64,000 nt of DNA from Ancylobacter aquaticus (GTDB lineage Bacteria > Pseudomonadota > Alphaproteobacteria > Rhizobiales > Xanthobacteraceae): assembly GCF_004339465.1 (NCBI RefSeq), contig NZ_SMFY01000004.1, positions 1-64,000 on the forward strand. Reading direction: 5' to 3'. The notes under the pieces are model-generated. The model made no database searches. It was not told the DNA's origin and saw only the letters and a program-made list of their open reading frames with translations. Of this stretch, positions 1-64,000 are shown one piece after another (positions within the stretch are counted from its first letter, which is position 1; each line of letters opens with the position of its first letter). The translations under genes were made by a program, and so were the position numbers.

Positions 1-82
<82 letters not shown>

Positions 83-100
83 GCGCTCGGCCGACTATGC

Positions 101-157
101 GCGTGGCTGCTTGGCGCGTGGCTGCTTGGCGCTTGGCTGCTTTGCGCTTGGCCGCCT
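101..157. repeat. 15-bp tandem repeat, about 3.8 copies
   Basis: Units of 15 bp (GCGTGGCTGCTTGGC) start at 101, 116, 131 and 146. The first two are identical and the later two diverge. Read forward, the units would encode a five-residue repeat (RVAAW), but the surrounding reading frame has no recognisable domain, so I treat this as a simple tandem duplication rather than protein structure. Confidence 0.8.
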
Positions 158-190
158 ATATGCCCCCCTTCGGCAGGCCGGTCGCCTTTC

Positions 191-218
191 GCGTAAGCGG
201 CCGCGCGGCCGCTTACGC
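191..218. repeat. Perfect 28-bp palindrome
   Basis: Positions 191-204 are the exact reverse complement of 205-218, with no spacer. The centre consists of two adjacent 8-bp GCGGCCGC palindromes. The symmetry ends abruptly at 190 and 219. It could be a cruciform-prone site, a junction created by joining two identical ends head to head, or a binding site. There is no neighbouring gene to assign it to. Confidence 0.85.
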
Positions 219-2149
219 CGCGCGTGACGCTGCAGCGCCCCCCAACGTCATCATCTTCCCATCGTCACGCAAGCTTGGACTATCTCCAGGCCTCTCCCCG
301 TGTCTTACGGTAGCTACGTCGAGTGGAAGGGATGGGACGGCGACAATTTCTCCAGCGCCTGTGCACTACACATCGAGTGGGGGGCAATGGCGTGCCCGCG
401 CGGCAACTTCTGCAGTGGGCCGTGTGCCTGGGGCAAAATTCCGCCCGCCTGAGCGCTCGCCCGACGCGCCCGACCGGTCACCGCGAAGGCGCGCTAAAGT
501 CTCCAAAAGCCTGTCTAGAGGTTCCCCGGGACACCCGTCCTGCCGGCCGCAGCCTCCCGCTGCGATTGGGATGTAGCTCTCTCGGGGGCGTCGAACAGAT
601 CCCTGGCGCGAGCGCTTATTCACTAGACACGAAGCCGGCTAAGTAAGTCGACTATGGTTCACCGCCATGATCAGGAGCACGGCGTCACGCGCCGGCACCG
701 TACCCCGGATAGACGGCCATCGAGGCTTCGCTCCGTCCCGGCCTGCACCCCACTCGCCATGGATGCTCTGGCGGGCCGGCGTTGATCGCAGACGCCATTC
801 GGGAGCCCCGCCAAGACAGAAGCGGACATCGACATCTGAGCCTCGACGCCGCGGCCGGCCACCCCTGCCCGTTCGGCCGGAAACCTTTGAAGTACGGGCG
901 CGGCGGGAGACAGTTCATCGAAACGGGGTGGGCGCCGGCCGCCGTGGCTGGAATGCAGGATGGCGCCCCGAGTGTTCCGGCGCGCCGGTGAGATTGCTTG
1001 GCCTCAAGGCACCGATCCGGGCGGCAGGGTACTGCACCAGCGCGCGCGGGGCCATAGTACCGACCCAGCTACGGGCTTTCACAGTTGCACGACGCGCGCG
1101 CCGCTCGTGGCGACATGCAACGGCTGGAGAACGTCAGCCTCGTAGCAGAAAGAGCCGCTTAAATGGTCACGCGCAAGCATGCGCTGACGAACAGTTTGCC
1201 GGCTTTCAATATATCGAAGGCGAGGTGCAACAACCCGGAGGGCGCACCAGGATGACCATTTGTCCGCAGAACGCGTGTCATTCGCCATGATGGCCTCCAC
1301 CCCCCGTGCGCATCGGGACTGCTTCAGCCGGGTGTTTGCACCCTGGGTCGAGAAGTTGTTTGACGTAATCGAAGGCCGACGGATTTGCGGCATAGAATAC
1401 CGTTCGACCTCCGACGCAGCCGGGAGAGGATCGCTATTTTCTGATCAGGCTTTCGTCACTAAGGCGGCTGTCGATCCATTCTCTCGGAGCAACGCAAGGC
1501 GGCCTCGCATTTTCAGTTCCGCCGGCCTTGTCCGGCATATCAACAGCAGGCGGATGGGATATTCGCCAGATGCGACGCGACGTTCGCGCCTGCACGCCGC
1601 AATGGGTATCATCGCCGGGGGCACCCATCCGATGCCTCAGCCTTTCAGACGGCATACTCCCCGGAGATGAGACGCCTTTGCGAGCCATTCTTGGTGCACC
1701 AGGGTTGGAGCGCCTCGAACCGCCGGGGCAACGCGGCTGCCGGGCCCGCGGGAGCGGTGGCGTGACGACCCGGCCGATGCGGCGCACGAATGCGCGGCCA
1801 AATCGCACCGCAAGGTACGAACGCCAGTGTGAACGGACCGTCGACGCGTAGGGCTCCGGCCCCGCGAAGACGCCAGTCGTGGAAAAAGGCCGGGGCGTTC
1901 CCGAATGAGGCTGTGTTCCGCACATTCCCCCGCATCCCCGTGAGAACAAAAGACAGTGCGCCTACCTGATGCAGAGCACCGGCCCAACGAGAAACCACCC
2001 GTGCGGGAGGCTTGGCGCCAATCGCCGGGACTGTCACGAGACCAGATTGCTGATGGACCAGGGATGAGCGAAGTGGGCACCCAAAGACCAGGTGCCGAAA
2101 CACCGCGTGACCAGAGATGGGGCGAGGGGGGGACACGAGACGGGGCCGA

Positions 2150-2185
2150 GAGACGGGCGCTAGAGACGGGCGCTAGAGACGGAGG
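2150..2185. repeat. 13-bp tandem repeat
   Basis: Two exact copies of GAGACGGGCGCTA (2150-2162 and 2163-2175) are followed by a partial third (GAGACGGAGG). A further related GAGACGGGG lies just upstream. This is a short local duplication in non-coding DNA. Confidence 0.75.
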
Positions 2186-2269
2186 CAACAAAACCGCCCC
2201 GAAACCATAGGGATCGCAAGCCGGGCCGCCCGAGCGCCAAGACCTTTATGGTGAGTGGAATAGAGGACT

Positions 2270-2338
2270 GGCTTGGCATGTCCACGTCGAACCGCATCAG
2301 CCGCACCCCGCCCAAGGAATCCCCGACCGAGCCGCTCA
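2270..2338 (+). pseudogene. cobT fragment: 69-bp duplicate of the cobT 5' end
   Basis: Positions 2270-2338 match 22580-22648, the last bases before and the first 61 bases of the intact cobT gene, at 67 of 69 bases. The differences are at 2276/22586 and 2320/22630. Similarity stops sharply on both sides: upstream there is no cobS-cobT spacer sequence, and downstream the frame does not continue as CobT. It therefore cannot make CobT and is a displaced gene fragment. High identity implies a recent event, or a chimeric assembly. The ATG at 2278 lies within the duplicated part. Confidence 0.9.
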
Positions 2339-2496
2339 CTACCCGTCGGGGATGATCGCGCCGTGACGCGACGTCGAACGGCTTAGCCCCTCAGCCGGCG
2401 CTGGAGCGTAGCCACTTTAGCGGAACGGCCCACTACTGGAACGGCCAGGACTCGCCTCGGGCGGCCCTTCGCAGCCCCCCTCACTTGCGTCGGCTG

Positions 2497-2571
2497 CCTC
2501 CCCCTTCCCTTCCCTTCCCTTCCCTTCCCTTTCCTTTCCTTCCCTTCCCTTCCCTTCCCTTCCCTTCCTTT
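2497..2571. repeat. 75-base uninterrupted pyrimidine tract, (TTCCC)n
   Basis: All 75 positions are C or T, mostly as TTCCC pentamers with a few TTCC or CCTTT variants in the middle. The minus strand is pure purine with runs of three G every five bases. Such mirror-symmetric purine tracts can form triplex (H-DNA), and the G-runs can form quadruplexes. It is also a likely spot for slippage. No gene overlaps it convincingly. Confidence 0.9.
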
Positions 2572-2969
2572 GTCCCCGCCGTCCCTTTCTCCTTCCCTTG
2601 TCGCGTGCTGCTTTCTTCTCGTCCTGACCCCGGCCTTCTGCTTCTGCCGCTGCTGTCCGTCGTGGAAAATCCGCATCACGCGGCGCCCGACCTAACCAGC
2701 GTCCGACCAAACTCACGCGGTCCCAACGCCCGCCCCCCACCCGCCGCTCCATATTCCGCCCAGTTGGCGCCGCACCTGCGAAAGTCTTTACCTTCGGCGG
2801 GGAACAGGCGAGAAAGGGGGCGCCGCTGGTGCGAGTGATTCGGCCATATCCGACGGTATGGCGGGAAGGGATGCGGGCCCCATAGATGGCAGCAGGCCGC
2901 CGACGCATGCCGGCAAGTCGTTCCGTCACGTTAAGAAAAACTTATAAGTGTCATTTAGTTACAATCGTT

Positions 2970-3010
2970 ACGAAACGTACCGTTTTATAACTTAAAACGT
3001 TTTGTTTCGT
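2970..3010. promoter_or_regulatory. AT-rich operator cluster upstream of the TetR-type gene
   Basis: A roughly 100-bp AT-rich island (about 2935-3030) contrasts sharply with its GC-rich flanks. It holds nested inverted repeats: ACGAAAC (2970-2976) with GTTTCGT (3004-3010), AAACG (2973-2977) with CGTTT (2981-2985), and the perfect palindrome AAAACGTTTT (2994-3003). TetR-family repressors commonly bind such palindromes in their own promoter, so this is a good candidate for an autoregulatory operator-promoter. The assignment is inferred from position and symmetry. Confidence 0.6.
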
Positions 3011-3102
3011 TTTATTGCGTTTGGATAGGGCCTTGTTATGGGGGCAACGCGGCCCGTTTGAACGCCTCGATAATCGTCTCGACACCCTCGTCCTTGTGGT
3101 TA

Positions 3103-3738
3103 ATGAAGATGGTTAACGGAACCTTTCGGCAAAGGCCTGTTCGTGCGTTGGGCCGCGCGGGTCGGCGCAGTTCGGCCGGGCCGCGCCGCAGCAAAGCGGC
3201 GGCCGAGGCCATTCTTGAGGCGGCCGAGGCGGTGCTCGCGGAAGTGGGGTACGCCGGGTTTACCATCGAACAGGTGGCGCGCCGCGCGGGCGCCGGCAAG
3301 CCGACCATTTATCGCTGGTGGAACGGCAAGCCGGCCCTGCTGATCGAGATCTACGCACGACAGCCGCTGGACCTGTCCGACACCGACACCGGGTCGCTGG
3401 AAGGCGATCTCGTCGCCGCGCTGGCTCGCCTGCTGACGTTCTGGCGTGAGACCCCGGCTGGCGAAGCGTTCACTGCCCTGCTGGTGGAGGCCCAGCATGA
3501 TCCGGCGGCGCTGGAAATGCTCCGCGCTTTCCTCGCCGAGCGCAGCTTTCCGTTCGCCGACCTGTTCGATCGGGCCGCGCGGCGTGGGGAACTGGCAGCG
3601 GATTTCGATCTCGCGGCCGGCCTTGATCTCGTCAGCGGCTATGTCTGGGCGCGCCTTCTGACACGACGGCTCGACAACGACGCGCCAAGCCTCTCATCCG
3701 CCGCCCGGCAGATGGCACGTGGCTGCCTCCGACGCTGA
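3103..3738 (+). CDS. TetR/AcrR family transcriptional regulator
   Basis: A 211-residue one-component repressor. The N-terminal helix-turn-helix lies at about residues 38-84, with the recognition segment GAGKPTIYRWWNGKPALL at 63-80, the typical TetR pattern ending in Y-x-W-W-x-x-K. The rest is the helical ligand-binding and dimerisation domain, which resembles the C-terminal class found in many efflux and xenobiotic regulators. I chose the ATG at 3103; ATG 3109 and an upstream TTG at 3058 are alternatives because no strong ribosome-binding site decides. The gene stands alone: the regions to either side hold no intact target gene, so its regulon is unknown and its original partner may have decayed. 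The palindromes at 2970-3010 are the probable operator. Family call is sure; ligand is unknown. Confidence 0.88.
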   Translation: MKMVNGTFRQRPVRALGRAGRRSSAGPRRSKAAAEAILEAAEAVLAEVGYAGFTIEQVARRAGAGKPTIYRWWNGKPALLIEIYARQPLDLSDTDTGSLEGDLVAALARLLTFWRETPAGEAFTALLVEAQHDPAALEMLRAFLAERSFPFADLFDRAARRGELAADFDLAAGLDLVSGYVWARLLTRRLDNDAPSLSSAARQMARGCLRR

Positions 3739-4439
3739 GCCCGCGCCGCCGAACGATGCCGCCGCGCGCACCTGTCTGCCGAAGGTGTGAGGCGGCGACG
3801 GCGCGGACGCCCCCACGGATGTGCAGCCGAGCAGGAGAGGATATGCCTCCGGGGTCTCTGAAACCGGACACTTGCGTGCCACGTCGGGTTTCGCACGACA
3901 GGGACAGTGCCATAACCAAGTGACAGCCTGTCATCGGCTGAGAACAGTTACGCGTCGCCTCGCCCTTTTCCTCCGGCAGGACTCTGCGCGCCCCACTACC
4001 TGGACGCTATCGCCGCCGGGCGCGCCGCGATCGAGGGGGCTCCCCCGGTGATCTTCGAGGCCGGAAGCGGCGGTTACGACTATCGCATTCCCGCATTGGC
4101 CGAGCGTATCAATCGACCTTCCCTCGTCACCCCCGCCGGCCAGACAGTTCGCCGGAGCCTGCGTGTCTTGGCCCGCACCGGCACGTCGATGCTACAGGCT
4201 TGTCCGGACGTGTCTGACCCCAGGCCTGCCGGTCACCCCCGCCCGCAGTCAACGTGGCAATTTCCTGGTCTTCGCAGACCATCGGCGAAATTGAGCAAGA
4301 CAGGAAATTCGCGGCGCAGCATCCGTCAGGGCGAAACGGCACTGGAGCGGTTTCGACGTGAACCGATTCGAGTGCGGGCTCCAGGATCAGCGGCCCTCTG
4401 GTTCCTGGCCTGCCAGCAAAGTCGATGGAGCTGTAACGT
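3739..4439. other. Non-coding stretch downstream of the TetR-type gene
   Basis: No intact gene is supported. A short forward trace at about 3990-4115 reads like protein (includes PPVIFEAGSGGYDYRIPALA) but lacks a start, continues into nonsense and cannot be assigned. An inverted repeat lies at 4259-4272 and 4297-4309 (AATTTCCTG..TCTT against AAGACAGGAAATT, one unpaired base). The region appears to be decayed coding DNA. Confidence 0.5.
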
Positions 4440-5360
4440 GCATGCAGCCCGGCTCAGCGAGCTCGGACGATCGACGCCAACTCCAGCTGCAGGGAGGATG
4501 TGTCGGCGCGCGGCGTCGGGTGGCCGCAGCGGTGGTCCGAAAGCCGCGCGCTCGCGAAACCGGGCTGCGGCCGGGCCAAGCCCAGCGACCTGCCGAACGG
4601 CCCGAAGCTCGGCTCTCGCCGGGAGACGCTCCCGGGGGCGGCGACGAGAAGGACGACATTCCCGTCGCGGACATCCGTCAGCGGAGCCGAGAACGGGGCG
4701 GGCGCCGGCGGCGTTACGGCCGGGCGTTTCCTCGACAGGAGAGGCCGCACCTGCATCAAGTCCGCGCCCGCCCCCGAGGCGAACCCCGGACGTTCGAGTG
4801 GGGCGGAGCGTGGTTCGACGGCCAACTCAACGTCGATCCCGCGCGCCCGGTCCAATAAAGCGCGACCTGATCGACAACACCTGATCGACAACACCCGACG
4901 GCGAAATCAGAACCCCAGCCAGAATAGCGCTGCGTGGCTATGAGCCATGGAGGGCGAGCGGTGGCGCGCGGCTGACCCACGGCCATTGGAGAACGACCAC
5001 CTTCGTGGCGAGCCTGCGCTTGTCCGGGGTCGCCACGCCCTTCGTGCCCGCCGGCCTGATCGACCGCCCCGCCCTCGAGACCTCTGTGGACGCGGTTCGC
5101 GTGCCGGAGTTGGCGCCAGGCATCATCGTTGTCATGGGCAACCCGCCGAGCCACGAGGGCCCGAGGGTCGGCGGGATGGTCCACGCAGCCGGCGCAACGT
5201 CGCTCCACCTCGCGCCCGACAACCCCGACCTCGACCCCATCAACATGACCTTCTCCCAGCTGAAGCCCCTGCGCGAAGCCGCAGAACGCACGGTCCCGGC
5301 GCCGCCGAACGCCATCAGATGCCTGATAGACCCCGTGACGCCGAATAAGCCGGCACAGTC
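4440..5360 (+). pseudogene. IS630-family transposase fossil, frameshifted
   Basis: Pieces of an IS630 (DDE, Tc1/mariner-like) transposase appear in the right order but in three different frames. A helix-turn-helix piece lies at about 4470-4560 (NSSCRED..VSARGVGWPQRW). A linker piece is at about 4695-4750 (GGVTAGRFLDRRG). The segment AWFDGQLNVDPARPV is at 4808-4852, followed by a stop. A degraded LIDNT, in place of the usual first catalytic I-D-E-T, is at 4881-4895. The long C-terminal piece starts with HGHWRTTTFVASLRLSG and runs from about 4978 to 5358. In that piece the second catalytic Asp of the family motif VVMDN is Gly (VVMGN), and the usual catalytic Glu of NPIE is Asn (DPIN). The element is therefore inactive. 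Comparison to the family consensus is from memory. I could not define terminal repeats. Confidence 0.8.
4867..4894. repeat. 14-bp direct duplication inside the transposase fossil
   Basis: CTGATCGACAACAC occurs twice without spacer (4867-4880, 4881-4894). It lies exactly where the first catalytic motif of the transposase would be and adds 14 bp, so it contributes to the frameshifts. This looks like replication slippage after the element became inactive. Confidence 0.85.
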
Positions 5361-6437
5361 CGGGCCGGCTTTATGTCGGCGCGCGATCGGCGTCTCCGTG
5401 CGCTCCACGCCTCGCCGCCTGCACGACGCCATGTGCTTCAAGGGAAAGACGCAGGGCCATCCTTATCGCCGTCCCGCACCCTTCATCGACGCGATGATCT
5501 GAAGATCAGCCCCGTCCACTGGCTGGAGCAGTGTTGCCGGGTCGGCAGCACGAGGCGCGCGCCAGCCGCTCTGGCCGATGCCGCCGGCGCGCGGACGCCG
5601 GTCGGCATGGTGAGGTTTGGCGCAGAACAGCCGGCAAGCGGCGCCGCAGTTGCGGCCGGCTGAATGCATGGAGGCCTCTCGGCCCGGCAACGGCGGGCGC
5701 CGCAGGGGTGCGGCCAGAAGTACCGAGGCCCGTGGGAAGAACCCGTCGGAGGTTCGGCTCATCGGCGAGAGCGTCTCGGCCTGCCTTGTTTGCGAGGGCG
5801 GACGGCGTCGGCCTGGCGGAGAAGATTCGGAACCGCCCCCCCCCCACTCGCGCGGCCCTGGACGTTAGACGGGGCCCATCGGACAGTAGCCATGCGCGAG
5901 CACCGGCTTCGTCATCCCGTCCTAAGGGCCCACCCCACCCTCGCATCCGGGCAGGCCCTCGCACGCTCGACCAGCACGGTCCGAGCCTGCCGCAGTTCCT
6001 GCCCTGTCCTCCACCGCCGCCACGCATGCGAAGGGCCACGGCTCTTGGAACGCGGGACCCTTGATCGTCGACCCGCCTCCGCCGCAGGGCACGGGCCTCT
6101 GGCGGATACGTCCAACGAGCGCTTCGAGCCCCAATCGGCGCGTTCGGGCCTGAGGCCGGAAAAATCACGCCCGGGGTCAGCCCCGAAATGCACGCCTGTG
6201 CCGGAGCCGGGCGGCGGCTTGCGCGCCGGGGGCCATGCACTCTTGAGCCCAGGCAAATCTGGCCGCGACGGTGAGGTCGCGGCCGGATAACGCTCACGCG
6301 CCGGAGCGTCTCGCCGAACAGCCGTTCAGCGGCAGCGCCCCGGCGTGCTGTGAACCGGCCCCGCCCTGCAGGGCCCGGCGCCGCTTGCCCGAAACATCGT
6401 GCAAGGCCGCCGGGCGCGGCTCACAGCGTAGCGCGGC
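5361..6437. other. Gene-free stretch between transposase fossil and parvulin gene
   Basis: About 1.1 kb with no recognisable protein on either strand; open frames overlap on all phases as expected at this GC content. A 9-bp inverted repeat with a 6-base loop (GGCCGCGAC 6261-6269 with GTCGCGGCC 6276-6284) and the 12-bp palindrome GCCCTGCAGGGC (6363-6374) lie downstream of the leftward parvulin gene. Either could help end its transcript, though neither has a T-run. Confidence 0.5.
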
Positions 6438-7448
6438 TCACGGGGTGGCGGGCTTGGCGGCGGGCGGGGTGAGGAGGTCGCCGGGCTTCGGCGCCGCTTC
6501 GGTCTTCTCCACCTTGGCGGCGTCGCGCGTCTTCTGCACCACGTCGGCCTGCGCCTTCTGCGCCACGAACTGCTCGATCTGCGGCTTCACTTCCTCGAAG
6601 GTCGGCACGGGCCGCTCGCGCTCTTCCTCAAGCTTGATGACGTGCCAGCCGAACTGCGTCTTCACCGGCTTCGACACGTCGCCGGGCTTCATCTCGAAGG
6701 CGACTTCGGCGAATTCCGGCACCATCTGCTCCTTGGTGAAGAAGCCGAGATCGCCGCCATCTTCCTTGCCCGAGGGGTCTTCGGTCAGTTCGGTGGCCAG
6801 TTTGGCGAAGTCCGCGCCCTTCTTCAGCTGGGCCTCGACATCCTGTGCCTTCTTCTCGGCGGCGGCACCGGCGGCGGGGTCCTTCGGGTCGGCGCGGAAC
6901 AGGATGTGGCGGGCGCGCACTTCCTTTTCCGGCTTCTGCTGCGACGCCGCTTCCTGGTAGGTCTTCTGCATGGCCTCGTCGGTGAGGGCAGCCTTGGTGG
7001 CCTTGGTGAGAATGGCCTGCATCAGCACGCGCTTGCGGATGAAGTCCATCTCGCGCTTGAAGGCGTCGGTCTCATAGAGCTTCTCGGCCTCGGCGGCCTG
7101 CGCCATGGCGTTGAGGTCGATGAGGAAGCCGAGCACATATTCGTCGCGCGCCGCGCCCTGGATCTGCTGGGGCAGGTTCGGCGCCAGTTCGGCGGCGGCG
7201 GCGGTCACGTCGCTGCGGCGGATCGGGGTGCCGTTGACGGTGGCGAGCACCGGGTCATCGCCCTGCGTGGCAGCGGTCGCCGGCGTGGCCGCGGGTGCCG
7301 CCGCGTCCTGCGCGAGCGCCGGCAGCGCCGGAACGAGGGCCGCGCCGATCAGGGCGGCGAGAAGACCGGCGCGCAGCGGGCCGGCGGTGACCCGGCCGGC
7401 GGGGCGATGGGCCCCCTTGGGCGCGGTGTGCGGGCGATGACGGGTCAT
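6438..7448 (-). CDS. Periplasmic parvulin-type peptidyl-prolyl isomerase
   Basis: A 336-residue exported foldase catalysing cis-trans isomerisation of prolyl bonds in envelope proteins (PrsA/SurA/PpiD-like). A basic N-terminus and hydrophobic stretch (about 26-46, ending ALPALA) form a signal peptide. A SurA-N-like helical region spans about 65-165, and the parvulin rotamase domain about 177-276 starts with RARHILFR and ends with FGWHVIKLEEER, both family signatures. The C-terminus is Ala/Pro/Lys-rich. The ATG at 7448 is preceded by GAGGAA at good spacing; reading farther upstream would add residues without signal-peptide character. It is divergent from secA, a common arrangement in this order, fitting a joint role in secretion. 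Confidence 0.9.
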   Translation of the reverse strand: MTRHRPHTAPKGAHRPAGRVTAGPLRAGLLAALIGAALVPALPALAQDAAAPAATPATAATQGDDPVLATVNGTPIRRSDVTAAAAELAPNLPQQIQGAARDEYVLGFLIDLNAMAQAAEAEKLYETDAFKREMDFIRKRVLMQAILTKATKAALTDEAMQKTYQEAASQQKPEKEVRARHILFRADPKDPAAGAAAEKKAQDVEAQLKKGADFAKLATELTEDPSGKEDGGDLGFFTKEQMVPEFAEVAFEMKPGDVSKPVKTQFGWHVIKLEEERERPVPTFEEVKPQIEQFVAQKAQADVVQKTRDAAKVEKTEAAPKPGDLLTPPAAKPATP

Positions 7449-7872
7449 GAAGCGTTCCTCAATTTTCAGTTGGCCGCTGCGGGCCGCGAAAGCTGGCCCA
7501 GCCCGGTTCAGGTTGCAAGCGTGTAAGATCACCGGCGCCAGATATTTCGCCGCCGGAGCGCCGGCGAATGGACCGCCGGGGCGAGAGCCCGCTGGGAAGC
7601 AAAACTGTCGCCCGGCCTGCGATTGACAACCCCCAAACCCGTTCATAAGTGTGGCACGCGGTGCGGGTTCTTGCCGGCACTCGCGCTTATGTGACGCAAG
7701 AACCCGCAAGCCGTTCGCGGCGGCACGGCCCTGAAGACCCATTTCGGCCGCAAATGGCGTCTCGATGAGGCTTCAGCCCGCGCTCTCGCGCCCGCAGCTT
7801 GCTCAAGAGGATGCGGCGGCCCGTCACCGCCCGTTCGACACCTGCTCCTGGCGGACTCGGATTGGAAGTCTC
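7449..7872. other. Divergent intergenic region between parvulin gene and secA
   Basis: About 420 bp holding the promoters of two divergent genes. A candidate secA promoter is listed separately. The frame of secA stays open upstream to 7765, but that extension has no SecA-like residues, so I treat it as leader. No other gene is seen. Confidence 0.6.
7623..7651 (+). promoter_or_regulatory. Candidate secA promoter
   Basis: A perfect TTGACA (7623-7628) is followed after 17 bp by TAAGTG (7646-7651), a weak -10 match, giving a leader of about 210 nt before the secA ATG. Sigma-70-type promoters in alphaproteobacteria often keep the -35 element better than the -10, so this is plausible but unproven. 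Confidence 0.4.
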
Positions 7873-10668
7873 ATGTTCGGCGCTCTCGCGCGAAAGCTCT
7901 TCGGATCGGCCAATGACCGCCGCGTGCGCGGCTATCAGCCCAAGATCGCGGCCATCAATGCGCTGGAACCGGAGCTGAAGGCACTCTCCGACGACGCTCT
8001 GCGCGCCCGCACCGTCATGTTCCGCGAGCAGCTGGCAAACGGCGCCAGCCTTGACGACCTGCTGGTTCCCGCCTTCGCTACCGTGCGCGAGGCGTCCCTC
8101 CGGGCACTGGGCCAGCGGCATTTCGATGTGCAGCTGATCGGCGGCATGGTGCTGCATGAGCGCGGCATCGCCGAGATGCGGACCGGCGAAGGCAAGACCC
8201 TGGTCGCCACCGCGCCGGTCTATCTCAACGCGTTGACCGGCAAGGGCGTCCACGTCGTCACCGTCAACGACTACCTCGCCAAGCGCGACGCCGAGTGGAT
8301 GGGGCGCGTCTACCGCTTCCTCGGCCTCACCACCGGCATCATCCATCACGGCCTGGACGATAATGAGCGCCGCGCCGCCTATGCCTGCGATGTCACCTAC
8401 GCCACGAATAACGAGCTCGGCTTCGACTATCTGCGCGACAACATGAAGTATGAGCTGAACCAGATGGTCCAGCGCCCGCACTTCTATGCCGTGGTCGACG
8501 AGGTGGATTCGATCCTGGTCGACGAAGCCCGCACACCGCTGATCATTTCCGGCCCGCTCGACGACCGCTCGGACTTCTACACCACCATCGACGCCTATAT
8601 CCCCAAGCTCTCGAAGGAAGATTACGACGTCGACGAGAAGCAGCGCTCGGTCGCCCTGACCGAAGCGGGCATGGAAAAGACCGAAAACCTGCTGCGCGAC
8701 GCCGGCATCCTCAAGGGCGAGAGCCTCTACGACATCGAGAACGTCTCGGTCGTCCACCACGTCAACCAAGCCCTGCGCGCCCACACCCTGTTCCAGCGCG
8801 ACAAGGACTACATCGTTCGCAGCAACGAAGTGGTCATCATCGACGAGTTCACCGGCCGCATGATGCCGGGCCGGCGCTATTCCGAAGGGCTCCACCAGGC
8901 GCTGGAAGCCAAGGAGCGGGTCCAGGTCCAGCCCGAGAACCAGACGCTGGCCTCCATCACCTTCCAGAACTATTTCCGCATGTATGAGAAGCTGTCCGGC
9001 ATGACCGGCACGGCCAATACCGAGGCGGCGGAATTCCAGGACATTTACAATCTCGAAGTCATCGAGATTCCGACCAACCTGCCGGTGAAGCGCGTCGACG
9101 ACGACGACGAGGTCTACCGGACGGCGGGCGAGAAATACAACGCCATCATCGACCTCATCGTCGACTGCAAGAGCCGGGGCCAGCCGGTGCTGGTGGGCAC
9201 CACCTCGATCGAGAAATCCGAACTTCTGGCCGAGCTGCTGAAGAAGCGCGGCTTCAAGCAGAAGGACTTTTCCGACCCGGACGCCTTCCGCCCGCTCTAT
9301 GACGGCGACCAGGGCACGGGGGACGACCAGGTGTTCGCGGTGCTCAATGCCCGCCACCACGAGCAGGAATCCTACATCGTCAGCCAGGCCGGTGTGCCCG
9401 GCGCCGTCACCATCGCCACCAACATGGCTGGCCGCGGCACCGACATCCAGCTCGGCGGCAATGCCGACATGCGCATCTCCCACGAAATCGGCGACATGCC
9501 GGAAGGCGAGCAGCGCGCCGCCGCCGAGGCCGGCATCCGCGACGAGGTCGCCAAGCTGAAGGCGAAGGCGCTGGAAGCCGGCGGGCTCTACGTCATCGGC
9601 ACCGAGCGCCACGAGAGCCGGCGCATCGACAACCAGCTGCGCGGCCGCTCCGGCCGCCAGGGCGACCCCGGCCATTCGCACTTCTTCCTGTCGCTGGAAG
9701 ACGATCTGATGCGCATTTTCGGGTCGGACCGGCTCGACGGCATGCTGCAGAAGCTCGGCCTCAAGGAGGGCGAGGCGATCGTCCATCCCTGGATCAACCG
9801 GGCGCTGGAAAAGGCGCAGCAGAAGGTCGAGGCGCGCAATTACGACATCCGCAAGAACCTGCTGAAATATGACGACGTGATGAACGACCAGCGCAAGGTG
9901 GTGTTCGAGCAGCGCGTCGAGCTGATGCAGGACGAGGACGTCGCCGAGACGGTGGCCGAGATGCGCCATGGCGTCATCGAGGACATCGTCATCAAGCACG
10001 TTCCGCCCAGCGCCTATCCCGAGCAATGGGACACGGACGGGCTGGACGAAGCGCTCCAGCGCGTGCTGGGGCTCGACTTGCCGGTCAAGGAATGGGCGGC
10101 CGAGGAAGGCATCGCCGACGAGGAGATGCGCGAGCGCGTGCAGCGCCGGGCCGACGAGGCGATGGCGCTCAAGGCGGCCAAATACGGCCCCGACATCATG
10201 CGCTATGTCGAGAAGTCGATCCTGCTGCAGACGCTGGACCATCTCTGGCGCGAGCATCTGGTCACGCTCGACCATCTGCGCCAGGTCGTCGGCCTGCGTG
10301 GCTACGCCCAGCGCGACCCGCTGAACGAGTACAAGTCGGAAGCCTTCCAGCTGTTCGAGGCGATGCTTGCCAGCCTGCGCGAGGCCGTGACCGCCCAGCT
10401 CATGCGCGTCGAGGTGATGTCCGCGCCGCAGACCGACGACATGCCGCCCATGGTGCCGCACCACATCGACCCCGCGACCGGGGAGGACGAGTTCGCGCTT
10501 GCCGATTCCGAGATCGCCGCCGAGGCGACGCTGGCGCCGGCGGAGGACGCAGCCGCGCCGGCGCGCAACCCTGATGACCCCGCCACCTGGGGCCGGGTCG
10601 GGCGCAACGAGGCCTGCCCCTGCGGCTCGGGCCTCAAATACAAGCACTGCCACGGCAAGTTTGTCTGA
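7873..10668 (+). CDS. secA: Preprotein translocase ATPase SecA
   Basis: The 931-residue motor that drives unfolded preproteins through the SecYEG channel using ATP. The start at 7873 gives the canonical N-terminus [12 protein letters not shown]. Walker A is at 102-109 (MRTGEGKT) and the DEAD-like Walker B is in [17 protein letters not shown] around residue 210. The second nucleotide-binding fold carries [14 protein letters not shown] and [13 protein letters not shown]. The C-terminal zinc tail [14 protein letters not shown] has C915, C917, C926 and H927, which bind zinc and contact SecB and phospholipids. All parts and the overall length match the alphaproteobacterial family. The tail is separated from the helical scaffold by an Ala/Glu-rich linker. 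Very secure. Confidence 0.98.
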
Positions 10669-10678
10669 AGCCGTGGCC

Positions 10679-11071
10679 ATGGATCAGGGCGGCTCGACGG
10701 CCCACGACCTGGAGAGCGTCGAAGCCGCCGAGCGGCTTCTGTGCGAGGCCGCTCTCGCGGGCGACGTTGCCGCGCTCGACGCGCTGCTGGCCGACGACCT
10801 GGTCTTCGTCAACCAGTTCGGCCATGTGCTGAGCAAGGAAGACGACCTCGACCTTCACCGCACCGGCGCGTTCCGGCTGGAGACGCTGGCCTTCTCGGCC
10901 TACCGGCTGAGCCCCATCGCACCGGGCGTGGTGCTCGCGGTGCTGCGCGCCGAGGCCACCGGCACGGCGGGCGGCGCGCCCTTCGAGGCGACGCTGCGCT
11001 TCACCCGCATCTGGCGGCAGGACCCGGCGGGCTGGCGCGTGGCCAGCGCCCACAGCACAGCCATCGCCTGA
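10679..11071 (+). CDS. Nuclear-transport-factor-2-like (SnoaL/DUF4440) protein
   Basis: A 130-residue single-domain protein of the NTF2 cone fold. The pattern fits DUF4440: an N-terminal helix pair (AERLLCEAALAGDVAALDAL), then LLADDLVFVNQFGHVLSKEDDL, and a C-terminal sheet ending FTRIWRQDPAGWRVASAHST. Members are small enzymes or ligand-binding proteins of diverse use, so no reaction can be assigned. It begins 10 bp after the secA stop on the same strand and may be cotranscribed with it. An upstream GTG at 10673 is a second possible start. No signal peptide is visible. Confidence 0.8.
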   Translation: MDQGGSTAHDLESVEAAERLLCEAALAGDVAALDALLADDLVFVNQFGHVLSKEDDLDLHRTGAFRLETLAFSAYRLSPIAPGVVLAVLRAEATGTAGGAPFEATLRFTRIWRQDPAGWRVASAHSTAIA

Positions 11072-11090
11072 AACGGCCCAGCCGACGTTT

Positions 11091-12809
11091 TTACTGGACG
11101 GTGGAGAAGCTGCCTGGCGCCAATATGCCGGCGGCACCCGGCAGGGTCGGCACCGCCCCGGGCAACGCCTCGCTGCCTGACGATGCCACGGAGGGCGACC
11201 CCACTGAGGACGAGGCGGCGGTGGGCGCAGCGGCAGCCGGCCGGCTCACGCGCGCAGGCTGTGCCGCGGGCGCTGCCGTCGCCTGGCGCGGCACCGGCGG
11301 ACGGGCGGGCGGCATCGGCACATCGGCGATCGGCTCGGCCGGTGCGGCAGCCGGCGGTGGGCTGCCGCCGAACCAGTTCTTCAAACTGTCGAGAAAGCCG
11401 CCATTGCTGCCCGCGTCGAGCGAGGCCAGCTGTGGCAGCGCCGCCCGCTCCGGCGGCCGTGCCGGGGTGCCCGCCGTCGCCGCCGGGGCGTCCCCGGCCT
11501 GCGGAGGCAGGAGCACCATGTTGGGCGCCGCACCCGCCGACGTGGTGGACGCTGCAGCCTCGGCCGGTGCGGGCGTGGCAGGCGCCGGCGACAGGCCGCT
11601 GAACAAATTGTCGAAGAACCCGCCCGAGGCCGGGGCGGCGGCGATAGCGGTGCGCGGGCCTCCCGGCGCGTCGTCGGGACGCGCCGCCGGCAGCGGGACA
11701 TTGACGGTCTCGCTCACCGTGTCGGCATTGGCCAGCGCGATACTCTCGGCCGGCGCCGGCTCGGTAGTGGAAACCCCATAGTCGACGCCCGGCGGCTTCA
11801 CCACCGGCGGCAGCGAGCCCGGGGCGGAAAGCTCGGGATTCTCCAGCTTGGCGAGGAACACCTTGTGCATGCCGCCATCCTTGCCGGTCTTGACCGGGGC
11901 GGCCGGCTGCAGCGTGCCGGCGCTGGCGATCTTGGTGCTGACGTCCTTCTGGCGGGCGGCAAGCGCCTCCTCCAGCCCTTCCGGCAGGGTGTAGTCCGGG
12001 CAGGGAGCGGAGGCCTGCAACTTCTGGCCGGGGTCGGTCGGCGTGGCGTTGAACACGTAGCGCTTGCCGCAATAATCCACCTTCGGCGGCGCCTTGGTCA
12101 GCTCGAACACGTCGCTGCCCTGCTTCAGCATCTTCCAGAAGGCGAGGTGCGGGTTGTTGCGGTGGCGAACCAGATTGTCGGTGGTCATACGGAACGGGTA
12201 GGCCTGCACCTGGAACGAGCGCTGGCCGCCGAAGAAGCTCTCGCGCCCGAGCGCGAAAATCTCCTGCACCTGCTCGTCGGTCATGGCGTAGCAGCCACGC
12301 GAGGAGCAATCGCCATGCACCATCAGATTGCTGCCCGAGCGGCCCCAGGCGCGATCATAGGCGTTGGGGAAGCCAAGGTCGAAGGCGAGGTAATAGCTGG
12401 AATTCGGGTTCATCTGGCCGGGGGTGATGGTGTAGAAGCCCTCCGGCGCCTGCCGGTCGCCCTCCTTCACCTTCGGCCCCAGTTCGCCGGACCAGCGGCA
12501 GATCGGGTAGGTCTTCAGCAGCGCATAGTCGCCGCCGGCGGTTTCCTTCCAGACCTCCAGCTCGGATTCTTCCTTGAAGATCCGCACCACGATCGGGCTG
12601 GACTTGGTCATGTCCTTCTCTTGGATCAGCGCAAGCGTCTTCGGCGACAGGGTCCTGCTGGCCTTGGACATGGGCGAGTTGCTGTCGCCGCCATTGCAGC
12701 CCGCCAGCACCAGCGCGGTACAGCCGGCGAGCAGGGCCGCGCGCCAGGGCGCGCCGAGTCCCCGGTCACGCGCCTGGCGCGAGAGGCTCGATAACCCGTG
12801 AAACCTCAA
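11091..12809 (-). CDS. L,D-transpeptidase (YkuD domain) lipoprotein with long Pro/Ala tail
   Basis: A 572-residue predicted periplasmic lipoprotein that probably crosslinks peptidoglycan (3-3 links) or attaches proteins to it. The hydrophobic signal ends in ALVLAGC, so the Cys would be lipidated. A YkuD catalytic domain covers roughly residues 70-205; its signature HGDCSSRGCYAMTD contains the nucleophile Cys in SSRGC. The last 250 or so residues are low-complexity Ala/Pro/Gly with a few charged stretches, probably a wall-spanning linker. No ATG precedes the signal. I chose the TTG at 12809 because a promoter-like TATAAC lies about 50 bp before it; an upstream TTG at 12884 is the other choice. 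The domain call is sure, the start is not. Confidence 0.85.
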   Translation of the reverse strand: MRFHGLSSLSRQARDRGLGAPWRAALLAGCTALVLAGCNGGDSNSPMSKASRTLSPKTLALIQEKDMTKSSPIVVRIFKEESELEVWKETAGGDYALLKTYPICRWSGELGPKVKEGDRQAPEGFYTITPGQMNPNSSYYLAFDLGFPNAYDRAWGRSGSNLMVHGDCSSRGCYAMTDEQVQEIFALGRESFFGGQRSFQVQAYPFRMTTDNLVRHRNNPHLAFWKMLKQGSDVFELTKAPPKVDYCGKRYVFNATPTDPGQKLQASAPCPDYTLPEGLEEALAARQKDVSTKIASAGTLQPAAPVKTGKDGGMHKVFLAKLENPELSAPGSLPPVVKPPGVDYGVSTTEPAPAESIALANADTVSETVNVPLPAARPDDAPGGPRTAIAAAPASGGFFDNLFSGLSPAPATPAPAEAAASTTSAGAAPNMVLLPPQAGDAPAATAGTPARPPERAALPQLASLDAGSNGGFLDSLKNWFGGSPPPAAAPAEPIADVPMPPARPPVPRQATAAPAAQPARVSRPAAAAPTAASSSVGSPSVASSGSEALPGAVPTLPGAAGILAPGSFSTVQ

Positions 12810-12857
12810 CCCCGGAGTCTCCCCGAAAGCCCGGCGCTCGAAGCACCAGGCCAAAGC

Positions 12858-12884
12858 GTTATACCGAGCCGACGGGGCGCGCAA
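12858..12884 (-). promoter_or_regulatory. Candidate promoter of the L,D-transpeptidase gene
   Basis: On the minus strand, TTGCGC (12884-12879) is followed after 15 bp by TATAAC (12863-12858), which predicts a start of transcription near 12850 and favours the TTG at 12809 as translation start. The spacer is shorter than ideal. Confidence 0.35.
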
Positions 12885-12953
12885 TCCCGTCCCCGGCTAC
12901 CACCGTCGTCTGCCCCGCCCCGCCGGGATCGCCCCCGAGCGCGCGGCCGCGCT

Positions 12954-13907
12954 CTAGAGGGTCCGGCCGATGGCGAGGAACTTCTCGCGGCGCGCCTTGC
13001 GCAGCGCTGCCGGGTCCATTCCGTCCAGCTCGCCAAGCGCCGCCTCGATGGCATCGCCCGCCGCCTGCATCGCCGCCTCGGGCCCGCGATGGGCGCCGCC
13101 GGCGGGTTCGGAGATGATCGAATCGATGACATGGAAGCGGAGCAGGTCCTGCGCCGTGATCTTCATGTTCATCGCCGCTTCCTGCGCCTTGGCGGTGTCC
13201 CGCCAGAGAATGGAGGCCGCGCCTTCCGGCGAGATGACGCTGTAGATCGAATGCTCCAGCATGAGCACCCGATTGGCCGTGGCGATGGCAATCGCGCCGC
13301 CCGAGCCACCCTCGCCGATGATGACGGCAACATTGGGAACGCCGAGCGAGAGGCACGCATCGGTGGAGCGGGCGATCGCCTCGGCCTGCCCGCGCTCCTC
13401 GGCGTCGAGGCCGGGGAAGGCGCCGGCGGTATCCACCAGCGTGATCACCGGCAGCGAGAAACGGTCAGCCAGTTCCATCAGCCGCACCGCCTTGCGGTAG
13501 CCCTCCGGCCGGGCCATGCCGAAATTGTGCTTGATCCGGGTCTCGGTGCTGGAGCCCTTTTCCTGCCCGATCAGGCAGACGGCGCGCCCGCGAAAGCGCG
13601 CGAGGCCGCCGAGAATGGCGTAGTCGTCGCCGAACTTGCGATCGCCGGCCAGCGGGTCGAATTCCTCGAACAGGTGCGCGGCATAGTCGGAGAAGTGCGG
13701 GCGCAGCGGGTGGCGCGCCACCTGCGTCTTCTGCGAGGGGGAGAGATTCGCGTAAAGCTGGAGCAAAGCGTCGCGCGCCTTGCCCTCCAGCCGGACGATG
13801 TCATCGCCAATGGCGACCGCGTCGCCCTGCGCCGCCATGGCGCGCAATTCTTCCAGCTTGGCCTCAAGCTCGGCCACGGGCTTCTCAAAATCGAGGTAGC
13901 TGCGCAT
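12954..13907 (-). CDS. accA: Acetyl-CoA carboxylase carboxyltransferase subunit alpha
   Basis: A 317-residue subunit that, with AccD, moves the carboxyl group from biotin to acetyl-CoA to make malonyl-CoA, the first committed step of fatty-acid synthesis. Family signatures are RSYLDFEKP at the N-terminus, [19 protein letters not shown], the oxyanion-forming VDTAGAFPG, and [11 protein letters not shown] followed by [16 protein letters not shown]. Length matches the family. The ATG at 13907 begins the canonical MRSYLDFE; in-frame upstream sequence has no conserved residues. It lies downstream of xerD on the same strand after a gap of about 120 bp. Confidence 0.97.
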
Positions 13908-14024
13908 TGGAAATGACTGAACCGGCTGACAAGATAAGGGGGGCTGCCCGGAGAGGCGACCCGCGAAGTTGCGCGGAAGCTGCCCCGAGAGGGTGGCGAC
14001 GTCAAGGCAAGGCCGCAAATGCGC

Positions 14025-15008
14025 TTAATCGCCGCTGCCGTCGCCCAGCGGATGCAGATCGCGCACCAGACTTTTCAGCCGCTCGTCCAGCACATGGGTA
14101 TAAATTTGCGTGGTCGAGATGTCGGCATGGCCGAGCAGCGTCTGCACGATGCGCAGCTCCGCCCCATGCGCCAGAAGATGGCTGGCGAAAGCGTGGCGCA
14201 GCACATGCGGCGAGAGTCGTGCCGGGTCGATCCCCGCCGCCAGAGCGAGGTCCTTCAGGTCCAGCGCCACCTGCTGCCGGGTAATGTGGCCAGTGGCGGC
14301 ACCGGAGGGGAACAGCCAGCGCGTGCGCTCCTGCGGTACCTTGCCCTGGCTCTTCGCCGCCTTCCCGGCCGCCGCCCTGTCCAGCGCGGCGCGATAGAGC
14401 CCCATGGCCGCCTTGGCCGGCTCGCCCAGCGGCACGAGGCGCTCCTTGTTGCCCTTGCCGCGCACGATGAGCGCATCTCCCTTCATGGTCGCCGCCGAGG
14501 CGGGCAGCGCCGCCAGCTCGGAAACGCGCAGCCCGGTGGCGTAGAGCAGCTCGATGAAACAGGCGGTGCGCGCCCGCCGCGCGCCGTCGGCAAAGCTCGA
14601 CACCGCTTCGCCGGCCCGCGCATGGGCGGTGGCGATGAGGCGGCTCACCTCTTCCAGCGTCAGCACCTTGGGCAGAGGCCGGCTGCGGCGCGGCCCTTCC
14701 AGCACGGCGGCGGGGTCGTCGCCGCGATGGCCCTCGGCGTAGAGAAAGCGGTGGAACTGGCGCACCGCCGAGAGCTTTCGCGCCACGCTGGCGCTGGCAA
14801 GGCCGCGCACGGAGAGCGCCGCCAGCCAGGCCCGCAGGTCGCGGGTTGCCGCGCACGCGGCATCCGTGCCCTGCGTCGCCAGAAACCCTTCATAGTCCTC
14901 AAGGTCGCGCTGATAGGCGCCCAGCGTGTTCGCCCCGGCCCCGCGCTCGGCCGCCATCATGTCGAGAAACAGCTGCGCCAGCCCGGGCGACAGCGCCGGC
15001 GCGCTCAT
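14025..15008 (-). CDS. xerD: Tyrosine recombinase XerD
   Basis: A 327-residue site-specific recombinase that with XerC resolves chromosome dimers at dif. The N-terminal SAM-like core-binding domain spans about 10-100 and the catalytic domain about 113-320. All active-site residues are present: R161 (TGLRVSEL), K186 (RGKGNKER), H268 and R271 (HVLRHAF), H294 (LLGHADIST) and nucleophile Y303 (QIYTH). The 20-residue insertion around 213-232 is Lys/Gln-rich. The ATG at 15008 overlaps the stop of the upstream 47-residue gene in an ATGA, suggesting translational coupling. XerD rather than XerC is inferred from context next to accA and aroK in related genomes. Confidence 0.92.
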   Translation of the reverse strand: MSAPALSPGLAQLFLDMMAAERGAGANTLGAYQRDLEDYEGFLATQGTDAACAATRDLRAWLAALSVRGLASASVARKLSAVRQFHRFLYAEGHRGDDPAAVLEGPRRSRPLPKVLTLEEVSRLIATAHARAGEAVSSFADGARRARTACFIELLYATGLRVSELAALPASAATMKGDALIVRGKGNKERLVPLGEPAKAAMGLYRAALDRAAAGKAAKSQGKVPQERTRWLFPSGAATGHITRQQVALDLKDLALAAGIDPARLSPHVLRHAFASHLLAHGAELRIVQTLLGHADISTTQIYTHVLDERLKSLVRDLHPLGDGSGD

Positions 15009-15148
15009 TTGGCGAACCGATCCGGCGGCACCACGACGCTCATCTCGCGCATCTGCGGCTTCACCAGATTGGCGAAGGCCCACAGCGTGCCATAGCCGAT
15101 GCCGCCGAGAATGCCGAGGATGACGAGAAGACGGATGAGGCTCGGCAT
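15005..15148 (-). CDS. 47-residue single-span membrane protein upstream of xerD
   Basis: A small gene with one hydrophobic helix (residues 4-28, LIRLLVILGILGGIGYG and onward), then a short charged tail containing PQMREMSVVVPPDRFAK. Its TGA overlaps the ATG of xerD by four bases (ATGA), strong support that it is translated. I remember similar small proteins at the same place in other Rhizobiales, but no function. Membrane insertion with the C-terminus in the periplasm is predicted from the charge pattern only. Confidence 0.75.
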   Translation of the reverse strand: MPSLIRLLVILGILGGIGYGTLWAFANLVKPQMREMSVVVPPDRFAK

Positions 15149-15381
15149 GGGGAGGCAGGGCCTTGCGCGATTCGATGGTGGGTGGCGCCGATCCTACGGC
15201 CTTAGGGGGCCGTCGGAAACGCGCGCGACACGGGCGATTTCGGTTTCACCCTGCCATCTCTATCTGAACGGAGCGTTACACCGCCACCGTCACGCGCGGC
15301 CGTTTCTCTTTGCGCCCCCCTCGCATTGCGTCACCCTTGCGCCAATGCTAGTCCGCGCTTGGTTTGAGCGAGCATGGTGCC

Positions 15382-15972
15382 ATGACGGCGGAACCCGAAC
15401 AGGACGAGAAGGCGACGCGCCTGCGCGAGCTTCAGGGCGCGCGCTCCATCGTGCTCGTCGGCATGATGGGCGCCGGCAAGTCATCCGTCGGCAAGCGCCT
15501 CGCCCGCCGCCTCGCTTTGCCCTTCGCCGACGCCGACACCGAGATCGAGCAGGCGGCGGGAATGACGATCCCCGAGATCTTCGCCCTGCATGGCGAGCCC
15601 GCCTTCCGCGACGGCGAGAAAAAAGTGATCGCCCGCCTGCTGGAGGCCGGGCCAATGGTGCTCGCCACCGGCGGCGGCGCCTATATGAGCGAGGAAACGC
15701 GTGCCGCCATCGCCGCCCGCGGCATATGCGTGTGGCTCAAGGCCGAACTCGACGTGCTGCTGCGCCGCGTGCGCCGGCGCGACGACCGGCCGCTGCTGAA
15801 GAACGACCCCGAGGCGACGCTGGCGCGGCTGATCGACCAGCGCTATCCGGTCTACGCGCTGGCGGACGTCACCGTGGTGTCGCATGACGTGCCGCAGGAC
15901 GTGATGGTCGACACCGTAATCGAGGCGCTCACGGGCCATCTCGCCGCGCCGGCTTCGGGAGACGAGACATGA
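15382..15972 (+). CDS. aroK: Shikimate kinase
   Basis: A 196-residue cytoplasmic kinase making shikimate 3-phosphate in aromatic amino-acid synthesis. The P-loop GMMGAGKSS is at 27-35 and the shikimate-binding ADADTEIE around 50-57, followed by FRDGEKKVIARLL and the phosphate-contacting GGGAYM. The lid region has the arginine-rich RRVRRRDDRPLL. The ATG at 15382 is the first sensible start. Its stop overlaps the start of aroB in ATGA, the usual aroKB pairing. About twenty extra N-terminal residues precede the P-loop, as in other Rhizobiales. Confidence 0.96.
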   Translation: MTAEPEQDEKATRLRELQGARSIVLVGMMGAGKSSVGKRLARRLALPFADADTEIEQAAGMTIPEIFALHGEPAFRDGEKKVIARLLEAGPMVLATGGGAYMSEETRAAIAARGICVWLKAELDVLLRRVRRRDDRPLLKNDPEATLARLIDQRYPVYALADVTVVSHDVPQDVMVDTVIEALTGHLAAPASGDET

Positions 15973-17123
15973 ACACGCCCGCCGCATCTGCGGCTGCCGC
16001 CCCTTCCGCCGCCGACCGCACGCAGCTGCGCGTCGGGCTTGGCGAGCGCTCCTATGACATCGTCATCGGCCCGGGCCTGCTCGCCGAGGCGGGGGCGCGC
16101 ATCGCCGCCCTGCGGCCGGGCGCCCGCGTCGGCATCGTCACCGACCACAATGTCGCCGACCGCCATCTCGGCACGGTGGAGACATCGCTGCGCGAGGCCG
16201 GCCTGTCCCCCACCCCGGTGCATGTCGCACCCGGCGAGAAATCCAAGTGTTTCGCCGTCTTCGAGGACGTGGTGGACGCGCTGCTCGCCGCGCGGATCGA
16301 GCGGGGCGACCTCGTCCTCGCGCTCGGTGGCGGCGTGGTCGGCGATCTCGCGGGCTTCGCCGCGGCGGCGCTGCGGCGCGGCGTCGATTTCGTCCAGGCC
16401 CCGACCAGCCTGCTGGCGCAAGTCGATTCGTCCGTCGGCGGCAAGACCGGCATCAATTCGCGCCACGGCAAGAACCTCGTCGGTGCCTTCCACCAGCCCA
16501 TCCTGGTGCTCGCCGACACCGGCGCGCTGGACACGCTGCCGCTGCGCGAGTTCCGCTCCGGCTATGCCGAAGTCGCCAAATACGGGCTGATCGACAACGC
16601 ACCCTTCTTCGCCTGGCTGGAGCGCAAATGGCAGGCCGTGTTCGGCGGCGGCCCCGAGCGCATCGAGGCCATCGCCACCAGCTGCGCCTCCAAGGCCGCG
16701 GTGGTCAGCCGCGACGAGAAGGAGACGGGCGATCGCGCCTTGCTCAATCTCGGCCACACCTTCGGCCACGCGCTGGAAGCGGGCGCGGGCTTCTCGCAGC
16801 GCCTGCTGCATGGCGAGGCGGTGGCCATCGGCATGGCGCAGGCCTTCCGCTTCTCCGCCGCGCAGGGCCTGTGCGCGCAAGGCGATGCGGCGCGGGTGGA
16901 AGCGCATCTGCGCAGCGTCGGCCTGCCCACCCGCATCGCCGACATCCCGGGCGAGCTGCCGGACACGGACGGGCTGATGAACCTGATCGGCCAAGACAAG
17001 AAGGTCTCGCGCGGCGCGCTCACCTTCATCCTCGCCCGCGGCATCGGCCAGAGCTACATCGCCCGCGACGTCGACCCCTCGCAGGTGCGTGCCTTCCTTG
17101 AGGTGGAACGCCGGCCCGGCTAA
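15969..17123 (+). CDS. aroB: 3-dehydroquinate synthase
   Basis: A 384-residue NAD- and metal-dependent enzyme converting DAHP to 3-dehydroquinate, the second step of the shikimate pathway. Signatures are GGGVVGDLAGFAAA (NAD site), QAPTSLLAQVDSSVGGKTGIN, the metal ligands in EVAKYG and GHTFGHALEA, and the late HGEAVAIGM. Length is typical with a slightly long N-terminal extension. Translationally coupled to aroK by a four-base overlap and followed after 9 bp by the CNNM-type gene, so the three may be one operon. Confidence 0.97.
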   Translation: MNTPAASAAAAPSAADRTQLRVGLGERSYDIVIGPGLLAEAGARIAALRPGARVGIVTDHNVADRHLGTVETSLREAGLSPTPVHVAPGEKSKCFAVFEDVVDALLAARIERGDLVLALGGGVVGDLAGFAAAALRRGVDFVQAPTSLLAQVDSSVGGKTGINSRHGKNLVGAFHQPILVLADTGALDTLPLREFRSGYAEVAKYGLIDNAPFFAWLERKWQAVFGGGPERIEAIATSCASKAAVVSRDEKETGDRALLNLGHTFGHALEAGAGFSQRLLHGEAVAIGMAQAFRFSAAQGLCAQGDAARVEAHLRSVGLPTRIADIPGELPDTDGLMNLIGQDKKVSRGALTFILARGIGQSYIARDVDPSQVRAFLEVERRPG

Positions 17124-17132
17124 GAAGGCCCC

Positions 17133-18443
17133 ATGACCTCTTATGACTGGATTGCCCTCGGCGCCGTCGTCATCTGCCTCCTGCTGTCCTTTTTCTTCTC
17201 GGGCAGCGAGACGGCACTGACGGCCTCCTCCAAAGCGCGGATGCACACGCTTGAAAAGAATGGCGATACCCGTGCCGCGCTGGTGAACCGGATGATGGGG
17301 CAGCGCGAGCGCCTCATCGGCGGCATCCTGCTCGGTAACAACCTCGTCAATATCGCCGCGTCCTCGCTCACGACAGGGCTGCTGCTGGCCTGGTTTGGCA
17401 CCGCCGGCATCGCCTATGCGACGGTGGGCATGACGATCGTCGTCGTCATCTTCTCCGAAGTCCTGCCCAAGACCATCGCCATCAACCACCCCGACCGCGT
17501 CTCGCTGCTGGTGGCCGGGCCGATCCGTTTCATCGTCGGCCTGTTCGGGCCGCTGACGCTGGCGATCGAGGCGCTGGTGCGCACGATCCTGCGTGCCATG
17601 GGCGTGCCGCTCGGCGCGACCACCAATGTGCTCTCCGCCTCGGAGGAACTGCGCGGCACGGTCGACCTGCTGCACCGCGAGGGCAGCGTGGTGAAGGACG
17701 AGCGCGACATGCTCGGCGGGCTGCTCGACCTCGGCGAGCTGGCCGTCTCCGACATCATGGTCCACCGCACCAAGATGGCCAGTCTGAACGCCGACGAGCC
17801 GCCCGAGAGGATCGTCAACGAGGTGCTCGCCTCCCCGCACACCCGCCTGCCGCTGTGGCGCGAACGGCCGGATAACATCGTCGGCGTGCTGCATGCCAAG
17901 GACCTGCTGCGCGAGTTGATCGCGGTCGGCAACGACACCTCGAAGCTCGACGTCGAGAAAATCGCCCGGGCGCCCTGGTTCGTGCCGGACGTGACCTCCC
18001 TGCCCGACCAGCTCAAGGCCTTCCGGCGGCGCAAGCAGCATTTCGCCCTCGTCGTCGACGAGTATGGCGAGGTGATGGGTCTCGTGACGCTGGAGGACAT
18101 TCTGGAGGAGATCGTCGGCGACATATCCGACGAGCACGACAAGGCCTTCACCGGCGCCCGCCGCAACCCCGACGGCTCGGTCAGTGTCGAGGGCACGGTG
18201 GCGATCCGCGACCTCAACCGCGCCATGGGCTGGCATCTGCCGGACGAGGAGGCGACCACCATTGCCGGCCTCGTCATCCACGAGGCCCGCATCATCCCCG
18301 AGCCGGGACAGGCCTTCATGTTCCACGGCTTCCGCTTCCAGGTGATGCGCAAGCAGCGCAACCGCATCACCCTCCTGCGCGTCTCGCCGCTGCGGCGGAC
18401 GACGGTGGCGGCGCCCGGGAGTGCCGCCACCCGTCAGACCTAG
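17133..18443 (+). CDS. CNNM/CorC-type transporter (hemolysin family, CBS domains)
   Basis: A 436-residue inner-membrane protein. The N-terminal DUF21/CNNM transmembrane domain covers about 1-190 (first span AVVICLLLSFFFSGSETALTAS, then LIGGILLGNNLVNIAA). Two CBS motifs lie at about 205-335 (IMVHRTKM..., HFALVVDEYGEVMGLVTLEDILEEIVGDI). A CorC/HlyC C-terminal domain spans about 345-425. Members are now thought to export magnesium or cobalt rather than lyse cells. It follows aroB closely. Its stop TAG lies in a CTAG that also serves as stop for the convergent gene. Confidence 0.9.
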   Translation: MTSYDWIALGAVVICLLLSFFFSGSETALTASSKARMHTLEKNGDTRAALVNRMMGQRERLIGGILLGNNLVNIAASSLTTGLLLAWFGTAGIAYATVGMTIVVVIFSEVLPKTIAINHPDRVSLLVAGPIRFIVGLFGPLTLAIEALVRTILRAMGVPLGATTNVLSASEELRGTVDLLHREGSVVKDERDMLGGLLDLGELAVSDIMVHRTKMASLNADEPPERIVNEVLASPHTRLPLWRERPDNIVGVLHAKDLLRELIAVGNDTSKLDVEKIARAPWFVPDVTSLPDQLKAFRRRKQHFALVVDEYGEVMGLVTLEDILEEIVGDISDEHDKAFTGARRNPDGSVSVEGTVAIRDLNRAMGWHLPDEEATTIAGLVIHEARIIPEPGQAFMFHGFRFQVMRKQRNRITLLRVSPLRRTTVAAPGSAATRQT

Positions 18444-18958
18444 CCTTTCGCGTCGCGGCGGGCCTGTGCGGCCTTGGTGCGCTGGGAAACGCGCCCCACC
18501 TTTCCGGGATGAACCGAGGTACGCCGGCGCCGGCTGGCAATAACCTGCATGCCCTCATTCGCGGTGTCGGGGGCGGTCGGCGCCGTGAAGTTCTCCCGGC
18601 GCATCGCCAGGGCCTTCTCGGCCAGTTCGACCTGCGGCGCACGTGCCTCAAGCCGCGCCCGACGCTCGATTTCCTTGCTGAGCCGCTTTACCGCGGCGGC
18701 GAACACCTGCTTGCGCTGGCTCGGACGTTCCTGGGTCCCGGGAAAGCTGCCGCCACGCGGCTCGGCCTTGCCGCGCGAGATGCGCCGCTTCTCCCACGCC
18801 AAGGTGCGCGCCTTCTGCTGCAGGTCGCGCAGGCGCTTGCGGGTGGCGTGGAGATCGTCGCTGGTCACATCGTAGATCTCGGGATGATGCGTCAGCCGGA
18901 CAATCTCGTATTCTTCGTGGTTTATCAGGCTTCTCTCGGCCCGGTTGGTCAGAGACAT
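18440..18958 (-). CDS. Conserved basic hypothetical protein
   Basis: A 172-residue, strongly basic protein without signal peptide or membrane span. It begins MSLTNRAERSLINHEEYEIV, has a helical Arg/Lys/Glu-rich middle (about 40-125) likely to form coiled coil, and an Arg-rich tail with SRRRRTSVHPGKVG. I remember homologues at the same position next to aroKB in other Rhizobiales, none characterised. The start at 18958 has GGGAGG upstream. The shape suggests nucleic-acid binding, but that is inference. It ends head to head with the CNNM gene, sharing the palindromic CTAG as stop for both strands. Confidence 0.75.
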   Translation of the reverse strand: MSLTNRAERSLINHEEYEIVRLTHHPEIYDVTSDDLHATRKRLRDLQQKARTLAWEKRRISRGKAEPRGGSFPGTQERPSQRKQVFAAAVKRLSKEIERRARLEARAPQVELAEKALAMRRENFTAPTAPDTANEGMQVIASRRRRTSVHPGKVGRVSQRTKAAQARRDAKG

Positions 18959-19344
18959 CAATACCCTCCCACATTTTTCAACGTAACGAACGGCTACCCC
19001 GGCGAATGATGAACGTACACGCAGGGAAATCAGGCCATCCGGTCCGACGGTACACTTTGAATATGGAAACAATGAGCACAAAGGCAACAAGGCGACGCTA
19101 CGTCAATTCCGCCCGGCGCGAGTCGCCCTGACGGGCATCGGCGGGCGGCATCGGGGGCCGGCGGCACCCCCCCGGCCGCAGGGGAAGGCGGCCATCTCAG
19201 GCGCCTCTCGAACGCCCCGGCCCGGCCTGTCGGCGCCCGGCGCGGCGGTATCAAGATGAACGGCGGCTAAACCTCGATTTCATCGCCAGTTCAGCCGCGA
19301 GCGCCATTATCCTACCCGTGTCGAGCAGGACATTGGGGAGCATC
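18959..19344. other. Divergent intergenic region
   Basis: About 390 bp between two divergent genes. It should hold both promoters, but I see no clear -35/-10 pair, gene or RNA. A GC-rich block near 19140-19190 could fold but lacks a clean stem. Confidence 0.5.
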
Positions 19345-20166
19345 ATGATTATTTCAGTCGTAAGGAAATTTCTGGCCGTGTCTTTCGTAACCGGCCTTCT
19401 GAGCGTCCCGGCCCTGGCGGCCGATATCGTCATCCAGTGGGCGTCGACCAATGCCAATGTGACCGTGCGGTCGGGCATGCTGGTCGCCGCCGGCAATACG
19501 CGCGACGCCGCCCGCTTCGATGTGGTGCGGCTCGAAGGCCGGCGCATCGCCCTGCGCGCCAAGGATGGCACCTATGTGCGCGCCGGCATCGGCCCGCGCA
19601 CCCTGCTCGGCACGGGCAGCCCGCACATTCGCGGGTGGGAAACCTTCGAGATGGACGCGCACGGCAATTCCGTGTCGCTGCGCTCGGTGCAGAACGGAAA
19701 ATACGTGACGGTCGAGCGAAACGGCGAACTCGCCGCCTCGTCGGACCGGCGCGGCACCCATGCCGAATTCCGCTTCATCACCGTGCCGGACCGCGCCCCG
19801 CCTCCGCGCCCCGAGGCGCCCGCCGTCAATTGGCAGGGCCAGTGGAACCGGATCTGGATCGCCGGCGCCGACGGCCGGGGCGTTCCGGCCCCACGCGAAT
19901 CGCGCGCCAGCCTCACCGTCGGCCCGAACCTGGGAGTGTCCTTCACCGCCGGATGCAACAGCCTTGGCACACGGATGGAACTGCGCGGGCGCAACGTGAC
20001 CTTCGCGCCCGTCATGTCGACCCGCCGCGCCTGCAACAATGCGCAGCAGGTCTATGAGCAACAGGTCGCCTCGGCGCTGCGCGCCGTGCGTTCCTGGGAC
20101 TTCCGCGAGGGCCAGATCGCCTTCCTGGACGGCTCCGGCCGCAGGGTCCTGCAGATCGGCAGATAG
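19345..20166 (+). CDS. Secreted beta-trefoil plus META-domain protein
   Basis: A 273-residue exported protein. The signal peptide (about 1-26) ends SVPALAA. Residues 28-155 look like a fascin-type beta-trefoil: repeated blocks IALRAKDGTYVRAG, WETFEMDAHGNSVSLRS and NGKYVTVERNGELAAS carry the trefoil core spacing. Residues 165-272 match the META/HslJ domain (GCNSLGTRMELRGRNVTF, STRRACNN, then a C-terminal strand). META domains occur in heat-shock or virulence-related envelope proteins; no enzymatic role is known. Start at 19345 chosen for GGGGAG upstream and the signal peptide. The fusion is my reading of the pattern, not a database hit. Confidence 0.65.
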   Translation: MIISVVRKFLAVSFVTGLLSVPALAADIVIQWASTNANVTVRSGMLVAAGNTRDAARFDVVRLEGRRIALRAKDGTYVRAGIGPRTLLGTGSPHIRGWETFEMDAHGNSVSLRSVQNGKYVTVERNGELAASSDRRGTHAEFRFITVPDRAPPPRPEAPAVNWQGQWNRIWIAGADGRGVPAPRESRASLTVGPNLGVSFTAGCNSLGTRMELRGRNVTFAPVMSTRRACNNAQQVYEQQVASALRAVRSWDFREGQIAFLDGSGRRVLQIGR

Positions 20167-20184
20167 AATTCGGCGGACAGATTT

Positions 20185-20226
20185 GGCAGGTGGATTCCGG
20201 CAGGTGGATTTCGGCAGATGGATTTT
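20185..20226. repeat. 14-bp tandem repeat, three copies
   Basis: Units at 20185, 20199 and 20213 follow GGCAGGTGGATTTC with one or two changes each; a shorter relative precedes them at 20172. It lies between the stop of the META-domain gene and the convergent bolA, so it is probably neutral spacer, though it could also be an iterated binding site. Confidence 0.8.
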
Positions 20227-20275
20227 CGCGCCGTGCCACCCATATAGGGCACAAGCAAACGAACGGGGCGTCCGG

Positions 20276-20587
20276 CTACTCGCCGGGCGCCTTCGCCTCG
20301 ATGGAGAGGGCGTGCAGGCCGCGCGCGATTTCTTCCGCCAGCAGGCCGTTCACCAGGCGATGGCGCGCCAGCCGGCTCTGGCCGAGGAACGCCTGCGCGA
20401 CAATTCGCACGCGAAGATGCGTGAGCTGACCGGGACGATGCCCGCCATGGCCTTCATGCCGATGACTTTCATCTTCAAGTTCCAGGACGCTCGGCGACAG
20501 TTCGGCCAGCGCCGCGCGCACGCGGGCCAGCGCCTGCGCTACGGCGTCGTCGGAGGGCATGGGCGGGCTTGGGATTTGCGTGCTCAT
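20276..20587 (-). CDS. BolA family protein
   Basis: A 103-residue BolA-fold protein, partner of monothiol glutaredoxins in iron-sulfur and iron-regulation chemistry. The family pattern is clear: DESHRHEGHGG, THLRVRIVAQAF, SRLARHRLVNGLLAEE and GLHALSIEAKAPGE. The His in RHRLVN is the usual cluster ligand region. The ATG at 20587 gives a normal length. It lies divergent to the DnaJ-domain/cobS/cobT genes. Confidence 0.93.
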   Translation of the reverse strand: MSTQIPSPPMPSDDAVAQALARVRAALAELSPSVLELEDESHRHEGHGGHRPGQLTHLRVRIVAQAFLGQSRLARHRLVNGLLAEEIARGLHALSIEAKAPGE

Positions 20588-20850
20588 GAGCGATGCGGTA
20601 CGCCCACCCCCTAGCCGCGTCAACATCCCGGGCCGGCCTCCCGGGCCAACATCCCGCCATGGCCTCCGCCGACCCGATAGAACCGTAATCGGATCGGATA
20701 CTCCCTTCTCCCCCGCCCGGTCAGGTGAGGGAATCACCGATCCTGCACACCGCAATCCGATCGGCTCAGGCTCCGCAATGATCCTGCGGGGCGGTGACGA
20801 ACCAGCGGTTTCTTGTATACCTGCTCCAGCAACAGCATAATCGTCAGACC

Positions 20851-21471
20851 ATGAAGCTCGACTCCCCCCTCTTCGATCGCATCCGCGTGAAGCCCAATCG
20901 CGATCGCCGCCTGAAGGCGGAAGGCCCCGCTTGCGAGTGGGAGGGCTGCTGCAACCCTGCGACTCATCGCGCGCCGAAGGGCCGGCAGATGGAGGGGCAG
21001 TTCTGGCGCTTCTGCTTCGAGCATGCTCGCGCCTACAACCAGTCCTATAATTATTTCAACGGCATGGCCGACGACGCCGTGGCCGCCTACCAGAAGGACG
21101 CCGCCACCGGCCATCGCCCGACCTGGAAGATGGGCTCGAAGGGCGGGGCGGCCCGCGCCGCCGAGCACGCCAAGCGCCACGCGACGGAGAACATCGCCGA
21201 TCCGTTCGGCATGTTCGGCGAAGTGGGCGGACGTGCCCGCCCGGAGCCGGAGCCCCCGCGCGAAAGCCGGATGATCCGCAATGCCGAGCGCCGCGCCTTC
21301 GAATCCCTCGGCGTGGAGATTTCCGCCACGCCCGAGGAGATCAAGGCCCGGTTCAAGGTGCTGGTGAAGAAATATCACCCCGACGCCAATGGCGGCGACA
21401 TTTCAACCGAGGACCGTCTGCGCGACGTGATCCAGTCCTATAATCATCTCAAGAACGCGGGCTTCTGCTAG
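20851..21471 (+). CDS. DnaJ-domain protein preceding cobS
   Basis: A 206-residue cytoplasmic protein with a C-terminal J domain (about 148-204: [20 protein letters not shown], then [11 protein letters not shown] with the HPD tripeptide). The N-terminal half ([34 protein letters not shown]) has four Cys and several His that could bind a metal. This architecture recurs next to cobS in Rhizobiales, so it probably assists the cobaltochelatase or recruits Hsp70 to it; the role is inferred from context. The gap to cobS is 53 bp. Confidence 0.88.
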
Positions 21472-21524
21472 GAAGTGCGCGTGCCAGACCAGCCCGCGCG
21501 ACCACGCGCGGCAACGGAGGAAGA

Positions 21525-22511
21525 ATGACCGCCCCGCTCACGCAAGCGCCCGCGCTGCCGGACATGAAGGTCTCTGTTCGTCAGGTATTCGGCCTCGATG
21601 TCGATCTGGATGTGCCGGCCTACGCCGAACCGGACGCCCATGTGCCGGAAATCGATCCCGATTACCTGTTCGACCGGCCGACCACCCTCGCCATCCTCGC
21701 CGGCTTCGCCCATAACCGCCGGGTGATGGTCACGGGCTATCACGGCACCGGCAAGTCGAGCCATATCGAGCAGGTCGCCGCCCGGCTCAACTGGCCCTGC
21801 GTGCGGATCAATCTCGACAGCCACATCAGCCGCATCGACCTGATCGGCAAGGACGCCATCGTGGTGCGCGACGGCCTTCAGGTCACGGAATTCCGCGACG
21901 GCATCCTGCCCTGGGCCTACCAGAACAACGTCGCGCTGGTGTTCGACGAGTACGACGCCGGCCGCCCGGACGTGATGTTCGTGATCCAGCGCGTGCTCGA
22001 ATCCGCCGGGCGCCTGACCCTGCTGGACCAGAACCGCGTCATCCGCCCGCACGGCGCCTTCCGCCTGTTCTCGACCGCCAACACCATCGGCCTCGGCGAC
22101 ACCACCGGCCTCTATCACGGCACCCAGCAGATCAATCAGGCGCAGATGGACCGCTGGTCCATCGTCACCACGCTGAACTATCTGGCCCATGACAAGGAGG
22201 TCGATATCATCGTCTCCAAGGCCAAGAACCTGCAGACCCCGGAAGGGCGCGACACCGCCGCCCGCATGGTGCGGCTGGCCGATCTCACCCGGCAGGCCTT
22301 CATCAATGGCGACCTGTCCACCGTGATGAGCCCGCGCACCGTCATCACCTGGGCCGAGAACGCCGAGATCTTCCAGGAGCTGGCCTTCTCGTTCCGCGTC
22401 ACCTTCCTCAACAAGTGCGACGAGCTGGAGCGCCCGCTGGTGGCCGAGTTCTACCAGCGCTGCTTCGGCAAGGAACTGACCGAATCGGCCATCAACGTCG
22501 TCATGTCCTGA
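21525..22511 (+). CDS. cobS: Aerobic cobaltochelatase subunit CobS
   Basis: A 328-residue AAA+ (MoxR-type) ATPase that with CobT and CobN inserts cobalt into hydrogenobyrinic acid a,c-diamide in aerobic B12 synthesis. Walker A is GYHGTGKSS at 71-79 and Walker [10 protein letters not shown] at about 132. Sensor/arginine-finger elements follow ([23 protein letters not shown]). Length equals the family standard. Preceded by GGAGGAAG and followed 76 bp later by cobT. CobN is not in the window. Confidence 0.97.
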
Positions 22512-22587
22512 CGGCCTCCCCGGGACCGGCCGGCCGCCGGTCCCGCCTTCTCCATCGGGAGAGGGCCGCCAACCTCCAAGGCTTGCC

Positions 22588-24588
22588 ATGTCCACGTCGA
22601 ACCGCATCAGCCGCACCCCGCCCAAGGAAGCCCCGACCGAGCCGCTCAAGCGCGCCGTCACCGGCTGCCTGCGCGCCATTGCGGGCAATCGCGAGATCGA
22701 CGTCACCTTCGGCTCGGAAAAGCCTGGCTATGCCGACGGGCGCGCCCGCCTGCCCGAGCCGGCGCGCCGCATGTCGAAGCAGGACGCCGCCATCATGCGC
22801 GGCCACGCCGATTCCATGGCCCTGCGCATGGCCTGCCACGATCCCAAGGTGCATCAGCGTCTCGTGCCGATGGGCCAGGAGGCCCGCGCCGCTTTTGAAG
22901 CCGCCGAGCAGACACGCTGCGAATCGCTCGGCGCCCTGCGCATGGACGGCGTCGCGCTGAACCTCTCGGCGATGCTGGAAGACCGCTACCAGAAGGCCAA
23001 TTTCGCCAATCTGTCCGACCGCTCCGACGCGCCGCTGGAGCATGCGCTCTCGCTCATCCTGCGCGAGCGCATGACCGGCATGGCCCCGCCCGCCGCCGCC
23101 CGCGAGATGGTCAACCTCTGGCGCGGCTTCATCGAGGAGCACGGCGCCAGCGCGCTCGACGAGCTCTCCGGCGCCGCCGACAACCAGGCCCGCTTTGCCG
23201 AAGCGATGCGCGACCTGCTTTCCTCGCTCGGCATGGGCGAGGATATCGCCCCCTTCGACGAGAACAACGACCCCTCCACCGAGGCCGACGACAGCCGCGA
23301 CGACGACAACGGCAAGGGCAGCGACAGCGAGGAAGAGGACAACGCCGACGGCCAGACCGAGGTCGACACCGAACTGTCCTCCGACCAGAACCCGGAAGAA
23401 TCCGAGGAGCAGCAGGACCAGCCCAATTCCGAGCTTTCCGACGACGCGGAGCTGGGCGAATCCGACGACGCCTCCGAGCCCTGGAAGCCCGAAAACGCGG
23501 TGCCGGCCGAGCCGCGCGCGCCGGAATATCATCCCTTCACCCCGCGCTTCGACGAGACGGTGAACGCCGACGAACTGTGCGACGCCGACGAACTGGCGCG
23601 GCTGCGCGCCCATCTCGACAAGCAGCTGGTGCATCTGTCCGGCATCGTCGCGCGTCTTGCCAACCGGCTGCAGCGCAAGCTGATGGCGCAGCAGAGCCGT
23701 GGCTGGGAGTTCGACCTGGAAGAGGGCATGCTCGACCCGGCGCGCCTGCACCGCATCATCCTCGACCCGATGCAGCCGCTGTCCTTCAAGCGCGAGCGCG
23801 ACACCGATTTCCGCGACACCGTCGTCACCCTGCTGCTCGACAATTCCGGCTCGATGCGCGGGCGCCCGATCACGGTCGCCGCCGCCTGTGCCGACATCCT
23901 GGCGCGCACGCTGGAGCGCTGCGGCGTGAAGGTCGAGATCCTCGGCTTCACCACCAAGGCGTGGAAGGGCGGGCAGGCGCGCGAATCCTGGCTCTCGGCC
24001 GGCAAGCCGGGCGCGCCCGGCCGTTTGAACGATTTGCGGCATATCATCTACAAATCCGCCGACGCCCCCTGGCGCCGCGCCCGCCGCAATCTCGGCCTGA
24101 TGATGCGCGAGGGGCTGCTCAAGGAGAACATCGACGGCGAGGCGCTGGAATGGGCGCATAATCGCCTGCTGGCACGCACTGAATCCCGCCGGATCCTGAT
24201 GATGATCTCCGACGGCGCGCCGGTCGACGATTCCACCCTCTCGGTGAATCCCGGCAATTATCTGGAGCGGCATCTGCGCTGGATGATCCAGCAGATCGAG
24301 GACAAGTCCCCGGTCGAGCTGATCGCCATCGGCATCGGCCATGACGTGACGCGCTACTACAAGCGCGCCGTCACCATCGTCGACGCCGAGGAGCTGGGCG
24401 GCGCCATGACCGACAAGCTCGCGGAACTGTTCGGCGAGCAGAGCCCGCGCGGCGGCGCGAAGGAGCAGAAGGGCCGCAGCGCGGCGGCCTTTGCGCCCGC
24501 AGCCAAGGCGGCCAAGCCTGCCGCGCCCGGGTCTGCCGCGCCCGGGCCTGCCGCACTCAAGCCGCTGTCCACCCGCCGGGTACATTGA
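22588..24588 (+). CDS. cobT: Aerobic cobaltochelatase subunit CobT
   Basis: A 666-residue partner of CobS. The N-terminal domain covers about 1-210. A very acidic linker (about 218-310, rich in Asp/Glu/Ser) is typical of the family. The C-terminal von Willebrand A domain holds the MIDAS motif D418-N-S420-G-S422 and later DGAPVDDST. The tail after residue 620 is Ala/Pro-rich. CobT bridges the AAA+ ring of CobS to the metal-inserting CobN. A 69-bp piece of this gene's start is duplicated at 2270-2338. Confidence 0.97.
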
Positions 24589-24841
24589 GCCGAAGCGGCG
24601 TGGCAGCGACGGCATTGGCCGAAGCGCGGCCGTGCCGCCCCGCGATCGTCAGGGCCGCGCTCGGCCCGGCCGGGCATGAGGGCCTGAGAGCGGAAACGGG
24701 CAACGGGCGAAGACCGCACGAGATGCCTCTCGCCGAGACACCCCTTGCAAAGCCGGCGTGGCATCCCACATAGGTGACAACCCAGTCAGAACAGGGCTTC
24801 CGGCATGTTGACACCTCGTCAGTGTCTCGCCGGATGAAGCG

Positions 24842-24958
24842 CGGTCAGGACGGATGTACTCCGACTGCACTTGCACCCTCCGGCCGCTTGACGAGCGGCC
24901 GGCTTCTGACCGGGCACCTTTAGGGGAAATCAGCGCGCCGCTCCGGCGCGCTTTTTTT
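24842..24958 (+). ncRNA. Candidate small structured RNA
   Basis: About 117 nt with three helices and an intrinsic terminator. A closing helix pairs CGGTCAG (24842-24848) with CTGACCG (24906-24912). Inside it is a 9-bp hairpin CCGGCCGCT/AGCGGCCGG (24880-24888 with 24894-24902, 5-nt loop). The terminator stem follows. A TTGACA sits at 24808-24813, with a poor -10 near 24831-24838. The loop region contains CACCCTCC, able to pair with Shine-Dalgarno sequences as in many alphaproteobacterial sRNAs. It lies 250 bp after cobT, so an independent transcript is likelier than a 3' UTR. I do not recognise the family. Confidence 0.55.
24933..24958 (+). terminator. Strong Rho-independent terminator
   Basis: An 8-bp perfect GC stem GCGCGCCG (24933-24940) with CGGCGCGC (24944-24951), a CTC loop, then seven T (24952-24958). 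It is the best intrinsic terminator in the window and works only rightward. Confidence 0.92.
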
Positions 24959-25033
24959 GTGCTCTTCATCGGCCGGAAGAGGCCGGCGAGGCGCACCGCC
25001 CAGCCGGCCATCGCCCGTCCTCGGCAAGGCGCC

Positions 25034-26659
25034 TCACATATAGGGTCCGCGCGGCACCGCGCCGGGCTCGTCGGCGAAGGGCGCGCCGGGGCCGGGGTCG
25101 TCCGGCAAATGCGGCATCGCCACCACGGGGGTTGCCATGGCCGGCTGAGGCGAGGCCTTCGCCACCACCTTCTCCGGTTTCGCCTTCTCTTCCGGCTCCA
25201 GCATCGGATTGGCCGACACCGGCGTTGACTGCACCGGACTTGCCGGCGCCAGGGTCGGCGAGGCGCCCGCAGGCCCCAGATCGACCACCGGGCCCTCCGC
25301 TGCGGGCGGACGGCTCTCGATGGCGGCCGCGATCGCCAGCTTCACCCGCTCCGCCTCGTTCTCCAGCATCGGCGTCGTGGCGAGGCCCGGCGGCAGTTTC
25401 CATTCAAAGGCGTCGAGCCGCCCGCTGACCGGGGAGATCGGCCCCCAGGCCTCGGCCACCACGCCATCGGCTACCCAGGCGGGGTCGCGCTGGGCGCGCA
25501 CGGCGCGGGCGGTCCATTCGCGGGCCTTGCCGACATCGCCATGCTCGCCCGCTTCCAGCTCGGCCATCAACAGGCAGGCGCGCTGCGTCGGCGACACCAT
25601 CAGCGGCGCCAGCGCCGTGCGGGCGACGTCGAAATCCTGCGCATCGAGCGCGGCGCGCGCCAGCGCCATGGCGCTTTCCGGATGCGCCGGCTGGTGGGCG
25701 GTGAGCGTGCGCACGCGCTTCAGCCGCTCGCGCGAGGCATCGCCCGGCCGCAGATGGAGATAGGCATCGGCGAGATCGGGGTGGGGGGTGGCGGCATAAG
25801 CCGCCTCGATGATCTTGGCCGCCTTGCGCACATCGCCGGCGGCGCCGAGCAGGCGTCCGGCAATATCGGCCGCCGGAACCAGCGTCGGGGCGAGGCGCGC
25901 GGCTTCCTGCGCCTTGTCGCGTGCGCCAGCGGGGTCGGAGAGTTCAAGCGCCTGTGCCTGCGCCGCCAGCAGCACCGCGCGCCGGCGACGATGGGTCGCC
26001 CGGTCCAGCGCGCCATGCGCCGCCTCGCGCTCCAGCATGGCCAGGGCCCCGGCGAAATCACCATTGAGGCAGCGCGCCTCGATCACCGCGTCAGCCGCCC
26101 AGGCAAGGCCGGGCTCGTGCCGCGCCGCTTCCTCCGCCGCCTGCAGGGCCGCGCTCTGGTCGCCGCGCCGGCGCGCCTCCACATGCAGGCCGCGCAGGCC
26201 GAGAAGGCGCGTGCCGGGGGTTTCGGTCATCGAGCGGAACACCGCTTCGGCGCCGGCGGCATCGCCGGAAAGCTGGGCCGCCTGCGCCGCCAGCAGCTTG
26301 CTCAACGGCTCCTCGCCGAGCAGGCGCTGGGCGTCGTTGGCCGCCCTGCGCGCGCCCACCGCGTCACCCGAGCCCACCGCGACAAGGCCGCGCGTCACCG
26401 CCGACCAGCCGCGATTGCGGCGCCGGTTGCGCCAGGAATGGGCGATGGTATCGGGCGAGCGCACGATCAGGCGCAGCAGCGTCCACAGCAGGATCACCGC
26501 CGCCAGCAGCGCCAGCAGGGCGCTGGCCGCGACCAGGATGCTGGTCTCGACCTGCCAGCCCTGCCAGTCGATCACCACCGCGCCCGGCCGGTCTGCCAGC
26601 CAGGCGATGCCGAAGGCCACAAGGGCGAGGACGAGGAGATAGACGACAAGCCGGATCAC
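25034..26659 (-). CDS. hemY: HemY-like N-terminal domain / TPR protein
   Basis: A 541-residue inner-membrane protein. Two N-terminal spans (about 3-23 and 42-64: LVVYLLVLALVAFGIAWL, and ILVAASALLALLAAVILLW) are followed by a cytoplasmic-face helical repeat region (TPR-like, about 85-430) and a Pro/Ala-rich tail. This is the HemY found at the end of hem operons in proteobacteria; despite its name it is not protoporphyrinogen oxidase, and its role in haem synthesis is unproven. The GTG start overlaps the preceding stop in GTGA, so it is coupled to the mitofilin-like gene. Confidence 0.88.
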   Translation of the reverse strand: MIRLVVYLLVLALVAFGIAWLADRPGAVVIDWQGWQVETSILVAASALLALLAAVILLWTLLRLIVRSPDTIAHSWRNRRRNRGWSAVTRGLVAVGSGDAVGARRAANDAQRLLGEEPLSKLLAAQAAQLSGDAAGAEAVFRSMTETPGTRLLGLRGLHVEARRRGDQSAALQAAEEAARHEPGLAWAADAVIEARCLNGDFAGALAMLEREAAHGALDRATHRRRRAVLLAAQAQALELSDPAGARDKAQEAARLAPTLVPAADIAGRLLGAAGDVRKAAKIIEAAYAATPHPDLADAYLHLRPGDASRERLKRVRTLTAHQPAHPESAMALARAALDAQDFDVARTALAPLMVSPTQRACLLMAELEAGEHGDVGKAREWTARAVRAQRDPAWVADGVVAEAWGPISPVSGRLDAFEWKLPPGLATTPMLENEAERVKLAIAAAIESRPPAAEGPVVDLGPAGASPTLAPASPVQSTPVSANPMLEPEEKAKPEKVVAKASPQPAMATPVVAMPHLPDDPGPGAPFADEPGAVPRGPYM

Positions 26660-28038
26660 TGGCTTCCTCCCGCAACAGATGCAAGCACGCGACGGTCAAG
26701 CTCGGCGAGGGTGGCAAGCGCGGCCTGCCGGGCATCGAACGTGGCGAGGACCGGCTGCGCGGCGGCACGCTGCGTCTCGGGCAGGGTGGCGATAGCCGCG
26801 CGCGCGGCCTCGACATCGCCCTTCGCCAGCGCCGCCTCAGCCCTGGCAAGGTCAGGCGTCGCCGCCGCCTCGTCGGTGCGACGGACGGTGACGAGCTTCT
26901 GCGCTCCCTGCAGCAAGGCGGCGACGATCCCTTCATCCGCGCCCGTGCCGGAGGCCGGCTCCGTCGTCGGGGCGGGTGCGGTGGCGGCGCGCAACTGCGC
27001 GGCCAGCCCGGCGTCGGTGGCGAAGCCGGTGGCAGCAGTGGGCTCCAGCGTGGCCAGCGGCGTTGCCTCGTCCGCCAGCAGCGCCTGCGCCGCCTTCAGT
27101 TCGGTGGCGAAGGGGCGACCGGCGACGATGGCCTCGCGCAACCGGCCGAGCACCACGAGTTGCGCCGCGCCTTCACCGCTGGCGCGCTGGGCGTCGGTGG
27201 TGGCGGCGACCTTGCTTTCCAGCGCGCCGAGGCGGGCCGTGGCGGCGGCGAGCGCCTCGGGCGAAGCGGTGGGCATGGGGGCCGGAATCGCACTCACCCG
27301 CTGCTCCAGCGCCTCGACCTGGCCTTTCACCGCCGCGACATCCTCGGGCGACGCCGCCGGCGTCGTCTCGGACGGGGCGGAGGCCGGAAGGGCATCGACG
27401 CTGGAGCCGAGCGCATTCAGCCCGCTTTCCAGCGCGTCGAGCCGGGTCGCCAGCTCGGCGGGTGCGGCGAGGCCGGCAGCCGTCGCCTCGCCGGCGCGGG
27501 CCTCCAGCAGTTCCACCCGCTGGCGCAGGTCCAGCGCCCGCGCTTCAAGCTCGGTGATGGCGTCGACATTCTCCTCGGCGCCGTAGAAGGTCGACACCAC
27601 GCCCAGCGCGAAGGCGCCGCCGATCAGGCCGGAGATCAGCGCGACGACGAGCGTGCCGAAAATGCCGAGCTGGCGCTTCGGGCGCGGTTCGGCGGGCGGG
27701 GGAACGGGATGCACCGGCTGGGGCACCTCGTCCGCCTCGCCCTTCGCGCTGCCGCCCTCGCCCCCGGCGTCGAGCACCGGCACGTCATCGGCCACAACGG
27801 CGGCATCGGGCTTGAGTGTCTCTGGGGGCATGTCCGGGGATGTATCCGCTTTGGTGGGCTCGGGCGTGGAAGCCTCTGGACCGGGGGCTGGCCCTGCCGG
27901 CTCGCCTGTCTTCGCCTCGTCGGAAACGGGCGTCACTTCCCGAGCGGAAAGGTCGAGCGTCGGCGGCTTGCGGCGCGTGGGCTTGCCCCCGGCCTCAACC
28001 TTGTCCTCAGCAGCCTTTTTCGGATCGTCTGTCGCCAC
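26656..28038 (-). CDS. Mitofilin (Mic60)-like inner-membrane protein
   Basis: A 460-residue protein with a disordered Pro/Glu/Lys-rich cytoplasmic N-terminus (1-120), one membrane span (about 128-150, GIFGTLVVALISGLIGGAFALG), a coiled-coil region rich in Leu/Glu/Ala, and a C-terminal helical domain with LARAEAALAKGDVEAARAAI. Alphaproteobacterial homologues of mitochondrial Mic60 lie in exactly this hem cluster and help shape intracytoplasmic membranes. The GTG at 28038 has AAGGA upstream. Coupled to hemY, preceded by hemD. Confidence 0.85.
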   Translation of the reverse strand: MATDDPKKAAEDKVEAGGKPTRRKPPTLDLSAREVTPVSDEAKTGEPAGPAPGPEASTPEPTKADTSPDMPPETLKPDAAVVADDVPVLDAGGEGGSAKGEADEVPQPVHPVPPPAEPRPKRQLGIFGTLVVALISGLIGGAFALGVVSTFYGAEENVDAITELEARALDLRQRVELLEARAGEATAAGLAAPAELATRLDALESGLNALGSSVDALPASAPSETTPAASPEDVAAVKGQVEALEQRVSAIPAPMPTASPEALAAATARLGALESKVAATTDAQRASGEGAAQLVVLGRLREAIVAGRPFATELKAAQALLADEATPLATLEPTAATGFATDAGLAAQLRAATAPAPTTEPASGTGADEGIVAALLQGAQKLVTVRRTDEAAATPDLARAEAALAKGDVEAARAAIATLPETQRAAAQPVLATFDARQAALATLAELDRRVLASVAGGSQ

Positions 28039-28133
28039 GTCCTTACCTCTACGTTGATAAAGCGCCGGGCCGGCCCTTGTTCCGGGATAGACCGCCTGTT
28101 CCTGCGCCGCAACCTCCCGGAGACCGCAATGGC

Positions 28134-28835
28134 CTACCCGCCGAGAAGCGCGAACAACCCCTCTTCCGTCGGCGCGGCGGCGATCCGGGTCGGCCAGCCG
28201 GCGGCCGCCAGCGGCTTCGCCACATTGGCAGAGAAGCACAGATGCTCGACATGGCGGAAATACGTCGCCACGCCGGCGGCCTCCGCCCGGTCGGCAAGGG
28301 TGGCGGCGGTGCGCGGCGAAAAGTGGAAGGCCGCGTCGATCCGCCCCGCCCTCGCCGCCTCCGCCGTCGTGCCCGCCAGTGCCTTGGCCGGGACGGTGCG
28401 GTAGATCACGAAAAGTTCGGTGGAAATGCCGTCCCCCGCCAGCACGGCGCCGAGGTCCACCGCCCGCTCCTCGCCGGCGACATAGAGCAGCCGCGCCCCG
28501 CGCGGCAGTCTGGCGCGCAGCAGTTCGGCCAGCGCCGCGCCATCGCCCCCGGCGACATGCACCGCGCCGAACGCCGCCGGCGCCGCCGCCGCCGTCCGCC
28601 GGCCGACCGCGTAGAGCGGCAGCGCGGCCAGCGCCGGCAGTTCCGGGCGGGCCGCCAGCAGGCGGGCGCCGTTGACACTGGTCAGCGCCACCGCATCGAA
28701 GGCCCCCGGCGGCAGGCGGGCTTCCACCGCCTCCACCGCGAGCATGGGATCGACGAGCGCGCCATGCCCGGCAGCGGCGAGCCGTGCGGCAGTGGCCTGC
28801 GCGTCGGGCTGTGGCCGCGTCACCAGCACCCGCAT
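28134..28835 (-). CDS. hemD: Uroporphyrinogen-III synthase
   Basis: A 233-residue enzyme closing hydroxymethylbilane into uroporphyrinogen III, the branch point to haem, sirohaem and B12. It has the weakly conserved two-domain HemD pattern: VLVTRPQPDAQATAARL at the start, VALTSVNGARLL, LYAVGRRTAAAA, LLYVAGEERAVDL, VIYRTVPA and FHFSPRTAATL. The start at 28835 begins MRVLVTRPQ and sits 10 bp after the hemC stop, so hemC-hemD are one unit. The family call rests on pattern plus position. Confidence 0.92.
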   Translation of the reverse strand: MRVLVTRPQPDAQATAARLAAAGHGALVDPMLAVEAVEARLPPGAFDAVALTSVNGARLLAARPELPALAALPLYAVGRRTAAAAPAAFGAVHVAGGDGAALAELLRARLPRGARLLYVAGEERAVDLGAVLAGDGISTELFVIYRTVPAKALAGTTAEAARAGRIDAAFHFSPRTAATLADRAEAAGVATYFRHVEHLCFSANVAKPLAAAGWPTRIAAAPTEEGLFALLGG

Positions 28836-28845
28836 GTCGCGCCCC

Positions 28846-29775
28846 TCAGTGCGGAAGGAGTTCGGGCGGCACCAGAGCGCGCATCTCCTGGCCGGCGGCG
28901 ATGCCGAGTTCCAGCGCGCGATTGCGCGGCCCATAGCGCACGATCTCGTAATAGCGCGCCCCGTCGGGCGAGAGCACGGCGCCGCGAAAGCGGATCTCGT
29001 CGCCTTCCAGCTGCGCCAGCCCGCCGATCGGCGTGCGGCAGGAACCGTCGAGCTGGCCGAGATAGGCCCGCTCCACCCGCAATGCCAGCCCGGTGGCCGG
29101 GCACGCCACCGGCACCACCAGCGCGTCCACGGCGATGTCGCCGAAGCGCGTCTCGATCGCCACCGCCCCCTGCCCGACGGCGGGAAGGAAATCGGCCGTC
29201 TCCAGCACCGAGCTCACTTTGTCGGCGAGGCCGAGGCGGCTCAGCCCGGCATAGGCGAGCAGCGTGCCGTCGAACTCGCCGCTCTCCACCTTGGCGAGGC
29301 GGGTGTGCACATTGCCGCGCAGCAGCGAGACATGGAGGTCCGGCCGCAGTCGCCGCAGCTGGGCCTCGCGCCGCAGCGAGGCGGTGCCCACCTTTGCCCC
29401 CGGCTTCAGGTCGCGCAGCGCCACGCCTTCGCGCAGGATCAGCGCGTCGCGCACATCCGCGCGCGGGAGATAGCCGACCAGATGCAGCCCGTCCGGCAGG
29501 CGGGTCGGCATGTCCTTGGCCGAATGCACCGCGAGGTCGATGCGCCGGTCGAGCAGCGCTTCCTCAAGCTCCTTGGTGAACAGCCCCTTGCCACCGGCCT
29601 CGGAGAGCGCGCGGTCGGTGATCGCGTCGCCGGTGGTGCGGATCACCTGCACCTCCACGGCCTCGTCCGGCCAGCGATGGGCCTTGAGCAGCGCGTCGCG
29701 CACCGCATGCGCCTGCCAGAGCGCCAGCGGGCTGCCGCGCGTGCCGAGCCGGAGTTTGGGAAGCGATTGCGTCAT
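28846..29775 (-). CDS. hemC: Hydroxymethylbilane synthase (porphobilinogen deaminase)
   Basis: A 309-residue enzyme that polymerises four porphobilinogens. It has the start LRLGTRGSPLALWQA, the substrate region VHSAKDMPT, RADVRDALI, and C246 in LDGSCRTPIGG, which carries the dipyrromethane cofactor. Length fits. First gene of the leftward hemC-hemD-mitofilin-hemY set; its promoter must lie in 29776-29953, shared with tsaD. Confidence 0.97.
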   Translation of the reverse strand: MTQSLPKLRLGTRGSPLALWQAHAVRDALLKAHRWPDEAVEVQVIRTTGDAITDRALSEAGGKGLFTKELEEALLDRRIDLAVHSAKDMPTRLPDGLHLVGYLPRADVRDALILREGVALRDLKPGAKVGTASLRREAQLRRLRPDLHVSLLRGNVHTRLAKVESGEFDGTLLAYAGLSRLGLADKVSSVLETADFLPAVGQGAVAIETRFGDIAVDALVVPVACPATGLALRVERAYLGQLDGSCRTPIGGLAQLEGDEIRFRGAVLSPDGARYYEIVRYGPRNRALELGIAAGQEMRALVPPELLPH

Positions 29776-29834
29776 GCGGTCCTGCGGTGCTAGTGGGTAA
29801 AATCCGGCGGCTGAAACTCAGATGTCGGGTTTTT

Positions 29835-29899
29835 GGCCACAATATCAATATTTTGTGGGCCGATAGGACCGTATCATTGCAGAGCCGGATGATACGGTC
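29835..29899. promoter_or_regulatory. Two inverted repeats between hemC and tsaD
   Basis: The 178-bp divergent region contains a perfect 11-bp inverted repeat, GACCGTATCAT (29867-29877) with ATGATACGGTC (29889-29899), spaced 11 bp. Beside it is an AT-rich partial palindrome with CCACAA (29837-29842) and TTGTGG (29853-29858). The spacing of about two helical turns in the first repeat suits a dimeric regulator, or an RNA hairpin if transcribed. No known box is recognised. Confidence 0.6.
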
Positions 29900-29953
29900 G
29901 GGCCACAAGCGGTTCGGTGCCGGCTCAGTTCACTGTCCAACCCCGTAAAGTCA

Positions 29954-31138
29954 ATGCGCGATCTTCTCCTGCTCGGGATCGAGACCACCTGCGATGAAAC
30001 CGCCGCCGCGGTGGTGCGCCGGCGTGCCGACGGCACCGGCACGATCCTGTCCAACATCGTCCATTCCCAGACCGAGGACCACGCCGAATTTGGCGGCGTG
30101 GTGCCGGAGATCGCCGCCCGCGCCCATGTCGAGGTTCTCGACCATCTGATCGCGCGCGCCCTGCGCGCCGCCGGGCTCACCCTCGCCGAGGTCGATGGCA
30201 TCGCCGCCGCTGCCGGGCCGGGGCTGATCGGCGGGGTCATCGTCGGCCTCACCACCGCCAAGGCGCTGGCGCTGGCAGCGAAGAAACCGCTGATCGCCGT
30301 CAACCATCTGGAAGCGCACGCCCTCACCGCGCGCCTCACCGACAAGGTGCCCTTCCCCTTCCTGCTGCTTCTGGTGTCGGGCGGCCACACCCAGCTGGTC
30401 GCCGTTACCGGCATCGGCGAGTATGCCAAGCTCGGCGGCACCATCGACGATGCCGTCGGCGAGGCCTTCGACAAGACCGCCAAGATGCTCGGCCTGCCCT
30501 ATCCCGGCGGCCCGGCGGTAGAGCGCGCGGCGCTGAAGGGCGACCCCGGCCGCTTCGCCCTGCCGCGCCCGCTGCACGGCAAGCCGGTGCCCGATTTCTC
30601 GCTCTCCGGCCTCAAGACCGCCGTGCGGATCGAGGCTTTGAAGATCGCCCCGCTGAGCGAGCAGGACGTGAACGACCTGTGCGCCTCCTTCCAGGCGGCC
30701 ATTGTCGACGTCCTGTCCGACCGTGTGCGCTGCGCCCTTCGGCTGATGCGCCAGCGGGGGCTCAAGCCCTCGGCGCTGGTGCTGGCCGGCGGCGTCGGCG
30801 CCAACCAGGCGGTACGCCGGGTGCTGCACAAGGTGGCGGCCGATGGCGGCACCCGCCTCGCCGTGCCCCCGCCGGAACTGTGCACCGACAATGGCGCGAT
30901 GATCGCCTGGGCGGGCGCCGAGCGGCTGGCCCGCGGCCTCCAGGACGGGCTCAACGTCTCCCCCCGCGCCCGCTGGCCGCTGGCCGAGGTGGACGCGGCT
31001 ACCCTCCCGGCCTCTGGCAACGCAGCGGGTGCGGATGCGACGGCCCCGGCGGTTGCGACCGACGTGGTGGCAGCAGTCGACGCGGCGGCTCCCGTTCTTC
31101 CGGTACCGTCCTTTGGCCCGGCCGGGGCCGGCGGCTGA
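29954..31138 (+). CDS. tsaD: tRNA N6-adenosine threonylcarbamoyltransferase
   Basis: A 394-residue member of the Kae1/TsaD family that transfers threonylcarbamoyl to A37 of ANN-decoding tRNAs. It has the N-terminal [15 protein letters not shown], metal-binding H118 and H122 (NHLEAH), SGGHTQLV, and the late [13 protein letters not shown] and [10 protein letters not shown]. The C-terminal 45 residues beyond the domain are Ala/Pro-rich. The stop overlaps the start of gpsA (TGATG). The pairing tsaD-gpsA is usual in this order. Confidence 0.97.
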
Positions 31139-32127
31139 TGGCCGCACGCTACGCCTCCATCGGTGTGGTCGGCGCCGGCGCCTGGGGCACCGCGCTCGCC
31201 AATGCCAGCGCCCGCGCCGGCCGCGAGGTGGTGCTCTGGGGCCGCGACCGCGACCTCGTGGCAGCGATGGCGCGCAGCCGCACCAACCCGGCCCATCTGC
31301 CGGGCGTCGTTCTCGCGGATACGGTGCGCCCGACCGCCGATCTCGCGGCTCTGGCGGGCATGGATGCCATTCTTCTCGTCGTTCCGGCGCAGGCGAGCCG
31401 CAGCGTGGCCGCCGAACTCGCCCCGCATCTGGCCCCCGGAACCCCGGTCGTCACCTGCGCCAAGGGCATCGAGCGCGGCACCTCGCTGTTCATGACGCAG
31501 GTGCTCGGCGAGGCCTGCCCGCAGGCGGTCCCCGCCATCCTCTCCGGCCCCAGCTTCGCGGCCGATGTCGCGGCCGGCCTGCCCACCGCCGTCACCCTCG
31601 CCTCGCGCGATCCCGGCATTGCCGAGGCGCTGGCCGCCGCGCTCGGCTCCTCCTCGTTCCGGCTCTACCACAGCGCCGATGTGCGCGGCGTCGAGATTGG
31701 CGGCGCGGCCAAGAACGTGCTCGCCATCGCGGCCGGCATCGTCGGCGGCCGCAAGCTGGGCGCCAGCGCCGGGGCCGCGCTGGTGGCGCGCGGCTTTGCC
31801 GAGCTGATGCGGTTCGGCAAGGCGTATGGCGCCCGCGCCGAGACGCTGACCGGCCTGTCGGGCCTCGGCGACCTCATCCTCACCTGCTCCACCGCGCAGT
31901 CGCGCAATTACGCGCTCGGCCTCGGCCTCGGGCAGGACGAGGGCCTGCACCCGCCCGGCAAGCTGGCGGAAGGCGCGCTCACCGCCAGCGTGCTGGTGGC
32001 GATGGCGCAGGCGCGCGGCGTCGACATGCCCATCGCCCGCGCGGTGGAAGACGTGCTCGCCGGGCGCAGCGATATCGAACAGGCGATCGGGTCGCTGCTG
32101 GCCCGCCCCCAGAAAGCGGAAGCGTGA
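31138..32127 (+). CDS. gpsA: Glycerol-3-phosphate dehydrogenase [NAD(P)+]
   Basis: A 329-residue cytoplasmic enzyme reducing dihydroxyacetone phosphate to sn-glycerol 3-phosphate for phospholipids. It has the Rossmann motif [13 protein letters not shown] at 9-21, [23 protein letters not shown], the catalytic Lys in [13 protein letters not shown], and [13 protein letters not shown]. The one-base overlap with tsaD (TGATG) and the one-base gap to the EVE gene indicate a tightly packed operon. Confidence 0.97.
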
Positions 32128-32128
32128 G

Positions 32129-32548
32129 ATGGCGCACTGGCTCTACAAGTCCGAACCGTTCAAATGGTCCTGGGAGAACCAGGTCGCGGCGGGTGCCAAG
32201 GGCACGCACTGGGACGGCGTGCGCAACCACCTCGCCAAGCAGCAGCTTCTCGCGATGAAGCTCGGCGACCGGGGGTTCTTCTACCATTCCAACGAGGGCA
32301 AGGAGATCGTCGGCATCGTCGAGGTGATCCGCGAGGCCTATCCCGACCCTTCCGACCCCTCGGGCAAGTTCGTCATGGTCGATGTGAAGGCTGTGGAGCC
32401 GCTGAAGAACCCGGTGTCGCTGGCCGCCGTCAAGACCGAGCCGCGCCTCGCCGAGATGGCGCTGATGAAATTCTCCCGCCTGTCGGTGCAGCCCGTCACC
32501 GATACCGAATGGGACATCGTGCTGGAGATGGCGGGCGGCACGCGGTGA
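32129..32548 (+). CDS. EVE domain-containing protein
   Basis: A 139-residue EVE (PUA-like fold) protein: MAHWLYKSEPFKWSWENQV, GTHWDGVRNHLAKQ, FFYHSNEGKEIVGIVEV, and the C-terminal LMKFSRLSVQPVTDTEW are signatures. EVE domains bind modified bases in DNA or RNA; in this stand-alone form the substrate is unknown. It sits between gpsA and a methyltransferase, overlapping the latter by GTGA. Confidence 0.93.
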   Translation: MAHWLYKSEPFKWSWENQVAAGAKGTHWDGVRNHLAKQQLLAMKLGDRGFFYHSNEGKEIVGIVEVIREAYPDPSDPSGKFVMVDVKAVEPLKNPVSLAAVKTEPRLAEMALMKFSRLSVQPVTDTEWDIVLEMAGGTR

Positions 32549-33255
32549 CGCCGCGCGCCGTCGCCGATCCCGCCGCCTTCATCCGCGCCGAGACGCGCCG
32601 CCTCGCCCCGCCGCTGGTGCCGGAAATCACCCTCCACCTCGCCGAGGAATCCCTGCCGATCTGGCAGCGCACCGAGGAGGAACTGGGCGAAATCGGCCTG
32701 CCGCCGCCCTTCTGGGCCTTCGCCTGGGCCGGCGGCCAGGCCCTCGCCCGCTACATCCTCGATCATCCCGAGACGGTGCGCGGCCGGCGCGTGCTGGATT
32801 TCGCCGCCGGCTCGGGGCTGGTCGGCATCGCCGCGGCAAAGGCGGGAGCGGCCTATGTCGACTGCGCCGACATCGACCCTTTCGCCCACGCCGCCATCGC
32901 GCTGAACGCTGCCCTGAACGAGACCGATGCCATCACGGTGCGGACCACGGACGTGATCGGCACGACCGGCGGCTGGGACGTGGTGCTCGCCGGCGACATC
33001 GCCTATGAGCGCGACCTCGCGGCCAAGGTCTTCGCCTGGCTGGAGGCGCTCTCCAACGAGGGCGCGCGGGTGTGGATCGGCGATCCCGGCCGCTCCTACC
33101 TGCCGCGCGAGAGGCTGGAAAAGGTGGCAGACTACGCCGTCCCGGTCCCGCGCGAGTTGGAGGATGCGGAGATCAAGGCCACCAGCGTCTGGCGCCCGCG
33201 CCCCGAACGCACGGGCGGTGCCGCGCCTTCCCCGATATCAGGCCACGAGCCATGA
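32545..33255 (+). CDS. Class I methyltransferase, ETF-beta lysine methyltransferase-like
   Basis: A 236-residue SAM-dependent methyltransferase. The key run PPPFWAFAWAGGQALARY precedes motif I LDFAAGSGLVGIAA, then the acidic D of CADIDPFAHAA and the post-II WDVVLAGDIAYERDLA. This pattern matches METTL20/EtfBKMT, which trimethylates lysines in the beta subunit of electron transfer flavoprotein and has alphaproteobacterial relatives. Relatives annotated as L11- or nicotinamide-methyltransferase-like are possible, so substrate is inference. The GTG start overlaps the EVE stop. Confidence 0.8.
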   Translation: MTPRAVADPAAFIRAETRRLAPPLVPEITLHLAEESLPIWQRTEEELGEIGLPPPFWAFAWAGGQALARYILDHPETVRGRRVLDFAAGSGLVGIAAAKAGAAYVDCADIDPFAHAAIALNAALNETDAITVRTTDVIGTTGGWDVVLAGDIAYERDLAAKVFAWLEALSNEGARVWIGDPGRSYLPRERLEKVADYAVPVPRELEDAEIKATSVWRPRPERTGGAAPSPISGHEP

Positions 33256-33266
33256 CAGGAACGGAT

Positions 33267-33677
33267 ATGACCGAGGATAACAAGCAGTTGGTCCGCGACT
33301 TCATCGAGCGGGCGATCAACGGTCACGACCCCGACGTCGCCGGCGACTACATGGCCGAGGACATGATGGAGCAGGTGCCGTTTCCCGGCCAGGGACCGGG
33401 TCTGGCGGGGCTGAAGGATGTCTTGCGGGGCCTGTTCTCCGCCTTTCCGGACATGCATTGGACCGTCGAGGAGCAGATCGCCGAAGCCGACAAGGTGCTG
33501 ACGCGCTTCACATGGACCGCCACCCATGGCGGCGAATTCTTCGGCATGCCGGCTTCCGGCAGCACGGTATCGGTCTGGGGCATGGTGATCGACCGCATCG
33601 AGGACGGCCGCATCAGGGACACCCGTATCCTGATGGACGTGCCGGCGCTGATGCGGCAGATCGGGGCCGGGGCCTGA
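33267..33677 (+). CDS. SnoaL-like ester cyclase family protein
   Basis: A 136-residue NTF2-fold protein of the SnoaL/ester cyclase group: LVRDFIERAINGHDPDVAGDYM, GLAGLKDVLRGLFSAFPDMHW, RFTWTATHGGEFFGMPASG and IEDGRIRDTRILMDV. Such proteins act on polyketide-like or other hydrophobic small molecules, or bind them; no specific reaction is evident. AGGA lies just ahead of the ATG at 33267. An ATG at 33252 overlapping the methyltransferase stop (ATGA) is the alternative start. Confidence 0.82.
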   Translation: MTEDNKQLVRDFIERAINGHDPDVAGDYMAEDMMEQVPFPGQGPGLAGLKDVLRGLFSAFPDMHWTVEEQIAEADKVLTRFTWTATHGGEFFGMPASGSTVSVWGMVIDRIEDGRIRDTRILMDVPALMRQIGAGA

Positions 33678-33795
33678 GCGCGGGCCGACCGAGCCCTCGG
33701 ACCGTGCGGCAAGGCCGCACCCGACCAAAGTTCGGCGCACCCGCGCTTGTCGCGCGTCAAGGCGCCGCCCATAATTTCATGAGAAACAGGAGCGA

Positions 33796-33816
33796 GGCGG
33801 CCCCAGAGAGGCCGCC
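33796..33816. promoter_or_regulatory. Hairpin in the acs leader
   Basis: GGCGGCC (33796-33802) pairs with GGCCGCC (33810-33816), 7-base loop, ending 24 bp before the acs start. A second short hairpin GTGCGGC/GCCGCAC is at 33704-33720, nearer the end of the upstream gene. They may end the upstream transcript or influence acs expression; no T-run follows either. Confidence 0.4.
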
Positions 33817-33840
33817 GCCCGAGCCTTGGAGGGAGACGCC

Positions 33841-35799
33841 ATGACCGACAAGATTTACGATGTGCCCGCGGAATGGGCCAAGCGTGCTTTCCTCGATGAT
33901 CGCGCCTATCAGGCGAAATACGAGGCCTCGCTGCGCGACCCGGAAGCCTTCTGGGCAGATGAGGGCAAGCGGATCGAGTGGTTCGAGCCCTATAGCGTGG
34001 TCAAGAACACCTCGTTCGCACCCGGCAACGTCTCGATCAAATGGTTCGAGGACGGCGTGACCAACGTTGCCTGGAACTGCATCGACCGGCATCTGCCGAC
34101 CCGTGCCGACCAGGTCGCCATCATCTGGGAAGGCGACGACCCGTCCGAGCAGCGTCACATCACCTATCAGGAGCTGCATGACGAGGTCTGCCGCTTCGCC
34201 AATGTGCTGCGCAATCGTAATGTCGAGAAGGGCGACCGCGTCACCATCTACATGCCGATGATCCCCGAGGCGGCCTTTGCGATGCTCGCCTGCGCGCGGC
34301 TCGGCGCCGTTCATTCGGTGGTTTTCGGCGGCTTCTCACCGGACAGCCTGGCCAGCCGGATCAGCGACTGCAGCTCAAAGGTCGTCATCACCGCCGATGA
34401 GGGCCTGCGCGGCGGCCGCAAGGTTCCGCTGAAGGCCAATGTCGACGCCGCCATCGCCAAGCTCACCGACATCGAGGTCGATCACGTCGTGGTGGTCCGT
34501 CGCACCGGGGGCACGGTCAACATGGAGCCCGGCCGCGACGTCTGGTATCACGAGGCCGCCGAGCTGGTGACCCGCCATTGCCCCGCCGCCCATGTGAACG
34601 CCGAGCACCCGCTGTTCATCCTCTACACCTCGGGCTCGACCGGCCTGCCCAAGGGCGTGCTGCACACCACGGGCGGCTATCTCGTCTATGCCGCGATGAC
34701 CCACCAATACGTGTTCGACTACCATGAGGGCGACATCTACTGGTGCACCGCCGATGTCGGCTGGGTCACGGGCCACAGCTACATCGTCTATGGCCCGCTC
34801 GCCAATGGCGCCACCACGCTGATGTTCGAGGGCGTGCCCAACTACCCCACCAATTCCCGCTTCTGGGAGGTGATCGACAAGCACAAGGTCAACATCTTCT
34901 ACACCGCCCCCACCGCCATCCGCGCCCTGATGCAGGGCGGCGACGCCCCGGTGAAGAAGACCAGCCGCGCCTCGCTGCGCCTGCTCGGCTCGGTGGGCGA
35001 GCCGATCAACCCGGAAGCCTGGGAATGGTATCACCGGGTGATCGGCGACGAGCGCTGCCCCATCGTCGACACCTGGTGGCAGACGGAGACCGGCGGCATC
35101 CTCATCTCGCCGCTGCCCGGCGCCACGGCGCTCAAGCCCGGCTCGGCCACCCGCCCCTTCTTCGGCATCATCCCGGAAGTGGTGGACGCCGAGGGCAAGC
35201 CGCTCGACGGCCCCGCCGAGGGCAATCTGGTGATCGCCGATTCGTGGCCGGGGCAGATGCGGACGGTCTATGGCGACCATGAGCGCTTCATGCAGACCTA
35301 TTTCTCCACCTATCCCGGCAAGTATTTCACCGGCGACGGCTGCCGCCGCGACGCCGACGGCTATTACTGGATCACCGGCCGCGTCGACGACGTGATCAAC
35401 GTCTCCGGCCACCGCATGGGCACGGCCGAGGTCGAGAGCGCGCTCGTCGCCCACCCCAAGGTGTCCGAGGCCGCCGTGGTCGGCTATCCCCACACCATCA
35501 AGGGACAGGGCATCTATGCCTATGTGACGCTCATGTCCGGCATCGAGCCGACCGAGGAATTGCGCAAGGAACTGGTGATCTGGGTGCGCCAGGAAATCGG
35601 CCCCATCGCCTCGCCGGACCTCCTCCAGTTCGCCCCCGGCCTGCCCAAGACCCGCTCCGGCAAGATCATGCGCCGCATCCTGCGCAAGATCGCCGAGGAC
35701 GAGTTCGGCAATCTCGGCGACACCTCGACGCTGGCGGACCCCGCCGTGGTCGACGACCTCATCTCCCACCGCCAGAATAAGAAGCACGCGACGGTGTAG
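33841..35799 (+). CDS. acs: Acetyl-CoA synthetase
   Basis: A 652-residue AMP-forming ligase turning acetate, CoA and ATP to acetyl-CoA, at exactly the family's usual length. It has the P-loop-like [13 protein letters not shown], the adenylate-binding [36 protein letters not shown] split over motifs A8 to A10, and near the end the acetylatable Lys in [11 protein letters not shown] strong GGAGGGAG precedes ATG. Acts in the cytoplasm in acetate scavenging. Likely deacetylation control by a sirtuin is family knowledge only. Confidence 0.98.
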
Positions 35800-35817
35800 G
35801 AGGAATCAAACTTCCGC

Positions 35818-35840
35818 ACGGAGGGGGGCCTCCCCTCCGT
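35818..35840. terminator. Hairpin between convergent acs and NAD-GDH genes
   Basis: ACGGAGGGG (35818-35826) pairs perfectly with CCCCTCCGT (35832-35840), loop GGCCT, 19 bp after the acs stop. No T-run follows, so terminator function is likely but factor-assisted. Confidence 0.6.
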
Positions 35841-35871
35841 CATCCCGGCCGAAGCGCAGCGCAGAGCCGGG
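35838..35871 (+). repeat. REP-like palindromic unit (CGTCATCCCGG type)
   Basis: The unit starts CGTCATCCCGG, has a GCGCAGCG centre and closes with CCGGG, where CCCGGC (35844-35849) pairs with GCCGGG (35866-35871). The same head CGTCATCCCGG occurs at 63377, in reverse at 63474, and in shorter form (CGTCATCC) in the repeats around 53 kb. Such units are very common between genes in this order. Confidence 0.75.
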
Positions 35872-35878
35872 CTCTCTA

Positions 35879-38800
35879 CTACCCCCGCACCAGATCGCCG
35901 ATCAGGCTGGCCGCCACCGAGAGCTTGGACACGCTGAGCCCCGAGCCGGCGATCTCGTGCACGCCGTTGCGCGCCCGCTCCACCACCTCGCCGCGAGCCC
36001 GCGCCCAGCTCGACACCCCGGCGACGCCGGCCCCGTGATCTTCGATCACCTCGGCGGTGAGCCGCCGCACCGCAGCCTCGAAGGCGGCGAGCGCCCGCTC
36101 CAGCGCCAGCCGGTCGTAATAGTCGCTCACCGAAAGGGTGCGCGCCGGGCCGAGGATACGGTCGAGGCGGAACAGCAGGGCGACGGCGAAGAAGGTCACG
36201 GCGGCGTCCGCCAGCGGCGCCCGGGTGCGGTCGGCGATCAGCACGATGTCCGTCGCGCTCTCCACCGCCGGCAGCCGGGCGATGCGCCGCGCCAGCACTT
36301 CGGGCACGCCGGCCTGCGTCCACTGGCTGATGCGGGCATCGTGCAGCACCCGCGTCTCCTCGGGCAGCAATTCGCGCACCGGGCCGGCGAGCACCTTCTC
36401 CACCGGGCCGATGCCGGCGGCGTAATGGCCGACAAGCTCGTCGAGATTGCGCCGGAGGTCGACATTGCGCAGGAACCAGATCGAGCGGTCGAGCAGCATG
36501 TCCTGCACGACGCCATAGAGGTCGAGCTGCACCGCGCCCGACACCAGCCCGTCCAGCGCGTCGATCTCGCCGTTGAGCGCCGAGAGCCCGAAACCGTCGC
36601 GCACCACGGCGAAGGCCTTGGCGATGCTGTCGATCCCCGCCCCGGTCTCGTCCGTCAGCCGGGCGACGAAGGCCGGGCCGCCATGGTTGATCATGGCGTT
36701 CGACAGGCGGGTCGCGATGATGTCGCGCCGCAGCCGGTGGTGCTCGATACCCTCGGGGAAATGCTCGCGCAGCTCGGCGGGAAAATAGGCCACCAGTTCG
36801 CGCGCCAGATAAGGGTCATCCGGCACGTCGGTGTCGATCAGGTCGGCCTGGGCGGAAAGCTTGGCATAGGCCAGCAGCACCGCCATTTCCGGCCGGGTAA
36901 GCGCCTCGCCCCGGCCGCGCCGCTCGTTCAGCTCGCTGTCGGTCGGCAGATATTCGACGGCGCGGTCGAGCAGCTCGCGCTCCTCCAGCCGCTGCATCAG
37001 GCGCTGGAGAAAGCCGAGATCGTCGAGGCCGCGCATCTCGGCCAGCGAGAGCGCCAGCGTCTGCAGGTAGTTGTTGGCCAGCACCAGCGCGGCGACATCG
37101 CCGGTCATGCCCGCGAGCACCTGCGCCCGCGCCTGCGGGTCGAGCCGCCCCTCGCGCAAGGCGGGGGCCATGGCGATCTTGATGTTCACCTCGATATCGG
37201 AGGTGTTCACCCCTGCGGAATTGTCGATGGCGTCGGTGTTCAGCCGCACGCCGCGCCGCGCCGCCTCGATGCGCCCGCGCTGGGTGACGCCGAGATTGGC
37301 GCCCTCGCCGATCACCCGCGCCCGCACCTGGCTGCCGGTGATCCGCAGGCCGTCATTGGCGCGGTCGCCCGCCTGCGCGTCGCTCTCGGCGGTGGCGCGC
37401 ACATAGGTGCCGATGCCACCGAACCACAACAGGTCGACCGGCGCCCGCAGAACCGCGCTGATCACCTCGGAGGGGGAGGCCGAATTCTTGTCGAAGCCCA
37501 GCACCTCGCGCATAGCGAGGGTCAGCGGGATGCTCTTGGCGGTGCGCGGGAATACGCCGCCGCCGGGCGAGATCAGCGACTTGTCGTAGTCCTGCCAGGA
37601 GGAACGCGGCAGCGCGAACAGCCGCTGGCGCTCGCGGAACGAGGCTTCCGGGTCCGGATTGGGATCGAGGAAGATGTCGCGATGGTCGAAGGCGGCGACA
37701 AGGCGGATCGTGTTCTCCAGGATCATGCCATTGCCGAACACGTCGCCGGACATGTCGCCGACGCCGGCCACGGTGAAGGGCGTGCGGCGGATGTCGACAT
37801 CCATCTCGCGGAAATGCCGGCGCACCGCCTCCCAGGCGCCGCGCGCGGTAATGCCCATCGCCTTGTGGTCATAGCCGACCGAGCCGCCGGAAGCGAAGGC
37901 GTCGCCCAGCCAGAAGCCGCGTTCCAGCGAGAGCGCGTTGGCGGTGTCGGAGAAGGTCGCCGTGCCCTTGTCGGCGGCCACCACCAGATAGGGGTCGTCC
38001 TCGTCGTGCCGCACCGTGTGCGCGGGATGGACGGTGCGGCCGTCCTCGATATTGTCGCTCACGTCGAGCAGGCTGGAGATGAACAGCTTGTAGGCCTCGA
38101 CGCCCTCGGCCTGGATGGCCTCGCGCGGGCCGGCGGGAAGCTGCTGGGGCACGAAGCCGCCCTTGGCGCCCACCGGCACGATGACCGCGTTCTTCACCTG
38201 CTGCGCCTTGACGAGTCCCAGCACCTCGGTGCGGAAATCCTGCGGCCGGTCGGACCAGCGCAGTCCGCCCCGCGCGACGCGGCCGAAGCGCAGATGGATG
38301 CCCTCGACACGCGGCGACTGGACGAAGATCTCGAACAGCGGGCGCGGCTGCGGCAGCCCCTCGACCTCGGCGCTGGCGAACTTGAAGGCGATGGTCGGCC
38401 GGTGGCTGCCCTGCGGCCCGCGCTGGAAGAAACTGGTCCGCACCGCCGCGCCTATGAGGTTGACGAAGCGGCGCAGGATGCGGTCCTCGTCGAGGCTCGG
38501 CACGTCGGCCAGCGCGGTCTCGATGGCGGCCCGCAGTTCCTCCTGCCGCTCCGCCCTACGCTCGGCGTGGTCGGGGTCGAAGCGGGCATGGAACAGCGCC
38601 ACCAGCTTCTGGGCAAGGGCGGGATGGGCGTTCAGCGTCTGCCAAAGATAGTCCTGGCTGAAGGGAATGCCGACCTGGCGCAGATAACGCCCCAGCGCCC
38701 GCAGCAGCGCGATGTCGCGCCAGCCGAGCTGGGCGTTCAGCGCCAGCGCGTTGAAGCCGTCGCTCTCGCCGCCGCGCAGCACCGCCATCAGCGTCGCATG

Positions 38801-40735
38801 CAGCCTCGGCCCGAGCGTATCGAGCGCGATGTCGCCGCCGCCGCGCCGCGACAGCAGCATGTCGTGCAGATAGACCGGCGCGCCGCCGGCGGGCCGGACG
38901 GTGAAGGTGCGCTCGTCGATGACAACGAAGCCCATCGATTCGAGCAGCGGCACCCGCTCGGAGAGCAGGCGCGGCACCTTGTGGCTGAACACCTTCAGCG
39001 AAACCCGCCCACGCTCGCCCAGCGCCGAAGCCCGGAAATCCGCTGCCACCGGGCTCGCATCGCCCAGATCCTCGATCAGCCTGAGATCGTCGATCGCCTC
39101 GGCCGGCGCGGTGGCCGCCTGGTAGCCGGCCGGGAACGCCCTGGCGTAGCGCTCCATCAGCTCGCTCGCCTTGCTGGCGGGCACGGTCGCGGCCAGCGCT
39201 TCGGCAAAGCCATCGCCCCAGGTGCGGATGATGGCGCCGATCGCCTCTTCCAGCGTGGCACGATTGACCGTCGGCACCTCGCCGGGGCCGCGCTCGATGA
39301 TGAAGTGGACGCGGATGAGCGGCCCCTCCAGGAACATCGGCCGGAAGGCGACGATCTGGCCGCCGAAGCTCGATGCCAGCAGGTTGCCGATCTTCTCGCG
39401 CGCCTCGCTGTCGTAGCGCTCGCGCGGCACGAAGACGAGGATCGAGACGAATCGGTCGAACCGCTCATTGAGCGCCAGCACCCGCACGCGGGGGTGCTCG
39501 TCGAGCTGGAGAATGGCGAGCGAGAACTGATAGAGCGCGGTCGTGTCGATCTGGAACAGGTCGTCGCGGGGATAGGTTTCGAGCACCTTCACCAGCGCCC
39601 GGCCGGAATGGCTCTCGGGGGCGAAGCCGGCCCGCGCCAGCACGGTGGCGGCCTTGCGCCGCAGCATCGGGATGGTGCGGACGGAGCTCGTATAGGCGGT
39701 GGCGGTGAACAGCCCGGCGATGCACAGCCCGCCGACCACGCGCCCCTGCGAATCGTAGCGCTTGACCAGCACGACATCGATCCAGGCCCGCCGGTGGACA
39801 TTGGACACGGCGCGCGACTTGGTGACGATCAGCGGGCTGGGGTCGGCCAGCGCGTCGGCAAGGTCGGTGCTCACGGTCCGCGGGTCGCCGGTGGGGCGGA
39901 ACAGCCGGAATTCCTCGTCCGTCATCAACCCCAGCGCGTCTTCCATGCGCCGCTCGAACACCGTCGCCTTCGTGCCGCCGGGCGTGCCCGTGGCCTGGTA
40001 ATGGCGGCAGCCGAGAAAGGTGAAGCGCCCGGCCAGCAGCCATTCGAGAAAGGCGATCGCCTCTTCGCGGTCCTCGCGCGGCACCATGGCAGGGGCGAGG
40101 GTGAGGTTGGTCACGGCGGCGCGCACCTGCGCCATCATCGGCTGCCAGGCGCCCACCACCACGCGCACCTGGTTCAGCACCAGGCCGAGGTCCTCGATCA
40201 GCGCGGCGCGCCGGCCCTCGTCCTCGATGCGCGGAACGTGGATCTGGATCAGGCTCTCGCGCCGCATGCGCGCGCCGGCCGGCGTCTCGCCGGGGACGAG
40301 GCCCGTCACCTGCCCGCTCGCGTCGCGGTCGACGCCCATGATCGGGTGCACCACGAAGCTCGCCGTCAGGCCCTGCGCGTTGAGCGCGCCCATGACCGAG
40401 TCGAGCAGGAAGGGCATGTCGTCATTGACGATCTCGATCACCGACACCCGGGCGAGCCGGTCGCCGCCCTCGGCGGGCTCGGGCTGGTCGATGCGGATGT
40501 CGAAGCTGTCGCGCCGCCGGACCCTCAGATGCGCATAGGCGAGGCGTGCCAGGCCGGCGAGTTCGTGCGGGGTGTAGACACGCACATCCTCTGCCACTGC
40601 CCGACCGAACAACCCGTGGGCGAACCGGGCCGGCACATCGCCGTCGGTCGCTTGCAGGATAAGGTCCGCCTGCTCGACGAGCTGGCGCGCGACGCGCTCG
40701 TCTTCGCTGGCCAGGAACCCTTCGACGCCCATCAT
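35879..40735 (-). CDS. gdhB: NAD-specific glutamate dehydrogenase, large (180-kDa) type
   Basis: A 1618-residue cytoplasmic enzyme oxidatively deaminating glutamate to 2-oxoglutarate; the length suits the L-GDH 180 family. Long N-terminal ACT-like regulatory regions (about 1-700) precede the catalytic core, which has FARVARGGLRWSDR-like text (actually FGRVARGGLRWSDRPQDFRT), QVKNAVIVPVGAKGGFV, VVAADKGTATFSDTAN, and the family's YDHKAMGITARGAWEAV. A helical C-terminal domain follows. ATGATG at 40735/40732 gives two adjacent starts after a run of G. Symbol gdhB follows Pseudomonas usage. Role in amino-acid catabolism is family knowledge. Confidence 0.96.
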   Translation of the reverse strand: MMGVEGFLASEDERVARQLVEQADLILQATDGDVPARFAHGLFGRAVAEDVRVYTPHELAGLARLAYAHLRVRRRDSFDIRIDQPEPAEGGDRLARVSVIEIVNDDMPFLLDSVMGALNAQGLTASFVVHPIMGVDRDASGQVTGLVPGETPAGARMRRESLIQIHVPRIEDEGRRAALIEDLGLVLNQVRVVVGAWQPMMAQVRAAVTNLTLAPAMVPREDREEAIAFLEWLLAGRFTFLGCRHYQATGTPGGTKATVFERRMEDALGLMTDEEFRLFRPTGDPRTVSTDLADALADPSPLIVTKSRAVSNVHRRAWIDVVLVKRYDSQGRVVGGLCIAGLFTATAYTSSVRTIPMLRRKAATVLARAGFAPESHSGRALVKVLETYPRDDLFQIDTTALYQFSLAILQLDEHPRVRVLALNERFDRFVSILVFVPRERYDSEAREKIGNLLASSFGGQIVAFRPMFLEGPLIRVHFIIERGPGEVPTVNRATLEEAIGAIIRTWGDGFAEALAATVPASKASELMERYARAFPAGYQAATAPAEAIDDLRLIEDLGDASPVAADFRASALGERGRVSLKVFSHKVPRLLSERVPLLESMGFVVIDERTFTVRPAGGAPVYLHDMLLSRRGGGDIALDTLGPRLHATLMAVLRGGESDGFNALALNAQLGWRDIALLRALGRYLRQVGIPFSQDYLWQTLNAHPALAQKLVALFHARFDPDHAERRAERQEELRAAIETALADVPSLDEDRILRRFVNLIGAAVRTSFFQRGPQGSHRPTIAFKFASAEVEGLPQPRPLFEIFVQSPRVEGIHLRFGRVARGGLRWSDRPQDFRTEVLGLVKAQQVKNAVIVPVGAKGGFVPQQLPAGPREAIQAEGVEAYKLFISSLLDVSDNIEDGRTVHPAHTVRHDEDDPYLVVAADKGTATFSDTANALSLERGFWLGDAFASGGSVGYDHKAMGITARGAWEAVRRHFREMDVDIRRTPFTVAGVGDMSGDVFGNGMILENTIRLVAAFDHRDIFLDPNPDPEASFRERQRLFALPRSSWQDYDKSLISPGGGVFPRTAKSIPLTLAMREVLGFDKNSASPSEVISAVLRAPVDLLWFGGIGTYVRATAESDAQAGDRANDGLRITGSQVRARVIGEGANLGVTQRGRIEAARRGVRLNTDAIDNSAGVNTSDIEVNIKIAMAPALREGRLDPQARAQVLAGMTGDVAALVLANNYLQTLALSLAEMRGLDDLGFLQRLMQRLEERELLDRAVEYLPTDSELNERRGRGEALTRPEMAVLLAYAKLSAQADLIDTDVPDDPYLARELVAYFPAELREHFPEGIEHHRLRRDIIATRLSNAMINHGGPAFVARLTDETGAGIDSIAKAFAVVRDGFGLSALNGEIDALDGLVSGAVQLDLYGVVQDMLLDRSIWFLRNVDLRRNLDELVGHYAAGIGPVEKVLAGPVRELLPEETRVLHDARISQWTQAGVPEVLARRIARLPAVESATDIVLIADRTRAPLADAAVTFFAVALLFRLDRILGPARTLSVSDYYDRLALERALAAFEAAVRRLTAEVIEDHGAGVAGVSSWARARGEVVERARNGVHEIAGSGLSVSKLSVAASLIGDLVRG

Positions 40736-40894
40736 TTCCCCCCGCCGGATGCCGCAGGCCCCGCATGGGCGCCCGCGTACCGGCTGTAGCCGATTGTTCT
40801 AGTATACGTCTATTCCACCCGCTGAAATGCCGCGACGGCCGTCGCTGTTCCCCCTGTTGCGCCCCGGTCACAGGAATACAAGAGTATCGCCGGA

Positions 40895-40908
40895 TTGATC
40901 TCGATCAA
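40895..40908. promoter_or_regulatory. FNR/FixK-type box upstream of ompW-like gene
   Basis: TTGATCTCGATCAA at 40895-40908 matches the FNR/FixK consensus TTGAT-N4-ATCAA in every fixed position. It lies 74 bp before the ompW ATG and 160 bp before the divergent NAD-GDH start. Its distance would suit an activator site just upstream of a -35 element for ompW. Oxygen control of ompW by FNR is known in enterobacteria. Confidence 0.82.
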
Positions 40909-40982
40909 GCTCACGGCCGTCCCCTCCCCCCACCACTAGCCGCGTGCTCCGCACAGGGGCAGGGGAATCAAGGGGTTTGGGC

Positions 40983-41693
40983 ATGCCGTCCATCGGATCA
41001 ACATTACATCGTCTTTCCGCTCCGGCGGCGGGTCTGGTTCTTCTCGGCGCCGTACTCGGCGGAGCGCCGGCGCGCGCGGCCGACATGGCAGGCACGCCCC
41101 CGCTCGCCTACAAGGTCCCCGCCCCGGTGGTGGAACAGAGCCCGTGGCAGATTCGCCTGCGCCTGCTCGGCGTGTTCCCGGAGGATGGCGGGTCGGTACA
41201 CGGCGTCAACGGCTCGAATCTCGACTATTCCGACGCCGTCGTCCCGGAACTCGACATCACCTACTATTTCACCAAAAACTGGGCCGCCGAGCTGATCCTC
41301 GGCGTCACGCCGCACGACATCAGCGGCGCCGGCACGATTTCCAGCCTCGGCAAGATCGCCGAGGTCTGGCTGCTGCCGCCGACCCTGACGCTGCAATATC
41401 ATTTCACCGATTTCGGCGCCTTCAAGCCCTATGTCGGCGCCGGCATCAACTACACCTTCTTCTTCGATCAGAAGGCCTATTCGGCCGATTCGATCGACGT
41501 GAAGGACACGTTCGGCTGGGCGCTGCAGGTCGGCTTCGACTACATGCTCGACGACCATTGGGGCCTCAACGTCGATGTGAAGAAGCTCTTCCTGAAGCCC
41601 GATTTCGACGTCGTGGTCGCCGGCCAGGCCCTCTCCGGCACCGCCGATCTCGACCCGTGGATCGTCGGCGTCGGCGTCACCTACCGCTTCTGA
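40983..41693 (+). CDS. ompW: OmpW family outer-membrane protein
   Basis: A 236-residue eight-stranded beta-barrel. A signal peptide (1-32) ends GAPARA. The OmpW pattern follows: [92 protein letters not shown], and the terminal aromatic F of VGVTYRF recognised by BAM. The barrel may pass small hydrophobic molecules. ATG 40983 fits the signal peptide. A perfect FNR/FixK box lies upstream, implying low-oxygen induction. Confidence 0.95.
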
Positions 41694-41714
41694 GGGCGGT
41701 CGCCGCCTCCATCG

Positions 41715-41739
41715 AAGGGCCGGCCGCACGCCGGCCCTT
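41715..41739. terminator. Hairpin terminator shared by convergent ompW and purH
   Basis: AAGGGCCGGC (41715-41724) pairs with GCCGGCCCTT (41730-41739), loop CGCAC. A short T-rich stretch follows rightward. It lies 21 bp from the ompW stop and 18 bp from the purH stop, so it can serve both. Confidence 0.75.
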
Positions 41740-41757
41740 TCGCGTTTCGCCCTCCGC

Positions 41758-43371
41758 TCAGTGCCGGAAGTGCCGCACGCCGGTGAACACCATGGCGATG
41801 CCGGCCGCGTCCGCCGCCGCGATCACGTCAGTGTCGCGGATCGAGCCGCCCGGCTGGATCACGGCGGTGGCTCCCGCCTCGATGGCGGTGACCAGCCCGT
41901 CGGCGAAGGGGAAGAAGGCGTCGGAGGCCACCACGCTGCCCCGCGTCAACGGCTCGGCCATCCCGGCGGCGGCCGCCGCGTCGCGGGCCTTGTGGGCGGC
42001 GATGCGCGCCGAATCCACCCGGCTCATCTGCCCGGCGCCAATGCCGACCGTGGCCAGGCCCTTCGCGTAGACGATGGCGTTCGACTTCACATGCTTCACG
42101 ACGCGGAAGGCGAAGGCGAGGTCGGCCAGTTCGGCCTCGGTCGGCGCGCGCTGGGTCACCACCTTCAGCGTCATGTCGTCCACCACCGCATTGTCGCGCG
42201 ACTGCACGAGATAGCCGCCCGCCAGCGACTTCACCAGCCGGCCGCCCCCGCGCGGGTCCGGCAGCGCGCCGGTGACCAGCAGGCGCAGGTTCTTCTTGGT
42301 GGCGATGATGGCGGCGGCTTCCTCGGTGGCGTCGGGGGCGACGATCACCTCGGTGAAGATGTCGACGATGGCACGGGCGGCCTCGGCGTCCAGCGTGCGG
42401 TTCAGCGCGACGATGCCGCCAAAGGCCGAGGTCGGGTCGCAGGCCAGCGCCTTGCGATAGGCCTCGACCAGCGTCTCCCCCTCGGCGACGCCGCACGGGT
42501 TGGCGTGCTTGACGATCACCACCGCCGGCGCCCGCGCCGGGTCGAACTCCGCCACCGCCTCGAAGGCGGCATCGGTGTCGTTGAGGTTGTTGTAGGAGAG
42601 CGCCTTGCCCTGAAGCTGGCGCGCCGTGGCGACGCCGGGCCGGGCCGGGCCGCCGACATAGAAGGCGGCGCTCTGGTGCGGGTTCTCGCCATAGCGCAGC
42701 GCCTCGGCCAGCCGACCGCCGAAGACGCGGCTTTCCGCCGCCGCCCCGGCGCCCTCGCCAGCGTCTTCCTTCGCCTCCACCTCGGCGAACCAGCTCGCGA
42801 TCGCCCCGTCATAGGTGGCGGTGCGGGCATAGGCGAGCTGCGCCAGCTTGCGGCGGGTGGCGAGCGTGGTGCCGCCCTTGTCGTTGAGATCGGCCAGCAC
42901 GGTGGCATAGCTCGACGGGTCGACCACGACCGCGACATCGGCGTGGTTCTTGGCGGCGGCGCGGATCATCGCCGGCCCGCCAATGTCGATGTTCTCGACG
43001 CAGTCGTCATAGCCCGCACCCGCCGCCACCGTCGCCTCGAACGGGTAGAGATTCACCACCACGAGGTCGATCGGCAGGATGTTGTGCGCGTCCATCGAGG
43101 CGCGGTGGCCGGCATCGTCGCGAATGGCGAGAATGCCGCCATGCACGCCCGGGTGCAGCGTCTTCACCCGCCCGTCCATCATTTCGGGAAAGCCGGTGAG
43201 GTCCGACACGTCACTCACCTCCAACCCCGCCTGCGCCAGCGCCTTGCGCGTGCCGCCGGTGGAGACCAGCGCGATTCCCTTTTCGGCCAGCGCCTGCGCG
43301 AAGGGCACGAGGCCGGTCTTGTCGGACACCGAAAGGAGGGCGCGGGCGATGGGGCGGATGTCAGCGGACAT
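41758..43371 (-). CDS. purH: Bifunctional AICAR transformylase / IMP cyclohydrolase
   Basis: A 537-residue enzyme for the last two steps of IMP synthesis. The N-terminal cyclohydrolase (MGS-like) domain carries [28 protein letters not shown], and [19 protein letters not shown]. The C-terminal transformylase carries [48 protein letters not shown] and late [10 protein letters not shown] with [10 protein letters not shown]. Complete and of normal length. It precedes nothing on its left, and the heparinase and rsmB genes lie upstream in the same direction. Confidence 0.98.
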
Positions 43372-43459
43372 GGGAGCGGCCAGTGCGTTGAAAACAGGAT
43401 GGCCGCCGCCCTATCACGTCTGGCCTTCCGGGTGAACCTTCCACCACGCGGCCCGCCCG

Positions 43460-45178
43460 CTATCCCCGCAGCGCCCGCAGCTGGACGAAGGTCCATTCCA
43501 CCCGCGGCGTCTGCCGGGCCGTGCCTGTTATCACCAACTGCTCGGTGCGACGGGGACCGGCGCCGCTGCCGAGGAAGATGCTTTCCTCGATGACGACGGC
43601 ACTGTCCGGGGCGGTGAAGGCCCAGTCGTCGCCGTCGGGCAGCCGCAGGATCACCGTCTGCCCGTCCGAGGCACGGGAGGGCTCGACCGAGGGGTGCAGG
43701 TGGAAGCGCACCGCATAGCGGCCCGGCTGGTCGGCGGGGAATTCCTCGCCCTGCGAAACGCGGAACAGGTCCTCGCCGTCCAGCCGCATGCCGTCTGCCG
43801 ACAGCCGCCAGGAGCGCTGATGGACCACGCCGAAGCGCCGGGCATAGCCGTCATGGCTGGCGCGCAGCACATCGGCGCCCCCACGCTCGCCACGGTCGAC
43901 ATGCAGGTCGCCCGGGCCGCCCAGCACCGGCGCTCCGCACAGCCGGGTCAACGGCCCGGCGGAGAGGAAGCGGCAGGATGACGCGTCTTCCACCACCACG
44001 GTGGAATGGGCCGCCGTCTGCCGTGCGATCGCGCGCCATTCCTCCCGCCCGGCGGCAGGCAGGCCGCAATTGACCACGATACGGTGCCGCCCGGCGGAGA
44101 GCTCGAAGGAAAGGCAGCCGGCATGCGCTTCAAGGCTCAGCGGCATGGGCGGCGGCGCGCCGGTGTCGGCGATCACCACCGTCGCGCCCGCCTCCATGCG
44201 CTGATAGCCGGAATAAGGCGCGTTCGACACCGGGCGCCCGCGCGCATCGTCATAGGCGAGCACGGTGGCGAGCACATCCGCCGGCGTCGGTCCCATGCCG
44301 TTGAACAGCCCGAAGGCGCCGTCCACATGCCGGAAGAAGCGCAGCATCGGCATCATGCGGTCGATGGCGTTGAGCAGCGCCGGCGGCGGCGGCAGATGGC
44401 GGGCGGCGTAGCTCTGGCGCAGCGGCAGCAGGTCGAGCAGAACCTCGACCAGCATGCCGGGATTGCGGCTGACATGGCCGCCATCTCCCAGCACCTGCCG
44501 ATCAAGTTCGTCGACCAGGCGCTTCTGCGCAGTGCGCATCAGCCGGGTCTGGTCGGCCATGCACAGGCTGGCCAGCGCCAGGGTGAGCGCACAGGCAAGG
44601 CGCGCCCTCCCGTCCGGCGCGTGCGGGCCGACGCTCTTGATGTAGCGCACCTGCGCGGTGAGGCTGCGGATGAAGCGGCGGTGAAAGCCGGGGTCGGCAT
44701 CCTGCAGGATCAGCGGCGCCTGGGTGAGCCAGCTCGCCACCCGCCGCGCCGCTATTTCCGGCAGCGAGGCCTGTGGCAGCCGGTGGCCGCGCATGGCGAT
44801 CCAGTCACCCACCAGCGCGCGGGCATGCGCCCGGGCGAGGGGCGAAGCGGCGGCCTGCAAATGCCGCAGCCAGCAGAAGGAATAAAGGTCGCGCGCCCAT
44901 TCCGGCGAGGGCGGCAGCATCTCGAAGGGCGAGGCGCCATCGGTCAGGACCAGCTTGCCGGCGAAGCTGTAGCGCCCGGCATACAAGTCGGCGGCCCGCG
45001 CCGGGTCGCCGGTGCGCAGCTCATGCGGGGCGAACAGCAGGCGCGAGGGCACCGGCACGGCTGTCGCGCGCCACGGAAACCACGGATGCGCCAGGGTTCG
45101 CGCCACCAGGCCGTTCCAGCCGGTTTCGGCCGCGAACCGCGCCAAACGGGCACGGTCCGCAAAGATATCGCGGGCCAT
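43460..45178 (-). CDS. Heparinase II/III family protein
   Basis: A 572-residue protein with an alpha/alpha-toroid N-terminal half (about 80-330) and a beta-sandwich C-terminal half typical of heparinase II/III (GYQRMEAGATVVIADTG, HAGCLSFELSAGRHRIVVNCG, with HSTVVVEDASSC). Members cleave or bind uronate-containing polysaccharides; this subgroup, found between purH and rsmB in many Rhizobiales, has no proven substrate. No signal peptide is evident, unusual for a lyase, so the active place may be the cytoplasm or periplasm by another route. Confidence 0.85.
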   Translation of the reverse strand: MARDIFADRARLARFAAETGWNGLVARTLAHPWFPWRATAVPVPSRLLFAPHELRTGDPARAADLYAGRYSFAGKLVLTDGASPFEMLPPSPEWARDLYSFCWLRHLQAAASPLARAHARALVGDWIAMRGHRLPQASLPEIAARRVASWLTQAPLILQDADPGFHRRFIRSLTAQVRYIKSVGPHAPDGRARLACALTLALASLCMADQTRLMRTAQKRLVDELDRQVLGDGGHVSRNPGMLVEVLLDLLPLRQSYAARHLPPPPALLNAIDRMMPMLRFFRHVDGAFGLFNGMGPTPADVLATVLAYDDARGRPVSNAPYSGYQRMEAGATVVIADTGAPPPMPLSLEAHAGCLSFELSAGRHRIVVNCGLPAAGREEWRAIARQTAAHSTVVVEDASSCRFLSAGPLTRLCGAPVLGGPGDLHVDRGERGGADVLRASHDGYARRFGVVHQRSWRLSADGMRLDGEDLFRVSQGEEFPADQPGRYAVRFHLHPSVEPSRASDGQTVILRLPDGDDWAFTAPDSAVVIEESIFLGSGAGPRRTEQLVITGTARQTPRVEWTFVQLRALRG

Positions 45179-45313
45179 CAGCGTCTCAGCCCCACTCGAA
45201 GACGCCGGGAATCACCAGCTCTGCCATGGCCGCGAGCTTAGCGAAGCGAGTCCGCACGTCCAGCCGCACCCACCCACGCCCGCGAACCGGCCTGCCGGTC
45301 CCTGTGAAATCCC

Positions 45314-46639
45314 TCACCCCTTGCGCAGCCGCGCGGCGAAGAAGCCGTCGAGGCCGGCATAGCGCGGGTCCTCGTCCGGCAGATGGGTGGGCAGGGTACG
45401 AACCTCGCCCTCTCCATTGATCCATTCCGCCGGAATGCCGCACTCGCCGGGCACCACCGGGTCGCGGACGAAATCGGGGCGGAGGGCGAGGAAGGCGGCG
45501 ATCTGCCGCTCGCCCTCTTCCGGCTCCAGCGAGCAGGTGGAATAGACCAGCACCCCGCCCGGCCTCACCAGTTCGGCGGCGTTGGCGAGAAGGCGGGCCT
45601 GCAGCGAAGCGAGGCTGACAATATCGGCCGGCGCCTTGGTCCACGCCACTTCCGGGTGGCGGCGTATGGTGCCGGTAGCCGAACAGGGGGCGTCGATCAG
45701 CACGCCATCGAACGGACCGGCCTTGAGGCGGGTGGCGTCGGCCTCGATGATGTCGGCGGCAAGGCTGAGCCGCTCCAGATTGGCCTTGAGCCGACGCAGG
45801 CGCGGGGCGGAACGGTCGACCGCCACCACCCGCGCGCCGGCAGCGGCCAGCTGCGCCGTCTTGCCGCCGGGTGCAGCGCAGAGGTCGGCAATCGTCATTC
45901 CTGCAGCAGGGCGAAGCAGCAGCGCCGGCAGTGCCGCTGCCGCGTCCTGCACCCACCATTCGCCTTCGTTGAAGCCCGCCAGCGCGGTGACGTTGCCGGC
46001 CTCGACAAGACGTACCGAGCCTGTCGGCAGCAACCGGCCGCCGAGCTTTTCCGCAAGCGCTTCAGGATGTTGCCGGGCGGTGAGGTCAAGCGGGGCCTCA
46101 CTGGCCAGCGCCCGCGAAATCGCCTCGCCCGAGGCCGGGCCATAGGCGGCCGTCCAGCCCTCAACCATCCATTCCGGCTGGTCCGCGACGTCGGGAAGGA
46201 TCGCCTTGCCCTCCCGCGCGATCCGCCGAAGTACAGCATTTGCAAGGCCTTTGAAGCCGGCGGTGCTGGCCTGCTCGCCCACCAGCGTCACGGTGGTGCC
46301 CACCGCCGCGTGGTCGGGCACGTCCATGAACAGGATCTGCGCGGCGCCAACCAGCATCAGAACCTCGACCCGCCGGGCCTTTTCGGGGATGGCCCGCTCC
46401 ATCAGGCTGCGCAGCAGCGCGCGCAGGCTCCCCAGCCGCCGCAGCGTGGTTGCAGCGAGCATCCGCGCCAGCCCCCGATCCCGCTCATCCAGTTCGCGGG
46501 TCAGCCGTTCAAGGGTTTCCTCCAGCGGATGGCCGTTTTCGAGCACGGCTTCGACGGCATCGGCCGCCGCCCGGCGGGCGGCAAGGCCGGGCGCTTCTGC
46601 GGCGGGAGCGGATCGGGAGGCGGAGCGCGGTTCTTTCAT
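45314..46639 (-). CDS. rsmB: 16S rRNA (cytosine-967-C5) methyltransferase family (RsmB)
   Basis: A 441-residue RNA methyltransferase. The N-terminal NusB-like domain (about 22-150) has ARRAAADAVEAVLENG, RDRGLARMLAATTLRRLG and GLANAVLRRIAREG. The Rossmann-fold catalytic domain has DLCAAPGGKTAQLAA, the first Cys in VLIDAPCSATGTIRRHPE and the nucleophile in LVYSTCSLEPEEGE, the two-cysteine arrangement of m5C enzymes. The ATG at 46639 gives the sensible N-terminus; in-frame upstream sequence is not RsmB-like. Confidence 0.94.
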   Translation of the reverse strand: MKEPRSASRSAPAAEAPGLAARRAAADAVEAVLENGHPLEETLERLTRELDERDRGLARMLAATTLRRLGSLRALLRSLMERAIPEKARRVEVLMLVGAAQILFMDVPDHAAVGTTVTLVGEQASTAGFKGLANAVLRRIAREGKAILPDVADQPEWMVEGWTAAYGPASGEAISRALASEAPLDLTARQHPEALAEKLGGRLLPTGSVRLVEAGNVTALAGFNEGEWWVQDAAAALPALLLRPAAGMTIADLCAAPGGKTAQLAAAGARVVAVDRSAPRLRRLKANLERLSLAADIIEADATRLKAGPFDGVLIDAPCSATGTIRRHPEVAWTKAPADIVSLASLQARLLANAAELVRPGGVLVYSTCSLEPEEGERQIAAFLALRPDFVRDPVVPGECGIPAEWINGEGEVRTLPTHLPDEDPRYAGLDGFFAARLRKG

Positions 46640-46821
46640 CGCGATGGGACTAGGCCCAGCCACGCGGGAAGGCAACCTTATCCGTCGATCGCGCCGGGGC
46701 GAGGCATCCAAATAGCCGCTCGGGGGTTGTCGAACCGGGCGAGATTGGGTCCTATCCCCCTTCAGCCCGCCCACCCGCCTTCCCGGCCCGCCTCACGCCT
46801 TGCGCCAGCAGCGAACGGAAC

Positions 46822-47778
46822 ATGCCCAACCTGATCCTCATCGCCGATATCGGCGGAACCTCCTCGCGCCTGGCCCTTGTCGACACGGGCGGTGTCCCGC
46901 GCGACATCCAGATCCACCGCAATGACGACTTCGGCGGCTTCAAGCAGATGATCGAGGCCGACCTCGCCCAGCGTGGGTCGGAGGCCCGCGCGGCGGTCGG
47001 CGGCGCGGTGCTCGCGGTGGCCGGGCCGGCGGATGAGGAGGTCATTCGCCTGACCAACCGCGACTGGTCCTTTTCCAAGCGCGACATGCGCCGCCATTTC
47101 GGCTGGCAGAAATTCGCCGCGCTGAACGATTTCGAGGCGCTCGCCCTCGGCGTGCTGGCGCTCACCCCGGAACACCTCGTCGCGGTGGGCGCCGGCCGGG
47201 CGGAGCGCGATGCGCCCATTCTGGTCTGCGGCCCCGGCACCGGCTTCGGAACCGCCATGCTGGTAAAAGCGGGTCGCAACCGCATGGTGCTGACCGGCGA
47301 AGGCGGGCGCGTGCGGCTCGGCGCCGCCGATTCCGAGGAGGCGCTGCTGCTCGGCCACATGGTGCAGGAGCTTGGCCCTGTCGTGGTAGAGCATGCGCTC
47401 TCCGGCTCCGGCCTTGCCCGCATCCACCGCATCTTGTCCGGCGCCAGCCTTTCGCCGGAGGAGGTGATCGCGGCCGCCTTGCGGGGCGAGGATGCGGCGC
47501 ATCACAGCTGCGCTGTTTTCCTTCGGTTGTTCGGTCGCATCGCCGGGGATCTCGCGCTCATCACCAATGCGCGCGGCGGCGTCTATCTCGCCGGCGGCGT
47601 CTCGGTCGGGCTTGCCACCCTGTTCGCCGGCTCGGCGTTCCGCGCCGCCTTCGAGGAGCATCCGCCCTTCGAGGCGCGGCTCGCCGAGATGCCGGTGCAG
47701 GTCATCACCCATCCGACACCCGGGCTGATCGGCTGCGGCCAGTTCGGCGGCCGGCTGGCGAAGACCCTGAAGAGCTAG
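46822..47778 (+). CDS. glk: Glucokinase
   Basis: A 318-residue cytoplasmic hexokinase of the bacterial Glk group phosphorylating glucose. It has the ATP-phosphate motif DIGGTSSRLAL (9-19), the catalytic Asp D103 in LNDFEA, the sugar-binding GPGTGFGTAML and EGGRVRLGAA, and GGVYLAGGVSVGLA for adenosine binding. The usual end GLIGCGQF is present. Followed 23 bp later by the Dabb gene on the same strand. Confidence 0.93.
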   Translation: MPNLILIADIGGTSSRLALVDTGGVPRDIQIHRNDDFGGFKQMIEADLAQRGSEARAAVGGAVLAVAGPADEEVIRLTNRDWSFSKRDMRRHFGWQKFAALNDFEALALGVLALTPEHLVAVGAGRAERDAPILVCGPGTGFGTAMLVKAGRNRMVLTGEGGRVRLGAADSEEALLLGHMVQELGPVVVEHALSGSGLARIHRILSGASLSPEEVIAAALRGEDAAHHSCAVFLRLFGRIAGDLALITNARGGVYLAGGVSVGLATLFAGSAFRAAFEEHPPFEARLAEMPVQVITHPTPGLIGCGQFGGRLAKTLKS

Positions 47779-47801
47779 CGCCCCCGGAGACATGGCAGAC
47801 C

Positions 47802-48119
47802 ATGATCACGCACATTGTTCTTCTGCGCTTTCCCGACAACATGCCCGGCGCTCGCATCGATGAACTGCTCGCGCCGTTTCTCCGGCTTCCCGAGGTCATT
47901 CCCGGCCTCGTCGCCGTGAGCGCCGGCAGCAACACCAGCCCGGAAGGCCTGCACAACGGCTATCGCCATGGCCTCGTCATGCAGTTCAGTTCCGCCCTTG
48001 ACCGCGACGCCTACCTCACCCATCCCGCCCATGTGCGCCTTGCCGAGCCGCTCGTCGCGGCGCTCGCGCACGGGGTTGGCGACGTTGCGGTGTTCGATCT
48101 GGAATCGGGTGACCGCTAG
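47802..48119 (+). CDS. Dabb (stress-responsive A/B barrel) protein
   Basis: A 105-residue dimeric alpha+beta barrel (ferredoxin-like) protein: MITHIVLLRFPDNMP, the middle VIPGLVAVSAGSNTSPEGL, GLVMQFSSALDRDAYLTHP and AHVRLAEPLV are the family's strands. Some members are small cyclases or decarboxylases (for example OAC), others have no known function. Likely cotranscribed with glk. Confidence 0.9.
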   Translation: MITHIVLLRFPDNMPGARIDELLAPFLRLPEVIPGLVAVSAGSNTSPEGLHNGYRHGLVMQFSSALDRDAYLTHPAHVRLAEPLVAALAHGVGDVAVFDLESGDR

Positions 48120-48123
48120 GAAC

Positions 48124-48190
48124 TAGAGCATTTTCGAGCGAAGTGGGTTCCGGTTCGCGTGAATAAAATGCGTAAAAACAAAAACCTCGA
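48124..48190. repeat. Dispersed rhizobial intergenic repeat
   Basis: Sequence beginning TAGAGCATTTTCGAGCGAAG and ending at the AAAATGCG..AAAAACA tail. GCATTTT (48128-48134) is mirrored by AAAATGC near 48165-48171, and CGAA/TTCG parts mirror inside, so it folds as a long imperfect hairpin between the convergent Dabb and RluA-type genes. I recall near-identical units scattered through Rhizobiales genomes. Only one copy is in this window. Confidence 0.7.
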
Positions 48191-48225
48191 GGACGTCCGG
48201 CGAGCCGGAATTCACCGAGCGTGCT

Positions 48226-49005
48226 CTAGCCACCCAGCTTTGTGAAGCCGGCTTCATCCGCCAGCGCCTCCAGCGCGGCCGGGTCGAACCCGGCCCGCTC
48301 CAGCGTGGCGCGCATATGAGCGGGCAAAGGCGCGCGCGCATCGACCGGATCGCGGCCCTTCTTCTGCGGAATGATCGCCCGCCGCGAATGCAGGTGCAGG
48401 ATCGGCCCGCCCGGCAGGCGCGAGGCGCCGCCATAGATGCTGTCGCCGAGAATCGGGTGGCCGATGGCGTCGAGATGCACGCGCAACTGGTGCGTGCGCC
48501 CGGTGAGCGGCGAGAGCGCCAGCACCGCCAGCCCCTCGCCCTCAGCGATCTTACGCCATTCGGTGATGGCTTCCTGGCCCTTCGGGTCGACCGCCATCCA
48601 CCAGCCACGCGTCGGCGAGCGCTTGGCGAGCTTCAGTTCGATGCGCCCGCCTGCCTCGGCCGGCACGCCGCGCACAACGGCCATGTAGGTCTTGCCCACC
48701 GTCCCGTCGGCAAACGCCTTGCCAAGATCGGCCAGCGCCTTGCGGTGACGGCCGAGCACGAGGCAGCCGGAGGTGTCCTTGTCGAGCCGGTGAGCGAGTT
48801 CCGGTGCATTGGGCAGGCCGAAGCGCAGCGCGTCGAGATGGTCGGCCAGCGTCTCACCACCCTTCGGCCCCTTGTGGACCGCAAGGCCGGGCGGCTTGTC
48901 GATGACGAGCATCATCCCGTCGCGGTGCAGCACGCGGGCGGCTATGTCGAACGTCCCCTCATTGGCGGGGACGGCGTCTTCGGAAGACGAGGCGGTCTGG
49001 CTCAT
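48226..49005 (-). CDS. RluA-family rRNA/tRNA pseudouridine synthase
   Basis: A 259-residue pseudouridine synthase. It has LVIDKPPGLAVHKG, the catalytic Asp D75 in HRLDKDTSG, LTGRTHQLRVHL and HPILGDSIYGG, all RluA-class motifs. No N-terminal S4 domain is present, so it resembles RluA or RluC-like enzymes without S4. The exact U position is unknown. The ATG at 49005 gives a better N-terminus than an upstream in-frame codon at 49023. Confidence 0.92.
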   Translation of the reverse strand: MSQTASSSEDAVPANEGTFDIAARVLHRDGMMLVIDKPPGLAVHKGPKGGETLADHLDALRFGLPNAPELAHRLDKDTSGCLVLGRHRKALADLGKAFADGTVGKTYMAVVRGVPAEAGGRIELKLAKRSPTRGWWMAVDPKGQEAITEWRKIAEGEGLAVLALSPLTGRTHQLRVHLDAIGHPILGDSIYGGASRLPGGPILHLHSRRAIIPQKKGRDPVDARAPLPAHMRATLERAGFDPAALEALADEAGFTKLGG

Positions 49006-49065
49006 CGCGCCGTCACACCACAAAGCCGGCCGCGCGTCGAGAGGCGCCTGCTTTTAGCGAAGCGG

Positions 49066-49848
49066 CTATTTCGCCACCCAGCCGCCATCCATCTGCTGCA
49101 ACGCGCCGGTGATCGAGCGGGCATTGTCGCCGGCGAGGAACACCGCCAGAGCCGCTACCTCCTCGACCGTGACGAACTGCTTAGTCGGCTGCTCGGACAG
49201 CAGCATGTCCTTCACCTGTTGCTCGGTCATGCCACGCGCCTTCATGGTGTCGGGAATCTGCTGCTCCACCAGCGGCGTCCAGACATAGCCGGGGCAGATG
49301 GCGTTGACGGTGATGCCGAACGGCGCGGTTTCCAGCGCCACGGTCTTGGTCAGGCCGGCAATGCCATGCTTGGCGGCGACATAGGCCGATTTGAACGGCG
49401 AGGCGACCAGCGCATGGGCCGAGGCGGTATTGATGATGCGGCCCCATTTGCGCGCCTTCATGCCGGGCACGGCGGCCTTGATGGTGTGGAAGGCGGCGGA
49501 GAGGTTCAGGGCGATGACGAGGTCCCATTTGTCGTCCGGGAATTCGTCCACCGGCGCGACATGCTGCACGCCGGCATTGTTCACGAGGATGTCCACCGAA
49601 CCGAGCGCTTCCTGCACAAAGGCGATCAGCCCGGCACAGGCGGCCCCCTTGGTGAGATCCGCGTCGGAATAGAGCGCCGCGACGCCGAAATCGCTCTCGA
49701 TGCCGGCCCGCAGCCGCTCGATCTCGGCCGCGTCGCCGAAGCCGTTCAGCGTGACATTCACGCCCTCGGCAGCGAGGGCGCGGGCTATGGCGAGGCCTAT
49801 GCCGCTGGTCGACCCGGTGACGACGGCGTTCTTACCCTTCAAGGACAT
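49066..49848 (-). CDS. bdhA: 3-hydroxybutyrate dehydrogenase
   Basis: A 260-residue SDR oxidising 3-hydroxybutyrate to acetoacetate with NAD. It has TGSTSGIG (11-18), NNAGVQHVAPVDEFP (the substrate-side Q-H is typical of this enzyme), the catalytic S143, Y156 and K160, and ALQQMDGGWVAK at the C-terminus. Length and the NAICPGYVWTPLVE segment match the bacterial HBDH family. It fits polyhydroxybutyrate use; the acetoacetate decarboxylase-like gene at 56.6 kb could take the product. Confidence 0.94.
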   Translation of the reverse strand: MSLKGKNAVVTGSTSGIGLAIARALAAEGVNVTLNGFGDAAEIERLRAGIESDFGVAALYSDADLTKGAACAGLIAFVQEALGSVDILVNNAGVQHVAPVDEFPDDKWDLVIALNLSAAFHTIKAAVPGMKARKWGRIINTASAHALVASPFKSAYVAAKHGIAGLTKTVALETAPFGITVNAICPGYVWTPLVEQQIPDTMKARGMTEQQVKDMLLSEQPTKQFVTVEEVAALAVFLAGDNARSITGALQQMDGGWVAK

Positions 49849-49973
49849 GCACGGTACCTCATTCGACAGGACGAGCGGCAAAGCACGAGCAGCATTTGGC
49901 CGCCCGCCGGAACTTAAGGCGGGGCGATGACGCGCGCATCACCGCCCCGCCTGGAAGATCGGCTACCGGAGGA

Positions 49974-50423
49974 TCACGGCTGCTTGAGGCAGACCGCGAC
50001 GACTTCCTTCACCGGGTGCTCGCACGCCACCACGGTCTTGCCGCCATCATCGGCGAAGGACGCGATGTGCTGGAAGCTGCGTTCGGTGTTGACGCAATAG
50101 CCCGAGACGATCACCTCGCCGCTCTCGCAGCCGCTGGTGCAGCCTGCCGACGGGCAGGGCGCGCTGCGCACGGTGATGGCGGAGGACCCCGGCGCGCCGG
50201 GCGTGCCCGCCGTGCCGGCAGGACCCTGCGGACCCGTGGGACCGGCAGGGCCGGAAGGACCCGCAGGCCCGGCGGGCCCGGTGGCGCCGGCAGGGCCTGC
50301 CGCCCCGGCGGGACCGGCCATGCCGGCCTCGCCCTTCGGACCCGCAGGACCGGAAGGCCCCTCGAAACACCCCGCCAGAGGCAGCGCGAGCGCCGCGACC
50401 AGAATGAATTTGAAAGCCTGCAT
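49974..50423 (-). CDS. Collagen-like lipoprotein with Cys-rich C-terminus
   Basis: A 149-residue predicted lipoprotein. Signal with lipobox LPLAGC (Cys at 19), then about 19 continuous Gly-X-Y triplets (residues 21-78: [20 protein letters not shown] and onward), rich in Pro, which form a collagen-type triple helix. The C-terminal 70 residues hold seven Cys ([30 protein letters not shown]) likely disulfide-bonded, perhaps the trimerisation or adhesion head. Bacterial collagen-like proteins are often surface adhesins. The low-complexity part can vary in length by slippage. Confidence 0.85.
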
Positions 50424-50543
50424 GGAACCCCCAATGAACGAACCGGCGGCCGTATCCTGCTCCGGCGCACAGAGCCTCACAAGGGCGAAGCGCATGCGAC
50501 CATCAACCTTTGCGCCAACTCGTTCGCCATGCCCGGCCGGCCG

Positions 50544-50598
50544 GCGTGATGGCGGGGTGATCGCAGCGTGATAGCGCCGTCATGGCGCCGTGACCGGG
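50544..50598. repeat. Five 11-bp phased repeats upstream of zur
   Basis: Five consecutive 11-mers starting at 50544, 50555, 50566, 50577 and 50588 share the core GCGTGATNGCG (cores GTGAT, GTGAT, GTGAT, GTCAT, GTGAC). The spacing is one helical turn, placing each unit on the same face of the DNA, ending 19 bp before the zur start. This suits cooperative binding by a regulator. It does not resemble the AT-rich Zur box I know from alphaproteobacteria. Confidence 0.65.
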
Positions 50599-50617
50599 GA
50601 AGGTTTATATTGGCAGC

Positions 50618-51202
50618 ATGTCGACCACCTCTCCCCCGCCCGGTGGCCCGCAAGGGCATGACCATGATGGCCACGACCACGACCATGCCGCCTGCGTGGC
50701 CGGCGCCATCGCCCGCTTCGAGCAAAGCTGCGCCCGCAGCGGCGCGCGGCTGACGCCCTTGCGCCGCCGTGTGCTGGAGGAACTGGCCGACAGCCACACC
50801 CCGCTCGGCGCCTATGATCTGGTGGAGCGCCTCGGCAATTCCGGCGAGAAGCCGCCGCCGATGTCGGTGTACCGGACGCTGGATTTCCTCGTGAGCGAGG
50901 GGCTGGCCCACCGCATCGAGAGTCGCAACGCCTATCTGGTCTGCGGGCGCGAGCATGGTGCCGACGACGTCATCGTGTTCCTCATCTGCGAAGGCTGCGG
51001 CGTGACGGCGGAAGTCGCCTCGCACGCTATCGGCCGCGATCTCGCCTGGGCGACGCGGGCAGCCGGCTTCACCCCGCGCACGCCTGTCATCGAGATCGCC
51101 GGCACCTGCGCCCGCTGCCGCACGGCGGCCGGAGCGGATGCGGCCGCAAACGACGCGCGGGAGGCGGCCCACCCTCACGCCCATGCCGAGACGACGCCGT
51201 GA
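50618..51202 (+). CDS. zur: Zinc-uptake regulator of the Fur family
   Basis: A 194-residue repressor with Fur-type winged helix (LTPLRRRVLEELADSHTPLGAYDL, then MSVYRTLDFLVSEGLAHRIE) and dimer domain with the structural zinc pair CxxC (FLICEGCG and CARC). Both ends are His-rich (N-terminal HDHDGHDHDH, C-terminal HPHAHAE), pointing to zinc; length exceeds E. coli Zur by about 20 residues from these tails. Zur rather than Fur is supported by the SRNAYLVCGREH segment. Probable targets are the zinc cluster at 61-64 kb. Confidence 0.9.
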   Translation: MSTTSPPPGGPQGHDHDGHDHDHAACVAGAIARFEQSCARSGARLTPLRRRVLEELADSHTPLGAYDLVERLGNSGEKPPPMSVYRTLDFLVSEGLAHRIESRNAYLVCGREHGADDVIVFLICEGCGVTAEVASHAIGRDLAWATRAAGFTPRTPVIEIAGTCARCRTAAGADAAANDAREAAHPHAHAETTP

Positions 51203-51287
51203 GTTCCCGCCCGAGCCCCCGCCCGTTGACGCACCGCCCGCACCGGCTTAACCCCAGCCGCACGCTGCGCACCCCAGTCCCCGGACG

Positions 51288-52595
51288 ATGAACGCCATGG
51301 ACGCCCTCTCCCCCGCCTCCGTCGTCGCGCCCGATCTCGAAGCCGCCGGCCCTGCCCCGCGCCGTGCCACCGTCGCGGTGAAGGTCGGCAGCGTCACCGT
51401 GGGTGGCGGCGCGCCGGTGGTCGTTCAGTCGATGACCAATACCGATACCGCCGACGCCGACGGAACCGCCCGGCAGATCGCGGCACTCGCCCGCGCCGGC
51501 TCGGAAATCGTGCGGATCACGGTGGATCGCGACGAGGCCGCCGCCGCCGTGCCCGAAATCAAGGAGCGCCTGCTGCGCATGGGGCTCGACACCCCGATCG
51601 TCGGCGACTTCCACTACAATGGCCATCTGCTGCTGACGAAGTACCCGGACTGCGCGCAGGCGCTCGACAAATACCGGATCAATCCCGGCAATGTTGGCTT
51701 CGGTCAGAAGCGCGACCGCCACTTCGCCACCATCGTCGAGCAGGCAATCAAATACGCCAAGCCGGTGCGCATCGGCGCCAATTGGGGCTCGCTCGACGAC
51801 GACCTGCTCACCGCGCTGATGGACGAGAACGCGAAGCTGCCGAGCCCGGCGCCGGCGCGCGCGGTCACCCGCGAGGCGCTGGTGCGCTCGGCCCTGCTCT
51901 CGGCGGCGCTGGCCGAAGACATCGGACTCCCGCGTGAAAAAATCATCCTCTCCGCCAAGGTCTCGGCGGTGCAGGATCTCATCACCGTCTACGCCGAGCT
52001 GGCGCGCCGCGCCGACTATGCGCTGCATCTGGGCCTCACCGAAGCCGGCATGGGCTCGAAGGGCATCGTCGCGTCCTCGACCGCGATGGGCGTGCTTTTG
52101 CAGCAAGGCATCGGCGACACCATCCGCGTCTCGCTCACCCCGGAGCCCGGCGGCGACCGCACCCGCGAAGTGACGGTGGCGCAGGAAATGCTGCAGACCA
52201 TGGGCCTGCGCACCTTCGTGCCGCTGGTCGCCGCCTGCCCCGGCTGCGGGCGCACCACCTCAACCACCTTCCAGGAACTGGCCTTCGAGGTGCAGGACTT
52301 CATCCGCACCTCCATGCCGGAATGGAAGAAGCACTATCCCGGCGTCGAGACCCTGAACGTCGCGGTCATGGGCTGCATCGTCAACGGCCCGGGCGAGAGC
52401 AAGCATGCCGATATCGGCATCTCGCTGCCCGGTACCGGCGAGTTTCCCACCGCCCCGGTCTATCTCGACGGCAAGAAGGCGATGACCCTGCGGGGCCCGA
52501 GCCTGCGCGAGGATTTCAAGAAGATCGTCGAGGACTATGTCGAGCGCCGCTTCGGCGTCGGGCGCCCGGCCTCCGGAGCCGACGCCGCGGAGTGA
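51288..52595 (+). CDS. ispG: 4-hydroxy-3-methylbut-2-en-1-yl diphosphate synthase
   Basis: A 435-residue iron-sulfur enzyme, the penultimate step of the MEP isoprenoid pathway. N-terminal TIM barrel with [20 protein letters not shown] and [14 protein letters not shown]; the C-terminal 4Fe-4S domain has [11 protein letters not shown] (two Cys) and [12 protein letters not shown] (third Cys, with Glu). Length typical. Followed 5 bp later by a rhodanese gene. Confidence 0.97.
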
Positions 52596-52600
52596 CCGCG

Positions 52601-52996
52601 ATGAAGAAGGGCTACAAGCAGCTTTTGGCGGAAGCCGAGGCCGTGGTCACGGGAATCGAGGTGGCGGAAGCCGCGGCCCTGCAGGCCCGCGACGACGTGG
52701 TCTTCGTCGATCTGCGCGACCCGCGCGAGCGAGAGCGCGAAGGCTCCATCCCTGGCGCCTTCCCCTGCCCGCGCGGCGTGCTGGAATTCTGGATCGACCC
52801 GGAAAGCCCCTACGCCAAGGAGGTTTTCCAGCAGGACAAGCGCTTCGTGTTCTACTGCTCGCTCGGCTGGCGCTCGGCGCTGGCGACAAAGACGGCGCAG
52901 GAGATGGGGCTGGAAAAGGTCTGCCACCTCAAGGGCGGTTTCACCGCCTGGAAGGCCGCCGGCAGCGCGGTGGAGACGATGGCGGCGAAGGGGTGA
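52601..52996 (+). CDS. Rhodanese-like sulfurtransferase
   Basis: A 131-residue single-domain rhodanese. It has VVFVDLRDPREREREGSIPG (the DxRxxxE element), catalytic C86 in YCSLGWRS, and the terminal VCHLKGGFTAWKAAG. The active-site loop CSLGWR is six residues, as in single-domain sulfurtransferases. It lies 5 bp after ispG; it could supply sulfur for cluster repair of IspG, but that is inference. Confidence 0.93.
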   Translation: MKKGYKQLLAEAEAVVTGIEVAEAAALQARDDVVFVDLRDPREREREGSIPGAFPCPRGVLEFWIDPESPYAKEVFQQDKRFVFYCSLGWRSALATKTAQEMGLEKVCHLKGGFTAWKAAGSAVETMAAKG

Positions 52997-53019
52997 ACGG
53001 GGATCCTGGTTGCCAAACG

Positions 53020-53061
53020 ACCATCCTTCGAGGCTCGCTGCGCTCGCACCTCAGGATGACG
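53020..53061 (+). repeat. Palindromic repeat unit A (left of GIY-YIG gene)
   Basis: A 42-bp unit with arms ACCATCCTTCGAGG and CCTCAGGATGACG around a GC core. The arms pair with a two-base bulge. It differs at only two positions from unit C and one from the reversed unit D. TGGCTCT follows A and C alike. Confidence 0.9.
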
Positions 53062-53109
53062 TGGCTCTCACGGCCGCCGAAGCGGGGTTCTTGTCTTCCA
53101 CCCACACAC

Positions 53110-53153
53110 CGTCATCCTGAGGCGCCCGGCGCAGCCGGGCCTCGAAGGATGGT
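53110..53153 (-). repeat. Palindromic repeat unit B (left, reversed)
   Basis: The same arms as unit A in the opposite direction, with a different core (CCCGGC..GCCGGG) that itself forms a stem. It ends 15 bp before the GIY-YIG ATG, and the right flank ATCCGGGAG supplies the gene's probable ribosome-binding site. The flank ATCCGGGA also follows unit D. Confidence 0.9.
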
Positions 53154-53168
53154 CATCCGGGAGCGACG

Positions 53169-53465
53169 ATGGGTGCGTTCGTCTACATGCTCCGCTGTGC
53201 CGACGGCTCGTTCTATGTCGGGTCGACCAGCGGCCCATTGGACAAGCGCCTCGCCGAGCACGAGAGCGGCAGCTATCCCGGCTACACGTTTCGGCGACGT
53301 CCGGTAACGCTGGTCTGGTCGGAAGCGTTCGAGCGCATCACCGACGCCATCGCGGCCGAACGGCAGATTAAGGGCTGGACCCGGGTCAAGAAGGAAGCCC
53401 TCATCTGCAGTGACTGGGAGACACTCCGTCATGCCGCTCGGCGACAGTCTGTGCGGGAAGGGTGA
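53169..53465 (+). CDS. GIY-YIG nuclease of the small UPF0213/YhbQ type
   Basis: A 98-residue single-domain endonuclease-like protein. VYMLRCADGSFYVGST corresponds to the GIY..YIG motif, RLAEHESGSYPGYT gives the conserved Arg and His, and AAERQIKGWTRVKKEAL gives the catalytic Glu and following helix. Members cut DNA or have unknown substrate. Two pairs of the same palindromic repeat face each other on each side: A and B on the left, C and D on the right, with 15 and 12 bp between gene and nearest repeats. This tight packaging suggests the gene moves with, or acts on, these repeats. Confidence 0.9.
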   Translation: MGAFVYMLRCADGSFYVGSTSGPLDKRLAEHESGSYPGYTFRRRPVTLVWSEAFERITDAIAAERQIKGWTRVKKEALICSDWETLRHAARRQSVREG

Positions 53466-53477
53466 CGCGCCTGGGCG

Positions 53478-53519
53478 ACCATCCTTCGAGGCTCGCTACG
53501 CTCGCGCCTCAGGATGACG
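53478..53519 (+). repeat. Palindromic repeat unit C (right of GIY-YIG gene)
   Basis: A 42-bp unit with the arms ACCATCCTTCGAGG/CCTCAGGATGACG, same direction as unit A, beginning 12 bp after the GIY-YIG stop, and likewise followed by TGGCTCT. Confidence 0.9.
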
Positions 53520-53838
53520 TGGCTCTGTGAGCGACCGGCAGAGACTTGACCTCATCTGAGCATCACCGTCGCCCCGAGAAGCCCGGCATCGCTGGGCTTC
53601 CAAGGAGGATCAACCACACCACTTTGCCTTCCCCTTGCCCGCCGTCATCCTGAGGTGCGAGCGTAGCGAGCCTCGAAGGATGGTGATCCGGGAACAGTCC
53701 GCAGGCGCCTGTCCGTATGGGTGAGGAAAACGCCTTCGCCCGCCCCCTCCTCCCACCCGTTGCCCTTGCGTCCCTTATCGCGTAAAAGCCCGCGCTCGCC
53801 CGAGCCTGTGAATGGCAGGGCCTTCAGGAGATCAGCAC
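53520..53838. other. Intergenic region between repeats and asd
   Basis: About 320 bp holding unit D and, at about 53579-53612, an inverted repeat GAAGCCC/GGGCTTC. AGGAG before the asd start is its ribosome-binding site. I see no gene. Confidence 0.6.
53643..53684 (-). repeat. Palindromic repeat unit D (right, reversed)
   Basis: Reverse orientation copy, one mismatch to unit A over 42 bp. Followed by ATCCGGGA, as is unit B. So the pair A-B left of the gene and the pair C-D right of it are arranged identically, i.e. as direct repeats of an inverted pair. Confidence 0.9.
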
Positions 53839-54876
53839 ATGGGCTACAAGGTCGCCATCGTCGGTGCCACGGGTAATGTGGGCCGCGAAATGCTCGACAT
53901 CCTCTCCGAGCGCGGGTTTCCCGCCGACGAGGTGGTCGCGCTTGCTTCTCGCCGCTCGGTCGGCACCGAGGTTTCCTTCGGCGACAAGACGCTCAAGTGC
54001 AAAGCCCTGGAGAATTACGACTTTTCCGACACAGACATCTGCCTGATGTCGGCCGGTGGCGACGTTTCCAAGGAATGGTCGCCGAAGATCGGCCGCCAGG
54101 GCTGCGTGGTGATCGATAATTCCTCCGCCTTCCGCTACGACAGTGACGTGCCGCTGATCGTGCCGGAAGTGAATGCCGACGCCATCACAGGCTTCACCAA
54201 GAAGAACATCATCGCCAACCCGAACTGCTCGACCGCCCAGCTTGTCGTGGCTCTCAAGCCGCTGCACGATCTGGCGACGATCAAGCGCGTGGTGGTGGCG
54301 ACCTATCAGTCCGTCTCCGGCGCCGGCAAGGACGCGATGGACGAACTGTTTGCACAGACCCGCGCGGTGTTCGTCTCCGACCCGGTGGAAGCCAAGAAGT
54401 TTCCCAAGCGTATCGCCTTCAACGTCATTCCTCACATCGACGTCTTCATGGAAGACGGCTACACGAAGGAGGAATGGAAGGTGATGGTCGAGACCAAGAA
54501 GATCCTCGACCCCAAGATCAAGCTCACCTGCACCGCCGTGCGCGTGCCGGTGTTCATCTCGCATTCGGAAGCCGTGAACGTCGAGTTCGAGAAGCCGATC
54601 ACCGCCGAGGAGGCGACGCAGGCGCTGCGCAACGCGCCGGGCGTGCTCGTCATCGACAAGCGCGAGCCCGGTGGCTACATCACCCCCTACGAGGCCGCCG
54701 GCGAGGACGCCACCTATGTCTCGCGCATTCGCGAGGACGCGACGGTGGAGAACGGCCTCTCCTTCTGGTGCGTGTCGGACAATCTGCGCAAGGGCGCGGC
54801 GCTGAACGCGGTGCAGATCGCCGAAGTGCTGGTCAACCGCAAGCTGATCAAGCCGAAGGCCCGGAAGGCGGCGTGA
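53839..54876 (+). CDS. asd: Aspartate-semialdehyde dehydrogenase
   Basis: A 345-residue NADPH enzyme reducing aspartyl phosphate to the semialdehyde, on the path to lysine, diaminopimelate, methionine and threonine. It has VAIVGATGNVGREMLDIL, SAGGDVSKEW, IDNSSAFRYD, the nucleophile C130 in NPNCSTAQ, and VRVPVFISHSEAVNVEFEKP with the catalytic His. Complete. The ATG at 53839 has AGGAG upstream. Confidence 0.97.
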   Translation: MGYKVAIVGATGNVGREMLDILSERGFPADEVVALASRRSVGTEVSFGDKTLKCKALENYDFSDTDICLMSAGGDVSKEWSPKIGRQGCVVIDNSSAFRYDSDVPLIVPEVNADAITGFTKKNIIANPNCSTAQLVVALKPLHDLATIKRVVVATYQSVSGAGKDAMDELFAQTRAVFVSDPVEAKKFPKRIAFNVIPHIDVFMEDGYTKEEWKVMVETKKILDPKIKLTCTAVRVPVFISHSEAVNVEFEKPITAEEATQALRNAPGVLVIDKREPGGYITPYEAAGEDATYVSRIREDATVENGLSFWCVSDNLRKGAALNAVQIAEVLVNRKLIKPKARKAA

Positions 54877-54931
54877 CCTGCCTTCAGTCGCTTGCTGCAA
54901 TCGCTTGCTGCACGCGCTTGTGAACCTATAG

Positions 54932-54955
54932 AACGGCCGCCTCCGGGCGGCCGTT
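54932..54955 (+). terminator. Hairpin downstream of asd
   Basis: A 10-bp stem AACGGCCGCC (54932-54941) with GGCGGCCGTT (54946-54955), tetraloop TCCG, 55 bp after the stop. The tail has few T, so intrinsic termination is probable, not certain. Confidence 0.65.
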
Positions 54956-55039
54956 GCCGTTTGCGGTGCAATCCGTCACCATTCCGCCGAACTCCACCGC
55001 CACCAGTCCGTCACCTTGGCGGCTTCGGAGAGGCCCGAC

Positions 55040-55678
55040 GTGATTCAGCGACTTCTGGCGACGCTCGTCATTCTCACGGCCCTCACCGGCGCCGCGCTCG
55101 CCCATCCCCATGTATGGGTCGAGGTGCATTCCGAGCTTGACTACACGCCCGCCGGCACGCTTTCCGGCGTGCGCCACCACTGGAAGTTCGACGAGGCGTT
55201 CTCGACCTATGCGCTGCAGGGGCTGGAAACCACGCCCGACGGCAAGCCGAGCGAGAAGACGCTGAAGGAACTCGCTCAGGTGAACATCGAATCCCTGCAC
55301 GAATTCGATTTCTTCACCTATGCCAAGCGCGGCAAGCAGGACATCAAGTTCCTGCCCCCCAAAGACTATTCCCTCACCTATGACGGCACGGCGCTGACCC
55401 TGCACTTCACCCTGCCCTTCGCGGAACCCCCGGCGAAGAAAGGGGAGATGGCGCTTGATGTGTACGACCCCACTTATTTCGTCGCCTTCCAGCTCGCCGA
55501 CAACGATCCTGTGAAACTCGCCGGCAATGCGGGCGATTGCGCGCTGACGCTGCACCGGCCGGACCCGGCGGCGACCGGCAACTCGACGACGCTCTCGGAA
55601 GGCTTTTTCAACGCCCTCACCTCGGCCAGTGAGTTCGGCTCGCAATTCGCCAACCGCGTCACGGTGAAATGCTCGTGA
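55040..55678 (+). CDS. DUF1007 exported protein, partner of NicO transporter
   Basis: A 212-residue protein with signal peptide (1-20, LLATLVILTALTGAALA) and a mature N-terminus beginning HPHVWVEV, a potential metal-binding H-x-H. DUF1007 regularly precedes NicO-type transporters and likely binds the metal in the periplasm. I chose GTG 55040 because GGAGAGG precedes it and the signal peptide starts there; a TTG at 55016 would add eight residues. The stop overlaps the next gene. Confidence 0.88.
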   Translation: MIQRLLATLVILTALTGAALAHPHVWVEVHSELDYTPAGTLSGVRHHWKFDEAFSTYALQGLETTPDGKPSEKTLKELAQVNIESLHEFDFFTYAKRGKQDIKFLPPKDYSLTYDGTALTLHFTLPFAEPPAKKGEMALDVYDPTYFVAFQLADNDPVKLAGNAGDCALTLHRPDPAATGNSTTLSEGFFNALTSASEFGSQFANRVTVKCS

Positions 55679-56634
55679 GCCGGCGGGCTGCGGCCTTCGC
55701 TCTGGCGCTGGTCGCTGGTGCGCTCCTGCTGCACCCCGCCTTCGCCCAGAGCCCGTTCGGCGTCGGCGCCCCGGCTGCGCCGGAAAGCGGGGGGATTGCC
55801 GGCTTCATCCTCGCCAAGCAGGCCGAATTTTATCGCCTGCTCACCTCGGCGGTGCGCGCCTCGAAACAGGACGGGCACGCCGTGTTCCTGCTCGGCGGCA
55901 TCTCCTTTGCCTATGGCGTCTTCCACGCCGCCGGCCCCGGCCACGGCAAGGCGGTGATTTCGTCGTACCTGCTCGCCAACGAGGCGACGCTGAAGCGCGG
56001 CGTCGGCCTCGCCTTCGCCAGCGCGCTGGCACAGGCGCTGACCGCCATCCTCGTCGCGGGCATTCTCGCCGCCATCATCGGCGCCACCGCCGCCACGATG
56101 AGCCGGGCGGTTGCGATCATCGAACTTGCCGCCTATGGGCTGATCGTCGTCGTCGGCCTGCGGCTGGCCTGGACCAAGGGCCGCGCCGTTCTTTCCGCGT
56201 GGCGCGGTACCCCGGCGCATCGGCATGGGCCCGATTGCGGCTGCGGCGACGACCACGCCCATATGCTGGCGCCGGACGACCTGCCCCGCAGCAATGGCTG
56301 GCGCGAATGGTGGGGCGCCGTGATGTCGGTAGGTCTACGGCCCTGCTCGGGCGCGATCCTCGTTCTGGTCTTCGCGCTGGCGCAGGGCATCTTCTGGGTC
56401 GGCGCCGCCTCGGCGCTGCTCATGGGCGTCGGCACCGCGCTGACGGTAAGCGCCATCGCCGCGCTCGCGGTGTTCGCCAAGCACGCGGCCGTGCGGCTCG
56501 CCGCCAACCGCTCCGGCTCGACGGCGGCGCTGGCGTTGCGCGGCATGGAATTCCTCGCCGCTCTGATGCTGCTGGCCTTCGGGCTGGCGCTCTTCTTCGG
56601 CTTCATGGCTACTGAGCGACTGACACTGGGATGA
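55669..56634 (+). CDS. Nickel/cobalt (NicO/RcnA-like) transporter
   Basis: A 321-residue inner-membrane protein with six or so spans. After a signal-like first segment comes ISFAYGVFHAAGPGHGKAVISSYLL, the NicO signature with HxxGPGHGK, then a His/Cys/Asp loop HRHGPDCGCGDDHAH likely to hold metal, and VGLRPCSGAILVLVFAL. It may export or import nickel or cobalt; direction is not shown. It overlaps the DUF1007 gene; a GTG at 55675 sits in GTGA and is an alternative start. No B12 riboswitch is seen ahead. Confidence 0.9.
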   Translation: MLVSRRAAAFALALVAGALLLHPAFAQSPFGVGAPAAPESGGIAGFILAKQAEFYRLLTSAVRASKQDGHAVFLLGGISFAYGVFHAAGPGHGKAVISSYLLANEATLKRGVGLAFASALAQALTAILVAGILAAIIGATAATMSRAVAIIELAAYGLIVVVGLRLAWTKGRAVLSAWRGTPAHRHGPDCGCGDDHAHMLAPDDLPRSNGWREWWGAVMSVGLRPCSGAILVLVFALAQGIFWVGAASALLMGVGTALTVSAIAALAVFAKHAAVRLAANRSGSTAALALRGMEFLAALMLLAFGLALFFGFMATERLTLG

Positions 56635-56641
56635 CGCCCGC

Positions 56642-57382
56642 TCAGTCCTTCAGATAGTCGTGCACCACCTTGCCGAGGCCGAGGGTGAGATCGGTGCGGA
56701 AATGCGCCGCTGAGATCACCTCCAGCACGGGCAGCTTGGCGACATCGGCCAGCGCATGTGGAAACAGGCCCAGCGCCCCCGGGCCGGTCCACGCCTCCTG
56801 CACGGTGATATCTTCGAGATAATACTCGACCAGTTCGCACACCCGCGTCGTGCCATCGACATGGGGAATGATCTTGATCACCCAGTTCGGCCCCAGCAGC
56901 GATTGATGCAGGGCCGCCTTGTCGAGCGCCGCGTATTTGTAGCCCATGGTGGCGGAGGCGACGAGCACGCTGCCATAGTGCAGCGTCCCCACCAGCGTGT
57001 CGCTCTCAACCTTCAGGCTGGGTCGCGCGAGCTTCTTGGGGAAACCCCACAGCTCGCGCCCGCCGGCGATCGGCGCCTCGTCGTCGAGATACATGGAGTG
57101 GACATAGCCGCCCTTCACCCCATTCAGCTCGACGGGGATCACCTGCCCGGTCTCCGTATAGTCGCCGAAGCCGGTCGAATCCGGCATGCGGATGAACTCG
57201 TATTTGACGATCGGCTCGATCACCTTCAGCGGCTCGGGCACCACCTTTTCCAGCGCAGCCATGTCGGTGCGATAGGTGACGACGAAGAATTCGCGGTTGA
57301 AGAACTTGTAGGGCCCCTTCGGGTAGGACGGGCTCGTGAGCGGCATGGAATAGGCGGTGCGGCGAACGTCCTCGATCTTCAT
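56642..57382 (-). CDS. Acetoacetate decarboxylase family protein
   Basis: A 246-residue ADC-fold protein. [14 protein letters not shown] contains the Schiff-base Lys (K116), next to K117 that lowers its pKa, and the opening [22 protein letters not shown] matches bacterial ADC. True decarboxylases and ADC-like aldolases or dehydratases share this; the retained FPKK favours decarboxylase. It could turn acetoacetate (from hydroxybutyrate oxidation) to acetone. ATG 57382 chosen; a TTG at 57391 is less likely. Confidence 0.88.
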
Positions 57383-57437
57383 GCGGGGCAAACTCCTGTG
57401 ATGCGTGAGCGTAGCCCATTTGCCGCGCGGCGGTAGG

Positions 57438-57480
57438 GGCGTGCGGCCGGACCTGATGCATTCAGGCCCGGCCGCACGCC
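57438..57480 (-). terminator. Very long hairpin after the autotransporter gene
   Basis: Left arm 57438-57456 and right arm 57462-57480 pair over 19 positions with a single A-C mismatch and a five-base loop. It begins 3 bp beyond the autotransporter stop, reading leftward, and ends about 55 bp before the next gene start. There is no T-run, but the stem is very stable. Confidence 0.75.
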
Positions 57481-57483
57481 ACC

Positions 57484-60400
57484 TCAGAAGCGGTAGGTAA
57501 AGCCGCCCTTGATCGCGTTGCTGTTCACGTCGCTGGCGAACTGCCCCTCATAGCCGATATTGAGCAGCACGTTCTCCCCCACCGCGAAATCGACGCCGGC
57601 GCCGAACAGGAAGCTGTCCTCGGCAATAGGCGCCCCGGCCACGGAGAAGGCGATGCCGGTGGAGGCGAAGGTCATGCCCAGCTCCGGGGTGATGTCGCCA
57701 TAGGCATGGCGCCAGGCGAGGCTGGCATGCGGCGTCACCGTGCCCTCGCCCAGGGCGAGCGTGGTGGCGAGGCGCAGGCCAAGCGTGGAATAGGGCACGT
57801 CATAGGACAGGCCGGAGGAGGCGAGCCCGCTGGTGAAGGCACCCGTCTCGGTGAAGCTGTCCGTATCGATCCAGCTCCATGCCATCTGCGCGAAGGGCTC
57901 GAAGGCGATGCCGCCGGCCTCCATCGCATAGGCGGCCTCGACGAAGACGTTAGCCGTCGCGCCGTCATAGGAACCGAGCGGATTCTCGAACAGGCTGAGC
58001 ATCGCGACGCTGCGCGTCGTGTCGATGTCGCTCCAGCCATAGCTGGCGCCACCGCGCAGGCGGAAGGCGTCGAAGCTCGCTCCGGCATAGGCGGCGAGGA
58101 GCACCGTGTCGGCATCGGCGCTGCTCATCCGGTCGTCGACATCGAGGGTCGCGGAGGCATAGCCGGCCGCCAGACCGAAGGTGTAGTTGCCGGAGGTGAC
58201 GTCGCCGCCGGCAAGGAAGCCGCCGAGCGAGGAATCGACATCGGCGGAATTGCCGGTGCCGTTCGCCGAATTCCACTGGCCGAAGCCCTGCGCCCAGGCG
58301 GCGTAGACCGGACCCACCGGCTCCACGGGCAGGGCCTTGACCGGGAAGGGGCTCGTCGCTTCCGGCGCCTTCGCCGCGTAAGCGGTAGTAGGTCCGCCGG
58401 TGGCGAGCGCCACCAGTGCCGGCGAAGCCCCACTCGCGGAGGTCTGGCGCAGGCGGCCGATCAGCGTGTCGGCCACCAGCGTCGACTGGAAGTAGAGCGT
58501 CGTGCCGACCGAGGCATGCACCTCGCCGGAGAGCAGGTCATAGCCGGCGCGGATAGCCTGCGATTGGGCGCCTGTGCCGGCGAGCACCGTGCCTTGCAGC
58601 AGGCTGCCATCGGCGCGGTCGAGAGCGCCGGCGACGCTCGCCTGGTTGGCGGTGTGTGCGAGGCTGGCGAGGGCAACCTCGTTACGGGTAATGGTGAGCG
58701 TCACCGAAGCGTCATCGCGGCCGAGTTCGGCATCGACGAACAGGAAGTCGGGGTCCTCAAGCGCGAACTGCGCCATCGGCGTGGTCGTGGCGGAGGCCGA
58801 GACGATGTCGTAGACGGTGCCATCATAGAGCGGCCCGATCGCCGAGAGTGTCACCGTGCCGCCATTGAGGGCGAGGGTGTCGGTAACGATCTGGTCCGAG
58901 GCGAGCCCGCTCAACTCGACCTCGTAGACCGAGCCGGCCGCGAATGTCGTGGTGCCCAGCACAGTGACGGTGCCGATGGAATTGCCGGGCGACACCGTGC
59001 CGCCGGCGCCGACGGCGAGAGCGCCCAGGGTCGCGTTCCCGCCGAGGACGGCATCCTCGCCGATACCGACCGAGGCCGAGCCGAGCGAGCCGTTCAGCAC
59101 GAAGGTGCCGTCGATCTGGACCTCGCCATCGAAGGTCGAGCTGCCAATGCCGATGAAGCTGGAGCCCTCATCCACGAAGAGCGTGCTGAAATCGCGGTAC
59201 TGCGCGTCGTCGCCGAGCAGCGACAGGTCGAACGTGCCGAGGCCACCGAGTTCGAGGGTATTGTAGCCGTCATTGCCGATGACGAGGCCGACGACCTCGC
59301 TGCCGTCGACATAGACGAACAGATCGTCGCCGCCGCCCATATCGACCGCGACGTCGTTGTCGCTGGAGATCAGGCCGGTATTGACGATGGTGTCGTCCTG
59401 CGAGCCGATCAGGGTGATCGCCGTGCCGTCGGAGCGGATGATCCCCTCATTGACGATCTGGGTCGCAAAAGGCGCCGCCCCTTGCGAGCTGTCGTCGATC
59501 AGGATGGCGCGGCCGACATCATCCAGACCGTCATTCGGGTAGTTGTCGAACGCTTCGATGACGGCGCCCGCATGATTGATGATCGTGCCGCCGCCAGCGG
59601 CGATGCCGTCGGCCGTGTTCGGGTCGCCATCATTGGTGCCGGTGGCGCCGGTGCCCTGGATCAGGCCGTAATTGCTCAACAATATCTGGCCGTCGACATC
59701 GACGCCGTCGCCATCGCCGTCCGGCACGCCATCGGGATCGCCGTCATCGTCGATGAGGCCCGTCACCTCGCCGCGGATGGTGCCGTGATTGACCACTGTG
59801 ACTACCGTGTCGCCGGAGCTGTCGACATTGATGCCCGACCCGTTGCGACCGACGATCAGGCCGCCGGCCTCGTTGAGAACCGCGATCGCGCCGTCGCCAG
59901 TCACGCCGTGCTTGGCACCGAGGATCTGGCCGGTCGCCTTGTTGAACACGGTGCCGCCGGCGTCCTGGAAATCAACGCCGTCGCCGTCGCTGGTGAGGTC
60001 GGTCGACTGGATGATGCCGTGATTGGTCACCACGGCGCCGGCACCGGGGCGGATGCCGTCGGCGACGGAGGACTGAAGCGTACCGTAATTGACGATGGAA
60101 ATTTTGTTGTCCGGCGAGGTCAGGTCGGCGAAGTCGAGGGCCTGGCCGATGCCGCCGTCGATAAGGCCATGGTTCTCGATGTAGATCGTTGCGTCAGACG
60201 TGTCGGAATCGGCGGCGAATTTGAAGCCGTCGTCGAGGCCGAGAATCTGCCCGCCTTCCTTGTTGATCAGGGTGAACGAGACCAGCGTGTCGATATTTTC
60301 GTCGCCGTCGAACTTCAGGGCGCGGCTCTCGGCCTCCAGCGTCTGGATCGTCCCCGAATTGGTGAGGACGATGGTGCCGGCGCCGAAGCGGATGGCGTCG

Positions 60401-60909
60401 TTGTCGAGCGCGGTGATCGTGCCGCTGTTGTCGATGTTCACATAGGCGCTTTCCGCCGTCGCCTTGTTGAGATCAAAGACCTGGCCGCTGGTGGCGGTCA
60501 TCGAGCCGGTATTGACGACGTACAGCTCGCCATCGGCAAAGGCGCCGTTGATCCGCACCGTGTCGTCGCCAGAAGTGATGTCGCCATTGTTGGTCAGGGT
60601 CAGCGTACCGCTTACATCGGACGCGGTGTCGAGCGCCCGGCCGGTGCTGGCGATCGTGCCGTTATTGCGCAGATCGACACCCGCTCCCGTCGCCGGTGCG
60701 CTCCAGGTGATCGCGGTGCCGTCGACGTCGAGCGCGCCACGCTCGGCGATCACGCCGCTATCCGTGCCCGCCACACTTTGCGGCGCGGTCTCGGTCACGC
60801 CGGTCGGCACCGTGAAAGATTGGGCGCGAGCCCCGGCAATCGGCACAACGAACAGGGCGCCGGCGGCAAGCAGGGCCGCAGGGCTGGCAGATGAAAACAG
60901 GCGGTTCAT
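57484..60909 (-). CDS. Autotransporter (type Va) with beta-helix passenger
   Basis: A 1141-residue surface protein. Signal peptide (1-29) ends IAGARA. The passenger (about 30-640) consists of many irregular repeats of the kind [23 protein letters not shown] that build a right-handed beta-helix, with a strongly acidic insert ([16 protein letters not shown]) resembling calcium-binding loops. A linker with [20 protein letters not shown] then follows, and a C-terminal beta-barrel (about 860-1141, [16 protein letters not shown] to the final FTYRF). Function is likely adhesion or biofilm; no protease triad is seen. Its leader has a hairpin. Confidence 0.9.
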
Positions 60910-60923
60910 GGCGGTCAGTTCCC

Positions 60924-60946
60924 CGGATATCGCGTTCTGATATCCG
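60924..60946 (-). promoter_or_regulatory. Inverted repeat in the autotransporter leader
   Basis: CGGATATC (60924-60931) and GATATCCG (60939-60946) are perfect reverse complements with 7 bases between, 15-37 bp before the ATG. It may be an operator, or an RNA hairpin that restricts access to the start; the GGGGAA right after it may be the ribosome-binding site. Confidence 0.6.
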
Positions 60947-61091
60947 CGCTACCGAGGAGGGATGACAGGCAGGTGACTATTGGGCGACACGCGCCCGCTT
61001 GTTCGCCCGACGGCGACATGCCCCGCGCAAGCGTGGTGCCGGTGCAACAGGGGAGACGGCCAGAGCCCTCATTTTACGGTACTAAATAACC

Positions 61092-62087
61092 TCAAAAGGT
61101 GGTGAGCCCGCCCATCCCGCTCTCGGTGCCGATGGCGAGCGCGCTGCCATCGCCGCGCCACGCCAGGGCGGTGACGGCGCCACCGTCGGGCGCGCGCAGC
61201 AGGATTTCGGCGCCGTCCGAAATCCGCACCATCAGCACCAGCCCGTCCTCATAGCCGCAGGCGATCACCTCGTCGCGCGGATGGGCGGCAACGGCGCAGA
61301 CGCGCACGTCGCGCGGCGCCAGCATGGAGGGCTGCTTGCCCATCGGCCCCTCCTTGCTCGAGAAGGGCCAGAGGATCGCCTCGCTGGAACCGGAGGTGGC
61401 GAGGAATTTGCCACCGGCGGTGAAGGCCATCGACGTCACCCGCGAGGGATAGCCGGTCATCCGCATGTGGCCGGCGTCGGCGAGGCGCCAGCCATGCAGC
61501 GCCGCCTCCTGCATGGTCGTCACCACGAAACGCATGTCCGGGCTCCACATCACGCCGCGATGCGAACCCTTCCACTCCAGCCTTTCCGGCTTGGCGACCG
61601 CGTTGGGAAACCACAGCGAGACGCCGCCATAATGGGCGATGGCAAGGCGTGTGCCCTTCGGCGCGAAGGCGAGCCCGCCCACGGTAGAGGGCAGGTCAAG
61701 CGACTTCGCCTCGCCCTTGGCGGGCTGGAAATGGGCCGTCTTGCCTGCCGAGAAGGAGAAGGCCCCATCGGCGCCCGCCGCCACCTGGTCGATCCAGCGG
61801 CCCTTCTGCTCGAACAGCACCTGCGCCGAGCCGTCGGCCCGCGTCGCCACCACACGGCCGTCATCGCCTCCGGTCAATATCCGCTTGTCGTCGCCAGCGA
61901 CCGAGAGCACCGCACCGTGATGCGCCCGCACCCGGGCTTCGTCGTCGCCCACCAGCACGATCTCGCCCTCGCCCAGCACGAAGGCGGCCAGCGGGCCGAG
62001 GAAGCGCAGGCCAACCACCGCGCCGCCGAGGTCGAGCGGACGCAATTTCGAGGTGAGGGAAGACGGAGGGGAGGAGGGCAAGGCCAT
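61092..62087 (-). CDS. WD40 repeat protein of the zinc/CobW neighbourhood
   Basis: A 331-residue seven-bladed beta-propeller. WD-like blades are visible at GAVLSVAGDDKRILTGGDDGRVV, GLAFAPKGTRLAIAHYGGVSLW, GVMWSPDMRFVVTTMQEAALHGW, SMAFTAGGKFLATSGSSEAILW and ALAWRGDGSALAIGTESG. No signal peptide. A WD40 gene beside CobW and ZnuA genes recurs in Rhizobiales, so a role in zinc homeostasis is inferred; biochemical function is unknown. Confidence 0.85.
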   Translation of the reverse strand: MALPSSPPSSLTSKLRPLDLGGAVVGLRFLGPLAAFVLGEGEIVLVGDDEARVRAHHGAVLSVAGDDKRILTGGDDGRVVATRADGSAQVLFEQKGRWIDQVAAGADGAFSFSAGKTAHFQPAKGEAKSLDLPSTVGGLAFAPKGTRLAIAHYGGVSLWFPNAVAKPERLEWKGSHRGVMWSPDMRFVVTTMQEAALHGWRLADAGHMRMTGYPSRVTSMAFTAGGKFLATSGSSEAILWPFSSKEGPMGKQPSMLAPRDVRVCAVAAHPRDEVIACGYEDGLVLMVRISDGAEILLRAPDGGAVTALAWRGDGSALAIGTESGMGGLTTF

Positions 62088-62161
62088 GACGCTATCGTTG
62101 TTCGCAAAGGGCCACAGGCTTAGCCGATGCCGGAGACCGCGTCACGCCCCAGAGCGGGCGA

Positions 62162-62335
62162 TCAATGCGCGATCCAGGCGCCATCGACCAGGGCGAGGGT
62201 CTCGCGCCCGCTCTCCTCGTCAATGTCGGTGATAACGACATGGGCGCCTTCGCGCGCGAAGGCGAGCGCGGTCACCCGCCGGAGTCCCCGCGCCGCGCAC
62301 GTCACCAGCGCGACACGACCCTCGAACTCCCCCAT
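62162..62335 (-). pseudogene. Truncated short-chain dehydrogenase remnant
   Basis: A 57-codon frame beginning MGEFEGRVALVTCAARGLRR and continuing VTALAFAREGAHVVITDIDE. This is the N-terminal Rossmann part of an SDR, but the conserved TG-x-x-x-GIG has become TC-x-x-x-GLR, and the protein stops after about one quarter of the normal length (ends ETLALVDGAWIAH). No downstream SDR part follows before the WD40 gene. It cannot bind NAD normally and looks like a gene remnant. Confidence 0.8.
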
Positions 62336-62374
62336 CGCCCCTCTCCGCTTACGCCGGGCACCTGTGCCGGCCGT

Positions 62375-63349
62375 TCACGCCACGCAGCTGAGAAAACCCT
62401 TTTCCAGTGCCGCCGCGTCCAGCTGCCGGCCGATGAACACGATGCGGCTCAGCTTCGGCTCGTCGGCCCGCCACGGGCGCTGATGGTCGCCGTCGAGGAT
62501 CATGTGCACGCCCTGGAAAACGAAGCGCTCCGGGTCGTCCTTGAACGCGAGAATACCCTTGGAGCGCAGGATGTTCGGCCCTTCCGTCTGGGTCAGGTTC
62601 TGGATCCAGGGGAAGAACTTGTCCGGGTCGAGCGGCTTGTCCGAGGAGAACGAATAGGAGCGCATCTCCTCGTCGTGAAAATGCCGGTGGCCGCCTTCCA
62701 GAAAATCGGGGTCGATCGCCTGGATGCGGTCGAGGTCGAACGCGCCCTGTCCCAGCACCTTGTCGATGGCGATCTCGGAGCGCTGGGTACGGTGGATGCG
62801 GGCGAACGGGTTGATGGCGCGGATCCGCATCTCCACGTCCTTGAGATCGGTCTCGGTGACAAGGTCGGTCTTGTTGAGCAGGATCACGTCGGCGAAGGCG
62901 ATCTGACTTTTCGCCTCGGGCGCGTCCTTCAGCCGGTCCTTCAGCCATTTGGCGTCGGCCACCGTCACCACCGCGTCGAGCGTGGTCTTGGCACCCACCG
63001 TCTCGTCGACGAAGAAGGTCTGGGCCACCGGGGCCGGGTCGGCAAGGCCCGTGGTCTCGATGATGATGCCGTCAAAGTCGTTCTTGCGGCGCAGCAGGCC
63101 GTCGATGATGCGGATGAGGTCTCCGCGCACGGTGCAGCAGATGCAGCCGTTGTTCATCTCGAACACTTCCTCGTCGGCGCCCACCACGAGGTCGTTGTCG
63201 ATGCCGATCTCGCCGAACTCGTTCACGACGACGGCGAATTTCTTGCCGTGCGGCTCGGAGAGGATGCGGTTGAGCAGCGTCGTCTTGCCGGCACCGAGAT
63301 AGCCGGTGAGCACGGTGACGGGAATCTTGGTGGAAGCCACGTCGGGCAT
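62375..63349 (-). CDS. CobW/COG0523 family GTPase, putative zinc metallochaperone
   Basis: A 324-residue G3E GTPase. It has Walker A GYLGAGKTT (16-24), the metal-binding CxCC at 69-72 (CICC), Walker B-like ETTGLADP, NKTD for guanine, and the C-terminal CobW domain (FPWIQNLTQTEGPNILRSKG). COG0523 proteins deliver zinc, cobalt or iron to target enzymes; the neighbouring ZnuA gene points to zinc. A His-rich GGHRHFHDEEMRS lies in the C-terminal half. Real cobW of B12 synthesis is an alternative but the B12 genes are elsewhere. Confidence 0.9.
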   Translation of the reverse strand: MPDVASTKIPVTVLTGYLGAGKTTLLNRILSEPHGKKFAVVVNEFGEIGIDNDLVVGADEEVFEMNNGCICCTVRGDLIRIIDGLLRRKNDFDGIIIETTGLADPAPVAQTFFVDETVGAKTTLDAVVTVADAKWLKDRLKDAPEAKSQIAFADVILLNKTDLVTETDLKDVEMRIRAINPFARIHRTQRSEIAIDKVLGQGAFDLDRIQAIDPDFLEGGHRHFHDEEMRSYSFSSDKPLDPDKFFPWIQNLTQTEGPNILRSKGILAFKDDPERFVFQGVHMILDGDHQRPWRADEPKLSRIVFIGRQLDAAALEKGFLSCVA

Positions 63350-63376
63350 GGTGAACTCCAGTGGTCATTTAAAAAG

Positions 63377-63474
63377 CGTCATCCCGGATGCCGCCACGCG
63401 GCGATCCGGGCTCGCTTGTTCCGTTCAACGGTGCCGAGCGATCCCGGATCGGCCTGCGGCCGTGCGGGATGACG
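63377..63474. repeat. Inverted pair of REP-like units between CobW and ZnuA genes
   Basis: A first unit (63377-63410) opens CGTCATCCCGG and a second, reversed unit (63440-63474) closes CGGGATGACG, with 29 bp between. Each unit carries its own inner stem (for example GCCGC..GCGGC in the first). The pair-inverted layout is that of a REPIN. It may end the znuA-side transcript or be neutral. Confidence 0.8.
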
Positions 63475-63485
63475 ACAGACCAGCG

Positions 63486-64000
63486 TCAGCTCGAAAGGGC
63501 CGAGGAGAGCTGGGCGACGTTGTTTTTCATCATGTCGATGTAGGTGCTGGCCGGGCCTTTGTCATCGGAGAGCGCATCGGAAAAAAGCTCGCCGCCGACC
63601 TTGGCCTTGGTCTCCTTGGCGATGCGCTTGACGAGGCGCGGATCGGAGATGTTCTCCATGAACACGGCCGGGATCTTGGCGGCCTTGATCTGGCGGATGA
63701 TGCGGGCAACATCCTTGGCGGAGGCCTCGGAATCGGTGGAGACGCCCTGCGGGGCGATGAACTCGACGCCATAGGCGGCTCCGAAATAGCCGAAGGCATC
63801 GTGCGAGGTGATGATGCGGCGGTTGTTTTCCGGAATGGTCGCAACGGCCGCCTTCACTTCGGCGTCGAGCGCCTGCAGCCGGGCGGTGTAGGCGGCCGCG
63901 TTCGCCTCATAGGCCGCCTTGCCTGCGGGATCGGCGGCAATCAGCGCGTCGCGGATATTGGCGACATAGACCTGCGCATTCGCCACCGACTGCCAGGCGT
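63486..64000 (-). CDS. znuA: Zinc ABC transporter substrate-binding protein (partial)
   Basis: The last 171 residues of a cluster A-I metal-binding protein; the 5' part is beyond the window. Visible are the continuation AWQSVANAQVYVANIRDAL, IITSHDAFGYFGAAYGVEFI (with a metal-ligand His), PQGVSTDSEASAKDVARII, and SDALSDDKGPASTYIDMMKNNV. In this family three His and one Asp/Glu bind the metal; His in TSHDAF and Asp in SDALS fit. Zn is favoured over Mn because of zur and CobW nearby, but Mn-type relatives are similar. Confidence 0.9.
   Translation of the reverse strand, partial: AWQSVANAQVYVANIRDALIAADPAGKAAYEANAAAYTARLQALDAEVKAAVATIPENNRRIITSHDAFGYFGAAYGVEFIAPQGVSTDSEASAKDVARIIRQIKAAKIPAVFMENISDPRLVKRIAKETKAKVGGELFSDALSDDKGPASTYIDMMKNNVAQLSSALSS

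Follow-up and report, generated by a model that had tools for sequence, protein, structure and literature searches.

Among the described systems closest to the one analysed here is the REPtron, in which GTAG-tagged REPs accompany an HUH/catalytic-tyrosine (Y1) transposase, the RAYT. Other REPs carry the tag CGTC; in the passages of Di Nocera et al. (2013; PMC3733652) cited here, these have an AT-starting stem, mostly form head-to-head dimers and occur mainly in alpha-Proteobacteria. The same passages give them an unpaired CGTC (or TGTC/CCTC) end, an 8–9 bp stem, a loop of 4–5 and a CCA tail, equate Neisseria dRS3 and Rickettsia RPE-4 and RPE-6 with them, report no dedicated transposase and leave the mover open. 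A prokaryotic group of standalone GIY-YIG proteins is placed in the SLX1 cluster in the portion of Dunin-Horkawicz et al. (PMC1564403) drawn on here. No link between GIY-YIG enzymes and REPs was found among the matches listed in open-licence full texts, a scope outside which preprints and most subscription journals lie, and the term GIY is absent from the available part of a paper on Bradyrhizobium repeats (PMC5082802).

The window (the whole 64,000-nucleotide stretch of Ancylobacter aquaticus DNA that was analysed) contains a small GIY-YIG gene that resembles a REPtron in several ways: the gene is bracketed by palindromes, gene-less copies are scattered elsewhere, the repeat families are enzyme-specific and presence is patchy. 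Its enzyme, however, is a GIY-YIG nuclease (PF01541) and not a Y1 transposase, and all four of its main palindromes are tagged with CGTC (as CGTCATCC..) instead of GTAG. The system is REPtron-like in function, yet it is not a REPtron, because the defining enzyme is absent. Relative to the CGTC-tagged REPs of the passages cited above, the tag and the AT start of the stem agree; the window class, a candidate member, has a stem bulged by 2 nt, a core that is longer and variable, and GG instead of CC after the stem, with no CCA tail. As we argue below, the locus is best explained as a two-part element with a dedicated GIY-YIG nuclease, a reading to which we assign a probability of about 0.68.

Organization of the locus

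An earlier note on this DNA had described four palindromes, A to D, around the gene, and their coordinates and strands were reproduced (Table 1). As it had stated, A, C and D differ from one another at 1–2 positions while B joins the same arms to another core; the gene ends 12 bp before C and begins 15 bp after B (about 15–17 bp on re-measurement, depending on the end chosen for B); and TGGCTCT follows both A and C, ATCCGGGA both B and D. The latter sequence also follows the upstream repeat in G313, G324, G300 and G072. Its proposal that the ribosome-binding site comes from the repeat flank likewise agrees with the position of the Shine–Dalgarno-like GGGAG, and in the Ancylobacter species read, the flank of the upstream repeat has GGGAG or GGGAA before the start codon. 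A fifth, decayed palindrome between C and D had been overlooked; its counterparts in G313 and G324 are, by eye, better kept. The site is intergenic and no host gene is interrupted there. Neither a sigma-70-type promoter nor a T-run terminator was found in 52900–53850.

Table 1. Features of the nuclease locus (positions in the window)
Feature	Position	Strand	Remarks
Palindrome A	53020..53061	+	S1, a REP of the CTTCGAG..CTCAG class; arms recur at 16 places in the genome
Palindrome B	53110..53151	-	Opposed to A; core differs (CCCGGC..GCCGGG); pairs with A in one hairpin
Shine–Dalgarno-like GGGAG	53159..53163	+	Within the flank common to B and D; read from the sequence
GIY-YIG endonuclease gene, 98 aa, S subfamily	53169..53465 (incl. 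stop)	+	Pfam PF01541
Palindrome C	53478..53519	+	Direct repeat of A
Decayed fifth palindrome, C–D interval	~53567..53610	-	Stem AGCCCGGC/GCTGGGCTT folds
Palindrome D	53643..53684	-	Opposed to C

The exact-arm pattern CATCCTTCGAG-N4-32-CTCAGGATG matches four times in the window, against an average of 0.00 in shuffled sequence, and the 4.83-Mb genome as a whole has 16 matches, against 0 for the reversed control; a looser arm pattern gave 25 genomic matches and 1 in the control. A quarter of the exact-arm copies (4/16) is therefore packed into 665 bp around the gene. Elsewhere, several copies form gene-less doublets that are built alike, with a unit and then its reverse; others are solitary. Folded as single-stranded DNA, the A–B doublet reached a z-score of -7.3 against its own shuffles; the single units gave -1.0, -3.7, -2.3 and -1.8. 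Rfam matches were to microRNA families, at scores far under the gathering thresholds, and were rejected as artefacts of hairpin DNA.

The nuclease

GIY-YIG (PF01541, E 7.6e-16) is the sole Pfam domain in the 98 residues; no NUMOD-like or further DNA-binding domain was found with Pfam, and the gene is not intronic. The active site looks intact, because Y6, Y16, G18, R27, H31, E64 and K68 are invariant across 20 aligned sequences. We take the catalytic set of the domain to be Y, Y, R and E; with all four present and the domain standing alone, the protein has the make-up of an SLX1-like standalone enzyme. An AlphaFold2 model (mean pLDDT 89.8) matched the UPF0213 structures 1zg2 and 1ywl best, the only two with E < 0.001, followed by SLX1 at a modest E of 0.011–0.044. 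SLX1 is a branched-DNA endonuclease. PHROGs, PADLOC and NCBIfam assigned the protein to no family, and plasmid and phage searches returned few close relatives.

The S1 palindrome adjoins close relatives of the gene

Searching 297 genomes of the order gave 33 strong rows (E < 1e-20) in 30 genomes, here called the S subfamily, and many weak rows (W), mostly at ~42% identity. Five of the 33 strong rows carry an in-frame stop. With one broken fragment assigned to S by us (L069), 34 S loci were tested, and the CTTCGAG..CTCAG palindrome was present within 250 bp on both sides at 18, upstream only at 8, downstream only at 4 and on neither side at 4. A scan of named genomes, some of which overlap the 297-genome set, gave 579 confirmed matches, of which the best 80 were kept; these supplied 76 S loci with both flanks, where S1 occurred within 250 bp on both sides at 34, on one side at 23 and on none at 19.

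The earlier note had proposed counting the repeats near genes of this type against a matched control, and had regarded its idea as refuted should the arms show no excess at GIY-YIG genes over other genes. Set against the other ORFs of the same loci the count was positive, with both sides occupied at 34/76 nuclease genes and 3/835 control ORFs; a further 116 controls, the gene's own neighbours included, had S1 on one side. Short ORFs were boxed on both sides in 1 case of 242. The density of S1 per 250-bp flank bin fell roughly 60-fold, from 0.86 next to the gene (134/156) to 0.014 past 750 bp (52/3800). This ORF control was used instead of mismatched partners, which were unclean in the S group because related species share the repeat (score 14 in 11/34 mismatched and 23/34 true pairs).

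Many motif-less S loci have some other repeat: at 17 of the 19, a different sequence common to both 300-bp flanks scored at least 16, as a raw count with no control, one example being the TTCGACAGGCTCAG type of sphingomonads. L154 and L196 have neither S1 nor another repeat common to both flanks. Where there is a near upstream repeat, its core often ends about 20 bp ahead of the start codon. The stop codon lies inside a repeat (TCATCCTGA, read Ser-Ser-stop) at 11 of 122 S loci, a tally in which some genomes are counted twice. The two flanks of L050, an S gene without S1, share a long direct repeat (score 148), and at L230 (G300) the repeat and about 40 bp stand in tandem upstream of the gene with a period of ~83 bp.

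W genes have palindromes of their own

The W sample of 57 loci consisted of 56 weak rows taken by E-value plus L012. The S motif was absent from all 57, and a repeat common to the upstream and downstream 300 bp was present at 46/57, compared with 7/56 mismatched partners. Many W repeats are CGTC-tagged hairpins such as CGTCATGCCCGGGCTTGTCCCGGGCATCCA, and CGTCAT.. is found at many W loci. Many W repeats, such as CGTC-ATGCCCGGG-CTTGT-CCCGGGCAT-CCA, match the stem, loop and CCA tail in the published description of CGTC REPs, as far as the passages cited above give it. The 2-nt bulge hid the S class from an initial general REP detector, and S and W detectors were kept separate afterwards. With genus loci added, the CGTC detector found repeats on both sides at 43 of 70 W loci, on one side at 6 and on none at 21, and the density per 250-bp bin dropped from 1.05 at the gene to 0.06–0.08 past 500 bp. 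Twenty W loci, chosen by list order, were read again with flanks of ~8 kb; repeats lay on both sides at 11, one at 1 and none at 8; among the control ORFs of these loci the counts were 4/243 on both sides and 45 on one, and short ORFs at W loci were boxed in 2/63 cases.

Flanking repeats are also found beyond the taxonomic class, where 14 of 20 W-like loci had a both-flank repeat score of at least 19 (raw, with no mismatched-partner control), five of these 14 being of the CGTCATTCCCGCG..CGGGAATCCA type. At three W-sample loci, which we read as UPF0213-like, flanking repeats of these kinds were not found; the window protein shares the minimal single-domain fold of SLX1-like and UPF0213 standalone proteins and differs from these relatives in its repeats. 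At L012 (G000:C1:1280103), the second GIY-YIG gene in the window's genome, a long direct repeat outside every defined class recurs in both flanks (score 83).

Repeat classes mostly follow nuclease clades

On a tree of 123 proteins, the main repeat class required 32 changes, with a shuffled mean of 73.1 and 0 of 200 shuffles as low, in a test that scored 'no class' as a class, included 12 hand-added named S loci and used a tree with few columns and many open forks, in which near-copies favour a low count. The S1 motif was present at 42 of 46 S loci (L198 and L219 being two contig ends of one site) and at 0 of 70 W loci; nine of the 46 also match some W pattern. By our tally, 14 genomes (G060, G120, G187, G247, G054, G257, G283, G014, G315, G300, G307, G319, G316 and G321) hold paralogues of different clades with different repeat classes, for example S1, W4 and W1 in G120, W3, W1 and W4 in G054, and S1 alongside W5 or W1 in G315, G300, G307 and G319. 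Paralogues of one clade share one class in G106, G269, G220 and G306. G191 is a counter-example, its S gene L051 carrying mostly W1 repeats, as does its W gene. The class labels come from regular expressions and are coarse: L164 is probably mislabelled W2, W7 is mixed, and the S gene L051 is labelled W1.

At the level of genome comparison, these results establish both the association of the nuclease genes with palindromes and its clade-specific pairing. The pairing resembles the repeat-specific REPtrons described for RAYTs in the cited passages of PMC3733652.

Repeat copy number follows the gene

The 30 of 297 genomes with a strong S match contain 7–157 repeat copies each, with a median of 35.5; low counts include chance matches, the reversed control giving 0–3 per genome. 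In the remaining 267 genomes, 46 have at least 7 copies. The relation between copy number and gene presence gave a Fisher value of 1e-20 among species that are not independent. The earlier note had named equal frequency of the repeat in genomes lacking the gene as an outcome against its idea. Frequencies are not equal, since all 30 S genomes have at least 7 copies, but the separation is not absolute, as 25 of the 267 genomes without a strong match have at least 20. A profile search of 17 of these 25 found a broken S gene only in G032, boxed by the same repeat; its other, weaker matches showed no S1 motif in 28 fetched loci (loci were available for 30 of 37 rows). The remaining high-copy genomes without the gene look like cases in which it was lost and the repeats were left, or in which there is another mover.

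When S-bearing genomes were searched for the RAYT-type domain (Y1_Tnp, PF01797), 13 of 14 lacked it, the window's genome among them; the same search was positive in 5 of 14 named control genomes. The RAYT-free genomes include G106, G213, G238 and G060, with 157, 113, 98 and 90 repeat copies.

A proposed model for nuclease and repeats

In the two-part element that we favour, the autonomous unit would be a minimal SLX1-like GIY-YIG gene with a doublet of its cognate repeat on either side, and the scattered gene-less doublets would be its non-autonomous offspring. In lagging-strand or supercoiled DNA, the opposed palindromes could form extruded hairpins or cruciforms; the nuclease may then recognise the conserved bulged stem, with CTGAG opposite TCGAAG, and cut it at its base close to the CGTC tag. 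New intergenic copies would arise when the doublet so cut is repaired or re-inserted. We consider it very probable that the nuclease acts on its own repeats, binding and cleaving them. That it also drives their spread is a step further, and a probable one. The enrichment near the gene and the copy numbers support the earlier note's suggestion that a GIY-YIG enzyme plays a RAYT-like part; a causal role in mobility is an inference. The second subfamily with palindromes of its own, many of them CGTC-tagged, and the agreement of repeat class with nuclease clade go further than the note had.

The minimal SLX1-like GIY-YIG nuclease is best explained as the dedicated enzyme of CGTC-type REPs, as the RAYT is for other REPs. 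Extending this, we lean slightly towards the view that, throughout Proteobacteria, solitary SLX1-like GIY-YIG nucleases supply the mobilising activity that the CGTC-tagged REP superfamily has seemed to lack, perhaps including dRS3 and the RPEs. If so, they would constitute a second, independently evolved class of REP–nuclease element, with a separate palindrome for every nuclease clade, in which hairpin DNA is moved by hydrolytic cutting with no covalent tyrosine intermediate. Should cleavage hold, GIY-YIG would add a further fold to the enzymes that mobilise short palindromes. A specific candidate enzyme can now be named for CGTC-tagged REPs, and small bacterial nucleases of a large, uncharacterised group gain a likely substrate. 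Many nuclease/palindrome pairs are available, from whose natural covariation hairpin recognition might be read.

Variation within the genus and alternative explanations

Across the genus (30 genomes), the S gene occupies seven different sites. Upstream of asd, nine genomes are comparable; in the other 21 the rhodanese neighbour is not in the DNA examined, or the contig ends. The gene is boxed by repeats in five (G000, G313, G324, G300 and G072, with the right-side repeat truncated in G072 and the site spread over two contigs in G324), a single A–B-like doublet without the gene is present in G311, whose Asd is 99% identical, and G323, G305 and G308 have no such repeats. Loss of the gene from G311 by recombination between direct repeats appears more likely than a pre-insertion state, because the gene is present at this site in species whose Asd is less similar. 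Downstream of groEL, G306 and G319 have the unit just past what is, by eye, a terminator-like hairpin; of the 30 genomes searched for empty sites, those listed mostly have a different upstream gene, and the informative ones are G305 and the less similar G300, which have the flanking genes without the unit. Upstream of cbbX, compared by eye in 15 of the 30 genomes, an S1 doublet without the gene is present in five species, a doublet of another class in G311, G313, G324 and G321, and none in G302, G305, G310 and G318, while G322 and G315 are ambiguous. G308 has the S1 doublet there although it has no strong S match. Doublets therefore vary in presence independently of the gene. No clear target-site duplication was seen when occupied sites were compared by eye with empty ones, both at cbbX and downstream of groEL; the flanks there are too diverged.

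The shifting sites of the gene and the lone doublet of G311, where five genomes have the boxed gene, would also suit a homing-type selfish gene whose enzyme cuts a doublet lacking the gene, recombination between repeats then copying the gene into it; the repeats would be its landing sites and would spread by other means. Homing is known for other GIY-YIG enzymes (PMC1564403, in the portion cited), and possible selfish spread is a point of likeness to I-TevI-type endonucleases. We consider this explanation unlikely. The window gene has a whole doublet on each side and not a split half, and unlike the I-TevI type it has no extra DNA-binding domain and interrupts no host gene; by Asd identity G311 falls among gene-bearing species, where loss is as likely; and homing leaves unexplained both the repeat classes that track nuclease clades and the higher repeat counts of gene-bearing genomes.

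Somewhat less probable again is a domesticated maintenance nuclease that trims or resolves repeat hairpins and protects replication, with nearby repeats regulating the gene and no spreading. Long palindromes are replication hazards, and SLX1 is the nearest solved relative past UPF0213. A repair role is predicted for prokaryotic SLX1-like proteins in the cited portion of PMC1564403. Such a role needs no boxing on both sides, however, and a selfish element better accounts for a gene that is patchy (30/297), shifts site within a genus and in some cases is present more than once or is broken. That gene and repeats merely hitch-hike into the same permissive intergenic gaps, as their intergenic positions and the terminator-like hairpins seen by eye just before the groEL and cbbX sites might suggest, is very improbable and already disfavoured, since other ORFs at the same loci, short ones included, are seldom boxed and each nuclease clade has its own repeat class, mostly within single genomes too.

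The two-part element thus remains our preferred reading, and some further observations concern the sites themselves. At the cbbX spot (L364–L378), DNA past a terminator is possibly favoured as a landing site. Upstream of asd, the gap that holds the S unit in the window's species is occupied in G297 by a W-subfamily gene (L240/L209, label W5), so that two systems may have colonised one gap. In G308, the same gap (L232) holds an unrelated insert of ~600 bp on the opposite strand that has, on a sequence impression, the look of a small toxin–antitoxin pair.
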